Below are positions 1 to 64,000 of a DNA stretch of 64,000 nt, piece after piece; position 1 is the stretch's first letter; every line of letters begins with the position of its first letter. The stretch comes from Oscillospiraceae bacterium (GTDB lineage Bacteria; Bacillota; Clostridia; Oscillospirales; Oscillospiraceae). The notes under the pieces were generated by a model. It made no database searches, was not told the origin of the DNA, and saw only the letters and a program-made list of their open reading frames with translations. The position numbers and the translations under genes were made by a program. Location: assembly GCA_017461445.1 (NCBI GenBank), contig JAFTXW010000007.1:124001-188000 (forward strand). The letters are read 5' to 3'.

Positions 1-675
1 ACCATCGACAAGGTCTTTGTGGCCATGGGCGATACCGACAAGAGCCTGCAGCGGCTGGCGGCCCAGGCCAAGGAGGCCGGTGCCGTGGTGGTGCCCGTTG
101 ACCGCCGGAAACTGGATGCCATGTCCACCACCCGGGCCCATCAGGGTGTCATCGCCCTGGCTGCCGCCCATGTGTACTACACCATCGACGACATTCTGGA
201 GGAAGCCGCCTCCCGGGGCGAGACCCCTTTGATCGTCATCTGCGACGAGCTGTCCGATCCCCACAATCTGGGTGCCATCATGCGTTCTGCCGAGTGCGCC
301 GGTGCCCACGGTGTCATCATCCCCAAGCGGCGCAGTGTGGGCCTGACGGCTACCGTCGCCAAGGCTTCTGCCGGCGCGGTGGAGTACATGAAGGTGGCAC
401 GGGTCACCAATATCAACAACGCCATTTCCGAGCTGAAGGAAAAGGGCGTGTGGATCTTCGGCACCGCCGCCGAGGGGTCCATCCCCATGTACAAGGCCGA
501 TCTTACCGGCCCCACCGCCATCGTCATCGGCAACGAGGGCGACGGCATGAGCCAGCTGGTGCGGAAAAACTGCGATGTGATGGTCCATATCCCCATGAAG
601 GGCCGGATCAGCTCGCTGAACGCATCCGCCGCCGCATCCATTCTGCTGTATGAGGCAGTGCGCCAGCGGCTGTAA
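1..675 (+). CDS. rlmB: 23S rRNA 2'-O-methyltransferase, TrmH/RlmB family (5' end outside window)
   Basis: The reading frame is open from base 1, so the N-terminus is missing. The 224 visible residues are the SPOUT domain of TrmH/RlmB enzymes, which methylate a guanosine 2'-OH of 23S rRNA with SAM. Seen: DPHNLGAI (motif 1), IGNEGDGM (motif 2) and SLNASAAASILLYE (motif 3); motifs 2 and 3 form the trefoil-knot SAM site in this family. The missing part should be the L30e-like RNA-binding domain. The stop lies 16 bases before the next start, so the two genes may share a transcript. RlmB cannot be separated from other TrmH-type homologues on this fragment. Confidence 0.88.
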   Translation, partial: TIDKVFVAMGDTDKSLQRLAAQAKEAGAVVVPVDRRKLDAMSTTRAHQGVIALAAAHVYYTIDDILEEAASRGETPLIVICDELSDPHNLGAIMRSAECAGAHGVIIPKRRSVGLTATVAKASAGAVEYMKVARVTNINNAISELKEKGVWIFGTAAEGSIPMYKADLTGPTAIVIGNEGDGMSQLVRKNCDVMVHIPMKGRISSLNASAAASILLYEAVRQRL

Positions 676-691
676 CCAGGAGGAAACCTTT

Positions 692-2788
692 ATGGATAAT
701 AAGCAGAATACCCAGGATCTGGAGCTGGATGACATTCTGAATGAATTCCACCATGTCCCGGGTCAGACAGGCGAGCTGCCGGACATCGATACCGCCGGGC
801 TGGACAAGGAGCTGGCGGCCCAGATGGAGGAAGTGGATCATCTGCTGGAGGAGCTCCCGGAGCTTCCTGAGATCAAGGTGGAGGCCGTCGATGTGAACGC
901 CATCCAGCTGGATCCGGTGGAGGGCCAGGTTCCTTCCGCCGTGACCGACGACACCATCCCCATGGAGCTGCCGGAAAAGTCCGGAGAGGAAAAGGAAGTT
1001 CCTATGGGCAATACCGTCCGTATCCCGGTGCCGGAACAGAAGGAAGAGGAGCAGCCTGCAGAGGCGGCGGTCCCTGAGGAAAAGCCTCAGGAGCCGGATT
1101 TCATTCCCCCTCCGCCCATCGTCTTTACCCCCCGCTCCCGTCTGCGGGAGCTGAAAAAGCAGCTGGTGGCAGGCCCGGAAAAGCGGTACTATGAGCTTTC
1201 CGAGATCGGCCTGGGCCGGGTGCAGGTGGCCGCCCTGGCAGCGGCGGTGATCACCGTCCTGTGCGCCCTGGTCAGCGGCTCCTATTCCCTGGGTTTCCTG
1301 CCAGAGTCCCGGCTGCGGTTTGTGATCTTCACCCAGTTTTTGGGTATGATGACCTGCGGCCTGCTGGGCTGCCATTTGATGATGGACAGCGTCAGCGACC
1401 TGTTTAAGGGAAAATTCACCGTCAATACATTGCTGACCGTCACCTTCTTTGCCTGCTGCGCCGATGCTGTGATGAGCCTGTACGAGCTGCGGGTGCCCTG
1501 CTGTGTGGCCTTCTGTCTGGAAATGACTATGGCACTGTGGCAGCGTTACCAAAAGCGCAGCACAGAAATAGCCCAGATGGACACCATGCGCAAGGCCGTC
1601 CGGCTGAACAGCCTGGTGAAGGTGCCCGATTTCTATGAGGGCAAGGCGGGCCTTCTCCGGGGCGAGGGCCAGGTTGCCCATTTTATGGATACCTATAATG
1701 CCGTCTCCGGCCCGGAAATGGTTCAGAATGCCTGCGCCGTGGTGAGCCTGCTGGGCAGCATTGCCATTGCGGTCTTTGCCGGGATGCTTCACGGCAAAGG
1801 AATGGCGGTGCAGATCTTTGCCGCGACCCTGCTGGTGTCCGTTCCTGCCAGCTCCTTTGTCTGCCTGTCCCGCCCCATGGCCATCCTGGAGCGGCGGCTG
1901 CATATGGTGGGCACTGTGCTGTGCGGCTGGAAGGGCGTAAAGAAGCTGGCCGGAAAGGCCGTCTTCCCCCTGCGGGACGAGGATCTGTTCCCCCAGGGCA
2001 GCACCAAGCTCAACGGTGTCAAGTTCTACGGCGACCGGGCTACGGAGGAAGTGGTTTCCTATACCACCTCCCTCATCATTGCCGCGGGCGGCGGCCTGGT
2101 GCCTGCCTTCCGCCAGATGCTGAGCTCACGCAGCGGTACCGAGTATCCTGTGGAGAATTTCCAGAACTACGGCAGCGGCGGTATCGGCGGCGAGGTCTGC
2201 GGCGAGCCTGTGCTGCTGGGCAACCTCCATTTCCTGCAGGATATGGGTGTGGAGATCCCCGAGGGCACCATGGTGAACCAGGCGGTCTACGCCTCCATCG
2301 ATGGCCAGCTGTGCGCCGTGTTCGCCATTTCCTATGCCAAGATGCGTTCCGCCGCTGCGGGCCTGGTCTCCCTGTGCGGCTATCGGAAGATCACTCCTGT
2401 TTTGACCGGCGGCGACTTCATGCTCACCGACAGTCTGCTGCGGGCCAAGTTCGGCATCAGCACCCGCCGCATTGCCTTCCCGGAGCGGAAGGTGCGCAGC
2501 GAGCTGAATTCCTATGTGATTCCCGAGGAGACTCCTGCCCTGGCTCTGACCACCCGGGAGGATCTGGTATCCGCTGCCTACGCAGTGTCCGGTGCCCGTG
2601 CCCTGCGGACGGCCTCCAAGCTGGGCGTTGCCATCCATCTGATTGGCGGCGCGCTGGGCCTGCTGATCATGGCCGCCCTGGCCTACCTGGGTGCTACGCA
2701 GCTGCTGACCCCCATCCATGTACTGCTGTACCAGCTGGTCTGGATGCTCCCCGGCCTGCTGATCACCGAGTGGACGAGAATTGTATAA
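692..2788 (+). CDS. Membrane protein resembling a P1-type ATPase without catalytic motifs
   Basis: 698 residues; start chosen at the ATG 6 bases after AGGAGGAAA-type SD. Residues 1-165 are acidic and Glu/Pro-rich, probably cytoplasmic. Hydrophobic segments follow near 177-199, 208-232, 245-285, 345-365 and 372-395, and two more near the C-terminus. Residues ~395-615 follow the order of a P1B ATPase: a membrane helix, the place of the phosphorylation loop, a nucleotide-domain-like stretch (EEVVSYTTSLI, YGSGGIGGEVCGEPVLLGN) and a TGD-like region. The DKTGT loop reads RDEDLFPQG (Asp429), TGDN reads TGGD (572-575) and no GDGxND is present. The protein is therefore unlikely to hydrolyse ATP. Its role is unknown. 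It lies directly behind rlmB and ends at a strong terminator. Confidence 0.8.
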   Translation: MDNKQNTQDLELDDILNEFHHVPGQTGELPDIDTAGLDKELAAQMEEVDHLLEELPELPEIKVEAVDVNAIQLDPVEGQVPSAVTDDTIPMELPEKSGEEKEVPMGNTVRIPVPEQKEEEQPAEAAVPEEKPQEPDFIPPPPIVFTPRSRLRELKKQLVAGPEKRYYELSEIGLGRVQVAALAAAVITVLCALVSGSYSLGFLPESRLRFVIFTQFLGMMTCGLLGCHLMMDSVSDLFKGKFTVNTLLTVTFFACCADAVMSLYELRVPCCVAFCLEMTMALWQRYQKRSTEIAQMDTMRKAVRLNSLVKVPDFYEGKAGLLRGEGQVAHFMDTYNAVSGPEMVQNACAVVSLLGSIAIAVFAGMLHGKGMAVQIFAATLLVSVPASSFVCLSRPMAILERRLHMVGTVLCGWKGVKKLAGKAVFPLRDEDLFPQGSTKLNGVKFYGDRATEEVVSYTTSLIIAAGGGLVPAFRQMLSSRSGTEYPVENFQNYGSGGIGGEVCGEPVLLGNLHFLQDMGVEIPEGTMVNQAVYASIDGQLCAVFAISYAKMRSAAAGLVSLCGYRKITPVLTGGDFMLTDSLLRAKFGISTRRIAFPERKVRSELNSYVIPEETPALALTTREDLVSAAYAVSGARALRTASKLGVAIHLIGGALGLLIMAALAYLGATQLLTPIHVLLYQLVWMLPGLLITEWTRIV

Positions 2789-2794
2789 AAAGCA

Positions 2795-2828
2795 CGCCCC
2801 GGAACGAACGTTCCGGGGCGGCTTTTTT
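2795..2828 (+). terminator. Rho-independent terminator
   Basis: Perfect 10-bp stem CGCCCCGGAA / TTCCGGGGCG with a 6-base loop, followed by TTTTTT. It ends the transcript of the pseudo-ATPase gene. Confidence 0.93.
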
Positions 2829-2830
2829 AT

Positions 2831-2900
2831 AATTAGGAATTAGGAGTTAGGAATTATCCCCCACGATGGTGCCGAGATAATTTCTAATTCTTCACTTGCA
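2831..2900. repeat. Heptad-arm hairpin repeat, TTAGGAA type
   Basis: The left arm is tandem variants of AATTAGG/AGTTAGG; the right arm (TTTCTAATTCTTC) is a degenerate complement. It is placed directly behind a terminator. It belongs to the repeat family also found at 5218, 7770, 11021, 32881, 33574, 38636, 40419, 41331, 42750 and 46197. Confidence 0.65.
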
Positions 2901-3007
2901 CTTGTTCACCCTGACATAAATGGCGGCAAAAATTTGTGTGTTTTGCACAGGAAAACATGTGTCCATGTGCCATTTTACACAATTTTGCAATGTGACGAAA
3001 ATAAGCA

Positions 3008-3036
3008 TTGAAATTATACCATTATTCATGTATAAT
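3008..3036 (+). promoter_or_regulatory. Promoter of the EF-G-like gene
   Basis: TTGAAA (3008-3013), 17 bases, TATAAT (3031-3036): a near-consensus sigma-A promoter that gives a ~70-base leader. Confidence 0.82.
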
Positions 3037-3112
3037 GTCCGTATTGCGGTGCTTTGCACCAATTGGACAAGCGGAAGGACGACCGCCTTCCCGAAAGGAG
3101 TTAGAAACTACT

Positions 3113-5176
3113 ATGTATACTGTTAACGCGATCCGTAATATCTGTCTGCTGGGCCACTCCGGCAGCGGCAAGACCGCACTGGCAGAGAGTTTGCTGTACA
3201 TGACCGGTGCCATTGACCGTATGGGCAAGAATGCCGACGGCAACACCGTTTGCGACTACGATCCCGAAGAGATCCGCCGCAATATTTCCATTTCCACCGC
3301 TGTGGTTCCTCTGGAGTACAAGAACACCAAGATCAATCTGCTGGACGCTCCCGGCGGCTTCGATTTCTCCGGTGCCGTTATGGAAGCCCTCCGCGCCGCT
3401 GACGCAGCCATCCTGGTCTGCTCTGCCAAGGACGGCATCACTGTCGGCTTCGAGAAGGCATGGAAGTACTGCGAAGAGCGCAATATGCCCCGCTTCGTCT
3501 ACATCTCCAAGGTTGACGAGGACAACTCCGACTACAACGCCACCTTCGAGGCTCTGCGCGAGAAGTATGGCAACAAGATCGCTCCCGTGGTCGTTCCCAT
3601 CTGGAACAGTGCCAAGAAGGTCACCGGCATCATCGATGTGCTGAACAAGCGTGCCTATGAGATGCAGAACCTGAAGCGGGTCGAGATCGCCGTTCCCGAG
3701 GACAAGGTCTCCGTTATCGAGGAGTTCAACGATGCCCTGAAGGAAGCCGTTGCGGAGACCGACGAGGAGCTGATGGACCGCTTCTTCGAGGGTGACGACT
3801 TCACCTACCGTGAGATGCTGGACGGCCTGCACACCGGCGTGAAGGAGCTGAGCCTGTTCCCCGTGCTGTGCGGTTCCGGCGTTACCTGCCTGGGCTCCCT
3901 GATGCTGATGGATCACATCATCAACCTGCTGCCCAACCCCGAGCAGGGCAACTATCACAAGGCCACCACTGCCGATGGCAAGACGGAAGAGTTCGTTGTC
4001 TCCGCCGGCGGCGTTCCCTCCGCATTCGTGTGGAAGACCGTTTCCGACCAGTACGGCAAGTATTCCTACGTCAAGGTCCTGTCCGGTGAGATCACCTCCG
4101 ACACCACTCTTGTCAATTCCCGTACCGGTGAGACCGAGAAGCTGGGCCGTATGTACACCATGTGCGGCAAGAAGGCCACTGAGGTCAAGGTTCTGGGCTG
4201 CGGCGATATCGGTGCCTTCGGCAAGCTGGACAAGGTCAAGACTGGCGATACCCTGTGCGACCCCAGAAAGGTCGTTTCCCTGAAGCAGATCCCCTACGCA
4301 GAGCCCTGCTACTCCGTGGCCATTGCGCCCAAGACCAAGGGCCAGGAAGAAAAGGTCGGTACCGGCCTGAACCGCCTGAACGAGGAAGATCCCTCCTTCA
4401 CCCTGGTCAACAATGCTGAGACCCATCAGCTGGTGCTGTCCGGTGCCGGTGACCAGCATCTGGATGTGCTGGTATCCAAGCTGAAGACCCGCTTCGGTGT
4501 GGACGCTGTCCTGTCCCCCGCAAAGATCGCTTACCGCGAGAAGATCAAGAAGAAGGTGGAGGCCCACGGCCGTCACAAGAAGCAGACCGGCGGCTCCGGC
4601 CAGTTCGGCGATGTCTGGGTCCGTTTCGAGCCCCAGGAGGAGCAGGACGATGTCATCTTCGACGTAGCCGTTGTCGGCGGTGCAGTGCCCAAGAACTTCA
4701 ACCCCGCAGTTGAGAAGGGCATTCAGGAAGCCGTTCAGAAGGGCCCCCTGGCCGGTTATCCCATGGTCAACCTGAAGGCTACCCTGTACGATGGCTCCTA
4801 CCACCCCGTTGACTCCAACGAAATGGCATTCAAGCTGGCTGCCATCCTGGCTTATAAGGAGGCTATGCCCAACGCTATGCCCACTCTGCTGGAGCCCGTC
4901 ATGGCCCTGGCCGTCACCATTCCCGACAGCTACATGGGCGATGTCATCGGCGACCTGAACAAACGCCGTGGCCGCGTTATGGGCATGAACCCCGATAACG
5001 AGGGCAACACCGTTGTGGAGGCCGAGGTTCCCATGGCCGAGATGAGCAGCTACGCCATCGACCTGCGCGCCATGACCCAGGCCCGCGGTTCCTTCACACT
5101 GACCTTCCAGCGTTACGAGGAAGTGCCCAAGCAGAACCAGGCCAAGATCATCGCCGACGCAAAGAACGACGACTAA
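3113..5176 (+). CDS. EF-G-like translational GTPase (divergent paralogue)
   Basis: 687 residues, the full EF-G length, starting after GAAAGGAG. Domain order is as in EF-G: G domain (1-~265), domain II, III, IV with GGSGQFGDVWVRF, and V. The G domain has the EF-G-2 type P-loop GHSGSGKT (14-21) in place of AHIDAGKT, DAPGG (78-82) in place of DTPGH, and SKVD (132-135) in place of NKxD. The histidine that activates water in canonical elongation factors is therefore Gly82. The protein fits the EF-G-like clade (T. thermophilus EF-G-2, mycobacterial FusA2) rather than the housekeeping factor. Codon choice is strongly biased, as for an abundant protein. It could act in ribosome rescue, recycling or protection; the sequence does not say which. 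Confidence 0.87.
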   Translation: MYTVNAIRNICLLGHSGSGKTALAESLLYMTGAIDRMGKNADGNTVCDYDPEEIRRNISISTAVVPLEYKNTKINLLDAPGGFDFSGAVMEALRAADAAILVCSAKDGITVGFEKAWKYCEERNMPRFVYISKVDEDNSDYNATFEALREKYGNKIAPVVVPIWNSAKKVTGIIDVLNKRAYEMQNLKRVEIAVPEDKVSVIEEFNDALKEAVAETDEELMDRFFEGDDFTYREMLDGLHTGVKELSLFPVLCGSGVTCLGSLMLMDHIINLLPNPEQGNYHKATTADGKTEEFVVSAGGVPSAFVWKTVSDQYGKYSYVKVLSGEITSDTTLVNSRTGETEKLGRMYTMCGKKATEVKVLGCGDIGAFGKLDKVKTGDTLCDPRKVVSLKQIPYAEPCYSVAIAPKTKGQEEKVGTGLNRLNEEDPSFTLVNNAETHQLVLSGAGDQHLDVLVSKLKTRFGVDAVLSPAKIAYREKIKKKVEAHGRHKKQTGGSGQFGDVWVRFEPQEEQDDVIFDVAVVGGAVPKNFNPAVEKGIQEAVQKGPLAGYPMVNLKATLYDGSYHPVDSNEMAFKLAAILAYKEAMPNAMPTLLEPVMALAVTIPDSYMGDVIGDLNKRRGRVMGMNPDNEGNTVVEAEVPMAEMSSYAIDLRAMTQARGSFTLTFQRYEEVPKQNQAKIIADAKNDD

Positions 5177-5188
5177 TTACATAGCAGA

Positions 5189-5217
5189 AGCGGCACGGGA
5201 ATCCCGTGCCGCTTTTT
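5189..5217 (+). terminator. Rho-independent terminator
   Basis: Stem AGCGGCACGG / CCGTGCCGCT followed by TTTTT, 13 bases after the EF-G-like stop codon. Confidence 0.9.
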
Positions 5218-5342
5218 AGTGCAGAATGCAGAGTGATGAATGCAGAATGAGGGTATTCCCTTCGGAAATGAATATAAAATTCATTCGATCAAGTGGATAC
5301 CAAAATTCTGCATTTTCCACTCTGCATTCTACATTTTCTGCT
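5218..5342. repeat. Heptad-arm hairpin repeat, TGCAGAA type with UUCG tip
   Basis: The left arm has repeats of TGCAGAA/TGCAGAG; the right arm has AATTCTGCATTTTCC and CTCTGCATTCTAC. The tip TTCCCTTCGGAAA forms a UUCG-capped mini-hairpin. The right arm starts immediately behind the TGA of the minus-strand lipoprotein gene. Confidence 0.75.
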
Positions 5343-6196
5343 CAGCCGACCGCCAACATCAGTTCTCCGCCGGTGTAGTACCAGCTGCCGCCGGTGACGG
5401 ACAGGTCACGGCCGTCGGACAGGGTGACCTCCAGCGTCAGATCCAGCTGGCTGTCCTCCTCCATTTCCGGGAGAGAGAAGGGGATGCCTCCCAGCAGGTT
5501 CTCGTAGCTTCCCTCATCCCCGCCGGGGGTGAAGGCCAGCTCCTGCCGCTCCGTTTTCTCACCATTGAGGGTCAGAACCAGCTCCGCACTGGCGATGGAC
5601 ACATCGGCCAGCCGGGGCAACTGCACCTGGGCATAGCCTGCGTTCAGGGACAAAATCCCCTCCTCTGCCGTCCAGTCGGTGACCACCATGTTCAGGAAGG
5701 CGGTCAGGTTGCTTTCCAGATAAATCAGGGCATCCATTTCGGGGCTGTCCAGCACAATCTCATTCTCCTTGCCATCGGGGGTGGACAGGACACACAGGAA
5801 GGTGTAGCCGTCGGCAGCCTCCAGTTCCACAGTGGCACTATAGGTGGTGCCGTCCCACTGGAAGGGCATCTTCTCCACCTCCACACCATTCAGCCAGACC
5901 ACCAGATCGGCATGCTGGCCCTCGGTATAGGCGGCGGGAGTGGCGGTGACGGTGATGGTCGCGCCGTTGCTGCTACTCCAGGCGGTGTAGTCAGCACTGA
6001 AGTCTGCCAGACCGCTCTGCTGGCTCAGCTCTGCCAGCTGCTGTCGGAGGTTGGCATTTTCCTCCATTAACGCAGAAAGCTCCTGCTTCAGGGCTTCGTT
6101 TTCCGCCTCCAATGCGGCGGTTTCCTCGCTGTTACAGCCTACTAACAGGCAGATGGCGGCGAGAAACAGGATAAGTACGGTCGATAGCTTCTTCAT
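5342..6196 (-). CDS. Lipoprotein with coiled coil and beta-rich ectodomain
   Basis: 284 residues. The N-terminus is a type II signal peptide: MKKLS, a hydrophobic run and the lipobox LLVGC with Cys21. Residues ~25-62 are a Glu/Leu heptad coiled coil. The rest is a Thr/Val/Leu-rich, probably Ig-like or jelly-roll beta domain. Residues ~85-170 match, in order, the ectodomain of the neighbouring XRE protein (EG, W-x-G, SA...LEA-x-DGY, DG-x-x-E). SD AAGGAGG, 5 bases from ATG. It has its own promoter at 6392-6420. Function unknown; an accessory partner or decoy for the XRE sensor is an inference from the shared domain. Confidence 0.82.
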   Translation of the reverse strand: MKKLSTVLILFLAAICLLVGCNSEETAALEAENEALKQELSALMEENANLRQQLAELSQQSGLADFSADYTAWSSSNGATITVTATPAAYTEGQHADLVVWLNGVEVEKMPFQWDGTTYSATVELEAADGYTFLCVLSTPDGKENEIVLDSPEMDALIYLESNLTAFLNMVVTDWTAEEGILSLNAGYAQVQLPRLADVSIASAELVLTLNGEKTERQELAFTPGGDEGSYENLLGGIPFSLPEMEEDSQLDLTLEVTLSDGRDLSVTGGSWYYTGGELMLAVG

Positions 6197-6242
6197 GGGG
6201 GTCCTCCTTGGAAGGGGAATTGTTGTTTATTGCACTGGCGGC

Positions 6243-6375
6243 GAAGACACCTCGTCCCCCTCGTTTACGAGGGGGCCCCGAAGGGGCGGGGAGAGTACGA
6301 ATAATATTCACACAAAAATTGCGGACTCCCCCGACCTTCGCTTCGCTGGGCCATCCCCTCATAAATGAGGGGGGG
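6243..6375. repeat. Intergenic palindrome cluster (CTCGTTTACGAG / CTCATAAATGAG)
   Basis: Three palindromes follow one another: CCCTCGTTTACGAGGG, CCCCGAAGGGG, and CCCCTCATAAATGAGGGG at the far end, with CTTCGCTTCGCTGG between. There is no ORF with a ribosome site. It lies in the 5' leader of the lipoprotein transcript, downstream of its promoter. It looks like a dispersed structured repeat; the window has one copy. Confidence 0.5.
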
Positions 6376-6391
6376 CATGGCTATTTTCTCT

Positions 6392-6420
6392 ATTATACCG
6401 CAAGCACGTACACTTTTCAA
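6392..6420 (-). promoter_or_regulatory. Promoter of the lipoprotein gene
   Basis: On the minus strand: TTGAAA (6420-6415), 17 bases, TATAAT (6397-6392). It leaves a structured leader of about 190 bases. Confidence 0.8.
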
Positions 6421-6425
6421 CGTAT

Positions 6426-6458
6426 AAAAACTGGGATGGCCGGGGCCATCCCAGTTTT
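6426..6458 (-). terminator. Rho-independent terminator of the XRE gene
   Basis: On the minus strand, directly after the stop codon: AAACTGGGATGGCC / GGCCATCCCAGTTT with a short loop and a T run on either side. Confidence 0.9.
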
Positions 6459-7658
6459 TTAACTGATCATATCGCCGTTTTCCTGGAGGGTCAGCGTGGT
6501 GACATAGCTGTTCGTACTCAGGCCATTGGCCATTTCCGCTTCGATGTACAGATGCACCTGGAAAATTGTGGACAAATCGATATCCCGCAACGTGATCTCG
6601 ATGTATTCCATAGCAACGCTGGGACTGTAGAGAACATCATCGTTACTGGATGCGGAAGAACGCAGCACGTTGAAGCGGCCGATTTCTACCTTATCCCCAT
6701 TCTGATCCCGGTAGAATACCAGATCGATGCGCTCCCATTTGGAGGAGCCGTAGACATAGCCCAGTTGGGGCATGTTTGCGAAGATCTTGTAATTTTCCAG
6801 GATCATGGTGCCTTTGACATAGCGGGTGGGGCCCGGCGTAACGGAGGCGGTGAGGGTCAGAGCAGATTTCAGATCTTCCACTGCTTCGTCATACAATAGC
6901 TGCTGCTCTTGGGTGCCGTCGGCGTGGACGACGGTAAAGCACAGCTTATAGCCGTCCAGGGCTTCCAGCGTGAAGTCAGCGGACAGGAAAGAACCGGACC
7001 AGTCACACAGCTGGTGGAGCACGGTGCCCTCGCCGCTGCGGATGTCCAGGTAGCCCTGGTCGCCCTCCTGCCAGCTATTGGGCGCGGCTACGAAGGCCAC
7101 ACCCGCACCGGCTTCCTCCGTCAGCTGTTCCAAGTCGAAGGAGTAGTCCGCCAGCAGGGCGGGAGTGGGCTGGACTGCCTGCCCGGCGGTTTCCAGTGCG
7201 GCGATGCGGCTGTCCAGATTGTACTGGCTGGTGAGAACGCTGGATACCTGGTTTTCCAGAGCGGTCAGGTCATCCATCCGCCGCAGGCTCATGAGACAGG
7301 TGAACAGTACCAGGGAAGCCACACCGCCCACCAGGATGCCTTTCAAAATCTTGTGTGGATAGGCTTTGGGCGGTTGGGGTTGGTACTTCTTTACGATCTC
7401 CTCGATCATGTACAGCTGCTTTTCGGTGAGATCCTCCGGGCTTTGGGTCGGGGCGGGAGCCTCCTCCACACCCAGCAGCCAGCCCACACTGACACCAAAC
7501 AGCTTACTCAGGGCGATCAGCTTGTCGATCTCCGGCACCGCGCCGTCGGCCTCCCATTTGGAGATGGCCTGGCGGGATACGCCCATTTTTTCACCCAGGG
7601 CTTCCTGGGAGATGCCCAGCTTCTTCCGCTGCTCTGCGATCCGTTGGCCCATGGTCAT
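6459..7658 (-). CDS. Membrane-anchored XRE-family regulator with extracytoplasmic sensor domain
   Basis: 399 residues; start chosen at the ATG 10 bases after AAGGAGG. Residues 4-65 are an XRE/Cro helix-turn-helix (RIAEQRKKLGISQEALGEKM, then GVSRQAISKWE). A linker and one membrane helix (~105-125, KILKGILVGGVASLVLFTCL) follow, then a short coiled coil (~130-155) and a beta-rich outer domain to the C-terminus. That outer domain matches the adjacent lipoprotein in residue order. The architecture is a one-component transmembrane sensor: outside ligand, inside DNA binding. A perfect 14-bp inverted repeat just upstream of its promoter is a candidate operator. The ligand is unknown. The conserved lipoprotein neighbour suggests envelope or cell-surface sensing. 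Confidence 0.85.
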   Translation of the reverse strand: MTMGQRIAEQRKKLGISQEALGEKMGVSRQAISKWEADGAVPEIDKLIALSKLFGVSVGWLLGVEEAPAPTQSPEDLTEKQLYMIEEIVKKYQPQPPKAYPHKILKGILVGGVASLVLFTCLMSLRRMDDLTALENQVSSVLTSQYNLDSRIAALETAGQAVQPTPALLADYSFDLEQLTEEAGAGVAFVAAPNSWQEGDQGYLDIRSGEGTVLHQLCDWSGSFLSADFTLEALDGYKLCFTVVHADGTQEQQLLYDEAVEDLKSALTLTASVTPGPTRYVKGTMILENYKIFANMPQLGYVYGSSKWERIDLVFYRDQNGDKVEIGRFNVLRSSASSNDDVLYSPSVAMEYIEITLRDIDLSTIFQVHLYIEAEMANGLSTNSYVTTLTLQENGDMIS

Positions 7659-7696
7659 ATTGGTTCGCCTCCTTATTGGCTTTGTTTGATGGCCTA

Positions 7697-7725
7697 AGTA
7701 TAGCCCAAAACCCGGATTTTGGCAA
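7697..7725 (-). promoter_or_regulatory. Promoter of the XRE gene
   Basis: On the minus strand: TTGCCA (7725-7720), 17 bases, TATACT (7702-7697). Confidence 0.72.
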
Positions 7726-7738
7726 CCACCCGTGGCCT

Positions 7739-7771
7739 TACACCATGTCAACCGTGGGTTGACATGGTGTA
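7739..7771. promoter_or_regulatory. Perfect inverted repeat, candidate operator
   Basis: TACACCATGTCAAC (7739-7752) and GTTGACATGGTGTA (7758-7771) are exact complements around 5 bases. It lies just upstream of the -35 box of the XRE gene. Size and place suit a dimeric regulator, possibly the XRE protein itself; this is inference. Confidence 0.6.
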
Positions 7772-7900
7772 GATAAGAGATAATAGAGAATAATGAATAG
7801 AGAATAGTTGTGGAATCCCCTTCGGGGATGGATTTTAATAATAGCGAAGCGATACCTTTTCTATTCGCTATTCTTTCTTATCTATCCTCTTTTATCTAAA
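7770..7900. repeat. Heptad-arm hairpin repeat, GAGAATA type with UUCG tip
   Basis: The left arm has repeats of ATAGAGA/AATAGAGAATA; the right arm has CTATTCGCTATTC and TTATCTATCCTC. The tip TCCCCTTCGGGGA is a UUCG-capped stem, followed by ATAGCGAAGCGAT. Together with the operator and promoter this explains the gap 7659-7936. Confidence 0.72.
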
Positions 7901-7931
7901 AATACCAAAGGCTCCCCGGATGGGGAGCCTT
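7899..7931 (-). terminator. Terminator of the aminopeptidase gene
   Basis: On the minus strand: stem AAGGCTCCCC / GGGGAGCCTT with a 4-base loop, then TTTGGTATTTTT. The T run is interrupted but the stem is perfect. Confidence 0.75.
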
Positions 7932-7936
7932 TGCGG

Positions 7937-9322
7937 TTAAGCTAAGTAAATTGCCTTGCAGGCCAGCATGGTCTCGTAGCAGTCCAGCTTGGAGACCAGC
8001 TCGGCGGGGGCGTGCATGTTCAGCACGGGCACGCCCGCGTCCACGGTGACGATGTTGCGGTTTGCCATGTAAGCGGCCACAGTGCCGCCGCCGCCCTGGT
8101 CAACCTTGCCCAGAGTGGCGATCTGCCAGATGACCCCGGCATTGGCGAAGGTGGTGCGGATGTGGCCCATAGCCTCGGCGGAAGCATCGGACGCGCCGCC
8201 CTTGCCGCCCCGGCCGGTATACTTGCAGATGGAGATGCCGTAGTTCAGGGCGGAATTGTTCCGCTTGTCGCAGGTCTCGGCAAAGTTGGGGTCGTAGGCG
8301 TTGGAAACGTCGGCACTGAGGCAGAAGGAGTTTGCGAAGCAATCTGCCAGCTTCACACCCTGGGCATCGCACAGACCGCCCATAAAGTGCTCGAAATACT
8401 GGCTCTGCATACCGCTGATGCCCACGGAGCCGATCTCCTCCTTGTCCGCCAGGATGCAGACGGCAGTCTTGGTGGGCTGTTCGATGGTGAACAGGGCTTC
8501 CAGCTCCGCGTAGGCGCAGACCCGGTCGTCGTGACCGTAGGCGGAGATCAGGCTGCGGTCAAAGCCCACTTCACGGCAGCGGCCCGCGGGAACGATGGTC
8601 AGCTCAGCAGAGAGGAAATCCTCCTCGATCAGGCCGTACTTCTCGTTCAGGAACTTCATCACGTTCAGCTTGACGAGATCAGCACCCTCTCCCTCGATGG
8701 GCTCGGTGCCCAGGATCACATTCAGCTGCTCGGCAGCGATCACCTTGGCGGCAGGCTTCTGCATCTGGTCGCCGGACAGGTGGATCAGCAGGTCGGAGAC
8801 CATCAGGATGGGATCGGAATCGTCCTCACCGATGGTGATGGTGATGACAGAACCGTCCTTGCGGTAGACTACGCCGTGCAGGGCCAGGGGCACGGTGACC
8901 CACTGGTACTTCTTGATGCCGCCATAGTAGTTGGTCTTAAAGTAGGCGATCTCGGAATCCTCGTACAGGGGATTGGGCTTCAGATCCATCCGGGGGGAGT
9001 CCACATGGGCGGCGCAGATGTTGGCACCCTTTGCCAGGGACTCGGTGCCAATGACGGCCAGGGCGATGGCCTTATCCCGGTTGTTGTAGTAGATCTTGTC
9101 GCCGGGCTTGGCCTCCATGCCAGGGGTGTAGGGCTTGAAGCCGTACTTTTCCGCCTCGGCGATGGCCCAAGTGGTAGCTTCCCGCTCGGTCTTGGCGGCG
9201 TCCATGAAGGCCATATAACGCTTGCAGTAGGCTTCCATTTCCACCCGCTGCTCAGCGGTGATGCGGGCATAACCGTTCTTGGGAGCGGCCAGCAGGGATT
9301 CGCGGAGTTCTTCAACAGTCAT
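7937..9322 (-). CDS. M18 family aminopeptidase (aspartyl aminopeptidase type)
   Basis: 461 residues, the normal length. M18 enzymes are dodecameric cytosolic di-zinc peptidases that remove N-terminal, often acidic, residues. Ligand and catalytic motifs are in order: AAHVDSPR (His106), YGHDDR, ADKEEIG (Glu pair), LSADVSNAYDP, and MHAPAE near the C-terminus. SD GGAGG lies 9 bases before ATG, and a terminator follows the stop. It stands alone between coaE and the XRE gene. The exact substrate preference cannot be read from the sequence. Confidence 0.93.
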   Translation of the reverse strand: MTVEELRESLLAAPKNGYARITAEQRVEMEAYCKRYMAFMDAAKTEREATTWAIAEAEKYGFKPYTPGMEAKPGDKIYYNNRDKAIALAVIGTESLAKGANICAAHVDSPRMDLKPNPLYEDSEIAYFKTNYYGGIKKYQWVTVPLALHGVVYRKDGSVITITIGEDDSDPILMVSDLLIHLSGDQMQKPAAKVIAAEQLNVILGTEPIEGEGADLVKLNVMKFLNEKYGLIEEDFLSAELTIVPAGRCREVGFDRSLISAYGHDDRVCAYAELEALFTIEQPTKTAVCILADKEEIGSVGISGMQSQYFEHFMGGLCDAQGVKLADCFANSFCLSADVSNAYDPNFAETCDKRNNSALNYGISICKYTGRGGKGGASDASAEAMGHIRTTFANAGVIWQIATLGKVDQGGGGTVAAYMANRNIVTVDAGVPVLNMHAPAELVSKLDCYETMLACKAIYLA

Positions 9323-9379
9323 AGGTAGGTTCCTCCATATTTCTCTATATTGTAGGGGGCTTCGGGTATTTGCCCGATG

Positions 9380-9961
9380 TTATGACTCTATTATACCGAT
9401 ATCCTGTAAAAAAGCAAGACATTTGGTTGCAAACGCATCTAAAGTGTCGGAATTTTCCAGCACATAAGTGCATCTTTGCCGGAACCAGGCTGCGTCATGC
9501 TGGGCACGAATGCGGCTGCGGGCGTATTCCTGGGAAATGCTATCCCGGGCCATCAGCCGCCGCACCCGGTCTTCTGTGGGGGCGGTGACGGCAACGGTCA
9601 CATCGCACAGCTCCGCAAGCCCCCCTTCAAAGAGAGCAATGGCGTCAATGGCGGCATGCTTCGGAGCAGCTTCCAGACGGCGCAGCACTTCCTGCTTCAC
9701 CGCGCCGTGGGTGATTTTGTTTAAATCAGCCAGGGCGGTTTCGTCGGAAAAGACAATGGCACCCAGCTTTTTTCGCTGCAAAACTCCCTTTTCCACCACC
9801 CCGGGGAACCGGGCATCGATGGCAGATAACAGGGCGGTGTTGGTGGTCAGTAATTCATGGTAGATAGCGTCGCAGTCCAGCACCAGGCCGCCAGCCCCTT
9901 CGATAGCGGACAAAAGGGTTGTCTTGCCGCAGCCTGTGCCGCCGGTAATGCCTAAAATCAT
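9380..9961 (-). CDS. coaE: Dephospho-CoA kinase
   Basis: 193 residues. Phosphorylates the ribose 3'-OH of dephospho-CoA, the last step of CoA synthesis. Seen: P-loop GITGGTGCGKTT (4-15), LDCDAIYHELL (the DAD-like substrate motif), an internal helical lid, and the late RDSISQEYARSRIRAQ segment typical of CoaE. Its ATG overlaps the tsaC stop by 4 bases (ATGA), so the two genes are translationally coupled. Confidence 0.92.
   Translation of the reverse strand: MILGITGGTGCGKTTLLSAIEGAGGLVLDCDAIYHELLTTNTALLSAIDARFPGVVEKGVLQRKKLGAIVFSDETALADLNKITHGAVKQEVLRRLEAAPKHAAIDAIALFEGGLAELCDVTVAVTAPTEDRVRRLMARDSISQEYARSRIRAQHDAAWFRQRCTYVLENSDTLDAFATKCLAFLQDIGIIES
9390..9417 (-). promoter_or_regulatory. Probable promoter of the aminopeptidase gene
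   Basis: On the minus strand: TTGCTT (9417-9412), 16 bases, TATAAT (9395-9390). The -35 box lies inside the 3' end of coaE. A small hairpin, TCGGG-x6-CCCGA (9362-9377), lies in the leader. Confidence 0.6.
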
Positions 9962-10992
9962 GCTTCCGCCTCCGCGTCAACGATGTGGAAGGCAGCGGCC
10001 TTCTTCAGGCGGTTCTGGACGGCATAGGCTACACCACCGCCCACGGGGCACCGGGCGTATACCTGGTGGATGCTGGGATCGTCCAGCTCCCGCAGGGCCG
10101 CGAAAAGGCCCGCGGAGAGGGTGTTCACGTCCGCTTCTTTTCCGTAAGACAGGGGGGCACAGCCCTCGTACAGGGGCAGCTCCTCCTCAAAGCACAGCAC
10201 CCGGTCGCCGGGTTCAAAATGGCGGTGGATGTATGCCGCGGCCTTTTCCCGGGAGCCGGATACAATGACCACCGGTTCAGCGGGGGCGTAATGCCGGTAC
10301 TTCATGCCGGGGGCCTTCACCACGGCATCCTTGTCCACCTGGGCGGTGACAGCCTTGTCCACCACCAGATCGCCCAGAACTTCCACGAGCTGCTCGGGCC
10401 CGATTCCGCCGGGCCGCAGCAGCCGGGGCCGCTCCTCGGTCAGATCTACGATGGTGGATTCCACCCCCACCCGGCAGGGGCCGCCGTCCACAATGGCGGC
10501 GATCTTGCCGTCGTGGTCGTGGAGCACATGCTCCGCCGTGGTGGTGGAGGGCTTGCCGGAAATATTGGCGGAGGGGGCGGCGATGGGCACACCGGACAGG
10601 CGGATGATCTCCCGGGTCACAGCACAGTCGGGGCACCGGACAGCCACCGTATCCAATCCGCCGGTGGTGCGCCGGGGCACAATGCTCCGGGCAGGCAGCA
10701 CGATGGTCAGAGGGCCAGGCCAGAAGGCTTCCGCCAGGTCGTAGGCCTTTTGGGGGATATGGTGGCAGAACAGCTCAATCTGCTCCGGGCCGGAGATGTG
10801 GAGGATCAGGGGATTGTCCTGAGGGCGGCCCTTGGCCTCAAAGATTTTGGCAACAGCGTTCTCGTCTAAGCCGTTGGCACCCAAACCGTAAACGGTTTCG
10901 GTAGGGATCGCCACCAATTCGCCGCTACGAATCATTTCCGCTGCGACAACAGCCGTGGCTGCATCCTCGGCAGAAAGATAAATTGTCTTCAT
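9958..10992 (-). CDS. tsaC: Threonylcarbamoyl-AMP synthase, Sua5 type
   Basis: 344 residues; start at ATG after AGGAGGTGTACAA. Makes L-threonylcarbamoyl-AMP from threonine, bicarbonate and ATP for the t6A37 modification of ANN-decoding tRNAs. N-terminal YrdC domain: IPTETVYGLG, GRPQDNPLILH, FWPGPLT, AAPSANISGKPS. Then comes the PGMKYRHYAP linker that marks Sua5-type proteins, and a C-terminal Rossmann-like domain (~240-344), so this is the long form (Bacillus YwlC) rather than TsaC proper. A frame extending further upstream runs through a hairpin repeat and is not coding. Overlaps coaE. Confidence 0.92.
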   Translation of the reverse strand: MKTIYLSAEDAATAVVAAEMIRSGELVAIPTETVYGLGANGLDENAVAKIFEAKGRPQDNPLILHISGPEQIELFCHHIPQKAYDLAEAFWPGPLTIVLPARSIVPRRTTGGLDTVAVRCPDCAVTREIIRLSGVPIAAPSANISGKPSTTTAEHVLHDHDGKIAAIVDGGPCRVGVESTIVDLTEERPRLLRPGGIGPEQLVEVLGDLVVDKAVTAQVDKDAVVKAPGMKYRHYAPAEPVVIVSGSREKAAAYIHRHFEPGDRVLCFEEELPLYEGCAPLSYGKEADVNTLSAGLFAALRELDDPSIHQVYARCPVGGGVAYAVQNRLKKAAAFHIVDAEAEA

Positions 10993-11020
10993 TTGTACAC
11001 CTCCTATAGGCGGAAATGCG

Positions 11021-11127
11021 TTGAAAGTTGAAAGTGGAAAGCTGTGGTATTTCCTTCGGAAAATAATACAAAAAGTCAGCGAAGCTGACACCATAACTTT
11101 CAATTTTCCATTTTCAACTTTCAACTC
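11021..11127. repeat. Heptad-arm hairpin repeat, TTGAAAG type with two inner hairpins
   Basis: The left arm is GTTGAAAGTTGAAAGTGGAA, the right arm CTTTCAATTTTCC and TTTCAACTTTCAAC. Between the arms are the UUCG-capped TTTCCTTCGGAAA and the second hairpin GTCAGCGAAGCTGAC. This is one of the clearest copies of the family. Confidence 0.82.
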
Positions 11128-11142
11128 AATAAAATGTGCGAA

Positions 11143-11165
11143 GGGCAGCTGCTAAGCAGCTGCCC
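11143..11165 (-). terminator. Hairpin after tpiA, probable terminator
   Basis: GGGCAGCTGCT (11143-11153) and AGCAGCTGCCC (11155-11165) are perfect arms. On the minus strand only a weak T-rich stretch (CACATTTTATT) follows, so termination may be partial. Confidence 0.6.
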
Positions 11166-11183
11166 CATAGGTATGCTGTGAAA

Positions 11184-11960
11184 TTACACGGTGGGCTGGT
11201 TTGCTGCCTCGATGATCTTGACGAACTTCTCGGGAACCAGGGAGGCACCGCCGATCAGGCCGCCGTCGATGTCAGGCTGAGCCAGCAGCTCGAAGGCGTT
11301 CTTCTCGTTCATGGAGCCGCCGTACAGGATGGAGATGGCGCGGGCGTTCTTGGAGGAGTACAGCTTGCGAACCACGGTACGGATCATCTCGCAGACCTCC
11401 TCGGCCTGCTCGGGGGTGGCGGTCAGGCCGGTGCCGATGGCCCAGATGGGCTCGTAGGCGATGATGACCTTGCGGATCTTGTCTTCGGGCACGTTCTTCA
11501 GGCCCAGCTTGATCTGCATGGTGATCCACTCGGCGGTGATGCCGTTCTCACGCTGCTCCAGGCTCTCGCCGCAGCACATGATGGGGGTCAGGCCTGCGTC
11601 CAGAGCAGCCAGAACCTTTGCGTTGACATCGGCATCGGTCTCGCCCATGGCGCGACGCTCAGAGTGGCCGATGATGACGTACTTGCAGCCTGCGTCTACC
11701 AGCATGTTGGTAGCGATCTCGCCGGTGTAGGCACCGGAAGCGTTGGCATTGCAGTTCTCGGCACCGATGCCCACCCGGGTCTCACGCATGGCGCGGACAG
11801 CGGCAGGGATGCAGACGGCGGGGACGCACAGAGCAACGTCGCACCAGCGGCCCTTGGGCATGATAGCCTTCAGCTGGGCCATAAACTCCTTGGTCTCGGA
11901 GGGGGTCTTGTTCATCTTCCAGTTACCGGCAATGACGGTCTTACGATACTTTCTGTTCAT
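11184..11960 (-). CDS. tpiA: Triosephosphate isomerase
   Basis: 258 residues, full length. Interconverts dihydroxyacetone phosphate and glyceraldehyde 3-phosphate in glycolysis. Catalytic residues are all visible: Lys15 in AGNWKMN, His99 in IIGHSERR, Glu170 in AYEPIWAIGTG. The phosphate-binding loop near the C-terminus reads YGGSMN. SD AAGGAGAATTAAGGAA. It follows pgk on the same strand with a MITE-like element between them. Highly biased codons suggest strong expression. Confidence 0.97.
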   Translation of the reverse strand: MNRKYRKTVIAGNWKMNKTPSETKEFMAQLKAIMPKGRWCDVALCVPAVCIPAAVRAMRETRVGIGAENCNANASGAYTGEIATNMLVDAGCKYVIIGHSERRAMGETDADVNAKVLAALDAGLTPIMCCGESLEQRENGITAEWITMQIKLGLKNVPEDKIRKVIIAYEPIWAIGTGLTATPEQAEEVCEMIRTVVRKLYSSKNARAISILYGGSMNEKNAFELLAQPDIDGGLIGGASLVPEKFVKIIEAANQPTV

Positions 11961-12042
11961 TTCCTTAATTCTCCTTTATTGCAACATCGGAGCCAAAAGG
12001 GTCGATGTGAATTGACAATGTTATGGGGATCTGCGCATAAAA

Positions 12043-12142
12043 TGTAGGGGTCGATGACTTCACCGGCCCGGGATGCCGCAGCATCGAATCCGCAATGGGA
12101 TCGTTGAGGGGGTAGGGGCCGATGTGGGCATCGACCCCTACA
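12043..12142. mobile_element. MITE-like element with 14-bp terminal inverted repeats
   Basis: TGTAGGGGTCGATG (12043-12056) and CATCGACCCCTACA (12129-12142) are perfect inverted repeats bounding 100 bases. TAAAA flanks it directly on both sides (12038-12042 and 12143-12147), which would fit a 5-bp target duplication, although AT-rich repeats arise easily. It has no coding capacity. A related element is at 61647-61756. Confidence 0.65.
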
Positions 12143-12164
12143 TAAAATCAATCAAAGGATGAGA

Positions 12165-13361
<1,197 letters not shown>

Positions 13362-13392
13362 GATGATTCCTCCGTTAAGAATTATATAAGAG

Positions 13393-13875
13393 TTATGATC
13401 TCATTTTGCCATAGTCAAGCAGACCGGGGAAGGACAATTGCCGAAGGGCCTCGTAGACGGTGATGGCGACCGCGTTGCTCAGGTTCAGGCTCCGGGCGTC
13501 GGACTTCATGGGAATGCGGACGCATTCGTCATAGTGCTCTGCCAGGAAATCCTCCGGGAGGCCTTTGGTCTCCTTGCCGAAGAACAGGTAGCAGTTATCG
13601 TGGAACTCCGCTTCCACATAGCTCCGGGGAGCTTTCGTGGAAAGGCACCACATCTCCTGCACATCATTCTTCGCGAAGAAGTCCGCAAGGTTCTCGTAGT
13701 CCAGAACCTCCACCATATGCCAGTAATCCAGTCCCGCCCGGCGGACAGCCTTTTCGGAGATGTCAAAGCCCAGGGGGCGGATCAGATGGAGCCGGCATCC
13801 GGTAGCAGCGCAGGTCCGGGCGATGTTGCCGCAGTTCTGGGGGATCTCAGGTTCCACCAGTACGATATTCAGCAC
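13393..13875 (-). CDS. trmL: tRNA (cytidine/uridine-34)-2'-O-methyltransferase
   Basis: 160 residues from GTG at 13875, giving [20 protein letters not shown], the usual N-terminus of TrmL (YibK/CspR). SD GGAG is 8 bases upstream; the ATG at 13881 is only two bases from that SD and less likely. A minimal SPOUT enzyme that methylates the wobble-base ribose of tRNA-Leu. Knot motifs: [11 protein letters not shown] and the C-terminal [18 protein letters not shown]. Its own promoter lies at 13936-13964. Confidence 0.92.
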
Positions 13876-14301
13876 GCACATCACTCCATACCTCAAAAAC
13901 GCTTCGGATCGTTTTTCCAAATCCGCTCGATTCCTATTGTATGCCAAAGGAGCCGTAAAATCAATCTTAAAAATACATTTTTTGAGACTTTTTTATAGTA
14001 TTCACATAAAAAAAGACAAGCCGGACGGAAATTTGTGAAAAATGCAGGGAAAGAAAAAATTGCCGAAAAAATTCCAGCGGGAGGGATTTTGAGAAAGCGA
14101 GCAAGCGGCAGCATCGCGGGGGAGGATTAAGACCCTCCTGCAGAAAAATGAATACAATTTGGGGATTTTCCAATGACAAATCCCGGTTTCCCGCCTGCGG
14201 CGGTGTGATTTTCCACAGCAAAATCATCGGGAGGGTCAAGGCCCTCCCCTACAAGGGCCCCCCAGCCGAGCCTCGGCTGGGGGGCGGTATAAGTATGGGA
14301 A
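13876..14301. other. Intergenic region with GC palindromes
   Basis: The first ~100 bases hold the trmL promoter and AT-rich DNA. From 14040 the sequence is a patchwork of palindromes. GGGGGAGGATTAAGACCCTCC lies near 14117 and GGGAGGGTCAAGGCCCTCCC ends in CCTAC near 14250. The perfect 13-bp pair CCCCCCAGCCGAG / CTCGGCTGGGGGG is at 14258-14284. The last follows the ptsI stop but has no T run. The GGGTC(A)...GACC motif recurs at 31410-31437 and 27765-27786. No gene is seen. Confidence 0.6.
13936..13964 (-). promoter_or_regulatory. Promoter of trmL (and probably pgk-tpiA)
   Basis: On the minus strand: TTGATT (13964-13959), 17 bases, TACAAT (13941-13936). Confidence 0.7.
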
Positions 14302-15957
14302 TCAGGACTTCAGCAGGTCCAGGGTGCAGGTCTGGGCGATGCTCTTGCGCAGCTCGGCGCGCAGGGGCAGGACGGCAGAGGGGGAGACACTCAGTTCATC
14401 GATGCCGATGGCCAGGAAGGTAGGCAGCAGATCCAGGTCAGCACCCAGCTCGCCGCAGATGCCGATCCAGATACCGGCGGCGTGGGCGGCGTCAGCGGCC
14501 ATCTTCAGGGCCCGCAGGACGGCGGGATGGTGGGGATCATAGAACTTGCCCAGGTCGTTGCACTGGCGGTCGCAGGCCAGGGTGTACTGGGTCAGGTCGT
14601 TGGTGCCCACGCTGAAGAAGTCAACCAGCTTTGCCAGCTCGTCGGCGATGAAGACGGAGGAGGGGGTCTCGATCATAATGCCGATCTCAGTATCGGGATT
14701 GTAGGGGATGCCCTCCTTTGTCAGCTCCTGCATGACGCTCTGGCACGCACGCTTGCACTCCTTGACTTCCCAGACAGAGGTGATCATGGGGAACATGATG
14801 GCGATCTTGCCGAAGGCGGAGGCCCGGTACAGGGCCCGGAGTTGGGTGCGGAAGATCTCGGGACGGTTCAGGCAGATACGGACAGCCCGCAGGCCCATGG
14901 CGGGGTTCTCTTCCTTGTGCAGGTTGAAGTAGTCCACCTGCTTGTCGGCACCGATATCCAGGGTGCGGATGATGACCCGCTTGCCGTTCATGGCGACGGC
15001 TGCGGCCTTGTAGGCCTTAAACTGCTCCTCTTCGGAGGGATAGTCGTTGGCAGCCAGATACAGGAACTCGGAGCGGAACAGGCCGATGCCCTGGCCGTCG
15101 TTGGCGATAACGGCATCCAGGTCGTCAGGGGAGCCAATGTTGCAGTAGACATTGACCTTCTTACCGTCCAGGGTCACGTCCTCCTTGCCCTTCATGGACT
15201 TCAGCAGCTCCTTGCGGGCTTCCTGCTCTTCAAACTTGGTGCGCAGCGCGTTCAGGATCAGCTCGTCAGGATCCAGAATGACGGTGCCGTCAGTACCATC
15301 GACGTAGGCCAGACGGCCGTTGTATTCCTTCTTCAGGCTGTCGCCCAGGCCGCAGATGGCAGGAATGCCCATGGTGCGGGCCAGGATGGCGGTGTGGGAA
15401 TTGCCGGAGCCGCCCTGGGTAGCGAAGGCCAGGATCTTGCTCTTGTCCATCTGGATGGTCTCGGAGGGAGCCAGGTCGTCAGCGGCCAGAATCACAGGCT
15501 CGTCGGAGTCAATACCGCCCTCGGGGATGCCCATCAGGTTGTTCAGCAGGCGGCGGGTTACGTCCTTGATGTCCGCTGCCCGGGCCTGCATGTAGGCATC
15601 CTCCATGGCGGCGAACATGGCGGCGAACTGGTCACCGGCTACGGAGACGGCGTACTCCACGTTGCACTGCTCCTCGTCCAGGGTATCCATGATGCACTCC
15701 ACATAGTCCTCGTCCTCGACAAACATGGCGTGGGTCTCGAACAGGATAGCGGACTCGTCGCCGGCTTCCTCCCGGCACTTCTCAGCCAGAACCTCCAGCT
15801 GGGCGATGGATTTCTCCTGGGCTTCCGCCAACCGGGCCTTCTCGGCCTCAATGTCGGTTACTTCGGTGCGCTCGATGGTGGTGCTGGGCCGCTCATAGAA
15901 GTACAGCTTGCCCTTAACGACACCCTTGGAAACGCCCTTGCCTTGCATTAAGATCAT
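14302..15957 (-). CDS. ptsI: PTS enzyme I (PEP-protein phosphotransferase)
   Basis: 551 residues, slightly shorter than the usual ~570. Takes phosphate from PEP onto a histidine and passes it to HPr. The phosphohistidine domain has GGSGNSHTAILARTMGIPA with His188; the PEP-binding TIM barrel has IRTLDIGADK, GTNDLTQYTLACDR and GICGELGAD with the active Cys. SD AGGAG lies 9 bases before ATG. It follows ptsH across a hairpin-bearing gap. Both are on the minus strand downstream of the ascorbate genes ulaE-ulaF. Confidence 0.96.
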   Translation of the reverse strand: MILMQGKGVSKGVVKGKLYFYERPSTTIERTEVTDIEAEKARLAEAQEKSIAQLEVLAEKCREEAGDESAILFETHAMFVEDEDYVECIMDTLDEEQCNVEYAVSVAGDQFAAMFAAMEDAYMQARAADIKDVTRRLLNNLMGIPEGGIDSDEPVILAADDLAPSETIQMDKSKILAFATQGGSGNSHTAILARTMGIPAICGLGDSLKKEYNGRLAYVDGTDGTVILDPDELILNALRTKFEEQEARKELLKSMKGKEDVTLDGKKVNVYCNIGSPDDLDAVIANDGQGIGLFRSEFLYLAANDYPSEEEQFKAYKAAAVAMNGKRVIIRTLDIGADKQVDYFNLHKEENPAMGLRAVRICLNRPEIFRTQLRALYRASAFGKIAIMFPMITSVWEVKECKRACQSVMQELTKEGIPYNPDTEIGIMIETPSSVFIADELAKLVDFFSVGTNDLTQYTLACDRQCNDLGKFYDPHHPAVLRALKMAADAAHAAGIWIGICGELGADLDLLPTFLAIGIDELSVSPSAVLPLRAELRKSIAQTCTLDLLKS

Positions 15958-15982
15958 TGCTTATCACTCCTTCATAGAGACA

Positions 15983-16017
15983 GACGCCTGTCCATGATCA
16001 GAATATGGACAGGCGTC
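15983..16017 (-). promoter_or_regulatory. Intercistronic hairpin between ptsH and ptsI
   Basis: GACGCCTGTCCAT (15983-15995) and ATGGACAGGCGTC (16005-16017) are exact complements with a 9-base loop. It has no T run in the minus direction, so it is more likely an mRNA processing or stability element, or a weak attenuator, than a terminator. Confidence 0.65.
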
Positions 16018-16034
16018 GTGTGTTTACATACGGC

Positions 16035-16295
16035 TTACAGGTTCTCCTCAAAGAACTTCTTCATGGCGGCGATGGCCTCTGCCTCGGCGGGGCCCTCGGC
16101 GGCCACGACGACCTCGTCGCCGTTCTTGACGGCCAGGCTCATCAGCTTCATCAGCTGGGAAGCCTTAACGGTCTTGTCGCCCTTGGTGATGGTGATGGTG
16201 GTGTCTGCATAGGGCTTTGCCATCTTGGCAATGATGCCGGCGGGACGGGCGTGGATGCCCAGGGGGTCATTGACGGTGTAAGTAAACTGCTGCAT
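16035..16295 (-). CDS. ptsH: Phosphocarrier protein HPr
   Basis: 86 residues. Accepts phosphate from enzyme I on His15 (GIHARPAG) and hands it to EIIA proteins. Ser46 (VKASQLMKLMSL) is present, the residue that HPr kinase phosphorylates in Firmicutes for carbon catabolite control. SD AAGGAG. It lies 61 bases after ulaF without a clear terminator between, so ascorbate induction could also raise HPr and EI. Confidence 0.96.
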   Translation of the reverse strand: MQQFTYTVNDPLGIHARPAGIIAKMAKPYADTTITITKGDKTVKASQLMKLMSLAVKNGDEVVVAAEGPAEAEAIAAMKKFFEENL

Positions 16296-16356
16296 AATTC
16301 ATTTCTCCTTAAGTCTTTTATATTCTTATTTTCTTATCGAAAATGGGAATACGGGG

Positions 16357-17055
16357 TTATTTTTTCTGGCCGTAGTAGGCATTGGGGCCGTGCTTGCGCA
16401 TAAAGTGCTTGTCCTGGATGCACTGGGGGGCGGGGCCGATGGTGGGGCAGTTCTGCTCGGTGAAGATAGCCATCTTGGCCACCTCCTCCAGCACCACGGC
16501 ATGGTAGACGGCCTGGGCGGCATCCTTACCCCAGGTGAAGGGGCCGTGGTTGGCGCAGATGACGGCGGGAACGTGGACGGGATTGATGCCCCGGCTGTTA
16601 AAGGTCTCAATGATGACTTTGCCGGTATTCATCTCATAGTCCTCGTCGATCTCGGCGGGAGTCAGGTTCCGGGCGCAGGGAATGGGACCGTAGAAATAAT
16701 CGGCGTGGGTGGTGCCGTAGCAGGGAATGTCCCGGCGGGCCTGGGCCCAGGAAACGGCGTAGGGGCTGTGGGTGTGGACGATGCCGCCCAGCTGGGGGAA
16801 GGCATTGTACAGGGCCAGGTGGGTCTTGGTGTCGGAGGAGGGGTTCAGGTCGCCCTCGACCTTGTTGCCATGCAGATCCATGACCACCAGATCCTCGGGC
16901 TTCAGATCGTCATACTCCACGCCGGAGGGCTTGATGACAAACAGGCCCTTCTCCCGGTCGATGCCGCTGACATTGCCCCAGGTGTAAGTGATCAGGTTCC
17001 GGCGGGGGAGCTCCATGTTGGCTTCGTAAACCTTCTGCTTCAGTTCTTCCAGCAT
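16357..17055 (-). CDS. ulaF: L-ribulose-5-phosphate 4-epimerase
   Basis: 232 residues, the AraD/SgbE/UlaF family length. Converts L-ribulose 5-phosphate to D-xylulose 5-phosphate with zinc. Motifs: TWGNVSGIDRE, IKPSGVEYD, HTHSPYAVSWAQA with two zinc histidines, and ANHGPFTWGKDA with the third. The family cannot by itself separate AraD from UlaF. Its place behind ulaE and opposite ulaG/ulaABC argues for the ascorbate role. Ends 61 bases before ptsH. Confidence 0.92.
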   Translation of the reverse strand: MLEELKQKVYEANMELPRRNLITYTWGNVSGIDREKGLFVIKPSGVEYDDLKPEDLVVMDLHGNKVEGDLNPSSDTKTHLALYNAFPQLGGIVHTHSPYAVSWAQARRDIPCYGTTHADYFYGPIPCARNLTPAEIDEDYEMNTGKVIIETFNSRGINPVHVPAVICANHGPFTWGKDAAQAVYHAVVLEEVAKMAIFTEQNCPTIGPAPQCIQDKHFMRKHGPNAYYGQKK

Positions 17056-17073
17056 TGTCGATTTCCTCCGTTC

Positions 17074-18132
17074 TTATTCGGTAATGATGTACATGGCGAC
17101 CTCGTCGATCTCTCGGTTGGTAGCCACGATCACGTCCTTGCCGTCCTTGTTGACAAAGTGCATGGCGTTGGCACAGCCGGTGTTGCGGTCGATGTAGTCC
17201 ACAACATAGTCACCCTCGCCCCAGGAGATAGCGACGGTATCCTTGGTGCCCTTGCGCCAGCCCACGATCCAGCTGGGCTTGCCCAGAAGCTCGCAGGCCC
17301 AGGTGGCGTGGACCATTTCGGTCTCCGCCTCGGGGCGGCCCAGCTTCCACTGGGGCACATAGTTGCCGTGCTCGTCCAGATGGTAGATGACGATGGAGTT
17401 GCCATGGAAGGGGGCGATGGAGCCCAGTTCCAGCTTACCGTCGCCGTCGAAGTCCACCAGCACGGCATCGCTGCTGGGAACACTCAGCAGCTGCTCCACT
17501 TCCCAGGCTTCGCCAACAGCGGCGGGAGGATTGAACAGGAACACACCCTGCTCACAGGCCACCAGAGCGGCATCGTAGCCGTCCTTGCAGACCAGGGAGT
17601 AGCCGTGGTTCTTCAGCATGCCGATCTTGATGGGAGAGAGCTTCAGCTGGTTGGTTTCATTGTAGGAGGACAGATCCCCGGGCAGTACAGCACCGTAGCA
17701 GACACCGTAGGAACGCCAGTCGTTTTTGTACTCGTGGCCGCTCTTAAGGCAGCAGACAATCAGATAGTTCACACCGTTACGGTTCAGAATGCCGAAACGG
17801 TGGACAAAGGGTGCGTCCACCAGGGTACGGATGCTCCAGCCGCCCTCCGCCTTGGGCTCGGCAATGATGATCTTGGCGTTTGCGGAATCGTTGGGAGAAT
17901 AGAACTGGTGGGTAGCCAGGAAGGAACCGCTGCCGCCGGGAACAGGGGTAATGGTCATAACGCCGCCGGGCTGCTCCCAGACGGTCTCCAGCAGGGTGCC
18001 GTCCTCGGCGAACAGGTAGCAGGGATCCTTCTTCTCCGCGCCGACCAGGAAGCAGTTTTCGCCCTTGTAGGCCAGCTGACTCATGGCGTAGCACTTGTTC
18101 AGATTGGAAATAATCTTCTTCTCAATTTTCAT
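17074..18132 (-). CDS. Beta-propeller-like protein of unknown function in the ascorbate locus
   Basis: 352 residues, no signal peptide or membrane segment, so cytosolic. The sequence is rich in short beta strands ending in Trp/Tyr/Phe. It carries an FG-GAP-like calcium loop, VDFDGDGKLELG (about 235-246), followed by SIAPFHGNSIVIYH. Further blade-like units read TWACELLGKPSWIVGWR and AISWGEGDYVVDYI. It lies 18 bases upstream of ulaF and behind ulaE, where other ula operons carry ulaD. No link to the OMP-decarboxylase fold of UlaD is visible. A sugar-binding, sensing or mutarotase/lactonase role is possible but not shown. Confidence 0.78.
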   Translation of the reverse strand: MKIEKKIISNLNKCYAMSQLAYKGENCFLVGAEKKDPCYLFAEDGTLLETVWEQPGGVMTITPVPGGSGSFLATHQFYSPNDSANAKIIIAEPKAEGGWSIRTLVDAPFVHRFGILNRNGVNYLIVCCLKSGHEYKNDWRSYGVCYGAVLPGDLSSYNETNQLKLSPIKIGMLKNHGYSLVCKDGYDAALVACEQGVFLFNPPAAVGEAWEVEQLLSVPSSDAVLVDFDGDGKLELGSIAPFHGNSIVIYHLDEHGNYVPQWKLGRPEAETEMVHATWACELLGKPSWIVGWRKGTKDTVAISWGEGDYVVDYIDRNTGCANAMHFVNKDGKDVIVATNREIDEVAMYIITE

Positions 18133-18198
18133 CCGTAAGTCCTCCTATTATTTTACATATATGTACGGAAAATAGCAAGCTGTATTTTGTGATTTTCG

Positions 18199-19041
18199 TC
18201 AGGAAAATTGGTCCAAAATTTCGCTCATGCTGCGGTTGGCGAATTTGATGTCGTTTTTCCAGCTGTCCAGACCCACATCCCACATCTCTGTGACGTAGCG
18301 GCGGACACCCATATCCCAGGCCTTTGCGATGACGGCGGGGAAATCCACATGGCCGGTGAGGAAGGGAATCTCCCGGAATTTGCCGGGGACAGTTTCCTTC
18401 AGATGCAGAGCCACGATGTGGCCCCGGCCGGATTCCAGGTCCTCCAGCACGTCGGTGCCGTAGGTTTTTGCGGCGTTGGTCAGGTTGCCGGAGTCGGGGT
18501 AGACACCCAGGTAGGGGCTGTTAATGAGGTCAACGTACTTCATGGACTTGCCCACAGTATTCATGAACTCGGTCTCCATGGTCTCAAAGCCCATCAGGAT
18601 GCCCTTGGCCTCAGCCATGTGCACGGCTTTTGCCAGGTTCTCCCGGAACAGCCGCTCGCTCTCGGCGGTGCCTTCCTCGTAGTAAACGTCGTAGCCTGCC
18701 AGCTGGATGATGCGGATGCCCAGATCATCAGCCAATTGAATGGCCTTTTCCATGATCTCCATCCCCCGCTCCCGGACAGCGGGATCGGATGCGCCGAAGG
18801 GATACTTCCGGTGGCCGGACAGGCACATGGTGCGGATGGGGATGCCCACTTCCTTCATAAGGCGGACCAGTTCCAGCCGCTCCTCCTTCGTCCACTCCAG
18901 GCGGGCCAGGCGGCAGTCAGTCTCATCGATGCTGATCTCCACGAAATCATAGCCGCATTCCCTGGCGCATTCCAGCATGGCGCGCCAATCCATGGCTTTC
19001 GGCATGGCCTTTTCGTACAGGCCGATGGTATATTTTTTCAC
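18199..19041 (-). CDS. ulaE: L-xylulose-5-phosphate 3-epimerase
   Basis: 280 residues from GTG at 19041, 8 bases after GGAGG; E. coli UlaE/SgbU are about this long. TIM-barrel (AP endonuclease 2-like) epimerase that makes L-ribulose 5-phosphate. Motifs: VEISIDETDCRLARLEW, MCLSGHRKYPFGASD, IQLAGYDVYYEE, MGFETMETEFMN, GVYPDSGNLTNA, HIVALHLKETVPGKFREIPF. It is the first gene of the minus-strand ascorbate transcript. Frame upstream of the GTG covers the operator copies and is not coding. Confidence 0.93.
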   Translation of the reverse strand: MKKYTIGLYEKAMPKAMDWRAMLECARECGYDFVEISIDETDCRLARLEWTKEERLELVRLMKEVGIPIRTMCLSGHRKYPFGASDPAVRERGMEIMEKAIQLADDLGIRIIQLAGYDVYYEEGTAESERLFRENLAKAVHMAEAKGILMGFETMETEFMNTVGKSMKYVDLINSPYLGVYPDSGNLTNAAKTYGTDVLEDLESGRGHIVALHLKETVPGKFREIPFLTGHVDFPAVIAKAWDMGVRRYVTEMWDVGLDSWKNDIKFANRSMSEILDQFS

Positions 19042-19104
19042 TGCAAAAACCTCCAATGTATACTCGATGGATTTTTCGGGGTATGAGAAAACAGGGCAGA
19101 AAAA

Positions 19105-19153
19105 CAAAACGAACATAAAATGAACAATTCGGACATTCAAAACGAACATAAAA
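19105..19153. promoter_or_regulatory. Tandem operator copies in the ulaE leader
   Basis: CAAAACGAACATAAAA occurs exactly twice, at 19105-19120 and 19138-19153, 33 bases (three helical turns) apart. TGTTCG/CGAACA half-sites are typical of DeoR-family repressors such as E. coli GlpR. The sites lie just downstream of the ulaE promoter. The likely binder is the DeoR protein at 24049. Confidence 0.7.
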
Positions 19154-19181
19154 CAAAAATCCGAAATTTGCTTACTTCAAG

Positions 19182-19210
19182 ATTATATCGCATCATTCTT
19201 TATCTTTCAA
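19182..19210 (-). promoter_or_regulatory. Promoter of ulaE operon
   Basis: On the minus strand: TTGAAA (19210-19205), 17 bases, TATAAT (19187-19182). Confidence 0.85.
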
Positions 19211-19442
19211 GAGGGTAATCAAAATAATTTCCAACAAACTCAAAAGGAAAAGATAGAAAAAACAGAAATAAAATTTGGCGAAATATCCAAATCAACAAAA
19301 AATTTATTAAAGAATACTAAAAAAACAAACAAACACGTTTCGAGAGCCGGTTTTTTGATAGTTTCTGATCGATTTAAAAATATTTTAATTCGGAAAAATG
19401 TGACAAAAATCCAGAAAAATTACAATGAACATTAAAAAATAG

Positions 19443-19481
19443 AAAACGAACATATAAAATGCTTGCAAATGTGTTCGTTTT
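19443..19481. promoter_or_regulatory. Inverted-repeat operator overlapping the ulaG promoter
   Basis: AAAACGAACA (19443-19452) and TGTTCGTTTT (19472-19481) are perfect complements 29 bases centre to centre. The right half lies between the -35 and -10 boxes, so a bound repressor would block RNA polymerase. Confidence 0.72.
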
Positions 19482-19491
19482 CGTTTATAGT
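19463..19491 (+). promoter_or_regulatory. Promoter of ulaGCAB
   Basis: TTGCAA (19463-19468), 17 bases, TATAGT (19486-19491), with an operator half-site in the spacer. Confidence 0.8.
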
Positions 19492-19547
19492 GATAGCATA
19501 AGGAATTTGGGGACATCCAATTCTACTCTAGAAGGAGGAAAATCATT

Positions 19548-20651
19548 ATGAGCAAAGTTTCCGAAATGACCCGCGACAAGTGGATCATGAGCACCTTTCC
19601 CGAGTGGGGTACCTGGCTGGTAGAGGACATCGAGAATGAGGTTGTCGCTCCCGGCAACGTGGCAATGTGGTGGCTGGGCTGCACCGGTGTGTGGTTCAAG
19701 ACCCCCGGCAATGCCAACATCACCATCGACCTGTGGTGCGGTAACGGCAAGCGCACCCACGGCAACGGCAAGATGGCTGTGGGCCACCAGATGGCAAATA
19801 TGTGCGGCGGCCGCCTGATGCAGCCCAACCTGCGCAACGTGCCCTTCGTATTCGATCCCTTCGCATTCAAGCAGGTGGACGCTGTCCTGGCTACCCACTA
19901 TCATCAGGACCACATGTCCGCCGAGTGGGCTGCCCATGTCATCAACAGCGGCATGACCACCACCGACGAGAACGGCAACGTGATCCCCGTTCCCTTCATC
20001 GGCCCCAAGAAGAGCGTCGAGACCTGGATCAAGTGGGGTGTCCCCGCTGACCGCTGTGTTACCGTCAAGCCCGGCGACGTGATCAAGATCAAGGATCTGG
20101 AGATCGTTGCTCTGGACAGCTTCGACCGTACCTGCATCGTCACCACCGACAAGACCGACGAGACCCGCGAGGAGCTGACCGGTGTCTGCCCCACCGACAT
20201 GGACGACAAGGCTGTCAACTACCTGGTCAAGACCCCCGGCGGCAACATCTACCACTCCGGCGACTCCCATTTCTCCATCTACTTTGCCAAGCACGGCAAG
20301 GACTACGACATCGACGTGGCCTTCGGCTCCTTCGGCGAAAACCCCATCGGTATGCAGGACAAGATGACCTCCATCGACATTCTGCGCATGGCGGAAAACC
20401 TGAAGTGCAAGGTGGTCGTTCCCATCCACTGGGACGTCTGGACCAACTTCCAGGCTGACTGTGAGGAGATCAAGGTCCTGTACGACTTCAAGAAGGACCG
20501 CAATGAGTACAAGTTCCATCCCTTCTTCTGGCAGGTTGGCGGCAAGTACACCTATCCCATGGATAAGGACAAGATCTACTACCATCACCGCCGCGGCTTT
20601 GAGGATTGCTTCGAGCATCCCCAGAACATCCCCTACCGTTCCTGCCTGTAA
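19548..20651 (+). CDS. ulaG: L-ascorbate-6-phosphate lactonase
   Basis: 367 residues (E. coli UlaG 354). Metallo-beta-lactamase-fold, metal-dependent hydrolase that opens L-ascorbate 6-phosphate to 3-keto-L-gulonate 6-phosphate. Metal site [12 protein letters not shown] with His117, His119, Asp121 and His122; later YHSGDSHFS and VVPIHWDVW supply further ligands. The N-terminus [18 protein letters not shown] is characteristic of UlaG. SD AGAAGGAGG. First gene of the plus-strand operon; ulaC follows after 24 bases. Confidence 0.95.
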
Positions 20652-20675
20652 TCAGGAAGAAAGGAGATCGAAGCT

Positions 20676-21155
20676 ATGGCAAGTGTTCTGCAGACGATCG
20701 TGGAAAAGAAGCACTATCTGTTCGTTGACAAGGTCGACTCCTGGCAGGAGGCTGTCCGCCTCTCCGCTGAGAGCCTGGTGGCCGACGGCAGCGTAGACGC
20801 TGACTACTACCAGCAGATCGTCAACTGTATTGAAAAGTATGGTCCCTATGTGGTGTTCGATCACTATGTGGCCATGCCCCACTCCCAGGAAAATGCCAGC
20901 GGTGTCCACAAAACCGGTATTGGCTTTATGCGCGTGAAGGAAGAAGTGAGCTTTGGTAAGGACGAGGACGGCGAGGAGAAGGTCGCGAAGCTGTTCTTTA
21001 CCCTGGCTGCCTGCAATCCCGACGAGCATCTGAACAACATCCAGCAGCTGATGGGCGTCTTCTGCAATGAAGAGCTGCTCGACGCGCTGATGGAGGCCAA
21101 CACCCCCGAGGATATCCTGGCTGCTGAGATCGCTCATCCCATTGAGGAAGACTGA
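20676..21155 (+). CDS. ulaC: PTS ascorbate EIIA component
   Basis: 159 residues, PTS_EIIA type 2 (mannitol/fructose class). The phosphate-accepting His69 sits in VVFDHYVAMPHSQE. It takes phosphate from HPr and passes it to UlaB. Between it and ulaA are 120 bases with four tandem 10-mers. SD GAAAGGAG. Confidence 0.92.
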   Translation: MASVLQTIVEKKHYLFVDKVDSWQEAVRLSAESLVADGSVDADYYQQIVNCIEKYGPYVVFDHYVAMPHSQENASGVHKTGIGFMRVKEEVSFGKDEDGEEKVAKLFFTLAACNPDEHLNNIQQLMGVFCNEELLDALMEANTPEDILAAEIAHPIEED

Positions 21156-21200
21156 TATCAGCTCCATAACACCCAGCGTTATCCAGCAAGCCCCCGCGAA

Positions 21201-21240
21201 AACCCGCACATACCCGCACATCCCAGCACATACCAGCGCG
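21201..21240 (+). repeat. Four tandem 10-mers between ulaC and ulaA
   Basis: AACCCGCACA, TACCCGCACA, TCCCAGCACA and TACCAGCGCG follow in register. All are G-poor on this strand (consensus TMCCMGCACA), so the mRNA here should be unstructured. Upstream of the ulaA SD. Confidence 0.7.
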
Positions 21241-21275
21241 TCCCCCAATTATATAATCCGAGAGGAGAAAGATGT

Positions 21276-22769
21276 ATGCAAATTCTGAACGCAATTTGGA
21301 CCTTCTTCGCAACCTACATTCTCCAGAAAGCTCCCTACATGATCGGCTTCCTGGTTCTGGTCGGTTACGTCCTGAAGAAGGAAAAGTGGTACAACACTCT
21401 GGGCGGCACCCTGAAGGCCATCATCGGTATGCTGATTCTGAACGTTGGTTCCGGCGGTCTGACCTCCAACTTCCGCCCCATCCTGGCCGGTCTGCGTGAG
21501 CGTTTCAACCTGACCGCTGTCGTTATCGATCCCTACTACGGCCAGAACGCCGTTACCGCAGGTGTCGAGGAAGTGTTCGGCAAGGGATTCTCCAATGTTA
21601 TGATCCTGCTGCTGGTCGCTTTCATCGTCAACATCCTGCTGGTCCGCTTCAATAAGCTGACCAAGTGCCGTACCCTGTTCACCACCGGTCACGTCCAGGT
21701 TCAGCAGGCTTCCACCGCTTACTGGCTGATCATGTTCGCTATTCCCGCTCTGCTGACCAATGACATCCTGATGATCGTCTGCATGTCCATCGTGCTGGGT
21801 GCTTACTGGGCTGTTGGCTCCAACCTGACCGTCAAGCCCATGCAGGAGCTGACCGACGGTGCCGGCTTCGCCATCGCTCACCAGCAGATGTTCGGCATCC
21901 GCCTGGGCTACTGGGCAGCTGACAAGCTCTTCGGTGAAAAGAAGGATAAGAACGGCAATGTTACCCGTAAGGTCAAGAAGGTCGGCGATCTGGAAATGCC
22001 CGGCTTCTTCTCCATCTTCAACGAGAACATGGTCTGTACCGCCATCCTGATGACCGTCTTCTTCGGCACCATCATGGCTATCATCGGCAAGCCCTTCTTC
22101 GTTGAGAACGGCTACACCACCGATGGCACCAACTTCGCATGGTACTGCTTCGACAAGTGCCTGAACTTTGCTGTTTATCTGGCTATCCTGCAGCTGGGTG
22201 TCCGTACCTTCGTTACCGAGCTGACCCAGTCCTTCCAGGGTATCGCTGACAAGCTGCTGCCCTCCTCCATCCCCGGTGTGGACTGCGCTGTCTGCTACGG
22301 CTTCGGCGACTCCAACGCTGTTACCTTCGGCTTCCTGGCAGGTCTGGTTGGCCAGCTGGTGGCTATCGTCACCCTGATCCTGATTGGCAGCCCCACCCTG
22401 ATCATCTGCGGCTTCGTTCCCGTCTTCTTCGACAACGCTACCATCGGCCTGGTTGCCAACGAAAAGGGCGGTATCAAGGCTTGCTTGGTCATCCCCTTCA
22501 TCTCCGGCCTGATTCAGGTCTTCGGCTCTGCTCTGATCGCCGGCTGGTGCGGCATGGCTGCATACGGCGGCTACCTGGGCATGTTCGACTGGGCTACCGT
22601 GTGGCCTCTGATGACCGTCGTCATGAAGTACCTGGGCTATGTCGGCCTGATCCTGTGCGCTGTTGCTCTGCTGGCTATCCCCCAGATCGAGTACCGCATG
22701 GACAAGAAGGGCTACTTCCTGATTACCGAGGACTACGAGGCTTACAAGGAGTACAAGGCTTCCAAGTAA
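21276..22769 (+). CDS. ulaA: PTS ascorbate EIIC permease
   Basis: 497 residues. Polytopic (about 10-12 membrane segments) ascorbate permease of the UlaA/SgaT family. Family marks are MIGFLVLVGYVLKK, GTLKAIIGMLILNVGSGGL, GQNAVTAGVEEVFG, LVRFNKLTKCRTLFTTGH, and the late GFVPVFFDNATIGLVANEKGG. SD AGGAG lies 9 bases before ATG. Somewhat longer than E. coli UlaA (465), with an extra charged cytoplasmic loop (GEKKDKNGNVTRKVKKVG). Highly expressed codons. Confidence 0.95.
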   Translation: MQILNAIWTFFATYILQKAPYMIGFLVLVGYVLKKEKWYNTLGGTLKAIIGMLILNVGSGGLTSNFRPILAGLRERFNLTAVVIDPYYGQNAVTAGVEEVFGKGFSNVMILLLVAFIVNILLVRFNKLTKCRTLFTTGHVQVQQASTAYWLIMFAIPALLTNDILMIVCMSIVLGAYWAVGSNLTVKPMQELTDGAGFAIAHQQMFGIRLGYWAADKLFGEKKDKNGNVTRKVKKVGDLEMPGFFSIFNENMVCTAILMTVFFGTIMAIIGKPFFVENGYTTDGTNFAWYCFDKCLNFAVYLAILQLGVRTFVTELTQSFQGIADKLLPSSIPGVDCAVCYGFGDSNAVTFGFLAGLVGQLVAIVTLILIGSPTLIICGFVPVFFDNATIGLVANEKGGIKACLVIPFISGLIQVFGSALIAGWCGMAAYGGYLGMFDWATVWPLMTVVMKYLGYVGLILCAVALLAIPQIEYRMDKKGYFLITEDYEAYKEYKASK

Positions 22770-22810
22770 TTCGTATTTGAAGATTATCTTCCTTCCTTAA
22801 TTCTCAAACC

Positions 22811-22840
22811 GGGCGCGTCCGGCGAAAGCCGGGCGTGCCC
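22811..22840 (+). promoter_or_regulatory. Intercistronic RNA hairpin with GAAA tetraloop
   Basis: GGGCGCGTCCGGC, GAAA, GCCGGGCGTGCCC: a 13-bp stem with two G-U pairs that exist only in the plus-strand transcript, capped by a GNRA loop. It lies between ulaA and ulaB, has no T run, and may set mRNA stability or the ulaA:ulaB ratio. Confidence 0.65.
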
Positions 22841-22898
22841 AACCCTAAAAATCAAGGCTGCGGGTATGCAGCGCAATAATCTAAAGGAGTTTTTCACA

Positions 22899-23207
22899 AT
22901 GGCTAAGCTGGATAACAAGACCTTCCTGGTGTGCTGCGCAAACGGTGCGGGCACCTCCCTGATGATGAAGATGACCCTGGAAAAAGTGCTGAAGAAACTG
23001 GGTGTGAAGCCCGGCAGAATCCACCACTGCGCTATTTCCGAGGGCAAGTCTTCCGCTTCCCAGTTCAATATCGTCTTCACCACTGTCAACTTTGCCGGCA
23101 TGATGAAGGCCGCTGAGGAGAAGGGCACCGTGGTCCTGGGCCTGAAGAATGTTATGTCCGCTGCTGAGATGGAGCAGGCTCTGCGCAACGCGGGTCTGGC
23201 CGACTGA
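22899..23207 (+). CDS. ulaB: PTS ascorbate EIIB component
   Basis: 102 residues; start at ATG 10 bases after AAAGGAG. Lactose/IIB-type P-loop LVCCANGAGTSLMMKM; by alignment with CGxGLGSS the phosphocysteine is Cys13, with Cys12 an unusual neighbour. Passes phosphate from UlaC to ascorbate during uptake through UlaA. Last PTS gene; a terminator follows. Confidence 0.92.
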   Translation: MAKLDNKTFLVCCANGAGTSLMMKMTLEKVLKKLGVKPGRIHHCAISEGKSSASQFNIVFTTVNFAGMMKAAEEKGTVVLGLKNVMSAAEMEQALRNAGLAD

Positions 23208-23224
23208 CCGATAGCTGACAGGCC

Positions 23225-23281
23225 AAAAAGAAACCCGGGTACTTTGCTGCCCTTTCGGGGGCCGCAACCCCGGGTTCTTTC
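23225..23281 (+). terminator. Terminator behind ulaB
   Basis: AAAGAAACCCGGG pairs with CCCGGGTTCTTTC around an inner GC-rich loop. The 3' side is T-rich but interrupted, so read-through into the next genes is possible. Confidence 0.68.
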
Positions 23282-23313
23282 ATGCAAAAACGTATTTTAC
23301 GGGAGTTTTTACC

Positions 23314-24027
23314 ATGATAAAGGCAGTCCTTTTTGATATCGACAACACCTTATACGGCTACGATGCTGCCCATGCCATGGCCTGGGAGGCACTCTGCGCC
23401 TATGTTCAGGAGCATCTGCACATGGACCGGGAGACCTTCACCCGCCGCCACAGGGAAGCAATGGATATCGTAAAGGAGCGGCTGGGTGTGGACTGTGCCG
23501 CCCTCCATGACCGCTGCCTGCGCTACCAGATTCTGCTGGAAAAGCACGGACTGCCTCTGCACCACGCACTTACGATGAGCGAGCTCTACTGGGACACCCT
23601 GATCCGGTCTGCCGAACCGACACCGGGGATCATGGAATGCCTTCCCATTTTGAAGAAGGCAGGCTATATCCTGGGTATCGGTACGGATATGACACTTGAA
23701 TATCAGTTGAAGAAGCTTACAAGGCTTCAGATGCTGCCCTACTTTGATTTTCTGGTCACCAGCGAGGAGGTCAATGGGGAAAAGCCCGACAGGAAGCTTT
23801 TCCTGACCTGCGCCCAGAAAGCAGGGGTAGCCCCGGAAGAATGCCTGTTCATTGGCGACAGCCTGAAAAAGGATGTGCTTGGCGCGAAAAACGCGGGTAT
23901 GGAAGCCCTTTGGTTTGCTCCGCCCCCGGAGCAGGCTGCCATGCACCCTGAGACCGAAACAATTTACCACTACGATCATCTGACAAAAAAGCTGAAGTGT
24001 CTTGACTTTTCACGCAAAACGTGTTAA
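23314..24027 (+). CDS. HAD-family phosphatase
   Basis: 237 residues. Haloacid-dehalogenase core with a helical C1 cap: motif I FDIDNTLY (Asp8/Asp10), motif II LGIGTDMT, motif III GEKPDRK, motif IV IGDSLKKDVLGAKNAGM. Resembles YjjG/YfnB nucleotidases and other sugar- or nucleotide-phosphate phosphatases. Its place behind the ascorbate PTS and in front of a DeoR regulator suggests removal of a toxic sugar phosphate. SD GGGAG. Confidence 0.88.
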   Translation: MIKAVLFDIDNTLYGYDAAHAMAWEALCAYVQEHLHMDRETFTRRHREAMDIVKERLGVDCAALHDRCLRYQILLEKHGLPLHHALTMSELYWDTLIRSAEPTPGIMECLPILKKAGYILGIGTDMTLEYQLKKLTRLQMLPYFDFLVTSEEVNGEKPDRKLFLTCAQKAGVAPEECLFIGDSLKKDVLGAKNAGMEALWFAPPPEQAAMHPETETIYHYDHLTKKLKCLDFSRKTC

Positions 24028-24048
24028 AGAAAGGAGTGATACCAGAAT

Positions 24049-24837
24049 ATGAAACGAGATCAATCCTCTGTTGAACGGCGCAGGTCCCAGATCCTGAAGC
24101 AGATCCGTGAACAGGAGGAGGTCAGGGTTGAGGATCTGGCGAAGCAGTTTGGCATGTCAGCCATGTCTGTCCGCCGGGACCTGCAATATCTGGAGGACCG
24201 GAAGCTCATCACCCGCTTTTACGGCGGCGCGACGGTGAATCCGGATTACCGGAGTGTTTCCCCTGAAGAAGAGCTGGCCCTGTACCGCCGTCTGCTGGGC
24301 CGTTACGCGGCCTCCAAGATCTGCAACGGGGAGACCATTTTTATCAACGGCAGTATGGCCGCCCTGGGCACGTTGGATTTCATCACTGCCCACAATGTGC
24401 ACATCATCACCAACAACGGTATGGCCGTCACCAAGAAGCGGCCCAAGGGTGTCAGTGTCACCCTCACCGGCGGCGAGCTGCGGGAGCATGTGATGGTTGG
24501 CGACAACGTGCTGCGGGTTCTGCTGGATTCCACCGCGGATAAAACAATTTTAGGCTGCGCGGGGGTTACGCCCAACGGAGAATTCTGTTATAATATCCCC
24601 ATGGAGATTGGTATCAATGAAACCATGATCGCCCGGACTGCCAAGGAGCTGTACATTCTGGCAGACCACACCAAGATGGAGAATGTGGCGGAGAATACCG
24701 CCCGCTACGGCAGCTGCACCTACGACCGTCAGGTCACCCTGATCACCGACGAAAAGGCTGACCCCGCCACGGTGGAAAGCCTGCGCAAGCTGGGCATCGA
24801 AGTTTACCAGGTGGGCCTGAACGACGTGAATTTCTGA
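24049..24837 (+). CDS. DeoR-family transcriptional regulator, probable ascorbate repressor
   Basis: 262 residues. N-terminal winged helix (~12-68: RRSQILKQIREQEEVRVEDL, then SAMSVRRDLQYLEDRKLITR with the DeoR recognition helix). The C-terminal DeoRC sensor domain has FINGSMAAL, HIITNNGMAV, LTGGELRE and LADHTKMENVA. DeoR proteins bind sugar phosphates; UlaR of E. coli belongs here. TGTTCG/CGAACA operator copies at both ula promoters match this family's binding style. It may also control its own cluster. SD AAAGGAGTGAT. Confidence 0.9.
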   Translation: MKRDQSSVERRRSQILKQIREQEEVRVEDLAKQFGMSAMSVRRDLQYLEDRKLITRFYGGATVNPDYRSVSPEEELALYRRLLGRYAASKICNGETIFINGSMAALGTLDFITAHNVHIITNNGMAVTKKRPKGVSVTLTGGELREHVMVGDNVLRVLLDSTADKTILGCAGVTPNGEFCYNIPMEIGINETMIARTAKELYILADHTKMENVAENTARYGSCTYDRQVTLITDEKADPATVESLRKLGIEVYQVGLNDVNF

Positions 24838-24847
24838 GGGAATCCTT

Positions 24848-25678
24848 ATGGAAAAACGAATGCTGTTTATGGATCTGGACGGCACGCTGCTGGATGACCG
24901 GAAGGAGATCACACCCGGCAACCGGCAGGCCCTGGAGCAAGCTCTCCAGCGGGGCCACGGGGTCATCATTACCACCGGACGGCCCCTGAAAAGTGCCATG
25001 GAGCAGGCCCGGAAGCTGGGCTTCGACAAGCCCGGCTGCTATCTGATCGCCTACAACGGCGCGGTGATCTTCGACTGGGCTTGGGAAAAGCAGATATTCG
25101 CCAGGACACTGACCATTCCCACAGTCCAGAAGGTCTTTGACCATGTGAATCCCCTGGGCATCCATGTCCAGACCTATGACGAATGGACGGTTCTGGTAGA
25201 GCCCCGGTGCGATGACGCGGCAGTCCGCCGCTACTGCAGCCTTATCAACATGGAACACCGGGTGATCGGCGATGTTCACACCGATTTGAAGGAGGAGCCT
25301 GTGAAGGTGCTGGTCATCGACTATGACGACCAGACAGAGCTTCTGAAGGTGGAAGCCTGGCTCCGGGAGGAAATGGCGGATATCGTGGACTGCTTTTTCT
25401 CCTGCGACCAGTACCTGGAAGTGGTTCCCAAGGGCATGAGCAAAGGCGAAGCCGTGGTCATGCTGTGCCGGATGCTGGAGGTCCCCGTCCAAAACGCGGT
25501 GGCAGTGGGTGACGCGGCCAACGACCTGTCCATGATCCAAATGGCAGGCATCGGCGTTGCCATGGCAAACGGCACCGAGGAAGTGAAATCCGTTGCCGAC
25601 TATATAACGAAGCGTGACAACAACCACGATGGCATCGCCGAAGTTGTGGAGCGTTTTTTCGCTGAAAATGTTGGATAA
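24848..25678 (+). CDS. Cof-type HAD-IIB sugar phosphatase
   Basis: 276 residues. Motif I LFMDLDGTLLDD, motif II ITTGRP, Lys in the middle and motif IV VGDAANDLSMIQMAG, with the C2B alpha/beta cap between. YidA/Cof-like enzymes dephosphorylate sugar phosphates. Starts 10 bases after the DeoR stop, so cotranscribed. Ends 45 bases before the transketolase genes. Confidence 0.9.
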   Translation: MEKRMLFMDLDGTLLDDRKEITPGNRQALEQALQRGHGVIITTGRPLKSAMEQARKLGFDKPGCYLIAYNGAVIFDWAWEKQIFARTLTIPTVQKVFDHVNPLGIHVQTYDEWTVLVEPRCDDAAVRRYCSLINMEHRVIGDVHTDLKEEPVKVLVIDYDDQTELLKVEAWLREEMADIVDCFFSCDQYLEVVPKGMSKGEAVVMLCRMLEVPVQNAVAVGDAANDLSMIQMAGIGVAMANGTEEVKSVADYITKRDNNHDGIAEVVERFFAENVG

Positions 25679-25723
25679 ACTGTAGTTCCTATTTGCAAAG
25701 AATATTTTATTAGGAGGAATTGT

Positions 25724-26569
25724 ATGACACCCGTTGAAAAGAAGCAGCTGGAAATCCAGGCCTGCAAGGTGCGCATGGGCATCATCGATGCCACCCACGG
25801 TGCCAAAGCCGGTCATCCCGGCGGCAGCCTGTCCGCCGCTGATATGTTCACCTACCTGTACTTCAAGGAGCTGAATGTAGATCCCAAGAATCCCAAGTGG
25901 GAAGGCCGTGACCGCTTCGTGCTGTCCAAGGGCCACACCGCCCCCGGCCTGTACGCCGCTCTGGCACACCGTGGCTTCTTCCCTGTGGAGGACCTGCCCA
26001 CCCTGCGCCACATTGACTCCTACCTGCAGGGCCACCCTAACATGAACACCGTTCCCGGTGTCGATATGTCCACCGGCTCCCTGGGCCAGGGTATTTCCGT
26101 GGCTGTGGGCATGGCTCTGGGCCTGAAGCATCAGAACAGCACCGCCCGTGTCTACACCCTGCTGGGCGACGGCGAGATCCAGGAAGGCCAGGTCTGGGAG
26201 GCCTGCATGGCTGCTGCCCACTATAAGCTGGACAACCTGGTGGTCATCGTGGATAACAACGGCCTGCAGATCGACGGCAATGTTGCCGACGTTATGAGCC
26301 CCTACCCCATCGTGGGCAAGCTGGAGGCCTTCGGTTTCCATACCGTCGCCATCGACGGCCACAACTTCGACCAGATCGAAGCCGCCCTGAACGAGGCAAA
26401 GACCGTGAAGGGCCAGCCTACCGCCATCGTGATGAAGACTGTCAAGGGCAAGTGCGTGTCCTACATGGAGAACAAGGCCGGCTGGCACGGCAAGGCACCC
26501 AACGATGCCGAGCACGAGCAGGCCATCAACGAGCTGACCGCAATTCTCAACGAACTGGAGGGCAAGTAA
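25724..26569 (+). CDS. Transketolase, N-terminal (TPP-binding) subunit
   Basis: 281 residues, the first half of a split transketolase, as is common in Clostridia. Binds thiamine pyrophosphate and magnesium: GDGEIQEGQVWEACMAAAHY through DNNGLQIDG. Also seen are GHPGGSLSAADM and RDRFVLSKGHTAPGLYAAL with active-site histidines. Uses xylulose 5-phosphate, the end product of the UlaE/UlaF route, as donor. SD TAGGAGG. Confidence 0.95.
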   Translation: MTPVEKKQLEIQACKVRMGIIDATHGAKAGHPGGSLSAADMFTYLYFKELNVDPKNPKWEGRDRFVLSKGHTAPGLYAALAHRGFFPVEDLPTLRHIDSYLQGHPNMNTVPGVDMSTGSLGQGISVAVGMALGLKHQNSTARVYTLLGDGEIQEGQVWEACMAAAHYKLDNLVVIVDNNGLQIDGNVADVMSPYPIVGKLEAFGFHTVAIDGHNFDQIEAALNEAKTVKGQPTAIVMKTVKGKCVSYMENKAGWHGKAPNDAEHEQAINELTAILNELEGK

Positions 26570-26570
26570 T

Positions 26571-27509
26571 ATGGCAGACGTAAAGAAGATCGCCACCCGC
26601 GACAGCTACGGCAAGGCCCTGGCAGCCCTGGGCGCAGAGCATGAGAATCTGGTAGTTCTGGATGCCGACCTGGCCGGTGCTACCAAGACCGCAACCTTCC
26701 AGAAAGCATTCCCCCAGCGTCACTTCGACTGCGGCATTGCCGAGGCCAACATGATCTGTGTGGCCGCCGGTATGGCCACCACCGGTCTGGTGCCCTTCGC
26801 ATCCACCTTCGCCATGTTCGCCGCAGGCCGTGCTTACGAGCAGGTCCGCAACTCCATCGGTTATCCCCACCTGAACGTGAAGATCGGTGCCACCCACGGC
26901 GGTATCTCCGTCGGCGAGGACGGCGCATCCCACCAGTGCTGTGAGGACTTCGCCCTGATGCGCACCATCCCCGGCATGGTGGTCATGTCCCCCGCCGACG
27001 ATGTGGAAGCACAGGCCATGGTGAAGGCCGCATACGAGCATGAAGGCCCCGTTTACATCCGCTTTGGCCGGGCTGCTGTCCCCGTCATCCACGAGGAAGG
27101 CGCACCCTTCCAGATCGGCAAGGGCGAAGTTCTGAAGGACGGCACCGACGTTGCCATCATCGCCAACGGCCTGCTGACCTACGAAGCTGTGGTCGCCGCT
27201 GAGGAGTTGGCAAAGGACGGCATCAACGCCATGGTCATCAACATGGGCACCATCAAGCCCCTGGACGAGGAGCTGGTGCTGGAAGCTGCCCGCAAGTGCG
27301 GTAAGATCATCACCGCCGAGGAGCACTCCGTCATCGGTGGTCTGGGCGAAGCTGTCTGCAGCGTTCTCAGCGAGAAGCTGCCCACGCCCGTGAAGAGGAT
27401 CGGCGTCAACGACGAGTTCGGCCACTCCGGCCCCGCCGCCGCCCTGCTGAAAGCATTCGGCCTCTCCTCTGAGCACATCGTGGAAGTCGCCAAGGAAATG
27501 TGTAAGTAA
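26571..27509 (+). CDS. Transketolase, C-terminal subunit
   Basis: 312 residues. Pyrimidine-binding (DCGIAEANMICVAAGMATTG with the catalytic Glu) and C-terminal transketolase domains. Also GISVGEDGASHQCCEDFALM and YIRFGRAAVP. The ATG lies one base after the stop of the N-terminal subunit, so the two are translated together in equal amounts. Confidence 0.95.
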   Translation: MADVKKIATRDSYGKALAALGAEHENLVVLDADLAGATKTATFQKAFPQRHFDCGIAEANMICVAAGMATTGLVPFASTFAMFAAGRAYEQVRNSIGYPHLNVKIGATHGGISVGEDGASHQCCEDFALMRTIPGMVVMSPADDVEAQAMVKAAYEHEGPVYIRFGRAAVPVIHEEGAPFQIGKGEVLKDGTDVAIIANGLLTYEAVVAAEELAKDGINAMVINMGTIKPLDEELVLEAARKCGKIITAEEHSVIGGLGEAVCSVLSEKLPTPVKRIGVNDEFGHSGPAAALLKAFGLSSEHIVEVAKEMCK

Positions 27510-27522
27510 TTCTCTTAAAACA

Positions 27523-27553
27523 GAAGCAGCTCCCAATTCCGGGAGCTACTTTC
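27523..27553 (+). terminator. Probable terminator behind transketolase
   Basis: GAAGCAGCTCCC, AATTCC, GGGAGCTACTTTC: 11 pairs including G-U, with a short T stretch. Confidence 0.65.
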
Positions 27554-27562
27554 AAATTAGTA

Positions 27563-27711
27563 TGTCATTGCGAGCCGCTTGCGGCGTGGCAATCTCAATG
27601 GAGATGGTACCGATTCGCCGAAAGCTATCCAGAATATGCAGCCCTGTACCGCTAGATTGCACCACAGGCATTCCCTTCGGTCACCACGTTGCTTCGCTCC
27701 TCGCAATGACA
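27563..27711. mobile_element. Short inverted-repeat element (TGTCATTGCGAG ends)
   Basis: TGTCATTGCGAG at 27563-27574 and its complement at 27700-27711 bound 149 bases with further inner pairing (GCGGCGTGGCAATC / CACGTTGCTTCGC). The TGTCATTGCGAG...CAATCTC signature is a known dispersed non-coding repeat in many bacteria. No coding capacity. Confidence 0.65.
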
Positions 27712-27850
27712 CACGAACTTGAAGGCAGGCAGCATAGACTTTACCGTTCAGTCATCCCGCCGGGTCGGCGGGGTCATGACCCCGCCCTACAGAGAGAAAC
27801 GATCATTTCTCAAAAGAAAAAACCAGGAAGCGGATCGCTTCCTGGTTTTG

Positions 27851-28090
27851 TTATACTTCCTTATACATCCCGGCGGCATCGTCTTTGCGGACATTGTCTG
27901 CCACCTGCAGGACTTCCACGGCAACGGTGCGGGTGCCCATGGAAATTTCAATCTTATCGCCGACCTTCACGTCGTAGCTGGCCTTCACCACCCGGCCGTT
28001 GACGCTGATGCGGCCATTGTCACAGGCCTCGTTGGCAACGGTGCGCCGCTTGATCAGGCGGGAGACCTTCAAAAACTTGTCCAGACGCAT
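27851..28090 (-). CDS. rqcP: S4-domain RNA-binding protein RqcP
   Basis: 79 residues, an S4 domain (MRLDKFLKVSRLIKRRTVAN, ISVNGRVVKASYDVKVGD) with a short acidic tail. In Firmicutes RqcP (YabO) binds 23S rRNA and tRNA on obstructed 50S subunits and helps RqcH add alanine tails. It lies 5 bases after hup, the usual clostridial order hup-yabO. Confidence 0.9.
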   Translation of the reverse strand: MRLDKFLKVSRLIKRRTVANEACDNGRISVNGRVVKASYDVKVGDKIEISMGTRTVAVEVLQVADNVRKDDAAGMYKEV

Positions 28091-28095
28091 AGGCG

Positions 28096-28371
28096 TTACT
28101 TTGCCACGGTGTCCTTCAGTGCCTTGCTGGCCTTGAAGGTGGGAACGTAGGTGGCGGCGATATCGACGGCTTCCTTGGTGTGGGGGTTGCGGCCGATGCG
28201 GGCTTCCCGGTACTTGGTTTCGAAGGTGCCGAAGCCGGAGAGCTGAACCTTCTCACGCTTCACCAGGGAGGCGGTGATGGCATCCAGGGCGGCGTTCAGG
28301 ACACGCTCCGCGTCCTTCTTGGTAATGCCGGCACTTTCGGCGGCGGCGGCAATAAGCTCGGTTTTATTCAT
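28096..28371 (-). CDS. hup: HU-type DNA-binding protein
   Basis: 91 residues; histone-like nucleoid protein. Seen: MNKTELIAAAAE, VQLSGFGTF, and the DNA-grip arm ending in GRNPHTKEAVDI with the intercalating Pro63-type position. SD AGAGGA. Own promoter at 28410-28438; followed by rqcP. Confidence 0.95.
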   Translation of the reverse strand: MNKTELIAAAAESAGITKKDAERVLNAALDAITASLVKREKVQLSGFGTFETKYREARIGRNPHTKEAVDIAATYVPTFKASKALKDTVAK

Positions 28372-28409
28372 GTAGATCGTCCTCTTTTCTGTTTCGCAAA
28401 TCGCATATT

Positions 28410-28438
28410 AGATTAACATAATCTTACCCGAAATGCAA
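28410..28438 (-). promoter_or_regulatory. Promoter of hup-rqcP
   Basis: On the minus strand: TTGCAT (28438-28433), 17 bases, TAATCT (28415-28410). Confidence 0.7.
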
Positions 28439-28457
28439 GAATAATTTTCGCTTTTTC

Positions 28458-30053
28458 TTACAATTTCAGCAATTTTGCAATCTTCTCGCCCTTGGGAAGA
28501 AGCAGGCAGTCCTCCCGGGTGATGACCTTCAGCTTGACGGCGGACAGCAGGTACACGGCCACGCCCACCAGGACGGGAGCGGCGCACAGGATCAGGCGAC
28601 TGTCGATGCCGATGTGCTTCAAAAGGAACAGGGTTCCGTAAACGAAAACACCCATCAGCGCGGCGGACAGGAAGGGACGGATCAGGTTTTTCACGATGGC
28701 AGGGGGATGGGGGAGCAATGTGCGGATGGAGTAGATATTCAGCACGCAGATGCTGAGATAACAGAGCAAGGTACCGATGGGGGTGCCCACGATGCCGATA
28801 TTGGGATTGCCGGTGAGGATATACACCGCCGCCAGCTTCAGGAAGCCGCCGATCAGCATATTCACCACAGGACGGCTCGCGTGGCCGTGGGCCTGCATGA
28901 AGGCGGTGGTGACCAGCACCACGGCGTTGAATAGAATGCTGATGCCCAGCACTGTCATCAGCTTCGTGGCGAGAACAAGCTTTTCGCCGCTATAGCCGCC
29001 CAGTAGGGCGGTGACGGGCTCCGCCAGTACCGCAAGACCAAAGGCGCAGGGCATGGAGATCAGGCCGGTGATGCGCACGGCGGATTCCTCGGTCTTCTTC
29101 GCCTCTTCGTCCTTACAAAGGGTCAGCTGGGAGGTGATGGCGGGGATGATGCTGATGGTGATGGGTGTAATAAAGGCGCAGGGCATATTGAAGATGGTCT
29201 GGGTCATGCCGTAAATGCCCCGCATGACATCGGCATCCGCCTGGCTGATGCCCTGGCCCAGCAGCTGGCCCATGTAGATCTTGGTTTCCAGCATGGTCAG
29301 CAGCTGCAGTCCCGCGGAGCCGATGGTGATGGGGATGGCGATGACCAGCAGGCCCTTGGCGGTATCGGCAAAGCTGCGGGGCTCGTCGTTGGATACAGGC
29401 AGCTGGGCATAGCTCTTGCGGAAGCAGCCGAAGAGATAGAAGGAGGACAGCAGGCAGCTGGCGGTAACGCCCAGAATGGCACCGCCGGCGGCGAGGGGAA
29501 TGCTGTTTGTCAGTTTCAGCAGCACCAACGCGGCGATCATGCCCACGATCAGCTTGGTAATTGCCTCCAAAACCTGGGAAATGGAGGTGGGCAGCATGTT
29601 GCTCTGGCCCTGGAAGAAGCCCCGGAAGGTGGACATGATGCAGATCAGCAGTACGCAGGGGCCCAGGAAGCCGATGGCGGCCCAGGCATCAGGCTGGTTC
29701 TGGAACTCCGCCAGCTGGCGGCAGAAAATGGTCATCAACAGCGTACCCGCGATACCCAGCCCCAGGAAAATGCCCCGGGCGGTGGCATAGATCCGGCGGA
29801 CCTGACCATAATGCTGCAAAGAGCTGGCCTGGGAGATCATGCGGCTCATGGCAACGGGCAGGCCTGCGGTGGAGATCATCAGCAGTACGTTGTAAATTTC
29901 GTAAGCGGTATTGAAATAACCGAAGCCCTGCTCGCCGATAATGGCGTTGAGGGGGATCTTATACAGAGCTCCGATGACCTTGACGATGGCGGTAGCCATG
30001 GCAAGCAGGGCGGTACCTTGCAGGAAATTCTGCTTTTTCTGGGTGTCGGACAT
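28458..30053 (-). CDS. SpoVB/MurJ-like lipid flippase (MOP superfamily)
   Basis: 531 residues with about 14 membrane helices. N-terminus FLQGTALLAMATAIVKVIGA and GYFNTAYEIYNVLLMISTAG are characteristic of SpoVB/YtgP proteins, which move lipid-linked precursors for cell-wall or spore-cortex synthesis. Starts 12 bases after the amidohydrolase stop, with SD AAGGAGGTAACCT. Lies upstream of hup-rqcP as in sporulating Clostridia. MurJ, SpoVB or a polysaccharide flippase cannot be told apart here. Confidence 0.88.
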   Translation of the reverse strand: MSDTQKKQNFLQGTALLAMATAIVKVIGALYKIPLNAIIGEQGFGYFNTAYEIYNVLLMISTAGLPVAMSRMISQASSLQHYGQVRRIYATARGIFLGLGIAGTLLMTIFCRQLAEFQNQPDAWAAIGFLGPCVLLICIMSTFRGFFQGQSNMLPTSISQVLEAITKLIVGMIAALVLLKLTNSIPLAAGGAILGVTASCLLSSFYLFGCFRKSYAQLPVSNDEPRSFADTAKGLLVIAIPITIGSAGLQLLTMLETKIYMGQLLGQGISQADADVMRGIYGMTQTIFNMPCAFITPITISIIPAITSQLTLCKDEEAKKTEESAVRITGLISMPCAFGLAVLAEPVTALLGGYSGEKLVLATKLMTVLGISILFNAVVLVTTAFMQAHGHASRPVVNMLIGGFLKLAAVYILTGNPNIGIVGTPIGTLLCYLSICVLNIYSIRTLLPHPPAIVKNLIRPFLSAALMGVFVYGTLFLLKHIGIDSRLILCAAPVLVGVAVYLLSAVKLKVITREDCLLLPKGEKIAKLLKL

Positions 30054-30064
30054 AGGTTACCTCC

Positions 30065-31384
30065 TTAACCCTTGCTGTCGTCAAACAGGTGGGGAATGGC
30101 GTAGGTGGTCAATTCTTCTACAACCTTTTGCAGGTCGATGGTGGGGAACTTACCGTTCTGATAGAGAATTTTGCCCCGAACCATGGTCATAGCCACGTCA
30201 CCGCCCTTGGCGGACCAGACGAGACCGTTCAGCACATTGTGGCAAGGCATCAGGTGGGGGGCGGAGAAGTCGATGAGTGCCAGGTCGGCATCCATGCCAA
30301 CCTGCAGCATGCCGCATTCCTTTGCGCGGCCCTGGGCCTGAGCACCGGTGACGGTTGCCATCATCAGGGCAGCGGAGCTGGGCAGGGCGGCGGGGTCGCC
30401 GCTTTCCTTCCGGGCATCCATGGCGGCGAAGCGCAGCACCTCGAACATGTCCAGGTTGCCGCACTCGATGGAACCGCCGGTGCCCAGGGCCACATTCATG
30501 CCTGCCTTGACGGATTCCAGAATGGGGGTGGAAGCACCGCCGTTTTTATAGGCGGAAACGGGGGTTGCCACGGCGGTGACCTTTTTTTTGCCCAGCATTT
30601 TTCGCTCGTATTCTTCTAAATATGTACAGCCTGCGGCAGTGGCGGGGGCGTTGAACAGCCGGTGGCAGTTCAGCAGCTCGCCGGGGCCCATGCCGGTGCG
30701 GTCCAGGCAGGAGTTTACCTCGCTTCGGGTCTCCGCCAGGTGCAGCTGAACGCCGATGCCCTTCTCCACGGCATAGCCCGCCAGGGCCTCCCACAGCTTA
30801 TAATTGCTGGTGTATTCGGCGTAGATGCCCGCGTCGATTTTGATGCGGCCTTCGTCATAGCCGTGCCACTTGTCCACCACCTTGCACAGCTCCTGGCACT
30901 GCTCGTCGGTGTCGAAGTCAAAGTCCTCGTTCTGATCGATGAAGCGGTAGGAGGAGAGGGCCAGATTTGCTTTGATGCCGGATTCGGCAACGGCTTCGGC
31001 GGTGGCGTTGGGATAGTAGTACAGGTCGGACACGGAGGTGACGCCGAAGCGCAGGCACTCGGCAATGGAAAGCAGTGCGGCGGCCTTGGCGGCCCGGGAG
31101 TCCATTTTGGCTTCCTTTTGCAGCAGAGCCTGGAGGGCTTCGGTGTTGCCCAGGTCGTCGGTGTAGCTGCGCAGCACGGAGGTGGCCAGATGGGTGTGGC
31201 AGTTGATGAGGCCGGGGATAGCCACCATGCCGGTGCCATCAATGATGGTCTTGGGCTGCTCCTTGGGAGCGGCCTTTTCAATGGAAACGATCTTGCCGCT
31301 TTCAATGCCGATATAGGCACCGAACAGCACGTCCATCTTGGGGTTCATGGTCACAACGGTGACGTTGGAAATTAAGGTGTCCAA
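30065..31384 (-). CDS. Amidohydrolase of the TRZ/ATZ (MTA/SAH deaminase) family with altered metal site
   Basis: 439 residues from TTG at 31384, 9 bases after GAAAGG; ATGs at 31393 and 31408 are alternatives with poorer spacing. Beta sandwich plus TIM barrel: IPGLINCHTHLATSVLRSY holds the first metal pair His63/His65, and QLHLAETRSEV holds His215 and Glu218. The usual AHCVHL reads AGCTYL (Gly252) and the usual GTDG reads GTGG (Gly303). Thus the catalytic His and the metal-binding Asp of TM0936-type deaminases are missing. It may be non-catalytic or use other chemistry. Operon partner of spoVB and hemZ. Confidence 0.82.
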   Translation of the reverse strand: MDTLISNVTVVTMNPKMDVLFGAYIGIESGKIVSIEKAAPKEQPKTIIDGTGMVAIPGLINCHTHLATSVLRSYTDDLGNTEALQALLQKEAKMDSRAAKAAALLSIAECLRFGVTSVSDLYYYPNATAEAVAESGIKANLALSSYRFIDQNEDFDFDTDEQCQELCKVVDKWHGYDEGRIKIDAGIYAEYTSNYKLWEALAGYAVEKGIGVQLHLAETRSEVNSCLDRTGMGPGELLNCHRLFNAPATAAGCTYLEEYERKMLGKKKVTAVATPVSAYKNGGASTPILESVKAGMNVALGTGGSIECGNLDMFEVLRFAAMDARKESGDPAALPSSAALMMATVTGAQAQGRAKECGMLQVGMDADLALIDFSAPHLMPCHNVLNGLVWSAKGGDVAMTMVRGKILYQNGKFPTIDLQKVVEELTTYAIPHLFDDSKG

Positions 31385-31409
31385 AGATAACATCCTTTCA
31401 AAAAACACA

Positions 31410-31437
31410 GTAGGGGAGGGTCATGACCCTCCCCTAC
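31410..31437. repeat. 28-base perfect palindrome
   Basis: GTAGGGGAGGGTCA followed by its exact complement TGACCCTCCCCTAC. It lies between the hemZ stop and the amidohydrolase start. The same GGAGGGTCA(A/T)G motif ending in CCCTAC recurs at 14228-14252, and as GCGGGGTCATGACCCCGC at about 27768. It looks like a minimal copy of the TGTAGGGG repeat class. Confidence 0.72.
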
Positions 31438-31442
31438 GGGCA

Positions 31443-32861
31443 TTATAGGAGGGCAAACATTTCTTCCTTCTGTCGCAGCACATCGTCGATCATTTCGATG
31501 TACTGCTCCGGGAATTTGGGATTATGGAAACGGCGCAGGCTGCCGTCGGGGAAATTTACCTTGTTCATACCACCGCCGCCCAGGGATAATATGGTGTGGA
31601 CTTCCTCCATCATATAAATATTGTACAGGCAGTCCAGATTATCCCGGCTCCAGCCCACATTTTCAAAGGAGCCGGACATGTATTTCTGGCGGTAGAGATA
31701 GTAGGGCTTGTAGCCGAGAGAACGGAGGGTCTCGTTGGCATAGTCCACCATCCGGGTGACCTCTTCGGCGGTGGACAGGCCCTCCCGCTTTTCAAAGAGG
31801 TCCGCGCCCTTTTTCAGGGCCAGGGTGTGAACGGTGATGTTGGCGGGGTTCAGGGCGGCGACGCTGTCCAAACTGCGGCGGAAGCCGTCGTAATCGTCTT
31901 TGGGCAGGCCTGCGATCAGATCCATGTTGATGGCCTTGTAGCCCGCGTCCACCGCTTCGCCGTAGGCCCGGAGCACATCCGCTGCCTTGTGGGGCCGTCC
32001 GCAGGCCCGGAGAACCGCGTCCTCCATGGTCTGGGGGTTGATGCTCATACGGTCCGCGCCATGTTCCCGGATGGTGCGCAGCTTTTCACCGTCCAGGGTA
32101 TCGGGCCGCCCGCCCTCCACGGTGAATTCGATGCACCGGGAGAGATCGAAGCTGTCGTGGATGGCATCCAAAAGCCTTGCCATCTGGGGGCTGGTGAGCG
32201 TTGTGGGGGTGCCGCCGCCGATGTAGATGGTGCGGATGGTTTTGCCGGACTGGCGCAAAAGCTTTCCGGTGACTGCCATTTCCCGCATCAGGGCATCCAG
32301 GTAGGGATCCAGCAGCTCGGTCTTTTTGCCGATGGTGCGGCTGACGAAGCTGCAATAGGTACAGCGGGTGGGGCAGAAGGGGATGCCCACGTACAGAGAT
32401 ACATCGTCGGGGGTTAGCAAGTTCGCGGCTGCTGCGGTTGACTTGGAGCAGTCCACAGCCAGCTGCCGCCGCTCCGGGGTAACGTAGTACACATCCTTCA
32501 AAAAATTGTCGGCGGATTTGGGGGTGCCGCCTTCCAGCATGTGCTTTGTGGTGATCTTGGTGGGCCGCACCCCCGCCAGTGCGCCCCAGGCGGGGAGCTT
32601 GGGCAGCAGCTGGATGGCGGCTAAATAATAGCTCTGCTGCAAGGCCCGGCGGCGCAGGCGCACGGTCTCTTCTGCGGCTTTCAGGCGGCGGGAGGCGGAA
32701 ACAGTCCTGCCGCCCAGGGTGATCTTCGCCGTGGCGGTAAGCCAGGTCTTGCCGCGGTGCAGAGAAGAAACGGCTTCCCCCTCGGCAGTATCCGGGAACA
32801 GGGCCATTTGCAGCTGCTCCACAGCATAACGGTCGTCGTGACCGAGTAGTGTCAATTTCAT
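31443..32861 (-). CDS. hemZ: HemZ-like radical SAM coproporphyrinogen dehydrogenase
   Basis: 472 residues from ATG at 32861 (GAGG 6 bases upstream). Radical SAM cluster motif CPTRCTYC (Cys163, Cys167, Cys170), then IYIGGGTPTTL, ADRMSINPQT and NMDLIAGLPKDD. HemZ has a ~150-residue N-terminal domain lacking in HemN, as here. It is thought to oxidise coproporphyrinogen III without oxygen; some HemZ/HemW-like proteins are instead haem chaperones. In frame upstream is only a hairpin repeat. The order recJ-relA-dtd-MBL-hemZ is typical of Clostridia. Confidence 0.87.
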   Translation of the reverse strand: MKLTLLGHDDRYAVEQLQMALFPDTAEGEAVSSLHRGKTWLTATAKITLGGRTVSASRRLKAAEETVRLRRRALQQSYYLAAIQLLPKLPAWGALAGVRPTKITTKHMLEGGTPKSADNFLKDVYYVTPERRQLAVDCSKSTAAAANLLTPDDVSLYVGIPFCPTRCTYCSFVSRTIGKKTELLDPYLDALMREMAVTGKLLRQSGKTIRTIYIGGGTPTTLTSPQMARLLDAIHDSFDLSRCIEFTVEGGRPDTLDGEKLRTIREHGADRMSINPQTMEDAVLRACGRPHKAADVLRAYGEAVDAGYKAINMDLIAGLPKDDYDGFRRSLDSVAALNPANITVHTLALKKGADLFEKREGLSTAEEVTRMVDYANETLRSLGYKPYYLYRQKYMSGSFENVGWSRDNLDCLYNIYMMEEVHTILSLGGGGMNKVNFPDGSLRRFHNPKFPEQYIEMIDDVLRQKEEMFALL

Positions 32862-32880
32862 AACATTCCTCATGTAATGA

Positions 32881-32972
32881 ATTGAAAATTGAAAGTTGAA
32901 AATTGAAAATTGTGGTGTTGCCTTCGGCAATGAATCAATAATATTCAATTTTCCATTTTCAATTATCAATTA
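32881..32972. repeat. Heptad-arm hairpin repeat, TTGAAAA type with UUCG tip
   Basis: The left arm is ATTGAAAATTGAAAGTTGAA, the right arm TTCAATTTTCC and TTTTCAATTATCAATT. The tip is TTGCCTTCGGCAA, and this copy lacks the second inner hairpin. It fills the gap between hemZ and the MBL hydrolase gene, and the MBL stop codon (TAA) lies in the right arm. Confidence 0.8.
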
Positions 32973-33560
32973 CCTCAGGTATGGATTATACCGCTTTTCC
33001 TGTGCCAAAGTGGTCGATTCTCCGTGACCGGGATAGACCCAATAGTTGGTTTCAAAGGAGGCCAGGCGGCGCAGGGAATTGCGGATGGTCAGCCAGTCGC
33101 CGCCGGGGAGGTCGGTGCGGCCGCAGGAGCCGGCGAACAGGGTGTCGCCGGAAAACAGGGAGCTTTCCGCCATCAGGCAAACGGAGCCGGGGGTATGGCC
33201 GGGGGTGTGGATGACAGAAATGGTCAGGCCTGCCAGATGCAGGGTGTCGCCTTCGCCGTAGGTTTTGGTATAGTACAGGGGCCCGGCGGTCATCATGGGG
33301 GGCATGGAAAGGTCGTCGGCGCAAAGGTACACATCACAGCCGGTCTCGGCGGCGATGGCTTTCACGCCTCCCACATGGTCAAAATGCCCGTGGGTCAGCA
33401 GAACGGCTTCCACAGACAGGCCCAGCTCCTCTGCCTTGTCCAGTACCACCTCCGGGGTGTAGCCGGGGTCAATGACGCAGCAGGACTTGGAATTTTCGTC
33501 GTGAATGATGTAGCAGTTGGTCTGATAAGCACCAAGGGTAAGGGTATGGACTTTCAGCAT
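32970..33560 (-). CDS. Glyoxalase-II-like metallo-beta-lactamase fold hydrolase
   Basis: 196 residues. Dinuclear metal motifs: THGHFDHVGG, HTPGHTPGS, FSGDTLF and PGHGESTT. The YcbL/GloB-type short form. Clostridial relA operons regularly contain this gene; the substrate (a thioester such as S-lactoylglutathione analogue) is not known. SD GGAGG. Confidence 0.88.
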   Translation of the reverse strand: MLKVHTLTLGAYQTNCYIIHDENSKSCCVIDPGYTPEVVLDKAEELGLSVEAVLLTHGHFDHVGGVKAIAAETGCDVYLCADDLSMPPMMTAGPLYYTKTYGEGDTLHLAGLTISVIHTPGHTPGSVCLMAESSLFSGDTLFAGSCGRTDLPGGDWLTIRNSLRRLASFETNYWVYPGHGESTTLAQEKRYNPYLR

Positions 33561-33573
33561 GGGAATACCTCCG

Positions 33574-33625
33574 AAAAATGCAGAGTAAAATCAGGCAATT
33601 CTGCACTCTGCATTTTGCATTTATT
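33574..33625. repeat. Short heptad-arm hairpin repeat, TGCAGAG type
   Basis: AAAATGCAGAGTAAAATCAG and CTGCACTCTGCATTTTGC form a compact hairpin between the MBL and dtd genes. It is placed directly after the dtd stop codon. Confidence 0.65.
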
Positions 33626-34088
33626 TATGTCTTGGTGTATCCATCAGCTGATCCGTGTCCAAAATCAGGGTCACGGGGCCGTCGTTGATGGATTCCACCT
33701 TCATATCCGCGCCGAATTGGCCGTGCTGGGGGGGATAGCCCAACTCGGCGCAGATGGCGAGGAATTTTTCGTACAGGGCATTGCCCAGCTCGGGCCCGGC
33801 GGCGTCGGTAAAGCTGGGGCGGCGGCCCTTGCGGCAGTTTCCGTAGAGGGTGAACTGGCTGACCACCAGAACTTCGCCGTTCACGGCATCCAAGCCCAGG
33901 TTCATTTTGCCGTTCTCGTCCTCAAAGATCCGCAGCCCCAGGGCCTTTTCGGCAAGATAGCGGCACTCCTTCTCCGTATCGTTGGGCCCAACGCCCAACA
34001 GGATCAGAAAACCCTTGCCGATCTTGCCGACGGTTTCGCCGTCAATCACGACGGAGGCGGAATTTACTCGTGTTAAGATTGCACGCAT
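33621..34088 (-). CDS. dtd: D-aminoacyl-tRNA deacylase
   Basis: 155 residues. Hydrolyses D-aminoacyl-tRNA, also Gly-tRNA-Ala, to keep D-residues out of proteins. Seen: MRAILTRVNSASVVIDGETV, the active-site SQFTLYGNCRKGRRPSF and the cross-subunit NDGPVT near the C-terminus. The conserved Gly-cisPro motif reads GPVT. Lies behind relA across the ATATCGA repeat array. Confidence 0.94.
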   Translation of the reverse strand: MRAILTRVNSASVVIDGETVGKIGKGFLILLGVGPNDTEKECRYLAEKALGLRIFEDENGKMNLGLDAVNGEVLVVSQFTLYGNCRKGRRPSFTDAAGPELGNALYEKFLAICAELGYPPQHGQFGADMKVESINDGPVTLILDTDQLMDTPRHK

Positions 34089-34107
34089 AGTTACATCCTT
34101 TCTTTTG

Positions 34108-34290
34108 TCGATATGTTTGCCATGGGCAAACTCGATATAGCTTTGCTTCGATATATGTTACCACATTCGAAATGATATTGATCCTTCTTGCCCGGCAGGG
34201 CATATCGAGTGCGAAGCACATATCGAATCCGGAACGGATATATCGAAGATCCGCAAGGATCAATATCGATGCTGTGCTGCATATGCAGCA
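34108..34290. repeat. Inverted array of ATATCGA heptamers separated by mini-hairpins
   Basis: TCGATAT stands at 34108, 34132 and 34148; between the copies are GTTTGCC-ATG-GGCAAAC and AGC-TTT-GCT. ATATCGA stands at 34202, 34220, 34240 and 34263; between these are GTGC-GAA-GCAC, ATCCG-GAA-CGGAT and GATCC-GCAA-GGATC. GATATTGATCCTT (34174-34186) is the exact complement of 34255-34267. The whole can fold as a helix interrupted by short side hairpins. No ORF; it fills the relA-dtd gap. Confidence 0.8.
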
Positions 34291-34296
34291 CGGCAA

Positions 34297-36489
34297 TCAG
34301 TTCTGTCCTCTGCGGGAACCTACAACGTCCCGGATATTCAGCAGCTTTTTGCGGATGGTTTCCAGCTCGCCTACGTTCTTGACCTCGAAGCGGACGGTGA
34401 ACATGCTGCGTCCGCCGGGGAGGTCCCGGCCGTTCAGCTCCTTTACCCGGACACGGGCGGTGGTCATGACGGTGGCAACATCCAGCAGGAGGCCGTCTCT
34501 TGTGATGCAGTCCAGCTCCAGGGTGGTCTCGAAGGGCTGCTCCTCCTGGGTGGCCCAGCGGACCCGTACCCAACGGGCAGACTGCCGGGGGTCATCCCGG
34601 TTCTGGGCGTTGGGGCAGTCCGCCCGGTGGACGGATACGCCGAAGCCCTTGGTGATGAAGCCCACGATGGCATCCCCGGGAACGGGGGTGCAGCAGCGGG
34701 CAAATTTGATCATGCAGGAGTCGATATCCTCCACGATAACACCGTTGACGGCGTGGCGGTTCTGCAGCACAGTCTCGGAATCGGGCCGCATCCGCAGGGG
34801 ATTCACGGGGGCCTTTTCTGCTGCCTGGGCCTTCAGGGCCTTGTTGACATCATCCCGGATCCGGCCCACGGCCTTTACGGCAGTGAGACCGCCGTAGCCG
34901 ATAGCGGCGTACATCTCGTCCCAGCTGTCGAAGGACAGCTTTTTCAGCAGATGGGGCTCCAGAGCGGGGTCGGTAATGGCGGTGAGGGGCAGGCCCACCC
35001 GCTTCATTTCGGATTCAAAGGAGGACTTGCCGTGGAGCACGTTCTCCTCCCGCTTTTCCTTCTTGAACCACTGCTTGATCTTGGTGCGGGCCTGGTTGGA
35101 TTTGCAGATATTCAGCCAGTCACGGCTGGGGCCCTTGGCACTCTTGGAGGTGATGATCTCCACGATGTCGCCGTTTTTCAGCTTGGCGTCGATGTTGGCG
35201 ATGCGGTTGTTGACCCGGGCACCCACCATGGCGTTGCCCACGCCGGAGTGGATGGCATAGGCGAAGTCGATGGGAGTGGAGCCGGAGGGCAGGGATACGA
35301 TCCGGCCCTTGGGGGTAAAGACGAACACTTCGTCGTCGAACATGTCGATCTTCAGGGACTGGACGTATTCCTCCGCGTCGGAGTCCTGCTGGCTTTCCAG
35401 CAGGCGGCGGACCCATTCGAAGTCCTTTTCACTGCCGGAGCCGGTTCCCTGCTTGTATTTCCAGTGGGCGGCGATACCGTATTCGGCGGTCTCGTGCATT
35501 TCCCAGGTGCGGATCTGCACCTCAAAGGGGATGCCCTGGGAGCCGATGACCGTGGTGTGCAGAGACTGGTACATATTGGGCTTGGGGGTGGAGATATAGT
35601 CCTTGAACCGCCCGGGCACCAGATTGAACAGGTCGTGGACGTGGCCCAGCACGTTGTAGCAGTCGGGGATGGAATCCACGATGACCCGGAAGGCGTACAG
35701 GTCGTACAGTTCGTCGATGCTCTTGCCCTGGGTCTGGGTCTTGCGGTAGATGGAGTAAACGTGTTTAATGCGGCCGTAGGTCTTGTTGTGGATGCCCATA
35801 TTGGTCAGCCGCTCGGTGATCTTGCTCTGGATGGTCTGCATGAAGGACTCATCCTGCTCCTGGTGGGCCTGAAGGTAAGCCATGATGTTGTCATACTCAC
35901 CTGGGGCCAGGTACCGCAGGGCCAGGTCTTCCAGCTCCCACTTGATCTTCTGCATACCAAGGCGGTGAGCCAGGGGGGCGTAAATGTCCATGGTCTCCCG
36001 GCATTTCAGGATCTGCTTGGCGGGGGTCTGGTACTGCATGGTGCGCATGTTGTGGAGCCGGTCGGCGATTTTGATCAGCACCACTCGAATATCCTTGGAC
36101 ATAGCCATGAACATCTTGCGCAGGTTTTCCATCTGGGCCTGCTCAGAGGTGGAGAAGTTGGCCCGGGTCAGCTTGGTAACGCCCTCCACCAGTTCCGCAA
36201 CGGTCTGGCCGAAGAGCTTTTCGATGTCTTCGTGGGAGGCATCGGTATCTTCAATGCAGTCGTGGAGCAGCGCGCCCAGGATAGCGTCCTGATCCAGCCC
36301 CATTTCGGCGATGACCTCGGCCACGGCCAGGGGGTGGATGATGTAGGGGGAGCCGTCCTTGCGCTTCTGGTATTTGTGCTTGGCATTGGCATATTCCACG
36401 GCCCGGTCGATCAGGGCCATGTCCGCACCGGGAAGGTGCTTTGCGATCGCCGCCTGCATCGCGGCGTAGTGTTCTTCAAAGGTTTCCAT
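34297..36489 (-). CDS. relA: Bifunctional (p)ppGpp synthetase/hydrolase, RelA/SpoT type
   Basis: 730 residues. HD hydrolase domain: HPLAVAEVI and LLHDCIEDTD (His52, His76, Asp77). Synthetase domain: YAFRVIVDSIPDCYNVLGH, STPKPNMYQSLHTT, EIQIRTWEMHETAEYGIAAHW. Then TGS (VFTPKGRIVSLPSGSTPIDF), helical and zinc-finger-like parts (CMIKFARCCTPVPGD, HRADCPN), and a C-terminal ACT domain (MFTVRFEVKNV). All parts of a Firmicutes Rel are intact. The start lies 5 bases after the recJ stop. Controls the stringent response. Confidence 0.95.
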   Translation of the reverse strand: METFEEHYAAMQAAIAKHLPGADMALIDRAVEYANAKHKYQKRKDGSPYIIHPLAVAEVIAEMGLDQDAILGALLHDCIEDTDASHEDIEKLFGQTVAELVEGVTKLTRANFSTSEQAQMENLRKMFMAMSKDIRVVLIKIADRLHNMRTMQYQTPAKQILKCRETMDIYAPLAHRLGMQKIKWELEDLALRYLAPGEYDNIMAYLQAHQEQDESFMQTIQSKITERLTNMGIHNKTYGRIKHVYSIYRKTQTQGKSIDELYDLYAFRVIVDSIPDCYNVLGHVHDLFNLVPGRFKDYISTPKPNMYQSLHTTVIGSQGIPFEVQIRTWEMHETAEYGIAAHWKYKQGTGSGSEKDFEWVRRLLESQQDSDAEEYVQSLKIDMFDDEVFVFTPKGRIVSLPSGSTPIDFAYAIHSGVGNAMVGARVNNRIANIDAKLKNGDIVEIITSKSAKGPSRDWLNICKSNQARTKIKQWFKKEKREENVLHGKSSFESEMKRVGLPLTAITDPALEPHLLKKLSFDSWDEMYAAIGYGGLTAVKAVGRIRDDVNKALKAQAAEKAPVNPLRMRPDSETVLQNRHAVNGVIVEDIDSCMIKFARCCTPVPGDAIVGFITKGFGVSVHRADCPNAQNRDDPRQSARWVRVRWATQEEQPFETTLELDCITRDGLLLDVATVMTTARVRVKELNGRDLPGGRSMFTVRFEVKNVGELETIRKKLLNIRDVVGSRRGQN

Positions 36490-36494
36490 GTATG

Positions 36495-38552
36495 TCAGCT
36501 CTCTTTCGCGTGCAGCAGACGCTGCAGGGTTTGGCTTTCCGTCAGGTCGGCCTTCTGGGGGCCGGGGGTCAGGCGGATGGAGATGTATTTATGCAGTTTC
36601 TGGGTCTGCAGCAGTCCCACATCCCGGAAAATATCCAGGCAGGTCATCAGCTGGCCCAGGGACATGGGCTTGCCGGACCAGCGGACGATCTTGCGGCACA
36701 GGCAGATGGGAGATTCCTGCAGCTGATTGCCGCAGGCGGCAAGATACCGCCATACCAGGGCCAGGGTGGCCCGGTCGGGGTAAAGCTCCCGGGCGATCTG
36801 GGCGGTGAGCCGGTCCTGCATAAGGGCCCGGTAGCCGCCTGCGTCGGGGGAGCATTCGGCGGAACAGCTGGGACGGATGTCCAGCACGTTCATCTGCACG
36901 CTGCGCTCGCCCCGGAATTCATTGATCTGGGGGGTGAAGGCGATATCCACCAGGTCGCCCAGCTGAATGGATGCGGTTCCGGCGTTGGCGGAGAAATAGA
37001 TGGCGTTGATGCCATAGCGTCCGCTGCGCAGGCGCAGGCGCATATGCCGTCCGCTGCCCACCTGCTGGATCCGCTCGATGGTCATGTTTTTCATCACCAG
37101 CACCGGCTTGGGACAGCCGCTGCCACAGGGCTCCAGCACGGAAAGGGACTCGATGCCCTTCAGGGTCAGCAGCTCCGGGGCAATGGCGCAGTCAATGTCC
37201 AGCACGGTCCGGGGGGTATCGTCGTGGTAGTAGGAGGCGGCCAGGGCACAGACCTGGCGGCGGAACTCCGGAATATTGCTTCGGGTAATGGTAAAGCCTG
37301 CCGCCAGCTCGTGGCCGCCGTAGCTTTCCAGCAGGGGGGACAGGGCGGTGAGGGAGGAGAACAGATTGAAGCCGCCGTGGCTGCGGGAGCTGGCCTTACC
37401 GTGCTCGCCGTCCAGGCAGATCAGAAAGGCGGGGCAGGCGTATTCCTCCGCGATGCGGCTGGCCACGATGCCCACCACGCCCTGGTGCCAGCTCTCGTCC
37501 GCCAGGACGATGGCTTCCGGGGGCTGTCCCAGGGGCAGCATGGCTACGGCCTGGGCGTAAATTTCCGCCTCTACCGCCTGCCGCTGCCGGTTCAGCTCAC
37601 ACAGCTGCCGGGCAAGCTCCGTGGCCCTCTGGGGGTCATCGGTGAGGAACAGCTCAATGGCAAAATCGATCTGCCCCATGCGGCCTGCGGCGTTGATCCG
37701 GGGGGCCAGCATAAAGCCGATGGAGGAGGCACTGACGCTGTCGGGGGCGCAGCCGGTTTCCGCCATCAGGGCGGCAATGCCGGGCCGCTTGGTGTGGCGA
37801 AGAGACTGAAGGCCCCGGGCTACGAACACCCGGTTCTCCCCCTGCAGGGGCATCACATCGGCTACGGTGCCGAGACAGACCATGTCGGCGTACTCTTCCA
37901 GCACTTCCTCCTGACTGCCGCAGAGGGCGGCGGCCAGCTTGAAGGCCACGCCGACACCGGAAAGGTTCTTGTGGGGATAGCCACCGTCGGGGCGGTGGGG
38001 ATCCACCACGGCTGCCGCGTGGGGCAGCACTTCCTTGCATTCGTGGTGGTCAGTGATGACCAGATCAATGCCCAATTCCCGGCACAGCTCCGCTTCCTGC
38101 ACGGCAGTGATGCCGCAGTCCACGGTGATGATCAGCTTCACTCCCTCGGCACTCAGCTGTCGCAGGGCGATGGCGTTGAGACCGTAGCCCTCCTCCAGAC
38201 GACCGGGGATATAGCTGACGCAGTCCGCGCCGTGGCGGCGCAGGAAGTCTGTCAGCAGGCAGGTGGCGGTGATGCCGTCCACGTCATAGTCGCCGAATAC
38301 GGCGATTTTCTCCCCCTGGGCCATGGCAAGGCCCACCCGGCCTGCGGCCAGGTCCATATCCGTCATCAGAAAAGGGTCCAGCAGGGGGGCGTTGCAGTCT
38401 AAGTACTTCCGGGCCCGGGCGACATCAGTGATCCCCCGGGATGCCAGAACCATGGCCACAAGGGGCGGATAACCGCCGGAAACCAGGGCATTGACCCCGC
38501 CCATCTCCGGCTCCGCTACATTCCAAATTCCATATTTCACAGCTACACACAT
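36495..38552 (-). CDS. recJ: Single-stranded-DNA-specific exonuclease RecJ
   Basis: 685 residues. 5'-3' ssDNA exonuclease of recombination and mismatch repair. DHH motifs: FGDYDVDGITAT (Asp88, Asp90, Asp92), VDCGI, TDHHE (168-171), VVDPHRPDGGYP; DHHA1 part with SYGGHELAAGFTI. The C-terminal extension (~560-685) contains a winged-helix-like end as in other clostridial RecJ. First gene of the recJ-relA-dtd-MBL-hemZ transcript. No strong SD is seen before the ATG, so the start is less certain. Confidence 0.93.
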   Translation of the reverse strand: MCVAVKYGIWNVAEPEMGGVNALVSGGYPPLVAMVLASRGITDVARARKYLDCNAPLLDPFLMTDMDLAAGRVGLAMAQGEKIAVFGDYDVDGITATCLLTDFLRRHGADCVSYIPGRLEEGYGLNAIALRQLSAEGVKLIITVDCGITAVQEAELCRELGIDLVITDHHECKEVLPHAAAVVDPHRPDGGYPHKNLSGVGVAFKLAAALCGSQEEVLEEYADMVCLGTVADVMPLQGENRVFVARGLQSLRHTKRPGIAALMAETGCAPDSVSASSIGFMLAPRINAAGRMGQIDFAIELFLTDDPQRATELARQLCELNRQRQAVEAEIYAQAVAMLPLGQPPEAIVLADESWHQGVVGIVASRIAEEYACPAFLICLDGEHGKASSRSHGGFNLFSSLTALSPLLESYGGHELAAGFTITRSNIPEFRRQVCALAASYYHDDTPRTVLDIDCAIAPELLTLKGIESLSVLEPCGSGCPKPVLVMKNMTIERIQQVGSGRHMRLRLRSGRYGINAIYFSANAGTASIQLGDLVDIAFTPQINEFRGERSVQMNVLDIRPSCSAECSPDAGGYRALMQDRLTAQIARELYPDRATLALVWRYLAACGNQLQESPICLCRKIVRWSGKPMSLGQLMTCLDIFRDVGLLQTQKLHKYISIRLTPGPQKADLTESQTLQRLLHAKES

Positions 38553-38574
38553 CCAATAATAAACTTTTCCCTAT

Positions 38575-38603
38575 ATTATAACAAAAATTCACGGAATGCA
38601 CAA
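38575..38603 (-). promoter_or_regulatory. Promoter of the recJ-relA operon
   Basis: On the minus strand: TTGTGC (38603-38598), 17 bases, TATAAT (38580-38575). Confidence 0.68.
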
Positions 38604-38635
38604 TAGGGAGTTGTGTTTTTTATTATGGAGAGTGG

Positions 38636-38776
38636 AGTGTGGAGAGTGAGGTTAGGAATTAGGAGTTAGGAATTAGGGGGGAGTTTGAGGAGGGGAGTTG
38701 GCAGATTGAGAAAACTCCACGCTTCACTCTCCGCACCAAAAATCCCTTACTTCTAATTCCCAACTCCTAACTATCC
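38636..38776. repeat. Heptad-arm hairpin repeat, nested TTAGGAA and GAGAGTG types
   Basis: The left side is GAGAGTGGAGTGTGGAGAGT followed by TTAGGAATTAGGAGTTAGG; the right side is CTTCACTCTCCGC followed by TTCTAATTCCCAACTCC. Two arm types are thus nested in one element. The TAG stop codon of the AI-2E-type gene lies in the right arm. Confidence 0.72.
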
Positions 38777-39810
38777 CTCGACGGTGCCAGCTGCATGGCG
38801 GTGACGGTAAGCAGGGGAGCCAGGATCATGCCGCCGATGCCCCATAGCTTGTAGCCTGCGTAGAGGGCCACCAGGGTAGCCAGGGGATCCAGGCCCAGAT
38901 GGCGGCCCACCAGCTTCGGTTCCAATATGGAACGGGTCAGGGAAATAACGGCATAGATGCCCAGCAGTCCGATGGCCCGGGCGGTATCCTCCTGCAGAAA
39001 GCAGATCAGTGCCCAGGGCAGCAGCACCGTGCCTGTGCCCAGTACCGGGAGGGCATCCAGCAGGGTGATGCCCAGAGCCCACAGCAGGGCATACCGGACC
39101 CGCAGCAGCAGAAGGCCCAGGCAGAGAACGGTCAGGGTCACCCCCGCCAGCTTCAGCTGGGCTGTCAGCCAGCTGCCCACGGCAGTCTTCATCCGCTTCA
39201 GGGAATCCAGCAGGGGCTTCAGCTTTTCCTTTGGCAGCCGTCTCGTGATCCAACGGCGGAGCTTTGGCAGCTTGGCGGAAATCATGTAGCCGGAAATAAT
39301 GCCGGTGCCCAGCCCCAGCGCGCTGTCCGGCACATGGCTCAAAAGGCTTCCTGCCAGCCCCAGTACATACTGGATGGCCCGGTTAAAGAGACTGGTGCCG
39401 TCGGAAAAAAGGGCGGTGATGTTGTCGCTGGCCAGAGACTGGATACCGGGAGGCATTCGCCCGGCCAGCTCCAGCAGCCAGCTTTGCAGGGAGGAGATGC
39501 CGGACATGGCGGTATCCTCCAGATTCGGCAGAATGCCCGCCAGGATCCCCAGCTCCCGAACCAGAAAGGCCCCCAGGACCAGCAGAAGCATGGCAATGCA
39601 GACAAAGGCCATGGTAACGCCCAGCCCTGCGCCTACCGCCCGGGGCAGATGCAGCTGCTTTGTCAGAAAGGCGACCATAGGTTCGGCTGCCAGGGCCAGG
39701 GCAGTGCCCAGAAGAAACGGAGCCAGAATGGGCAGGGCATACCGGATCCCCACCCAAACGGCAAAGAAAAGACCGATCAGGGATAAGGTATTTCGGGTAC
39801 CGGGGCGCAT
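38767..39810 (-). CDS. AI-2E family membrane protein (YtvI/TqsA-like)
   Basis: 347 residues with about 8 membrane helices. N-terminal pair (LSLIGLFFAVWVGIRYALPI, then LAPFLLGTALALAAEP) and the late block LDALPVLGTGTVLLPWALI plus LEPKLVGRHLGLDPL identify the AI-2E/PerM family. Sporulating Firmicutes have YtvI of this size. Possible role: permease or ion/proton antiporter; substrate unknown. Its stop codon lies inside a hairpin repeat. SD AGGAGGAATTTCCC. Confidence 0.85.
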   Translation of the reverse strand: MRPGTRNTLSLIGLFFAVWVGIRYALPILAPFLLGTALALAAEPMVAFLTKQLHLPRAVGAGLGVTMAFVCIAMLLLVLGAFLVRELGILAGILPNLEDTAMSGISSLQSWLLELAGRMPPGIQSLASDNITALFSDGTSLFNRAIQYVLGLAGSLLSHVPDSALGLGTGIISGYMISAKLPKLRRWITRRLPKEKLKPLLDSLKRMKTAVGSWLTAQLKLAGVTLTVLCLGLLLLRVRYALLWALGITLLDALPVLGTGTVLLPWALICFLQEDTARAIGLLGIYAVISLTRSILEPKLVGRHLGLDPLATLVALYAGYKLWGIGGMILAPLLTVTAMQLAPSRDS

Positions 39811-39844
39811 GGGAAATTCCTCCTTTTTTGAATGTGCGGGGTAC

Positions 39845-39872
39845 TTGAATTTTTTGAAATGTATGCTACAAT
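39845..39872 (+). promoter_or_regulatory. Promoter of the ACT-domain gene
   Basis: TTGAAT (39845-39850), 16 bases, TACAAT (39867-39872). Confidence 0.68.
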
Positions 39873-39936
39873 ACTAAAGGACAATGATGTTTGATTCTGG
39901 TGAATGTGACAATAGATATCATTTAGGAGGTCGTCC

Positions 39937-40377
39937 ATGACTACGAAACCCAAGTATTACATTGTGGAGGCTTCGGCCCTGCCTGAGGTGTTCCTGAAGG
40001 TGGCAGAGGCAAAGCGGCTGCTCTCTACCGGCGAGGCCTCTACCGTCAACGAGGCCACCCGTATGACGGACATCAGCCGCAGCGCGTTCTACAAGTACCG
40101 GGATGCGGTGCTGCCCTTCCAGAACATGATGACCGGCCGGATCATCACCTTCCAGCTGCTGCTGCACGACGAGCCGGGCCTGCTGTCCGAAATTCTGGGC
40201 ATCTTCGCCGCCGCCCGTGCCAACATCATTACCATCAATTCCATCGTGCCCACCAACGGCACCGCCGTTGTGACCATCTCCGCGGAGACCATGGATCTGA
40301 CCATCTCCCTGGAGGAGCTGCTGAATTCCATGAACCAGACCTCCGGCGTTGTAAAGGCCGAAGTCCTTGCCGGATGA
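39937..40377 (+). CDS. ACT-domain protein, PheB/UPF0735 type
   Basis: 146 residues. The N-terminal ~65 residues look like a helix-turn-helix (VNEATRMTDISRSAFYKYRD) and residues ~72-146 are one ACT domain (FQLLLHDEPGLLSEILGIFA, ANIITINSIVP). Such proteins usually stand next to homoserine dehydrogenase or aspartokinase genes and are presumed amino-acid-binding regulators. Here an aspartokinase without ACT domains follows 180 bases later, behind a terminator. SD TTAGGAGG. Confidence 0.88.
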   Translation: MTTKPKYYIVEASALPEVFLKVAEAKRLLSTGEASTVNEATRMTDISRSAFYKYRDAVLPFQNMMTGRIITFQLLLHDEPGLLSEILGIFAAARANIITINSIVPTNGTAVVTISAETMDLTISLEELLNSMNQTSGVVKAEVLAG

Positions 40378-40389
40378 TCAAAACCCAAA

Positions 40390-40416
40390 AGAGCTGCCGG
40401 AAACGGCGGCTCTTTT
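40390..40416 (+). terminator. Rho-independent terminator
   Basis: AGAGCTGCCG, GAAA, CGGCGGCTCT, TTTTT: 10 pairs with one G-U and a GNRA loop. Confidence 0.88.
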
Positions 40417-40418
40417 TA

Positions 40419-40499
40419 ATTGAAAATTTAAAATTGAAAGTTAAGGTGTCGGCTTTGCCTACAGCAACACCCTAATTTTCAACTTTCAACTTTCAATTC
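40419..40499. repeat. Heptad-arm hairpin repeat, TTGAAAG type
   Basis: The left arm is ATTGAAAATTTAAAATTGAA, the right arm TTTTCAACTTTCAACTTTCA. The tip differs from the other copies: GGTGTCGGCTTTGCC and GCAACACC instead of a UUCG stem. Confidence 0.7.
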
Positions 40500-40557
40500 C
40501 CTCCTCCGTCACCTTTCGCCCCTCTGCGTCATACACTGTGGCATGGGAGGGATGACT

Positions 40558-41289
40558 ATGCTGATCGTTCAGAAGTACGGAGGAACGTCCCTTGGGGATA
40601 CCGAGCGGGTACGGGGGGCGGCGCGGCGGGTAACGGGGTTGGCCCGGCAGGGAAATCAGGTGGTGGTCGTGGTATCCGCCCAGGGGGATATGACCGATAT
40701 GCTCATCGGCAAGGCCGCCCAGGTAAACCGCCGGGGGGCCGCCCGGGAGATGGATGCCTACTTAGCCGCCGGGGAGCAGATGTCCGCGGGCCTGCTGGCC
40801 ATGGCCATTGGAGCCATGGGCTATCCTGCCGTCAGCCTGACGGGCTGGCAAGCGGGAATACAGACCGATGGTGTCCACGGAAATGCCCGGATCACAGGTA
40901 TCAGCCCGGAACGCATCCGGCAGGAACTGGACGCGGGAAAAATCGTGGTGGTGGCGGGCTTCCAGGGAGTTGACCCGGAGGGGGACATCACCACCCTGGG
41001 CCGGGGCGGCTCCGATACCACGGCGGTGGCCCTGGCAGCGTACCTGAAAGCGGACAAATGCCAGATCTTCACGGATGTGGACGGAGTCTACGACCGGGAT
41101 CCCCGGCTGTACCCGGATGCCACCCGGTTTGGACGCATTTCTTATGAGAAAATGATGGCCCTCATTGAAAACGGTGCCCAGGTGCTCCACGACCGCAGTG
41201 TGGAATTCGCCCGGGAATTCGGAATCAAAGTGGAAGTCCTCTCCGCCTTCACCGGCGAGCCCGGAACCATCGTGGGGGATTTGGAATAA
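40558..41289 (+). CDS. Aspartokinase catalytic domain without ACT domains
   Basis: 243 residues from ATG at 40558 after GGGAGGGATGACT. Amino-acid kinase fold: IVQKYGGTSLGD, VVVVSAQGDMTDML, LAAGEQMSAGLLAMA, GFQGVDPEGDITTLGRGGSD, DVDGVYDRDPRLYP. Phosphorylates aspartate in the first step of lysine/threonine/methionine synthesis. Normal enzymes have ~400 residues with two C-terminal ACT domains for feedback control; here the frame ends just after EPGTIVGDLE. There is no sign of a frameshifted remainder before infC. It may be unregulated, or work with the ACT protein upstream. Confidence 0.87.
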   Translation: MLIVQKYGGTSLGDTERVRGAARRVTGLARQGNQVVVVVSAQGDMTDMLIGKAAQVNRRGAAREMDAYLAAGEQMSAGLLAMAIGAMGYPAVSLTGWQAGIQTDGVHGNARITGISPERIRQELDAGKIVVVAGFQGVDPEGDITTLGRGGSDTTAVALAAYLKADKCQIFTDVDGVYDRDPRLYPDATRFGRISYEKMMALIENGAQVLHDRSVEFAREFGIKVEVLSAFTGEPGTIVGDLE

Positions 41290-41330
41290 TCCTACCCAGG
41301 TTGGGCATAAGATATTCCAGAGATCGTTCA

Positions 41331-41395
41331 AAATTAGGAATTAGGAGTGAGGAGTTAGGAATGCAGGGAAAATTCCTAATTCCTAATTTGAAAAT
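41331..41395. repeat. Heptad-arm hairpin repeat, TTAGGAA type
   Basis: AATTAGGAATTAGGAGTGAG and AATTCCTAATTCCTAATT pair around a short tip with GCAGGGAA. It lies just upstream of the infC promoter. Confidence 0.7.
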
Positions 41396-41400
41396 TGTGC

Positions 41401-41429
41401 TTGACATTTGCGAAGGGGTATGCTAAAAT
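41401..41429 (+). promoter_or_regulatory. Promoter of infC-rpmI-rplT
   Basis: TTGACA (41401-41406), 17 bases, TAAAAT (41424-41429): a strong promoter. Confidence 0.85.
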
Positions 41430-41436
41430 ACCCGGG

Positions 41437-41560
41437 TAATAAAGAAGGCTGAACATCCGCCTCACCGTAAGCAGTAAGCAAAACGGTCAATATTCCACTT
41501 TTTCCGACAGGAATTCTGTGCGAGTATGCGGATGCTTTGGCATCCGCTTTTTTGTTGTTT
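41437..41560 (+). ncRNA. infC/L20-type leader with attenuator terminator
   Basis: The ~140-base leader between promoter and infC carries a terminator at 41528-41553 (GCGGATG, 6-base loop, CATCCGC, TTTTTT). In Firmicutes the L20 leader senses free ribosomal protein L20 and switches between this kind of terminator and an antiterminator. Upstream, GAACATCCGCCTCACC can pair with the GCGGATG arm, as an antiterminator would. Assignment rests on position and structure. Confidence 0.75.
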
Positions 41561-41577
41561 ATTTGGAGGTGTCTACA

Positions 41578-42096
41578 ATCGCAAAGTTAGATCATCAGCT
41601 CAACGAGGAGATCCGGGATAAGGAGATCCGCCTCATCGGTGCCGACGGTGCGCAGCTGGGCATTATGTCCGCGGCACAGGCCAACGCTCTGGCGGAAGAG
41701 CAGGGCATGGACCTGGTCAAAATCTCTCCCAACGCTGTCCCCCCCGTCTGCAAGATCATGGATTATTCCAAGTTCTGCTTCGACCAGAAGAAGCGGGAGA
41801 AGGAAGCCAAGAAGAACCAGCGGGTCGTGGAGATCAAGGAGATCCGCATGAGCCCCAGCATCGACACCAACGACTTTAACACCAAGGTCAAGGCTGCCCA
41901 GAAATTCCTGGCAGACGGCAACCGGGTGAAGGTCAGTGTCCGCTTCCGCGGCCGTGAGATGGCGCACACCAACTTGGGTGAAAAGCTGCTCCTGGACTTT
42001 GCGGCGGCCTGTGCTGAGATCGCCAACATGGAGAAGAATCCTAAGCTGGAGGGCCGCTTCATGGGAATGTTCCTGACCCCCAAGAATAGCAAGTAA
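41578..42096 (+). CDS. infC: Translation initiation factor IF-3 (ATC start codon)
   Basis: 172 residues. No ATG, GTG or TTG is suitably placed: SD GGAGGT (41565-41570) is 7 bases before ATC at 41578, which gives [26 protein letters not shown] starts are a hallmark of infC and let IF-3 limit its own synthesis by rejecting non-standard initiation. The two IF-3 domains are joined by the lysine-rich linker [20 protein letters not shown]. Binds 30S and checks the initiator tRNA. First gene of the infC-rpmI-rplT operon. Confidence 0.95.
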
Positions 42097-42134
42097 GTAC
42101 AAAAATATACAAAAGATCGGAAGGAGAACCTACT

Positions 42135-42332
42135 ATGCCCAAGCTGAAGACCCATAGCGGTGCAAAGAAGAGATTCAACCTGACCAAGACTGGTAAGGTT
42201 AAGAGAGCTCACGCTTACAAGAGCCACATCCTGACTAAGAAGACCACCAAGCGTACCCGCCATCTGCGCGCTACCGCTTACGCTGACCAGACCAACGTCA
42301 GCGCCATCAAGGAAATGATTCCTTACAAGTAA
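42135..42332 (+). CDS. rpmI: 50S ribosomal protein L35
   Basis: 65 residues: [20 protein letters not shown], then [20 protein letters not shown], the standard basic L35. SD GGAAGGAG. Middle gene of the operon. Confidence 0.97.
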
Positions 42333-42354
42333 GGCAGAAGGAGGATACTGAAAA

Positions 42355-42708
42355 ATGGCAAGAGTTAAAGGCGCAATGATGACGCGCAAGAGAAGAAACG
42401 CAACCCTGAAGCTGGCTAAGGGCTACTGGGGTTCCAAGTCCAAGCACTTCAAGATGGCCAAGCAGCAGGTCATGAAGTCCGGCAACTACGCTTTCGCTGG
42501 CCGTAAGCAGAAGAAGCGTACCTACCGTACTCTGTGGATCGCTCGTCTGAGCGCAGCTGTCGCTCCCTATGGCCTGAACTACTCCAAGTTCATGAACGGC
42601 GTGAAGAAGGCCGGTATCGACCTGAACCGCAAGAGCCTGTCCGAGATGGCTATCAACGACGCAGCCGCTTTCGCCGCTGTTGTTGAGAAGGCTAAGGCCG
42701 CTCTGTAA
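42355..42708 (+). CDS. rplT: 50S ribosomal protein L20
   Basis: 117 residues, full length: [60 protein letters not shown]. Essential for early 50S assembly; its free form would act on the leader upstream of infC. SD GAAGGAGG; followed by a strong terminator. Confidence 0.97.
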
Positions 42709-42715
42709 GTTTACA

Positions 42716-42745
42716 AAAATCCCCTGCTCCGGCAGGGGATTTTTT
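42716..42745 (+). terminator. Rho-independent terminator of the infC operon
   Basis: AATCCCCTGC, TCCG, GCAGGGGATT, TTTTT. Confidence 0.93.
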
Positions 42746-42749
42746 AGTT

Positions 42750-42856
42750 AAAAGCTGAAAGTGGACAGTTGAAAGTTATGGTATTGCCTTCGGCAATGAT
42801 TGAATAAGTTCGCGAAAGCGGACACCTTAACTTTCCACTTTCAACTTTCAACTCAA
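42750..42856. repeat. Heptad-arm hairpin repeat, TTGAAAG type with two inner hairpins
   Basis: The left arm is GCTGAAAGTGGACAGTTGAA, the right arm CTTTCCACTTTCAACTTTCA. The inner tips are TTGCCTTCGGCAA and GTTCGCGAAAGCGGAC. It ends ~16 bases before the next start codon. Confidence 0.82.
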
Positions 42857-42872
42857 AAACGGAGATATTATT

Positions 42873-43748
42873 ATGGAGCTCAGACTAACAGCTGCGCGGG
42901 AGGGCCGCCTGTCCTCTTTCCTTTTGGGAGAACTGAATATGTCCACAGGGTTGATGAACAAGCTGAAATGGGGGGACGGCATCCGGGTGAACGGGGTTCC
43001 CAGGCGGACGAATTTCGACGTAAAGCCCGGGGATATGGTCACCGTCCGTCTGGACGAAGAGGAGCCGGAATACCCGCCAGAGGACGGCCCCCTGTCGGTG
43101 CTTTATGAGGATGACTGGCTTCTGGTGGTGGACAAGCCTGCGGGAATGCTGATCCATCCCTCCCGGGCAAAAAATGACGGCACTCTTGCCAATTTCGTGG
43201 CAGGATACTACCGGAAAACGGGGCAGAAGTGCGCCTTTCACCCCATGACCCGGCTGGACCGGGATACCTTTGGAATCGTGCTGCTGGCAAAAAATGCCCA
43301 TATCCATACCCGTTTGCAGGCTGCGGACGTGAAAAAGACCTATCATGCCCTGGTATTCGGCGGCCCGGAAGGGGAGCAGGGCATCATTGATGCCCCCATT
43401 GCCAGAAAGCCCCTGCCCAGCCTGCTGCGGGAGATCCGGGAGGACGGCAAGCCCTCGGTGACAGAATTCCGGGTTCTGGAAAAGTACGATGGCTATGCCA
43501 GGCTGGCCCTGCGGCCCATCACCGGGCGCACCCATCAGCTGCGTGTCCACTGTGCATATATGGGCTTTCCCATCCTGGGAGACCCCCAGTACGGCAGTGA
43601 AGAAAGCCAAAGCTTTTCCCGGACACTGGGCCTGCCCCACCAAATGCTCTGTGCCAAACGGCTGGAATTTTCTCACCCCATCACCGGGGAAGCTATGGCC
43701 CTGGAATCCGGTATGGACGCGCAATTGAGAATGAGGAGCGAAGAATGA
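42873..43748 (+). CDS. RluA/RluD-family pseudouridine synthase
   Basis: 291 residues. N-terminal S4-like domain (LSSFLLGEL, GDGIRVNGVPR), then the catalytic domain with HPMTRLDRDTFGIVLLAKNA holding the catalytic Asp, and GRTHQLRVHCAYMGFPILGD. Isomerises uridines in rRNA or tRNA; the target site cannot be assigned. Its stop overlaps the next ATG (ATGA), so both are coupled. SD GGAG. Confidence 0.92.
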   Translation: MELRLTAAREGRLSSFLLGELNMSTGLMNKLKWGDGIRVNGVPRRTNFDVKPGDMVTVRLDEEEPEYPPEDGPLSVLYEDDWLLVVDKPAGMLIHPSRAKNDGTLANFVAGYYRKTGQKCAFHPMTRLDRDTFGIVLLAKNAHIHTRLQAADVKKTYHALVFGGPEGEQGIIDAPIARKPLPSLLREIREDGKPSVTEFRVLEKYDGYARLALRPITGRTHQLRVHCAYMGFPILGDPQYGSEESQSFSRTLGLPHQMLCAKRLEFSHPITGEAMALESGMDAQLRMRSEE

Positions 43749-44614
43749 AGACCCTTTCCAATCATTACAAGGAAAAATACGGCTGCAAGGTATACAAGCT
43801 GTCCCTGGACGGCGGGTTCACCTGCCCTAATCGGGACGGCACTCTGGGTACCCGGGGTTGCATCTTCTGCTCCGGCTCCGGCAGCGGGGATTTCGCGGAG
43901 CGTGGCTGCGGCTCCATTGAAACCCAGCTGGAGCGGGCAAAGGAACGGGTTGGCAGCAAGTGCAAATCGGGAAAATATATCGCCTATTTCCAGGCTTTCA
44001 CCAATACCTACGCCCCTGTAGAGCGGCTGCGGCAGCTGTACACCGCAGCCATGGCCCCAGAGGACATCGTGGGCCTTGCCATCGGCACCCGCCCGGACTG
44101 CCTGGGGGATGACGTTGTTGCCCTTCTTGGGTCACTGAACCGGGTCAAGCCCGTGTCCGTAGAATTGGGATTGCAGACCATTCATGAGCCGTCCATCCAA
44201 TACATCCGCCGGGGCTATCCCAACGAGGTCTATTTCGATGCCGTCCACCGCCTGAAGGCAGCGGGCGTTGAGGCGGTCACCCATATCATCCTCGGCCTGC
44301 CGGGAGAAAACGCAGAAATTGCGATGGCCACCACCCAGGCTGCCGTAGACGCGGGAACCGACGGCGTGAAATTCCACCTGCTCCATGTCCTCCGGGGTAC
44401 GGATCTGGAACAGGATTACCTGGCGGGAAAATTCGATGTGCTTTCGATGGAAGCATACGGCAGCATTTTGAAAGCCTGCATTTCCCTCCTCCCGGAGGAG
44501 ACTGTCGTCCACCGCATCACCGGCGACGGCGCGAAAAAAGACCTGATCGCCCCGCTGTGGTCTGCCGACAAAAAACGGGTGCTGAATTACCTGCACCAAA
44601 TTCTGGAGCAGTAA
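43745..44614 (+). CDS. Radical SAM protein, TIGR01212/YtqA type
   Basis: 289 residues. Iron-sulfur motif TCPNRDGTLGTRGCIFC (a C-x12-C-x2-C arrangement characteristic of this Elp3-like family), then YFQAFTNTYAP, IGTRPDCL, ELGLQTIHEPSI, HIILGLPGE. Function unknown; homologues have been linked to tRNA thiolation-type reactions only by similarity. Translationally coupled to the pseudouridine synthase, which supports an RNA-modification role (inference). Confidence 0.88.
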   Translation: MKTLSNHYKEKYGCKVYKLSLDGGFTCPNRDGTLGTRGCIFCSGSGSGDFAERGCGSIETQLERAKERVGSKCKSGKYIAYFQAFTNTYAPVERLRQLYTAAMAPEDIVGLAIGTRPDCLGDDVVALLGSLNRVKPVSVELGLQTIHEPSIQYIRRGYPNEVYFDAVHRLKAAGVEAVTHIILGLPGENAEIAMATTQAAVDAGTDGVKFHLLHVLRGTDLEQDYLAGKFDVLSMEAYGSILKACISLLPEETVVHRITGDGAKKDLIAPLWSADKKRVLNYLHQILEQ

Positions 44615-44805
44615 ACGATAGGCAACCTCTAAAAACTCTTTTTTGCAGGATTGCGCAAAAGATTCTTTCTATTTCGAAAATCACAGAATCGACAACGCCG
44701 TCAGGCGATGTCTTTCAATTTGAAATGAAAGATTTCAAATTGAAAATAGTATTAGAAGTGCCCAATAAATTTACCCCGATTTTTCTCCCCTTTTACGTTA
44801 TCTAC
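44615..44805 (+). other. Intergenic region with an AT-rich inverted repeat
   Basis: It contains the exact 11-bp inverted repeat CAATTTGAAAT / ATTTCAAATTG (44716-44726 and 44732-44742), a possible operator for the MFS gene, and a T-rich stretch just after the radical SAM stop. The rest (GGCAACCTCTAAAAACTC, CGCCGTCAGGCGATG) is not recognised; no gene. Confidence 0.5.
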
Positions 44806-44834
44806 TGGACAACAGGGGTGAAAAGCTTTATAAT
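44806..44834 (+). promoter_or_regulatory. Promoter of the MFS gene
   Basis: TGGACA (44806-44811), 17 bases, TATAAT (44829-44834). Confidence 0.75.
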
Positions 44835-44875
44835 AGATAGATATTCCAAAGAAAAAATCGAATGGAGGCTCCTTT

Positions 44876-46195
44876 ATGAAGCTGAACACCAAACGCACCG
44901 TCCTGGTGGGCTTTGCGTTCCTGTCCATCTGCGCCTTCTGGCAGATGTACGACAATCTGGTTCCCAAGATCCTGACCGAGACCTTCGGCATCGGCGAAAG
45001 CATCTCCGGCATTATCATGGCATCGGACAATGTGCTGGCCCTTTTCCTGCTGCCCCTGTTCGGCGGCCTGTCGGATAAGTGCACCAGCAAGCTGGGCCGC
45101 CGCCGTCCCTTTATCCTCTTTGGCACCGTCGCGGCTGTCATTCTTATGATGCTGCTGCCCATCCTGACGGACAGCTATCACGCAGCCCCCGACACCTGGA
45201 AGATCGTCTGCTTCATCATTGGCTTAGGCCTGCTGCTGATCTCCATGGGTATTTACCGCAGCCCCGCCGTGGCCCTGATGCCCGATGTGACTCCCAAACC
45301 CCTGCGCTCCAAGGCCAATGCCATCATCAACCTGATGGGTGCTCTGGGCGGTATCATCTACCTGATCATTACCACCTTCCTGTACAATACCAGCGGCGAT
45401 GCCTATGTGTCCTATCTGCCCCTGTTTGCCATTGTGGGTGGCATTATGCTCGTGGCCCTCGCCATTGTTATGTTTTGCGTCAACGAGCCCAAGCTGGTGG
45501 CGGAGCAGAAAAAGTACGAGGAAGCCCATCCCGAGGACAACCTGACGGAAGTTACCGAGTCCGGCGAGGCCCTCCCCGCTGACGTGAAGAGGAGCCTGTC
45601 CTTCCTGCTGGTATCCATCGCATTGTGGTTCATCGGCTATAACGGCGTCACCACCTGGTTCTCCGTCTACGCCTCCGAAATGTGGAGCATGACCCTGGGT
45701 CAGGCCAATACCTGCCTGACCATCGCCACCGCCGGTGCCATTGTCAGCTACATCCCCGTGGGCAATATCGCCAGCAAGGTTGGCCGCCGCAAGACCATCC
45801 GCTTCGGCACCCTGCTCCTCTCTGGCAGCTTTGCCGTGGCCTTTGTCTACACCATGTTCTCCAATTCCTTCAGCCCCCTGCTGTATGTGCTGTTCATCCT
45901 GGTCGGTATGGCCTGGGCCGCCATCAACGTCAACAGCCTGCCTATGGTTGTCGAGATGTGCAAGGGCAGTGAGGTAGGCAAGTTCACCGGCCTGTACTAC
46001 ACCTTCTCCATGACCGCCCAGATCATGACCCCCATCGTGGCAGGCTGGCTTCTGGAAAATATCGACTACAAGACCCTGTTCCCCTATGCCGCCATCTTCG
46101 TCTTTGCTTCCTTTATCACCATGGGCTTTGTGAAGCACGGCGATAACAAGGTGGAAGCAAAGAAGGGCCTGGAAGCCTTTGATATCGACGACTAA
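44876..46195 (+). CDS. Major facilitator transporter, SLC45/GPH-like sugar porter
   Basis: 439 residues, 12 membrane helices. MFS loop motif GGLSDKCTSKLGRRRPFILFG between helices 2 and 3, a repeat of it (ASKVGRRKTIRFG) after helix 8, and YRSPAVALMPDVTPKPLRSKAN after helix 4. These features recall sucrose/maltose porters of the SUT/SLC45 and GPH groups. Central cytoplasmic loop ~205-240 is charged. Substrate unknown, probably a glycoside or sugar. SD TGGAGG; own promoter. Confidence 0.88.
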   Translation: MKLNTKRTVLVGFAFLSICAFWQMYDNLVPKILTETFGIGESISGIIMASDNVLALFLLPLFGGLSDKCTSKLGRRRPFILFGTVAAVILMMLLPILTDSYHAAPDTWKIVCFIIGLGLLLISMGIYRSPAVALMPDVTPKPLRSKANAIINLMGALGGIIYLIITTFLYNTSGDAYVSYLPLFAIVGGIMLVALAIVMFCVNEPKLVAEQKKYEEAHPEDNLTEVTESGEALPADVKRSLSFLLVSIALWFIGYNGVTTWFSVYASEMWSMTLGQANTCLTIATAGAIVSYIPVGNIASKVGRRKTIRFGTLLLSGSFAVAFVYTMFSNSFSPLLYVLFILVGMAWAAINVNSLPMVVEMCKGSEVGKFTGLYYTFSMTAQIMTPIVAGWLLENIDYKTLFPYAAIFVFASFITMGFVKHGDNKVEAKKGLEAFDIDD

Positions 46196-46196
46196 C

Positions 46197-46232
46197 GGCG
46201 AGTTGAAAGTTGAGAATTGAAAGTTGAAAATT
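46197..46232. repeat. Half of a heptad-arm repeat (left arm only)
   Basis: GCGAGTTGAAAGTTGAGAAT continues with TGAAAGTTGAAAA up to the start codon of the GDPD gene. No complementary right arm follows, so this is a truncated or invaded copy. Confidence 0.65.
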
Positions 46233-47033
46233 ATGCTTTATTTCCTGATCGTTCTGCTTGTTTTGTATATTCTGGCTGTGCGGTGCCGCAGCGGGCATCC
46301 CGACTTGAAGAAACTGCAAGGCTGGGCTTATGCGCACCGGGGGCTTCATGGAAATGGTCTGCCTGAGAACAGCATGGCAGCCTTCCGGGCTGCTTTGGAG
46401 GGCGGCTGCGGCATCGAGTTGGATGTCCACCTGTTAAAGGACGGCAATCTGGCGGTGATCCACGATTCCCTTTTAAAGCGCACCACCGGCGCGGAGGGGA
46501 AAATCGAGGATCTGACCACTACCGACCTGCAAAATTACCGCCTGGAAGGCACTGCCGAGACCATCCCCACCTTCCGGCAGGTGCTGGACCTGTACGCGGG
46601 CAAGGCCCCCCTGATCGTGGAGCTGAAGCCCATCGGCGGCAACCATGCCGCCCTGGCGGAAACGGCCTGCAAAATGCTGGACAGCTACAAGGGCGTTTAC
46701 TGCATCGAGTCCTTTGACCCCCGGTGCGTCTACTGGCTGAAAAAGAACCGTCCTGACATCATCCGGGGACAGCTGTCGGAAAACTTTCTCAAAACCGGTC
46801 AGACCATGCCCCTCTGGCTCCGCTTCGCACTGACCCACAACCTGCTGAATTTCCTGACGGTGCCGGACTTCATCGCCTACAAATTTGAGCACCGGAACCA
46901 GACCCCCAGCAATGCCCTCTGCCGAAAGCTCTGGAAGGCCCAGGGCGTATCCTGGACCCTTCGCAGCAAGGCAGACTACGATACCGCCGTAAAAGAAGGC
47001 TGGCTCCCCATCTTTGAAAAATTCATCCCATAA
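46233..47033 (+). CDS. Glycerophosphodiester phosphodiesterase
   Basis: 266 residues from ATG at 46233. One N-terminal membrane helix (LYFLIVLLVLYILAV), then the GDPD TIM barrel: AYAHRGLHGNGLPENSMAAF (catalytic His, Glu), IELDVHLLKDGNLAVIHD, LIVELKP. Splits glycerophosphodiesters to glycerol 3-phosphate. The bases before the ATG are a repeat arm without SD, so translation may depend on the MFS gene 37 bases upstream; TTG at 46224 is an alternative. Confidence 0.88.
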   Translation: MLYFLIVLLVLYILAVRCRSGHPDLKKLQGWAYAHRGLHGNGLPENSMAAFRAALEGGCGIELDVHLLKDGNLAVIHDSLLKRTTGAEGKIEDLTTTDLQNYRLEGTAETIPTFRQVLDLYAGKAPLIVELKPIGGNHAALAETACKMLDSYKGVYCIESFDPRCVYWLKKNRPDIIRGQLSENFLKTGQTMPLWLRFALTHNLLNFLTVPDFIAYKFEHRNQTPSNALCRKLWKAQGVSWTLRSKADYDTAVKEGWLPIFEKFIP

Positions 47034-47034
47034 C

Positions 47035-47073
47035 AAAAGTGGCTGCTGCATGACGCAACAGCCACTTTTTTTT
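47035..47073. terminator. Bidirectional terminator
   Basis: AAAAGTGGCTGCTGC, ATGAC, GCAACAGCCACTTTTTTTT: A run on one side and T run on the other, between convergent genes. Confidence 0.92.
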
Positions 47074-47080
47074 GTTCCCG

Positions 47081-48649
47081 TTATCCGAAAACCTTTTCAA
47101 AGGTCTCCCGCACTTCCTTTATGCGGCCCTCCGCGAAGGGGCTTTCCAGCTGGGCGGCGGTGAGGAAGGAGAGAAAATAATACTCCTCCGATTCCAGATT
47201 GTCTTCCAGCTTTGCCAGACCCGCGCCAGGCTGTTCCTGTTCCAGCTGGTACAGCTGCAATGCCGCGTCGTTGCTGACCACATAGCTGATGATGTACATG
47301 GGATTGGTATAGAAATGGGTGATCTCCACATATTCCCGGGGATCATAGCCCAGGGAATCAAAGCCGTAGCGGAGAATCACTTCCTCGTAAAGGCCGTTCA
47401 GCCCCTCCACGGACAGGTCATCTCCCTCCAGCCGGTACATTTCCTGCTCGAATTGGGCGAAGGCTGCCTGCTCCACATAGATGCACAGGCTGTCGGCCAT
47501 TTTCAGCCGGGTCAGATCTTCGGTGTTTTCGCCGTAGCACAGGCTCAGGTACTCCATGCCCTGGGAGAAGACTTCCATCACATCGATGCCCGCGTAGCTG
47601 CCATAGCATGCGTAGTCATTGCAGAAATGGCCAAATTCGTGGGCCAGGGTCAGACAGTCGTACCGGGTCAGGGAGGAATTCATAAAGACAAAGGGAGAGT
47701 AGTAGCTGGTGAGGTAGACCTCGAAGGAGGCACCGTACTTGTTCTCCCCGTAGGCGATATCATACAGTCCCGCGCCCTCCATCATCTGGAACCCGTCCCA
47801 TACGGTGCCGCCCATGGCTTTTGCCGCGCCGCGGACAAAGGCGAAGGTCTCTTCCTCGGTGCTGGGGACATCCGCCAGGGTCCAGACATCGTCGGCGTTC
47901 ACCGCCCGGTAAAGCTCCACCAGCTCCGTTCGGATTTCCTCCAGCAGCGCGTCGGCCTGCTGGGGTGTATAGTCCCGGTAGTAGTAAAAATCATTGGCAA
48001 ACTGGGCGTAATCGTCGTAGTTCCAGTAGGCCGCCATATCCTGCCGGACTTTAATCAGCTCCACCAGCAGCTGCCCCATCTCCTGGCCGCAGGCATCGTA
48101 CAGCTCCACGGAGCCGCTGGGATAGGCCAGGGCTTCCTCCGAAAGGGCGTAATATTCCATCTGCAGTTGGGCTTCCTGTTCCAGCAGGGAGGAGAAGGCG
48201 GCATCCCACAGGTTTTCTCCCTCGTAGTCGTCAAAGAAGCCTTCCCCGAAGTATTCCTCCGCTTCCAGGGCCTCCCGGCAGGGGGAATCGGCCAGAACAT
48301 AGTACATTTCCTCCAGCAGCGCGTCCACATCGTCGGTCAGTTCCATGCAGTAGTTGTATTCCTGTTCCCAGTAGATATCCGTCAGGTCGCTGCAATAGCG
48401 GATGTCTGCCAGATTGTAGCAGGTATAAAACCAGTCGTAGTCATCATAAAAGTCGTAGATGGCTTCAATGACGGCCTCCGCATCATCGCCTGCGGCGGTT
48501 TGGCAGAAGGCATCGTAGCTGTCCTGGATCTGGGTCAGATCCGGGCGGGTGTACTCCATATCCTCGTAGTCGATGATGCCGCCGTAGGACATACAGCCGG
48601 ACAGCAGCACCGCTGCCGCCAGGATCAGTGCCAAAACCCGAATTTTCAT
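47081..48649 (-). CDS. Lipoprotein metallopeptidase, M3/oligoendopeptidase F-like
   Basis: 522 residues. Type II signal peptide with lipobox LLSGC (Cys19). The zinc motif HEFGH (337-341) followed by DVMEVFSQGMEYL (Glu359) is that of the M3/gluzincin family. The mature part is very acidic and Tyr-rich. Exposed on the outer face of the membrane, where it may trim peptides. Divergent from marR at 48770, so it may be under its control. SD AAGGAGG. Confidence 0.87.
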   Translation of the reverse strand: MKIRVLALILAAAVLLSGCMSYGGIIDYEDMEYTRPDLTQIQDSYDAFCQTAAGDDAEAVIEAIYDFYDDYDWFYTCYNLADIRYCSDLTDIYWEQEYNYCMELTDDVDALLEEMYYVLADSPCREALEAEEYFGEGFFDDYEGENLWDAAFSSLLEQEAQLQMEYYALSEEALAYPSGSVELYDACGQEMGQLLVELIKVRQDMAAYWNYDDYAQFANDFYYYRDYTPQQADALLEEIRTELVELYRAVNADDVWTLADVPSTEEETFAFVRGAAKAMGGTVWDGFQMMEGAGLYDIAYGENKYGASFEVYLTSYYSPFVFMNSSLTRYDCLTLAHEFGHFCNDYACYGSYAGIDVMEVFSQGMEYLSLCYGENTEDLTRLKMADSLCIYVEQAAFAQFEQEMYRLEGDDLSVEGLNGLYEEVILRYGFDSLGYDPREYVEITHFYTNPMYIISYVVSNDAALQLYQLEQEQPGAGLAKLEDNLESEEYYFLSFLTAAQLESPFAEGRIKEVRETFEKVFG

Positions 48650-48707
48650 GGGGATCCCTCCTTTTTATCCGTACTATATCATAGAAAGGAGGTTTTTTCA
48701 ATTAAAC

Positions 48708-48736
48708 TTTACAATCACAGGAAAATGTGGTAAAAT
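48708..48736 (+). promoter_or_regulatory. Promoter of the MarR gene
   Basis: TTTACA (48708-48713), 17 bases, TAAAAT (48731-48736). Confidence 0.7.
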
Positions 48737-48769
48737 AAATATAATAAACTCAGGAAAGAGGGCCTGGCT

Positions 48770-49198
48770 ATGTCCCAGATCGTCCGCGATATTACCGAAA
48801 TCTCCCGTACCGGGGCGCAGTACCGTATAGATCAGCTGTCCCCCATGGGCCTGAAGGCCTGCCATGCCAGCTATCTGACGGAGATATGTGAGTGTCCCGG
48901 TATTTCCCAGGATGGTCTTGCCCGCCGTATCTATATCAACAAGAGCAACGTGGCCCGGCAGGCGGCGGTGCTGGAGGAGGAGGGCTTCATCACCCGGCGG
49001 CCCTCGGCGGTGGATAAGCGGGTCATGGAGCTGTACCCCACCCAGAAGGCCATCGATCTGCTGCCCCAGCTGCAGGCGATCCTCAGCTGCTGGGAGGACT
49101 GGATCACCCAGGAGCTTACGGAGGAGGAGCGGGAACAGCTGTCCGCCCTGCTCACCAAAATGAAAGCCCGCTCCGCAGCATATATGGAAGAACGATAA
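48770..49198 (+). CDS. MarR-family regulator
   Basis: 142 residues. Winged helix with CECPGISQDGLARRIYINKS, NVARQAAVLEEEGFITRRPS and the wing DKRVMELYPT. MarR proteins are dimeric repressors released by small ligands. Neighbours are the divergent M3-like lipoprotein and, behind a shared terminator, the SDR gene. SD GAGGG. Confidence 0.9.
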   Translation: MSQIVRDITEISRTGAQYRIDQLSPMGLKACHASYLTEICECPGISQDGLARRIYINKSNVARQAAVLEEEGFITRRPSAVDKRVMELYPTQKAIDLLPQLQAILSCWEDWITQELTEEEREQLSALLTKMKARSAAYMEER

Positions 49199-49203
49199 AT
49201 TTT

Positions 49204-49233
49204 GCCCGGAACCAATCGGTTCCGGGCGTTTTC
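49204..49233. terminator. Bidirectional terminator
   Basis: GCCCGGAACC, AATC, GGTTCCGGGC, GTTTTC between the convergent MarR and SDR genes. Confidence 0.88.
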
Positions 49234-49234
49234 T

Positions 49235-50584
49235 TTACTTGTCTCCCTGCAGACGCTTCTTGGCATCCTCCACGGATTCGCCTTCCTTGGCGAAGAAGGC
49301 CTCCACGAACTTGTCGGAGAGCTTGGTAAAGCCCTTCACGGCACCTTCCTCGATCTTCTTGTAACCGGCAACCACCGTATCCTCAATTTTCTGATAGGTA
49401 CCCACAACGCCGTGCTCGATGGCCTTGTAGGTTTCCACCACATCAATGTCGGGCACATCGGTCACATCGTGCTCCATGGCCTTGACGATATCCTCCATGC
49501 AGCCGCCTTCCCGGAGCTGCTCATTGGTCATCAGAGTAGGCTTCTCGGTGACGCCGCCCCCGTCGATCAGGCCCTCTTCGATCATCCACTGAACCTCGTC
49601 GTGGATGGTTTCCTGGTAGGAGCGGGTGGTGTAGCCCAGCTCTTCCCGGGCCTTGGAGTAGTCGAACTCGTTGTTCCGGGCCAGGTTATAGACGGAGAAG
49701 GTGGTCATCATGGGCATCTTGCCGGTCTTTTCCGCCTGCTTTTCCAGACCTGCGGCGATCTTGTCCGCCAGATCCAGGGGCAGGTAGAACTTGATCTGCT
49801 TGGAGTTGCACTCCGCGTGGAGCATGTCGCACATTTCCTTCAGAGTGACGGTCTCGTTGGCCAGGATGTAGCACTCGCCCACGCGGCCTTTATCCACAGC
49901 GGCGATGGTGCCGGCGGCCAGGTCACGGACATCACACAGGTTGAAGCTGCCCTGCATGCCCATGGGCATCTCGCCCTTGATGATCTTGAGCAGAGTGCCG
50001 GTGGTCTCACCGATGGCGTGGTCATTGGGGCCCAGAATGCCGCTGGGATGGACGACACAGGCCTTCAGACCCATGACCCGGACGGAATCCAGCACCATCT
50101 GGGTGGCCTTTGCCTTGGACTGGGAGTAGGCACCCACCACCTTGGCAGGGTCACAGGGATCGAACTTGTCCACTTCCTTGATCTTGGTGCCGTGGGGCTG
50201 CTCGGGGATGGCACCGGTGGAGCTGACGTAGACCATCTTCTCACACTCGGGATGGTTCAGAACCTTGGTGATGATGTTCCGGGTGCCGGTAACGTTGACA
50301 GCCATCAGCTTTTCGGAGTAGTTAGGGTTCACGGTGACCATGGATGCGCAGTGGATGACCACGGAGGTGGCACCCTCGGGCACGTTGAAGAAGGCATCCA
50401 GGGAACTGATATCGGTCAGGTCACCCAGAACCACCTCCACCTGCTCGGGGATGTACTTGACGGACTTATCATTGGGCAGCACCAAGGCCCGCACCTTGCA
50501 GCCCTTCTCCAGCAACTGCATGCAGATGTTGGTGCCCAGGAAACCGGCGGCACCGGTCAGCAGATAGTAGCGTTCGTTGTTCAT
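49235..50584 (-). CDS. Extended SDR (NAD-dependent epimerase-type) with 11-residue repeat tail
   Basis: 449 residues from ATG at 50584 (AGGAG 9 bases upstream). Rossmann start YLLTGAAGFLGTNICMQLLE, VVIHCASMVTVNP, VYVSSTGAIPE and the catalytic YSQSKAKA (Tyr-x3-Lys). Resembles dihydroflavonol-reductase/3-beta-HSD-like SDRs. Residues ~386-429 are four exact-length 11-mers: YKAIEHGVVGT, YQKIEDTVVAG, YKKIEEGAVKG, FTKLSDKFVEA, then a charged end. Such 11-mers form amphipathic helices, as in apolipoproteins and synuclein, and may hold the enzyme on the membrane. Substrate unknown. Confidence 0.86.
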   Translation of the reverse strand: MNNERYYLLTGAAGFLGTNICMQLLEKGCKVRALVLPNDKSVKYIPEQVEVVLGDLTDISSLDAFFNVPEGATSVVIHCASMVTVNPNYSEKLMAVNVTGTRNIITKVLNHPECEKMVYVSSTGAIPEQPHGTKIKEVDKFDPCDPAKVVGAYSQSKAKATQMVLDSVRVMGLKACVVHPSGILGPNDHAIGETTGTLLKIIKGEMPMGMQGSFNLCDVRDLAAGTIAAVDKGRVGECYILANETVTLKEMCDMLHAECNSKQIKFYLPLDLADKIAAGLEKQAEKTGKMPMMTTFSVYNLARNNEFDYSKAREELGYTTRSYQETIHDEVQWMIEEGLIDGGGVTEKPTLMTNEQLREGGCMEDIVKAMEHDVTDVPDIDVVETYKAIEHGVVGTYQKIEDTVVAGYKKIEEGAVKGFTKLSDKFVEAFFAKEGESVEDAKKRLQGDK

Positions 50585-50618
50585 GGCAGGCATCTCCTTA
50601 TAAAAACTGCAAAACGGA

Positions 50619-50984
50619 TTACTTCAGACCGACGAACATAGGGATCAGGAACAGCAGCATCACAATGCCTACAACGCCAACGGCAATGCCGGGCAGCATC
50701 AGGTTCCAAACCATAATCATGCACATACCCAGACCCAGCACCAGGGAAGACAGAACGCCGTAGGCGATCTTTCCGGTGAGCTTCCAGTTGATGGTCAGCT
50801 TCTTGCCGGACTTGGCGCAGCGGACGATCACCAGAATCAGCAGGGCCACAAAGCCGATGGCGGTGCAGATGCACCCGGGGACAAAGGCGTTCCACTCCGG
50901 CAGCAGGGCCATGCACATGCCCAGGGCGAACAGCAGGCCGCCCACAACGCCGAATACCAGGGTCACAAAATCTGTTTTCTTCAT
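50619..50984 (-). CDS. Small membrane protein with four helices
   Basis: 121 residues, two helix pairs separated by a basic loop (CAKSGKKLTINWKLTGK). The last pair contains LGLGMCMIMVWNLMLPGI, which recurs almost exactly in the unrelated-looking protein at 55457. Starts after GGAGG, which is buried in an inverted repeat (50994-51036). Lies 34 bases upstream of the SDR gene, so probably its partner. Function unknown. Confidence 0.8.
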   Translation of the reverse strand: MKKTDFVTLVFGVVGGLLFALGMCMALLPEWNAFVPGCICTAIGFVALLILVIVRCAKSGKKLTINWKLTGKIAYGVLSSLVLGLGMCMIMVWNLMLPGIAVGVVGIVMLLFLIPMFVGLK

Positions 50985-50993
50985 AAAATAATA

Positions 50994-51036
50994 CCTCCGT
51001 TATGTGTTTCAGTTGATGAAACTATCATAACGGAGG
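50994..51036 (-). promoter_or_regulatory. Inverted repeat that includes the ribosome site
   Basis: CCTCCGTTATG (50994-51004) and CATAACGGAGG (51026-51036), with inner GTTTCA / TGAAAC (51006-51011, 51017-51022). In the minus-strand mRNA the SD GGAGG pairs with an upstream CCTCC, so the hairpin can hide the ribosome site; as DNA it could also be an operator. Confidence 0.65.
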
Positions 51037-51087
51037 AATGTTATTGAAATGATTCTTAAATGTTTCTGTTTTGTTTACGGAGAAAAT

Positions 51088-51930
51088 TTATCCTTCCACA
51101 TACACCATGCCGCAGGCATTGGGGCCCACATGGGCACCGATGGCAGCGCCCACGTTGATGATCCGTTCGTCAGGGATATCATAGCCCAGGGCGCGGAATT
51201 TCTCCGCCAGGAGCTCGCCGTTTTTTCGGTCAGCGGTGTACATAACGTAAAAATTGTGCTCTGTGCCGGGCTTCCGATCCTCTACCCGCTTGCACAGGTA
51301 TTCCATACCCTTGCGCATACCCATGGCCTTTGCGGGCACCTCAATGTGGCCGTCCTCGGCTACCCGAATGATGGGCTTCACCTGGGCTAGGGTACCCAGC
51401 TTATAAACGGTCTGGCTGATGCGGCCGCCCCGGTACATATATTCCAGGGTATCCATACAGGCGTACAGGACGATCTTATCCTGGATGGCCTCCAACGCTG
51501 TCATGATCTCCTTCGCGGACTTGCCTTCATCCCGGAGCCGGGCGGCGTATTCCAGCAGCAGCCGCAGGCCGCCGGTGGCATTCTTACTGTCCATCACATA
51601 GCAGTTTTCGCTTTCCACCAGCTCCCGGGTGGCACAGGCCGTCTGATAGGTACCGCTGAGCGCGGCGGACAGGCAGATGTAGAGAGCCTCGTCGCCGGCT
51701 TCCTTCGCCTCCTCAAACAGCTCCAGGAGCCGCTGAGGGGAGGGCTGGGAGGTTTTGGGAAAGCCGCCGGTCTGCCCCAGCAGGGAATAAAACTGGTCCT
51801 TGCTCAGGTTCACATTTTCCAGATATTCCTGCTGCCCGAACATGACCTTCAGGGGGATGCAGGTGATGTTCAGCTTTTCATACTCCTGGGGTTCCAGGTC
51901 CGCGGAAGAGTCCGTGATGATTCTGACCAT
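51088..51930 (-). CDS. DegV-family fatty-acid-binding protein
   Basis: 280 residues from ATG at 51930 after GGAGG. Two-domain DegV fold: VRIITDSSADLEPQ, FPKTSQPSPQRLLELF, ICLSAALSGTYQ, AMDSKNATGG-like segment, YRGGRISQTVY and VGPNACGMVYVEG near the end. DegV/FakB proteins bind a fatty acid and present it to the kinase FakA. The plsC gene 14 bases upstream supports a role in feeding acyl groups to phospholipids. Confidence 0.93.
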   Translation of the reverse strand: MVRIITDSSADLEPQEYEKLNITCIPLKVMFGQQEYLENVNLSKDQFYSLLGQTGGFPKTSQPSPQRLLELFEEAKEAGDEALYICLSAALSGTYQTACATRELVESENCYVMDSKNATGGLRLLLEYAARLRDEGKSAKEIMTALEAIQDKIVLYACMDTLEYMYRGGRISQTVYKLGTLAQVKPIIRVAEDGHIEVPAKAMGMRKGMEYLCKRVEDRKPGTEHNFYVMYTADRKNGELLAEKFRALGYDIPDERIINVGAAIGAHVGPNACGMVYVEG

Positions 51931-51944
51931 ATGATTCCTCCGAA

Positions 51945-52655
51945 TTATACACACTCCCGGATCTTGGCCTCGATGCGGCTGCGCACCAGCACTGCCAGCT
52001 CTGCGGGCTTCATGTCCTTGTATTCTTCATAATAAATAGGCTCCAGATAGTGCAGCTGGACGGAAACCGGCTTGCTGCCCTTCTGATCCAGCACCTTGAA
52101 GCTGTCCACCAGCGCGATGGGCACCACGGGACACTTGGATTTGGTAGCGCAGCGGAAGCTGCCGCCGTGGAAGTCCAGCATCTGGTTGCCCAGCTTGCTG
52201 CGGGTGCCCTCGGGGAAGATCAGGTAGTTCCGGCCCTTCTTCACTTCCTCGGTCACATTCTGGATGACGGTCAGGGACTGGCGCACATCCTCCCGGTCCA
52301 TAGCGTAGGACTGGGTGCACACGGCAATCTGGTGCAGGAAGGGGATATTATACAGCTCCTTCTTCAGCACCGCGCCGATGGGATTGTCGCAGGTGGCGGC
52401 GATGGCCAGCACATCGAACATGCCCTGGTGGTTTGCGTAGAGCATGAAGCCGTTTTCGGTGGGGATGTTTTCTTTGCCGGTGACCAGCAGATCCACGTTG
52501 CCGCCCTGGACGGCCCGCTGCAGGACGTACTGGATGTGCCGGTACTTCTCCTCTTCGGGGTACTTGTCGGTATTCTTTGCGTAATGGCAAAGCTTGAACC
52601 AGGCACCGGGGACGATGGGGAGGTTCTTGAGAACCATGGTTACGATACGATTCAT
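51945..52655 (-). CDS. plsC: 1-acyl-sn-glycerol-3-phosphate acyltransferase
   Basis: 236 residues from ATG at 52655 (GGAG 9 bases upstream; ATG at 52670 lacks an SD). Acyltransferase block I NHQGMFD (variant of NHxxxxD), block III FPEGTRS, block IV-like VVPIALVDS. Makes phosphatidic acid. Operon with the DegV protein. Confidence 0.93.
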   Translation of the reverse strand: MNRIVTMVLKNLPIVPGAWFKLCHYAKNTDKYPEEEKYRHIQYVLQRAVQGGNVDLLVTGKENIPTENGFMLYANHQGMFDVLAIAATCDNPIGAVLKKELYNIPFLHQIAVCTQSYAMDREDVRQSLTVIQNVTEEVKKGRNYLIFPEGTRSKLGNQMLDFHGGSFRCATKSKCPVVPIALVDSFKVLDQKGSKPVSVQLHYLEPIYYEEYKDMKPAELAVLVRSRIEAKIRECV

Positions 52656-52689
52656 AGGAATTTTCTCCATTTGTGTTTGATTATTCCAT

Positions 52690-52718
52690 AATATAGCATA
52701 TATTTTTGCCTATTTCAA
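52690..52718 (-). promoter_or_regulatory. Promoter of plsC-degV
   Basis: On the minus strand: TTGAAA (52718-52713), 17 bases, TATATT (52695-52690). Confidence 0.75.
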
Positions 52719-52822
52719 TTGGTATATGAAAATGTTCATAAATTTTTACCGGCGAAAACAAAACCTTAACAAACCCATGATAATATGCTACCATACAATG
52801 AGAATGCTATGGAGGAAACGAT

Positions 52823-53494
52823 ATGTTTAAAATCCTTGTTCTGGAGGACGACCGCGACCTGAACCGGACGGTCTGCACCTGGCTGAAATCCAACGGCTAT
52901 GATGCCATCGGCAGTCTGGATGCCAACGATGCTTATGATGTGCTGTATGAGAACGTCATCGACCTGATCATTTCCGATATTATGATGCCCGGCGTGGACG
53001 GCTTTGAGTTTGTAAAGACCGTCCGGGAGACCAATAAGAATGTTCCCATCCTGTTTATGACGGCCCGGGACGATTTCGCCGCCATGCAGCGGGGCTACCG
53101 GGTAGGCATCGACGACTTTATGGTCAAGCCTATCGACCTGGAGGAGCTGCTGCTGCGTATTGGCGCGCTGCTGCGCCGGGCGGGCATTGCCGCCAGCCGC
53201 CGCCTGGTGGTGGGCAGCGTCTGTATGGACGCGGACGAGCGCACCGCCTGCATCGGCGATGAGGAAGTAAATCTGACCATGCGGGAATTCGATATCCTCT
53301 ATAAGCTCCTGTCCTACCCCAAAAAGACCTTCACCCGCCAGCAGCTGATGGAGGAATTCTGGGACGCGGAGACCTCCTCCGGCCCCCGGACCGTAGATGT
53401 TTACATGACTAAGCTCCGGGACAAGTTCGCGGGCTGCGACGATTTCAAGATCGTTACCGTCCACGGCCTGGGCTATAAGGCGGTGATCAAGTGA
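52823..53494 (+). CDS. OmpR/PhoB-family response regulator
   Basis: 223 residues. Receiver domain with EDD (8-10), phospho-acceptor Asp52 in LIISDIMMPGVDG, Thr/Lys switch residues (LFMTARDD, DFMVKPIDLEELL); then the winged helix (MREFDILYKLLSYPKKTFTR, SSGPRTVDVYMTKLRDKF). SD TGGAGG. Its stop overlaps the kinase start (GTGA). Two membrane-protein genes follow the kinase and are likely part of the same unit. Confidence 0.95.
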   Translation: MFKILVLEDDRDLNRTVCTWLKSNGYDAIGSLDANDAYDVLYENVIDLIISDIMMPGVDGFEFVKTVRETNKNVPILFMTARDDFAAMQRGYRVGIDDFMVKPIDLEELLLRIGALLRRAGIAASRRLVVGSVCMDADERTACIGDEEVNLTMREFDILYKLLSYPKKTFTRQQLMEEFWDAETSSGPRTVDVYMTKLRDKFAGCDDFKIVTVHGLGYKAVIK

Positions 53495-54558
53495 AGAAGC
53501 AGCTGAAATGGGGCAGCAGTTTGGTCACCTTCCTGATCGTGTTTGCCCTGGTGTCCTTCGTGGTCACCTGCTGTGTCGCTATGTTCGTCTCCATTATGCA
53601 GACGGAGTATGATCTGGTTTATGACCAGGAGCATATTGCGCTGGCCGCCAAAATGACCTTCTTCAATGTGCTGTTTCTGAGCGTTGTGTTCACTGTCATC
53701 GACCGGACCCGCAGGGTCATTGCGGTGGACCGGCCGGTGAAACGGATTCTGGATGCTACCCAAAGGATCACGGCCGGGGATTTTACGGTCCAGATCGAGC
53801 CTAAGGGAAAAAGCCAGGACTTTTACGGCTTCGATGCCATTATCAGGAATCTGAACCAAATGATCCGGGAGTTGGGATCCATCGAGACCCTCCGCTCTGA
53901 CTTTGTCGCCAATGTGTCCCATGAGCTGAAAACGCCCCTGGCGGTCATTTCCAATTATGCCACCATGCTGCAGTCCTCCAGTCTGACGGAAGCGGAGCGG
54001 ATGGAGTATGCTGTGGCCGTCTACCATGCCTCCCGGAATCTGGCAGACCTGGTGACCAATATCCTGAAGCTGAACAAGCTGGAAAACCAGCAGATTTTTC
54101 CGGAATCGGTGGAATTCGACCTGGCGGAGCAGCTGTGCCGGTGTACGCTGAATTTTGAGGAGATCTGGGAGAAAAAGGATATCCAGCTGGATGTGGAGCT
54201 GCCGGAGACCTTCCCCATCCGCTCCGACCCGGAGCTGCTGAGCCTGGTTTGGAACAACCTGCTGTCCAACGCCATGAAATTTACCCCGGAGGGGGGCACT
54301 GTCCGCATTTCCCTGTCCCGGGAGGGCGACCTGGCGGTGGTGTCCGTGTCCGATACGGGCTGCGGCATGACTGCTCAGCAGGGCCGGCATATTTTTGAAA
54401 AATTCTACCAGACCGATCCCTCCCATGCTACCCGGGGCAACGGCCTGGGTCTGGCCCTGGTGAAGCGGGTGGTGGACATCACCGGCTCCGCCATTACGGT
54501 TCAGAGCACCCCCGGAAAGGGCAGCACCTTCACCGTCCGGATAGGAGGCGCGGTATGA
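53491..54558 (+). CDS. Sensor histidine kinase
   Basis: 355 residues from GTG. Two membrane helices (~12-35 and ~58-72) enclose only about 25 outer residues, so the sensor is probably intramembrane or depends on a partner. HAMP (~75-125), DHp with His144 in FVANVSHELKTPLAVISNY, HATPase with NNLLSNAMKF, DTGCGM, NGLGLALVKR. Such kinases with tiny loops often act with accessory membrane proteins, here the next two genes. Confidence 0.94.
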   Translation: MKKQLKWGSSLVTFLIVFALVSFVVTCCVAMFVSIMQTEYDLVYDQEHIALAAKMTFFNVLFLSVVFTVIDRTRRVIAVDRPVKRILDATQRITAGDFTVQIEPKGKSQDFYGFDAIIRNLNQMIRELGSIETLRSDFVANVSHELKTPLAVISNYATMLQSSSLTEAERMEYAVAVYHASRNLADLVTNILKLNKLENQQIFPESVEFDLAEQLCRCTLNFEEIWEKKDIQLDVELPETFPIRSDPELLSLVWNNLLSNAMKFTPEGGTVRISLSREGDLAVVSVSDTGCGMTAQQGRHIFEKFYQTDPSHATRGNGLGLALVKRVVDITGSAITVQSTPGKGSTFTVRIGGAV

Positions 54559-55454
54559 AGGAAGCCTGGCGGAAATTTATCCATTGGGAGGGCTGGAAGA
54601 CCTTTGCGGGTTGGAAGCTCTGGCATCTCCACCCGGCCATCTCCCTGCTGCTGACGGCAGTATCGATGGCTGCACTTGTGTGGATTTTTGTGAGCGGCCT
54701 GGAACAGAATGTGATCGCCTATCCCATTTACTGTGCGGCGGCCTATTCCCTGACGGTGCTGTGCATCGGTATCCCAAAGCTGGTGCGCTGGGTGCGGGGA
54801 ACCCTCCTGCAGCACAGGCTGATAAAGCCCCTGGTGGAGGATGAAAGCAAGCGGTTCCTGCTGAACCTGTTCCGGGAGGAGCTGGTGAACCTGTGCTACG
54901 GCGTATTTAAAACCGTTTCCGGCCTGATGATGGGCGTGGCATGGGTCTGGGCCGACGGTCTTTACAATCTGGTTCAGGGCATCATCCAGCTGGGGCAGCT
55001 GGCCCTGCACCGGAAGCATCTGCCCGTGGAAACCCAGTGGAAGAGCTATCGGGTCTGCGGCTGGATGATCCTTGCCCTGCACCTGACCATGACCGGCCTT
55101 GTGTTTATGATGATCCACCGGGGCGAGGCGGAGGAATACCCCGGCTTTATGATCTTCGCCACGGCGGCCTTTACCTTCTACAAGCTGGTAACATCTTTCA
55201 TTGATGTGGCGAAGGACAGGAAGCACCGTTCCCCGGTGGATTCCAGTGTGTACCTGCTGGATCTGACCCAGGCGTTCTTTTCCCTGTTTTCCCTGCAGGT
55301 GGCACTGCTGCACGCCTTTGACGACGGCAGTATCAATGCCAAAATGATGAACAGCCTTACCGGCGGTGCGGTGTGCCTGCTGGTGATGGCTACGGGCCTT
55401 TACATGATCCGCCGGGCAAACCGGGAACTGAAGCAAAAAAGTGAGGAGAGATAA
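54555..55454 (+). CDS. Polytopic membrane protein of unknown function, coupled to the kinase
   Basis: 299 residues, about 8 predicted membrane segments, with Trp-rich N-terminus (WRKFIHWEGWKTFAGWKLWH). Its ATG overlaps the kinase stop (ATGA), so it is translated with the two-component system. No family recognised. As the kinase has almost no outer loop, this protein may sense or be the regulated output; both are inference. Confidence 0.78.
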   Translation: MKEAWRKFIHWEGWKTFAGWKLWHLHPAISLLLTAVSMAALVWIFVSGLEQNVIAYPIYCAAAYSLTVLCIGIPKLVRWVRGTLLQHRLIKPLVEDESKRFLLNLFREELVNLCYGVFKTVSGLMMGVAWVWADGLYNLVQGIIQLGQLALHRKHLPVETQWKSYRVCGWMILALHLTMTGLVFMMIHRGEAEEYPGFMIFATAAFTFYKLVTSFIDVAKDRKHRSPVDSSVYLLDLTQAFFSLFSLQVALLHAFDDGSINAKMMNSLTGGAVCLLVMATGLYMIRRANRELKQKSEER

Positions 55455-55456
55455 GA

Positions 55457-55819
55457 ATGGAAGAATCCTTTGAATATACCTATTCCGCCCCGGAGCAGGA
55501 GGAGATCAAACGCATCCGCAGCAAGTACCTTCCCAAGGAGGAGACGGAGACCAAAATGGAAAAGCTCCGCCGCCTGGACAGGGAAGCGGAGCGGCCCGGA
55601 ACCGTGATCGCGCTGGTGCTGGGCACCGTGGGAACGCTGATTTTCGGCGCGGGCATGAGCCTGTGCATGGTCTGGGGCCTGCTTCTGCCGGGCATTCCCG
55701 TGGGCATCGTGGGTGCCGCTACACTGGGCATGGCCTACCCCGCCTATGCCCGGATTACCCGAAAGCAGCGGGAAAAGATCGCCCCGGAGATTTTAAAGCT
55801 GACCGAAGAATTGAGCTGA
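55457..55819 (+). CDS. Small two-helix membrane protein
   Basis: 120 residues. A charged N-terminal half with coiled-coil potential (EEIKRIRSKYLPKEETETKM), then two helices with FGAGMSLCMVWGLLLPGI, a motif shared with the protein at 50619. The end is basic and cytoplasmic. Starts 2 bases after the preceding gene. Function unknown. Confidence 0.78.
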   Translation: MEESFEYTYSAPEQEEIKRIRSKYLPKEETETKMEKLRRLDREAERPGTVIALVLGTVGTLIFGAGMSLCMVWGLLLPGIPVGIVGAATLGMAYPAYARITRKQREKIAPEILKLTEELS

Positions 55820-55848
55820 AAAAGGAGAGGCACAGCCTCTCCTTTTTT
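55819..55848. terminator. Bidirectional terminator
   Basis: AAAAAGGAGAGGC, ACA, GCCTCTCCTTTTTT between convergent genes. Confidence 0.92.
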
Positions 55849-55855
55849 CGTTCTT

Positions 55856-58800
55856 TTATTGCTCCGCACCGGGGAAAATCAGGGTGACCTTGAACAGGTC
55901 GCCGTCCACCAGAATCTGCAGCTGGCCCTTTTGCAGCTGCATCAGGCTCTGGGCGATATTCAGTCCCAGGCCGCTGCCCTCGGTGTTTCGGGAAGTGTCA
56001 CCCCGGACGAACCGCTCTAAGAGCTCGTCGGCGTTGACGTTCAGCTCCTCCCGGGAGATGTTCTTCATGGACAGGATGACCTTCCCGTCCACCGCCGCCA
56101 GATCCAGATAGACCCGGGTGCCGGGGAGGGCGTATTTCACCGCGTTGCCCAGCAGGTTACTCATGACCCGCCATACCAGCCGCCCGTCGGCCAGCATGAG
56201 AACAGGCTCCTCCGGTTGACGGAACACGGGTGTCAGCTGCGCTTTGTCCAGCTTGTCGGCGAATTCCCCCAGGGCCTGGTTGATGGCCTCGGCAGCGTCC
56301 ACCGTCTGGATGTCCACCGTCAGGTTGCCGGTGCTGGCCTTGCTCATTTCCATCAGGTCGTCAATGAGCTTTTTGAGCCGCTGGGACTGGCGGTCCAGCA
56401 CCTCCAGGTACATTTCCTGCTCCTCGGGAGTGTGGGGCTTCTGCAGCAAATCCACATAGTTGATGATGGAGGTCAGAGGAGTCTTGATATCGTGGGACAC
56501 GTTGGTGATCAGCTCGGTCTTCATCCGCTCCGATTTCAGCTGCTTCTGAGCAGCCACCACGGCTACCCCTGCCAGGGAATTCAGCTCTCCCGCAAACTCT
56601 TTGAAGCTGCCAAGGAGCAGCTTGTCGTCCACCTTCTCGTCCAGGTCGCCCTTGCTCATGCGCTTGGCGGCATCCATCAGGGTGCCAAAGCAGTGGGCTC
56701 CATGGAGGACGGTGACCAACGCGGCAAAGGCCCACAGGATTATCATCCCCTCACGCCGCCCGGCTACGGCGGCGAACAGCCACACTACCAGAATAAAGCC
56801 CACCAGCAGCCACTGCCAGGTGAGCGGCAGCATGGCGAAGAACTGGGACAGGGTCCTGCCCATCCAGGCAGTTCCCTTTTCCAGGGCGTTGCCCAGCCAC
56901 AGGAAGGCCTTAACGGCAATGTGCCAGCAGGCGACAACGAGCTTCCACAGGCTCTTGCACAGCTTCACCAGCAGGGGCCACAGCTTTGCGTCAAACACAT
57001 CTCCCAGCCAGACAAAGGCTTTGAACAGCCACTTCCAGCAGACCCCGGCCAGCTTCAGGCACCGGCCGCAGAGGGAATTGCGCCACCAGTAGCCGCCGGG
57101 GGTCTTGAACTGGGCGGCACAGGCGAAGCAGAAGGCTACGAACACCAGACACATGGCAAAGACCAGCAGCACCCCGAAGGCCAGGGCCACCCACAGGTCA
57201 TTCTGCATCAGATAGGGCACACCCTCCACACCCAGCCAGCACAGAACCGTTTCGCCCAGGAAGCCGCCTCCCAGATAGAGATCCAGAGGAATGCAGTTCA
57301 GGCCGCCGGCGCGGATCTCCTCCCGGCCCGGCTTTTTGCCTGCGGCACAGCACAGGTACACCGCCATGACGGCAAACACCAGCAGGCAAATACCCAGTGC
57401 CGGGAACAGGTACTCCCGCAGGTCATAGACCACCTGCAGCAGGGTCCATTCGTACTCGTAGTGCATGGCCCCGGATGCCAGATATACCTCCACGGTCATG
57501 GGGGGCATCTCCTCGTAGGTGTATTCGGCCACCATCCACTGGCCCGCTTCGGAATCGTAGTATTCAAAAACCTGCTCGGGAACTTCGGCATAGGCCGCCA
57601 TAGCTGGCTCGGTGACATCCGCCGTGACGACCCCTTCCTCCGTGGGGGCCATCGTTTTGGGAACGGTGGGCACCTCCGTGGGCGTGGTGACCATAGCGGC
57701 GGTTTCCTGGGGGACAGTCTCCTCTTCCGCAGCGGTCTCGGGAACGGTCACATCCGCTGTCTCGGCGGGAACAGTTACTTCCGTTTCCGCGGGAACGGTG
57801 GTTTCTTCCGGGGCTGTCTCCTTGGCGGTCGCGATGCCGTAGTCCGTCATAGCCGCGGCCAGGGAGATCATATCGGGCGCGGTGGAGAATACCAGCCGGT
57901 CGCTTTCGTCGTAGGCGAAAACGCCGATGGTGCGGCCGGTCTCATCCCCGGTGGGGTAGCTCTCATACAGCACCCGGCCCTCTTCGTCAAGCATCAGGAT
58001 ATAGTCGATTTCGGCAGGCTTGGAAAATTCAAAATCCTTCCAGCTGTCGGCATAGAATACCACGTTGCCGTCTTCGTCATGGCGGGCTTCGCCCAAAACA
58101 CCGTTGTCTTTCTCTATGGTAATGACCTCACTGCTGCCCTTCAGCCGCAGATCGATCAGTCCAACGGCGTGCCCCTGAGGCGGGATATCATCGTACACAT
58201 ACAGGTCATCGGTGTCGATGTAAATGACATCCTCCATTGCCTCCCTGGCCCGGAAGACCAGCCGGTCGTTCACCAGCTGGAACTGCCCCACGCTGCCCAG
58301 ATCGGAAGTCTCATAGATCAGCGCGTCCCCGTCAAAAAAGGCGATATAAGTCACATGCTGCTCGCTGTAGGTCAGCAGCTCGGTATTGGTGGTGGTAAAT
58401 TCCACATAGCCATCCTTGTCATATCCAAGGAAACCGATATCCGGCTCGCCCCCGGCGGATTCCTCAAAGCCGTCGGCATAGGTTACATGGATCCCGGTGA
58501 CGTACATGCCCTCCGGCGGGATGGCATCGTAAACTTCCACAACAGAGGTCGCATCGTCCATGGGCCACAGACGTATCCAGGTCTCACTGCCCCTGTAGGA
58601 ATATTCCATGATCACGCCCGCAGGGCGGGAGGCTTCATAGATCAGGCCGTCTGTCTCGTTCAGGAAACGGATGTTCACAGCGGCATGAAGCACTGGGTCT
58701 GTACCCAGTCCGCCAAAATCGGTCCAGGACTGGAACTCCATGGAATTTTCGGTGCCGTAGAACAGCGTACCCAAAGATTCCCCCATATCGATGATCTGGC

Positions 58801-59356
58801 CGCTTCCATCGGCGTAGTCCACCTCGATGCAGGTCACTTCCGCTCCCCGAATGGGAACGGCATTGTAAACCGTATAGTCTCCTGTGTCGGACATGGTCGG
58901 TTCCGTGGCGGGATAGTACAGGTCATTGTATTCCTCCCGGGTCATGGTGTCCAGCACCTTCACATACCGGCCCTCCACAGGGATCTCATAGGAATACGCC
59001 ACGGAAAGTCCCTCGTCCAGGGCCTGCTCCTGGAGCACATTACCCTCGGCATCCCTCAGAGTGTAGCCGAAGCGGCCCCAGTCAAAATAGCCGTAGTACC
59101 AGTAGGTTCCGTAGTAGTTGTCGGCCATTTCCGTTGTGCAGCCGCCCAGCGCGGTGGCGGCATAGCGAACCGCAATCTCATTTGCCAGGCTGGCGGCCTG
59201 CTCCTGCTGGTACTCTCCGTGGGCATCGTCCCAGGACTGCTGGTACAGCCCGGTTTCGGTCATGGCAAGGATACCCAGACCGCTGCCCAGCGCGCCCATC
59301 AGGGACGCCGCACAGAGGAATACCGCCAGAAATTTAAATACAATATTGTGCTTCAA
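55856..59356 (-). CDS. Giant sensor histidine kinase with repeated ectodomain
   Basis: 1166 residues. N-terminal membrane anchor (~8-30), then an outer region of about 600 residues, acidic and Tyr/Asp-rich. It has three modules ~112 residues apart, opening with YNAVPIRG (~164), YDAIPPEG (~275) and YDDIPPQG (~388). A Thr/Pro/Glu stalk (~510-590) follows, then ~6 membrane segments (645-890) broken by Trp-rich loops (KLWPLLVKLCKSLWKLVVAC). Next are a HAMP-like linker, DHp with His955 (TNVSHDIKTPLTSIINY), and HATPase with NLLGNAVKY and GSGLGLNIAQ. Cytosolic output is canonical. The outer stalk and modules suggest a cell-wall or surface ligand. Paired with the regulator at 59360. Confidence 0.9.
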   Translation of the reverse strand: MKHNIVFKFLAVFLCAASLMGALGSGLGILAMTETGLYQQSWDDAHGEYQQEQAASLANEIAVRYAATALGGCTTEMADNYYGTYWYYGYFDWGRFGYTLRDAEGNVLQEQALDEGLSVAYSYEIPVEGRYVKVLDTMTREEYNDLYYPATEPTMSDTGDYTVYNAVPIRGAEVTCIEVDYADGSGQIIDMGESLGTLFYGTENSMEFQSWTDFGGLGTDPVLHAAVNIRFLNETDGLIYEASRPAGVIMEYSYRGSETWIRLWPMDDATSVVEVYDAIPPEGMYVTGIHVTYADGFEESAGGEPDIGFLGYDKDGYVEFTTTNTELLTYSEQHVTYIAFFDGDALIYETSDLGSVGQFQLVNDRLVFRAREAMEDVIYIDTDDLYVYDDIPPQGHAVGLIDLRLKGSSEVITIEKDNGVLGEARHDEDGNVVFYADSWKDFEFSKPAEIDYILMLDEEGRVLYESYPTGDETGRTIGVFAYDESDRLVFSTAPDMISLAAAMTDYGIATAKETAPEETTVPAETEVTVPAETADVTVPETAAEEETVPQETAAMVTTPTEVPTVPKTMAPTEEGVVTADVTEPAMAAYAEVPEQVFEYYDSEAGQWMVAEYTYEEMPPMTVEVYLASGAMHYEYEWTLLQVVYDLREYLFPALGICLLVFAVMAVYLCCAAGKKPGREEIRAGGLNCIPLDLYLGGGFLGETVLCWLGVEGVPYLMQNDLWVALAFGVLLVFAMCLVFVAFCFACAAQFKTPGGYWWRNSLCGRCLKLAGVCWKWLFKAFVWLGDVFDAKLWPLLVKLCKSLWKLVVACWHIAVKAFLWLGNALEKGTAWMGRTLSQFFAMLPLTWQWLLVGFILVVWLFAAVAGRREGMIILWAFAALVTVLHGAHCFGTLMDAAKRMSKGDLDEKVDDKLLLGSFKEFAGELNSLAGVAVVAAQKQLKSERMKTELITNVSHDIKTPLTSIINYVDLLQKPHTPEEQEMYLEVLDRQSQRLKKLIDDLMEMSKASTGNLTVDIQTVDAAEAINQALGEFADKLDKAQLTPVFRQPEEPVLMLADGRLVWRVMSNLLGNAVKYALPGTRVYLDLAAVDGKVILSMKNISREELNVNADELLERFVRGDTSRNTEGSGLGLNIAQSLMQLQKGQLQILVDGDLFKVTLIFPGAEQ

Positions 59357-59359
59357 GCT

Positions 59360-60055
59360 TTATTTTCCTCCTTCCATTTTGTAGCCCTGACCCCAGACTA
59401 CCTTTAAGTACCGGGGCTCGGAGGGGTTGATCTCTATCTTCTCCCGCAGGTGGCGGATATGGACGGCGACGGCGCCTTCGCTGCCCAGAGCGGCCTCCTG
59501 CCAGACGGATTCATACAGATTCTTGGTGGAATAAACCTTGCCGGGGTTTGTCATCAGCAGATGCAGAATGGCATACTCCGTGGGGGTCAGGTTGGCCCGT
59601 TCCCCCTCCACCGTGACGGTCTTGGTGCGGTCGTCCAGCACTACGCCGCCGATGGTGATGAGCCCTCTGTCCTCCTCCGGGCGGCTGCCCAGCTTGGCAT
59701 AGCGGCGCAGCTGGGAGCGGACTCTAGCCAGCACCTCCACAGGCACGAAGGGCTTTGTGATGTAGTCGTCCGCGCCCACGTTCAGGCCCAGCACCTTGTC
59801 CTCAGTCTCGGACTTGGCGGTGAGCAGGATGATGGGCACATTGGAAAATTCCCGAATTTTCGCGGTGGCGGTAATGCCGTCCATGCCGGGCATCATGATA
59901 TCCATCAGGATCAGCTGGATGTCATTGTTTTCCATGATCTCCAACGCCTCCCGCCCGGTAAAGGCTTCGTAAAGGGTGTACCCCTCCGGGGCCAGGTAAA
60001 TTTTCAGCGCGTTGACGATATCCGGCTGGTCATCACAAATCAGAATATTATACAT
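59360..60055 (-). CDS. OmpR/PhoB-family response regulator
   Basis: 231 residues. Receiver Asp52 in LILMDIMMPGMDG, LLTAKSETEDK, DDYITKPF; winged helix with LTPTEYAILHLLMTNPGK and VAVHIRHLREKIE. First gene of the pair; the kinase ATG follows 3 bases after its stop. CTTAAG-containing 11-bp-spaced repeats upstream (60129-60157) suggest autoregulation. Confidence 0.95.
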   Translation of the reverse strand: MYNILICDDQPDIVNALKIYLAPEGYTLYEAFTGREALEIMENNDIQLILMDIMMPGMDGITATAKIREFSNVPIILLTAKSETEDKVLGLNVGADDYITKPFVPVEVLARVRSQLRRYAKLGSRPEEDRGLITIGGVVLDDRTKTVTVEGERANLTPTEYAILHLLMTNPGKVYSTKNLYESVWQEAALGSEGAVAVHIRHLREKIEINPSEPRYLKVVWGQGYKMEGGK

Positions 60056-60089
60056 AGCGGTTTCCTCCTGCTCTCTCTTTTGTATCCCT

Positions 60090-60118
60090 ATTATAGCACT
60101 AACTTTTTTAAGAAGAAA
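60090..60118 (-). promoter_or_regulatory. Promoter of the regulator/giant-kinase operon
   Basis: On the minus strand: TTTCTT (60118-60113), 17 bases, TATAAT (60095-60090). The weak -35 suits an activated promoter. Confidence 0.65.
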
Positions 60119-60128
60119 GATGGGAAAT

Positions 60129-60157
60129 TCTTAAGATGAGATTAAGTCTGGTTTACG
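60129..60157. promoter_or_regulatory. 11-bp-spaced direct repeats, candidate response-regulator box
   Basis: TCTTAAG (60129), GATTAAG (60140) and GTTTACG (60151) start 11 bases apart. This is the layout bound by tandem OmpR/PhoB-type dimers. It lies between the divergent regulator and lipid-kinase genes. Confidence 0.55.
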
Positions 60158-60208
60158 GGATGGAATATGAATGAAGCGTAAACTTTTGACTCTTCTTTTG
60201 CTTTTTGG

Positions 60209-60236
60209 TTGCGAATTCCTTCCGGGGTGGTATAAT
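60209..60236 (+). promoter_or_regulatory. Promoter of the lipid-kinase operon
   Basis: TTGCGA (60209-60214), 16 bases, TATAAT (60231-60236). Confidence 0.72.
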
Positions 60237-60278
60237 CAAAATACAGAATTTTTATCAGTGCGGATCGAGGTTATGCAA

Positions 60279-61178
60279 ATGAAAAAAATGCTTTTTGTGA
60301 TGAATCCCGTCTCCGGGCAGAAGCGGGCCAACCGGTATTTTCTGGATATCGTGAGCCTGTTCAACCGGGCCGGGTATGAGGTAAGCGTCCATGTCACCGG
60401 GGGCCAGGGGGATGCCCGGCAGGTGGTGGCGAACCGTGCCAGGGAAATGGATCTGGTAGTCTGCTGCGGCGGCGACGGTACCCTGAACGAGACCATCTCC
60501 GGCCTGCTGCAAAGCTATACCGATGTGCCCGTGGGCTATATCCCCGCAGGCTCCACCAACGACTTTGCCTCCAGCCTGAAGCTGCCCGGCTCCATCCTGC
60601 AGGCGGCCCAGACCATTATCGAGGGCGAGCCGGTTCCCTATGACGTAGGCAAATTCGGCAGCCGGTACTTTTCCTATGTGGCATCCTTCGGTGCCTTCAC
60701 CCGCACCAGCTATGTGACCCCCCAGAACGTGAAGAACGCCCTGGGCCACACGGCCTATGTACTCAGCGGCATCCAGGAGCTGTCCCAGATCCGCCGGGAG
60801 CACATCCGTATCGAGGTGGAGGATTATGTGATCGAGGACGATTTCCTCTTCGGTGCTATCTGCAATTCCACCTCCGTGGGCGGTATCCTGACCCTGGATC
60901 CCAAGCAGGTGGACATGGGCGACGGCCTGATGGAACTGCTGCTGGTGCGGATGCCCCGGAACCTGACGGAGATCACCGAGTGCATCCAGGCGGTGCAGGC
61001 AGGGCGGTACAATGACTGCGATATGATCACCTTCGGCTCCGCCCGAAAAATGACGATCTATGCCGATCCGGATATGCCCTGGACCCTGGACGGCGAGCGT
61101 GAGGAGGGCCACAGCGAGGTAACGGTGGAAAACCTGCACCACGCTATCCGTCTGATGCAGAAGGTGGAAAAGGGATGA
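60279..61178 (+). CDS. Diacylglycerol/lipid kinase, YegS/DagK family
   Basis: 299 residues from ATG at 60279, 8 bases after GAGG; an upstream frame lies within the promoter. Catalytic nucleotide loop VVCCGGDGTLNETISG (GGDGT 64-68), then IPAGSTNDFASSL and a beta-sandwich C-terminal domain with DVGKFGSRYFSYVASFGAF. Phosphorylates diacylglycerol or a related lipid. Overlaps the Nudix gene by 4 bases. Confidence 0.9.
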   Translation: MKKMLFVMNPVSGQKRANRYFLDIVSLFNRAGYEVSVHVTGGQGDARQVVANRAREMDLVVCCGGDGTLNETISGLLQSYTDVPVGYIPAGSTNDFASSLKLPGSILQAAQTIIEGEPVPYDVGKFGSRYFSYVASFGAFTRTSYVTPQNVKNALGHTAYVLSGIQELSQIRREHIRIEVEDYVIEDDFLFGAICNSTSVGGILTLDPKQVDMGDGLMELLLVRMPRNLTEITECIQAVQAGRYNDCDMITFGSARKMTIYADPDMPWTLDGEREEGHSEVTVENLHHAIRLMQKVEKG

Positions 61179-61642
61179 TAAATTCAACATTGTGCTATAT
61201 CACCCAGGACAGCGATGTGCTGATGCTCCACCGGGTGAAGAAGAAAAATGATGTCAATAAGGACAAATGGATCGGCATCGGCGGCAAGTTTGAGCAGGAC
61301 GAAAGCCCCGACGAGTGCCTCCTGCGGGAAGCAAAGGAGGAAACGGGCCTGACCCTCACCTCCTGGCAGTGCCGGGGCGTGGTCACCTTCCTGAACGACT
61401 GCTGCGAGGGAGAGTATATGTACCTCTTTACCGCCGATGGCTTCGCGGGAGACTTGAAGGAATGCGACGAGGGCGACCTGCAATGGGTCAGCCGGGAATT
61501 CCTCAACGACCTGCCCAAATGGGAGGGCGACCAGATCTTCCTGGATCTGCTGTGGCAGAACGCCCCCTTTTTCCTCCTGACCCTCCGCTACAGCGGCGAC
61601 AAGCTGGTGGAGGCCATATTAAACGGAAGTAAAATCAGATAA
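61175..61642 (+). CDS. Nudix hydrolase (MutT/8-oxo-dGTPase-like)
   Basis: 155 residues. Complete Nudix box from Gly37 to Leu59 with REAKEETGL carrying the metal-binding glutamates. N-terminus MINSTLCYITQDSDVLMLHR and the late KWEGDQIFLDLLWQ resemble Firmicutes 8-oxo-dGTP diphosphatases. Coupled to the lipid kinase by ATGA overlap. Confidence 0.9.
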   Translation: MINSTLCYITQDSDVLMLHRVKKKNDVNKDKWIGIGGKFEQDESPDECLLREAKEETGLTLTSWQCRGVVTFLNDCCEGEYMYLFTADGFAGDLKECDEGDLQWVSREFLNDLPKWEGDQIFLDLLWQNAPFFLLTLRYSGDKLVEAILNGSKIR

Positions 61643-61646
61643 TGAA

Positions 61647-61756
61647 TGTAGGGGCCGGGTTTCCCGGCCCAGGGAGGCGGTACGCCTCCCATAATCATAC
61701 CACCGCGGCGGTGCGATGGGGAACCCATCGCTGGGCCGGGAGACCCGGCCCCTACA
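61647..61756. mobile_element. MITE-like element with 26-bp inverted ends
   Basis: TGTAGGGGCCGGGTTTCCCG starts it at 61647, and the exact-but-one complement ends it at 61756; 25 of 26 end bases match. Inside are further palindromes (GGGAGGCGGTACGCCTCCC). The outer TGTAGGGG is shared with 12043-12142. Flanks show no clear target duplication. It can be read in frame into cutC but has no ribosome site. Confidence 0.68.
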
Positions 61757-61776
61757 AAAAGAAAAGAGGTACAAGT

Positions 61777-62544
61777 ATGGCGAAGGTACTGGAAATTTGT
61801 GTAGATTCCCTGGCGTCTGCCCGGGCTGCAGTGGCCGGGGGCGCGGACCGGCTGGAGCTGTGCAGCGCGCTGCTGGCAGGCGGACTGACCCCTTATGAAG
61901 CCCTGCTGCGCCAAATCCGGGCAGAATCCGATATCAACATCCGCTGCCTGATGCGGCCCCGGGCGGGGGACTTTCTCTATACCCCCGAAGAGCTGGATAT
62001 GCTGCGGCTGCAAATTCTGCAATTGAAGGAAGCGGGAGCCGACGGCTTTGTCATCGGCTGTCTCACCCCGGAGGGTGATCTGGACAAAGCCGCCATGAAG
62101 CCCCTGGTGGAGGCCTGCAGCGGTAAGGGCATCACCCTCCATCGTGCCATCGATGTATCCCGGAATTTGGAAAAGACCTATCTAGACGCGGCGGAGTTGG
62201 GCATCGACACGGTGCTGACCTCCGGCGGTGCGTCCTCCTGCCGCAAGGGCATGGAAGCCATCGAAAAGCTGATCGCACTCCGGGAAAAGCATAACGGCCC
62301 GGAGGTGCTCATCGGCGCGGGCGTTAACGCGAATGTCATCCGGGAGTTCCGCGCCGCCATCCCCGGTGCGAGGGCCTTCCATATGAGCGGAAAAATGGAA
62401 CTGGAAAGTGCCATGCGCTTCCGCCGGGAGGGCGTCCCCATGGGCCTGCCGGGTCTTGACGAATGGCACATCCAGCAGACCGATGAAGCCGCCGTAAAGG
62501 CTGCCAGAGCTGCCATGGATGATTCACAAATGCCCCAAAAATAA
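61777..62544 (+). CDS. cutC: CutC family protein
   Basis: 255 residues from ATG at 61777 after AGAGGT. TIM-barrel CutC: LEICVDSLASARAAVAGGAD, RLELCSALLAGGLTP, RCLMRPRAGDFLYT, FVIGCLTPEGDLD, TLHRAIDVSRN, VLTSGGASSC, IGAGVNAN, FHMSGKM. Named for copper tolerance in E. coli; its biochemical role is unsettled and a copper function here is not shown, though a metal ATPase lies 1.4 kb downstream. Confidence 0.93.
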   Translation: MAKVLEICVDSLASARAAVAGGADRLELCSALLAGGLTPYEALLRQIRAESDINIRCLMRPRAGDFLYTPEELDMLRLQILQLKEAGADGFVIGCLTPEGDLDKAAMKPLVEACSGKGITLHRAIDVSRNLEKTYLDAAELGIDTVLTSGGASSCRKGMEAIEKLIALREKHNGPEVLIGAGVNANVIREFRAAIPGARAFHMSGKMELESAMRFRREGVPMGLPGLDEWHIQQTDEAAVKAARAAMDDSQMPQK

Positions 62545-62549
62545 GAAAA

Positions 62550-62589
62550 TCTTAAGCTTCTCAAAAGGACTTCCTAAGGGTGTTTATGG
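62550..62589 (+). promoter_or_regulatory. Four heptamers at exact 11-bp spacing before the C39 gene
   Basis: TCTTAAG (62550), TCAAAAG (62561), TCCTAAG (62572) and TTTATGG (62583), immediately before the -10-like TAAGAT (62590-62595). No -35 box is present. This is the layout of a response-regulator-activated promoter, and the first heptamer equals that at 60129. Confidence 0.6.
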
Positions 62590-62621
62590 TAAGATAGGCC
62601 CCGTAAAGGAGGGTTTGCCCT

Positions 62622-63413
62622 ATGGAACAAGTAAAAACAAAGAAAAAATGGTGGCTGCCGGTGACGGCGGCCCTGGTGCTGGTCATTGGCCTGTTGGGTG
62701 CCCAGCCGGCGTGGTATTTTTATAAGGATGTGTCCTTCTACTGGACGGAGCATACCGAAACGGAGTACAGGGTGAAAGCCTACGCCGAGGAAAAGGGTAT
62801 CTCCTACGGCCGCTATCCTCAGAGTCTCATTAACCTGCTGGAGCGGAACCCGGAGACGGAGACCTTTGTGCTGGACTATCCTTTCCGGGAGGAGGGGGAA
62901 ATCGACCTGTCGGAATATGAAGACAGCGAGAGCGTGCCCCTGTTTCTGCAATGGGATCCCCGGTGGGGCTATGAAAAATACGGAAGTGATGTGATTGGCA
63001 TCACCGGCTGCGGCCCTACCTGCCTTGCCATGGTGGGCTATTATCTGACCGGGGATATCAACATGAACCCGGCGCAGATCGCGGATTTCGCCTGGAAGAA
63101 CGGCTACTACGAATCGGGCTATGGCTCCTCCTGGACCCTCATCAGCGAGGGCGGCGAAAAGCTGGGCCTGGAAGTAACGGAGCTGCCCCTGGTGAAAAAG
63201 AAGATCACCGACAGTCTGGAAGCGGGGAACCCCGTCATCCTGGCCATGGGCCCGGGAGACTTCACCACCTCCGGCCACTACATCGTTCTGACCGGCGTGG
63301 AGGACGGGCAGTTCCGGGTCAACGACCCCAACAGCCGGGCCAATTCCGGAAGGCTCTGGAGCTATGAGGAACTGGAAGGCCAGATCCGCAATATCTGGTC
63401 TGTCTGTTCATAA
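62622..63413 (+). CDS. Membrane-anchored C39-like cysteine peptidase
   Basis: 263 residues. Signal anchor (~10-30), a ~70-residue linker, then a C39_2-type papain-fold domain: FLQWDPRWGYEKYGSDVIGI (Gln110), TGCGPTCLAMVGYYLTGD (Cys130), TTSGHYIVLTG (His219) and VNDPNS (Asp235). All catalytic positions are present. Acts outside the membrane; substrate unknown (peptidoglycan-linked peptides or bacteriocin-like peptides). SD AAGGAGG. A likely target of the 59360 regulator. Confidence 0.87.
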   Translation: MEQVKTKKKWWLPVTAALVLVIGLLGAQPAWYFYKDVSFYWTEHTETEYRVKAYAEEKGISYGRYPQSLINLLERNPETETFVLDYPFREEGEIDLSEYEDSESVPLFLQWDPRWGYEKYGSDVIGITGCGPTCLAMVGYYLTGDINMNPAQIADFAWKNGYYESGYGSSWTLISEGGEKLGLEVTELPLVKKKITDSLEAGNPVILAMGPGDFTTSGHYIVLTGVEDGQFRVNDPNSRANSGRLWSYEELEGQIRNIWSVCS

Positions 63414-63569
63414 TTTTGTCGTATTTTGTTTTCAATTCCTTTATTGGACGTTCAAAACCGGAAAGTATCCTAATAACAGAAAGGTTGCGGAAGCCGTGAG
63501 CCGCTTCCTTTCCAACTCCGTAGATCCTCTTTTCTACCTCTCTTCTTTCCAATACCCTTTCGCGGGAAG
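63414..63569 (+). other. Intergenic stretch that may encode a small RNA
   Basis: After the C39 stop comes TTGGAC (63446), 16 bases and TATCCT, a weak promoter; then ~100 pyrimidine-rich bases with a GGTTGCGGAAGC / GCTTCC-type stem, ending at the strong terminator 63570-63599. No ORF with SD is present. Either the long 3' leader of the C39 transcript or an independent sRNA. Confidence 0.4.
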
Positions 63570-63599
63570 CCCCGGTGTCCAAAAGACACCGGGGTTTTT
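63570..63599 (+). terminator. Rho-independent terminator
   Basis: CCCCGGTGTC, CAAAA, GACACCGGGG, TTTTT. Confidence 0.93.
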
Positions 63600-63663
63600 C
63601 CCGTCCCGCGCCAATTTTGTATGCGTTTCGTTTTTCCGTGCATACTAAGCCGGGGTGAAGAAA

Positions 63664-63771
63664 ATGAAGGAAGAAGAAAAGAAGCCCGTTCCCTGGGAAA
63701 TGGCAGACCCAAAGCCGCCGGTGATCCAGTCCGGCCACATGGAGAACCGCCGCCAAAACCGGGCGGAGTGA
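63664..63771 (+). CDS. Possible 35-residue protein
   Basis: ATG at 63664 gives MKEEEKKPVPWEMADPKPPV and ends in NRRQNRAE. Upstream GGGGTGAAGAAA is a modest SD. The product is hydrophilic, Pro/Lys/Glu-rich, without membrane segment. It has its own terminator (63778-63808) and follows another, so the stretch is transcribed alone; that is the main support. No family recognised. Confidence 0.5.
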   Translation: MKEEEKKPVPWEMADPKPPVIQSGHMENRRQNRAE

Positions 63772-63777
63772 ACAGAT

Positions 63778-63808
63778 CAGCGTCCGAAGAATTCGGACGC
63801 TGTTTTTT
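63778..63808 (+). terminator. Rho-independent terminator
   Basis: CAGCGTCCGAA, short loop, TTCGGACGCTG, TTTTTT, 6 bases after the 35-codon ORF. Confidence 0.92.
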
Positions 63809-63819
63809 GTAATAGCCTA

Positions 63820-63848
63820 TTGACAACAGAGGGAAATAGCGGTATACT
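63820..63848 (+). promoter_or_regulatory. Promoter of the metal ATPase gene
   Basis: TTGACA (63820-63825), 17 bases, TATACT (63843-63848). Confidence 0.85.
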
Positions 63849-63853
63849 GATTA

Positions 63854-63881
63854 TAACACATGAACGAATGCTCATATGTTT
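63854..63881. promoter_or_regulatory. ArsR/SmtB-type operator
   Basis: AACACATGAACGAATGCTCA continues with TATGTTTA: two imperfect half-sites (AACACATGAAC and the complement of GCTCATATGTTT) around the start point. This closely resembles the 12-2-12 sites of SmtB and CzrA. Predicted to bind a Zn/Cd-released ArsR-type repressor; none is encoded in this window. Confidence 0.72.
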
Positions 63882-63904
63882 AAATAATTTCGGGAGGGAT
63901 CCCA

Positions 63905-64000
63905 GTGAAAAAAGTGTACATCATTGAAAATCTGGACTGCGCCAACTGCGCCGCCAAGATCGAAGGCAAATTTAACGCCCATCCCCAGGTGCAGGAGGCC
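63905..64000 (+). CDS. P1B-type metal ATPase, N-terminal fragment (runs off window)
   Basis: Only 32 codons are visible from GTG at 63905 after GGGAGG. They form the start of an HMA metal-binding domain, KKVYIIENLDCANCAAKIEG, with the CxxC pair. LDCANCAAKIE is typical of Zn/Cd/Pb exporters (CadA/ZntA) rather than copper pumps, and the SmtB-like operator agrees. The catalytic parts lie outside. Confidence 0.82.
   Translation, partial: MKKVYIIENLDCANCAAKIEGKFNAHPQVQEA

Follow-up and report, generated by a model that had tools for sequence, protein, structure and literature searches.

Among the closest described systems to the locus studied here is the Escherichia coli ula regulon (UlaABCDEF-UlaG). 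Its decarboxylase, UlaD, belongs to the OMP decarboxylase/HUMPS suprafamily, a textbook case for the study of enzyme evolution, and relies on Mg2+ to steady the enediolate after decarboxylation. E. coli also has a yia route, comprising a diketogulonate reductase, a kinase, SgbH and SgbU. Among propeller proteins, a point of comparison is aldos-2-ulose dehydratase/isomerase (AUDH), a fungal dehydratase with further domains that acts on keto sugars. AUDH is an enzyme with a VCBS-type propeller (PMC8023676).

We analyzed a 64,000-nucleotide stretch of an Oscillospiraceae bacterium genome (contig JAFTXW010000007.1), hereafter the window. Positions 14302-27509 carry a near-complete ascorbate route consisting of Enzyme I, HPr, UlaABC, UlaG, UlaE, UlaF and a split transketolase. 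The other steps of the E. coli regulon are present and homologous, but UlaD is missing from the window, as the initial annotation had pointed out, and a propeller-like protein of 352 residues, here called PROP, is found instead; the locus further adds the split transketolase and two HAD genes, with general PTS genes adjacent. On the minus strand, the order is ulaE (L-ribulose/L-xylulose-5-phosphate 3-epimerase, 18199..19041; TIGR00542, 303 bits against a cut-off of 272, metal ligands intact), PROP (17074..18132, supported by its ORF, conservation and gene context) and ulaF (L-ribulose-5-phosphate 4-epimerase, 16357..17055; NF009625, 395 bits, cut-off 369), with 66 bases between PROP and the upstream ulaE and 18 between PROP and the downstream ulaF. 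The start of ulaE is probably the GTG at 19041, behind a GGAGG, rather than the listed ATG at 19149. The plus strand carries ulaG (L-ascorbate-6-phosphate lactonase, 19548..20651; NF008688, 600.9 bits, cut-off 306, HxHxDH motif intact), ulaC (PTS IIA, 20676..21155; PF00359), ulaA (PTS IIC of the EIIC-GAT type, 21276..22769; PF03611, E 4.8e-101), ulaB (PTS IIB, 22866..23207; PF02302), a HAD hydrolase (HAD1, 23314..24027; PF13419/PF00702), a DeoR-family regulator (24049..24837; PF00455 and PF08220), a Cof-type HAD hydrolase (HAD2, 24848..25678; TIGR00099 over cut-off) and the two transketolase halves (25724..26569 and 26571..27509), which match the first and last parts of transketolase models, respectively. 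UlaABC, UlaG, UlaE and UlaF thus occur together without UlaD; since all three PTS subunits score under curated ascorbate cut-offs (UlaA reaches 367 of 380 bits for PRK09410, and UlaB and UlaC fall under the NCBIfam thresholds), ascorbate is assigned as the substrate mainly from UlaG and the gene order.

Directly downstream of ulaF, the window encodes an HPr-family protein (16035-16295) and PTS Enzyme I (14302-15957), the latter over the TIGR01417 cut-off, which places the general PTS (14302-16295) next to the ascorbate-specific one. Where the ula cluster ends (25724-27509), transketolase is encoded as two separate ORFs, an arrangement that recurs in loci L024, L025, L026 and L086, and in L024 a ribulose-phosphate 3-epimerase gene stands beside the two halves.

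The gap between the divergent ulaE and ulaG starts contains three operator-like repeats, all read on the plus strand: two copies of AAACGAACATAAAA (19107..19120 and 19140..19153) and one of AAACGAACATATAA (19444..19457). Exact copies of AAACGAACATAWAA occur three times in the whole window, all of them in this gap; allowing two mismatches gives 4 occurrences in the window against 0.19 expected, a figure that flatters because the pattern was picked after the repeats had been seen. Two promoter-like sites, identified by consensus match only, flank this arrangement: TTGAAA-17-TATAAT for ulaE-PROP-ulaF (19182..19210, minus strand), which is followed by two of the repeats, and TTGCAA-17-TATAGT for ulaG (19463..19491, plus strand), which is preceded by the third. 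These positions suggest that PROP probably shares a transcript with ulaE and ulaF and its control with ulaG. The repeats (19107-19457) are possibly the sites of the DeoR regulator.

The missing decarboxylase was then sought across the window genome (90.8% complete). A PF00215 search returned one gene, located amid pyrE, pyrD and pyrK-like ORFs and therefore read as PyrF; E. coli UlaD as a query found no match at E 0.1, and the NF009832 profile, on which E. coli UlaD itself scores 337 bits, found none at E 1e-5. On these searches, we rejected a UlaD hidden elsewhere in this genome. The same holds more widely: across 31 distinct genomes carrying PROP (18 from the family, 5 picked for UlaG and 8 further, leaving out those of L093, a weak match, and L091, the same contig as L033), NF009832 exceeded its cut-off in none, so the regular co-occurrence of propeller and ulaD that would have spoken against a substitution was not seen. 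A 3-hexulose-6-phosphate synthase or near relative (HUMPS) is present in two of them (G252 and G254); in the genomes behind L086 and L088, these genes are L094, over the synthase cut-off, and L095, similar and under it. The remaining 29 have no NF009832 match above 26 bits. Partial NF009832 matches of 19-26 bits appeared in G288, G597, G434, G638, G306 and G511, those in the PROP genomes G288 and G597 reaching 22-25 bits only.

An overlooked UlaD in incomplete assemblies, with PROP as an unrelated passenger, would account for this pattern, and the window genome at 90.8% and four family carriers, with or without UlaG, at 65-79% leave some room for it. However, at least 95% completeness was recorded for 12 of the 16 genomes holding both PROP and UlaG, two of which (G160 and G378) are single contigs, and the named stray PF00215 matches proved to be PyrF or ribulose-phosphate 3-epimerase; we regard this explanation as very improbable and largely refuted. 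Specifically, the secondary matches considered as disguised UlaD were rejected as PyrF subfamily 2 (L060 and L061) or ribulose-phosphate 3-epimerase (L062, L063, L065 and L024), a set that excludes L064 and L055-L059. The last five, lower-scoring main matches in ORFs of 314-355 aa (54-92 bits), are presumably PyrF. Three E. coli UlaD matches at E 0.016-0.04 are genes that PF00215 scores over 210 bits.

To compare the two proteins on common ground, we considered genomes picked for UlaG alone (NF008688 over cut-off), namely 11 of 250 in the family, window genome included, and 7 more of 398 in the phylum. Among these 18, PROP occurs without UlaD over cut-off in 16 and UlaD without PROP in 2, with no genome holding both or neither (Fisher p 0.0065, genomes treated as independent). 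PROP is found in all 11 family genomes and in 5 of the 7 from the phylum, UlaD in exactly the other two. Within the family, PROP is present in 18 of the 250 genomes: 11 of 11 with UlaG versus 7 of 239 others (p 7e-15, again treating genomes as independent). The two solutions can occur in members of a single family, as G511 has the order UlaC-UlaD-UlaE-UlaF-UlaB-UlaA followed by UlaG, and G378 has UlaC-UlaB-UlaA-UlaG-PROP-UlaE-UlaF; no further UlaG carriers were found in 20 genomes of the family of G378 or 37 of its class. Five genomes with UlaG-like proteins of 215-248 bits, under the curated cut-off (G200, G395, G434, G306 and G638), were left out of this count beforehand. They have neither PROP nor UlaD over cut-off, the 17-20 kb fetched contain neither ulaE nor ulaF, and for these reasons their UlaG-like proteins are read as other lactonases. 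Counted over the 12 genomes picked for UlaG or a UlaG-like protein, PROP is present in 5.

As a control, all 26 UlaG records (E 1e-60) of a plasmid collection also hold UlaD or a HUMPS-family gene: 24 match E. coli UlaD at E 1e-30, one has an annotated HUMPS gene next to ulaG, and in the last, pieces of UlaD lie some 2.5 kb away. This set is redundant (9 Escherichia, 7 Pantoea), includes some chromosomes and two records with a third of ulaG, and attests mostly to presence in the record only. One PROP query at E 1e-5 found no match in the plasmid records, and no PROP relatives were found among viral contigs. A human faecal record labelled Bacteriophage sp. (UNVERIFIED; L135, MT836566.1) carries UlaE-UlaG-FGGY kinase-UlaA-PROP-UlaF with a SorC gene and is bacterial DNA. 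Further PROP copies were located in at least 10 loci of named genomes, including Blautia schinkii, Lachnospiraceae, a Mediterraneibacter and a Solobacterium.

In the UlaG tree, 21 of 22 PROP-partnered UlaGs fall into one clade (support 95/98) and the nine UlaD-partnered ones lie outside it, requiring 2 or 3 changes; L077 and L040 were labelled as PROP-partnered from a PROP on another contig of the genome, the former by hand and the latter likewise, though also found by script. Because the PROP-partnered UlaGs form mostly a single clade, the Fisher values overstate independence, and the exclusivity may reflect two or three evolutionary events. The finding that stands is the retention of PROP alongside UlaG across the whole clade.

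We next inspected the surroundings of 33 distinct PROP loci (34 minus the duplicate L091; L093 was set aside because its match, 29% identity over 143 residues, is too weak). The fetched stretches contain UlaE in 23, UlaF in 20, UlaG in 20 and UlaA in 16 of them, at least one of these in 27, and UlaD in none. UlaE or another AP_endonuc_2 TIM-barrel gene is present in 25. In all 16 PROP loci and all 8 UlaD loci compared, UlaE retains the residues that we take to be its metal ligands, and the UlaG HxHxDH motif is intact in every one of 32 rows (two of them the E. coli protein), so the flanking pathway steps should run. When gene families were compared between 21 PROP/ula loci and 10 UlaD loci, setting aside shared antisense or overlapping ORFs, PROP was the only family present in all of the former and none of the latter; as the 21 were chosen to hold PROP, this comparison shows only the absence of rival families, the next named one missing from the UlaD loci being HAD1 (8 of 21).

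PROP also recurs in a setting without UlaG. Three genomes without UlaG (G228, G120 and G183; no match at E 1e-30) have it together with UlaE, an FGGY kinase and a 2-hydroxyacid dehydrogenase (L028, L033 and L034), a layout resembling the E. coli yia route with PROP in the place of SgbH. Xylulokinase is the best match for the kinases in L028 and L034, at scores below its cut-off. These two loci have homologous kinases and homologous dehydrogenases, so the set may have travelled as a block. In the PROP tree, this context arose at least 2 times, and the UlaG context changed at least 5 times by well-supported branches, with the UlaG-context label assigned by hand to L027, whose UlaG is on a different contig, and to L086, where the contig is truncated and shows UlaA and UlaB but no UlaG. 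In L029 and L039, PROP is paired with another AP_endonuc_2 TIM-barrel gene, which suggests that its product could be a ketose for an epimerase.

Six of the 33 loci (L023, L029, L036, L039, L084 and L092) have no nearby ula gene. In Blautia schinkii (L084, 10001-11044), PROP (52% identity) comes after a GH32 gene, in the company of a sugar ABC transporter cluster and DUF2961 and ADP-ribosylglycohydrolase genes, with no ula gene in the 21 kb fetched; this misfit with ascorbate counts against PROP as a replacement for UlaD. In Marseille-P2935, another of the six, PROP lies beside a PnrA-type ABC transporter. The family may thus include members with other substrates. In L031 (9761-16989) and L032, PTS EIIC/EIIB, GH1 glycosidase and PfkB kinase genes stand between PROP and ulaE-ulaF, perhaps for the intake of an ascorbate glycoside. 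L036 and L038 place PROP beside the tripartite tricarboxylate-type transporter genes TctA/TctC, L038 with TctB as well, perhaps to import an open-chain sugar acid, diketogulonate for example. In L089 (8806-11744), the genes on either side of PROP encode a PF10282 lactonase-type propeller and a SnoaL-like protein, with UlaE, UlaG and an FGGY kinase adjacent.

These surroundings bear on a second explanation, in which PROP performs a different step on the same substrate, such as lactone hydrolysis, ring opening, isomerization or hydration, and decarboxylation falls to another unrecognized enzyme or the route is changed. Lactonases exist among propeller families. The lactonase-type neighbour in L089 and the six loci lacking ula genes point the same way, as does AUDH, a VCBS propeller enzyme that is a dehydratase/isomerase (PMC8023676). 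On the other hand, a lactonase is already supplied by UlaG, the UlaE or AP_endonuc_2 genes in 25 of 33 loci suggest that a ketose is made, and the family comparison yielded no second candidate for the missing decarboxylase. On balance we hold a different step to be unlikely, with replacement of UlaD the preferred reading.

The protein itself had been described from the window as conserved-looking, with an FG-GAP-like DFDGDG loop and in no recognized family, and each of these points stands. Its relatives are 23-72% identical and share 19 positions invariant in 32 of 32 aligned sequences: Y15, W52, G57, F77, H111, D138, G143, N175, H176, G177, G196, W210, D227, D231, G232, E235, H243, G244 and H275, four of them histidines (H111, H176, H243 and H275). 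A further seven positions (R112, W139, S221, D222, R293, N322 and N339) are conserved in 30 or 31 of the 32. The members begin at about the same methionine and, judged by eye from the alignments, have no signal-like N-terminus. The loop is present as a single DxDxDG calcium-loop motif (D227, D231 and G232 in 32 of 32, D229 in 30 and G230 in 31), matched by both FG-GAP/VCBS models but weakly: window PROP scores E 0.012 for PF13517 (16.6 of 26.9 bits) and E 0.036 for PF01839 (14.4 of 22.1 bits), both under the Pfam gathering score. A match at E 1 or better was obtained for 14 of 18 aligned members, window PROP among them, the best being 7e-5. The loop more probably binds calcium in a structural role. 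Unlike typical FG-GAP and VCBS propellers, PROP has only this one loop, and segment-to-segment profile comparison gave no significant internal repeat. No NCBIfam model matched it, and neither AUDH nor any other PDB chain was matched by sequence, the best hit (E 0.049) aligning only at the DGDG loop. By eye, the putative propeller can nevertheless be divided into seven blade-like segments, four of which have H111, H176, H275 or N322 close to their start. Compared with UlaD, PROP occupies the same slot between UlaG and UlaE/UlaF and excludes it in the 18 UlaG genomes, but it has no PF00215 or NF009832 match at E 0.1, measures 352 rather than 216 aa and has a different expected fold.

Such a protein could also be an intracellular sensor, scaffold or regulator, with CO2 lost from 3-keto-L-gulonate 6-phosphate non-enzymatically or through a side activity. 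Propellers frequently bind ligands or partners, β-keto acids can decarboxylate spontaneously, and the 3-hexulose-6-phosphate synthase family, represented in G252 and G254, may have UlaD side activity. Against this, 29 of the 31 PROP genomes have no NF009832 match above 26 bits; many loci already encode a regulator (DeoR in 16 of 33, SorC in 5), whose type varies while PROP stays; and an invariant polar set with four histidines, held over 23-72% identity, is typical of catalysis. We therefore rate a sensor or scaffold as quite improbable. The initial annotation had left the choice among a UlaD replacement, a sugar-phosphate sensor and a mark of a changed pathway; replacement is now favoured over the sensor, owing to the invariant His/Asp/Arg set, the constant presence of PROP next to UlaG and its reappearance with UlaE where UlaG is absent. 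The earlier interpretation is thereby supported in part, with PROP as a putative enzyme.

PROP is thus a strong candidate for the role of UlaD, as an enzyme unrelated to it and so far undescribed. We think it fairly likely, on comparative sequence grounds, that it is a cytoplasmic enzyme that has replaced UlaD/SgbH by non-orthologous displacement and decarboxylates 3-keto-L-gulonate 6-phosphate. In the scheme we propose, this compound, the product of UlaG, would be taken up by PROP, which would remove CO2 to give L-xylulose 5-phosphate for UlaE and UlaF. One face of the predicted propeller would be lined by Y15, H111/R112, D138, N175/H176, D222, H243, H275, R293, N322 and N339. A divalent metal on some of the four histidines may steady the enediolate left after CO2 loss, a role resembling that of Mg2+ in UlaD, and R112/R293 with their neighbours could hold the phosphate and carboxylate. 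We know of no propeller decarboxylase, and a search of the literature (titles and abstract starts, most subscription papers lying outside its scope) found no earlier report of PROP standing in for UlaD.

The pattern of a missing UlaD with PROP in its place covers many gut-type bacteria that apparently use vitamin C. If the proposed reaction is correct, ascorbate pathways that seem broken in gut bacterial genomes would be completed, and a protein without an NCBIfam match would gain a function. An unrelated propeller carrying out the decarboxylation of UlaD would then be a clear example of enzymes evolving convergently, and might define a class of decarboxylases not described before.
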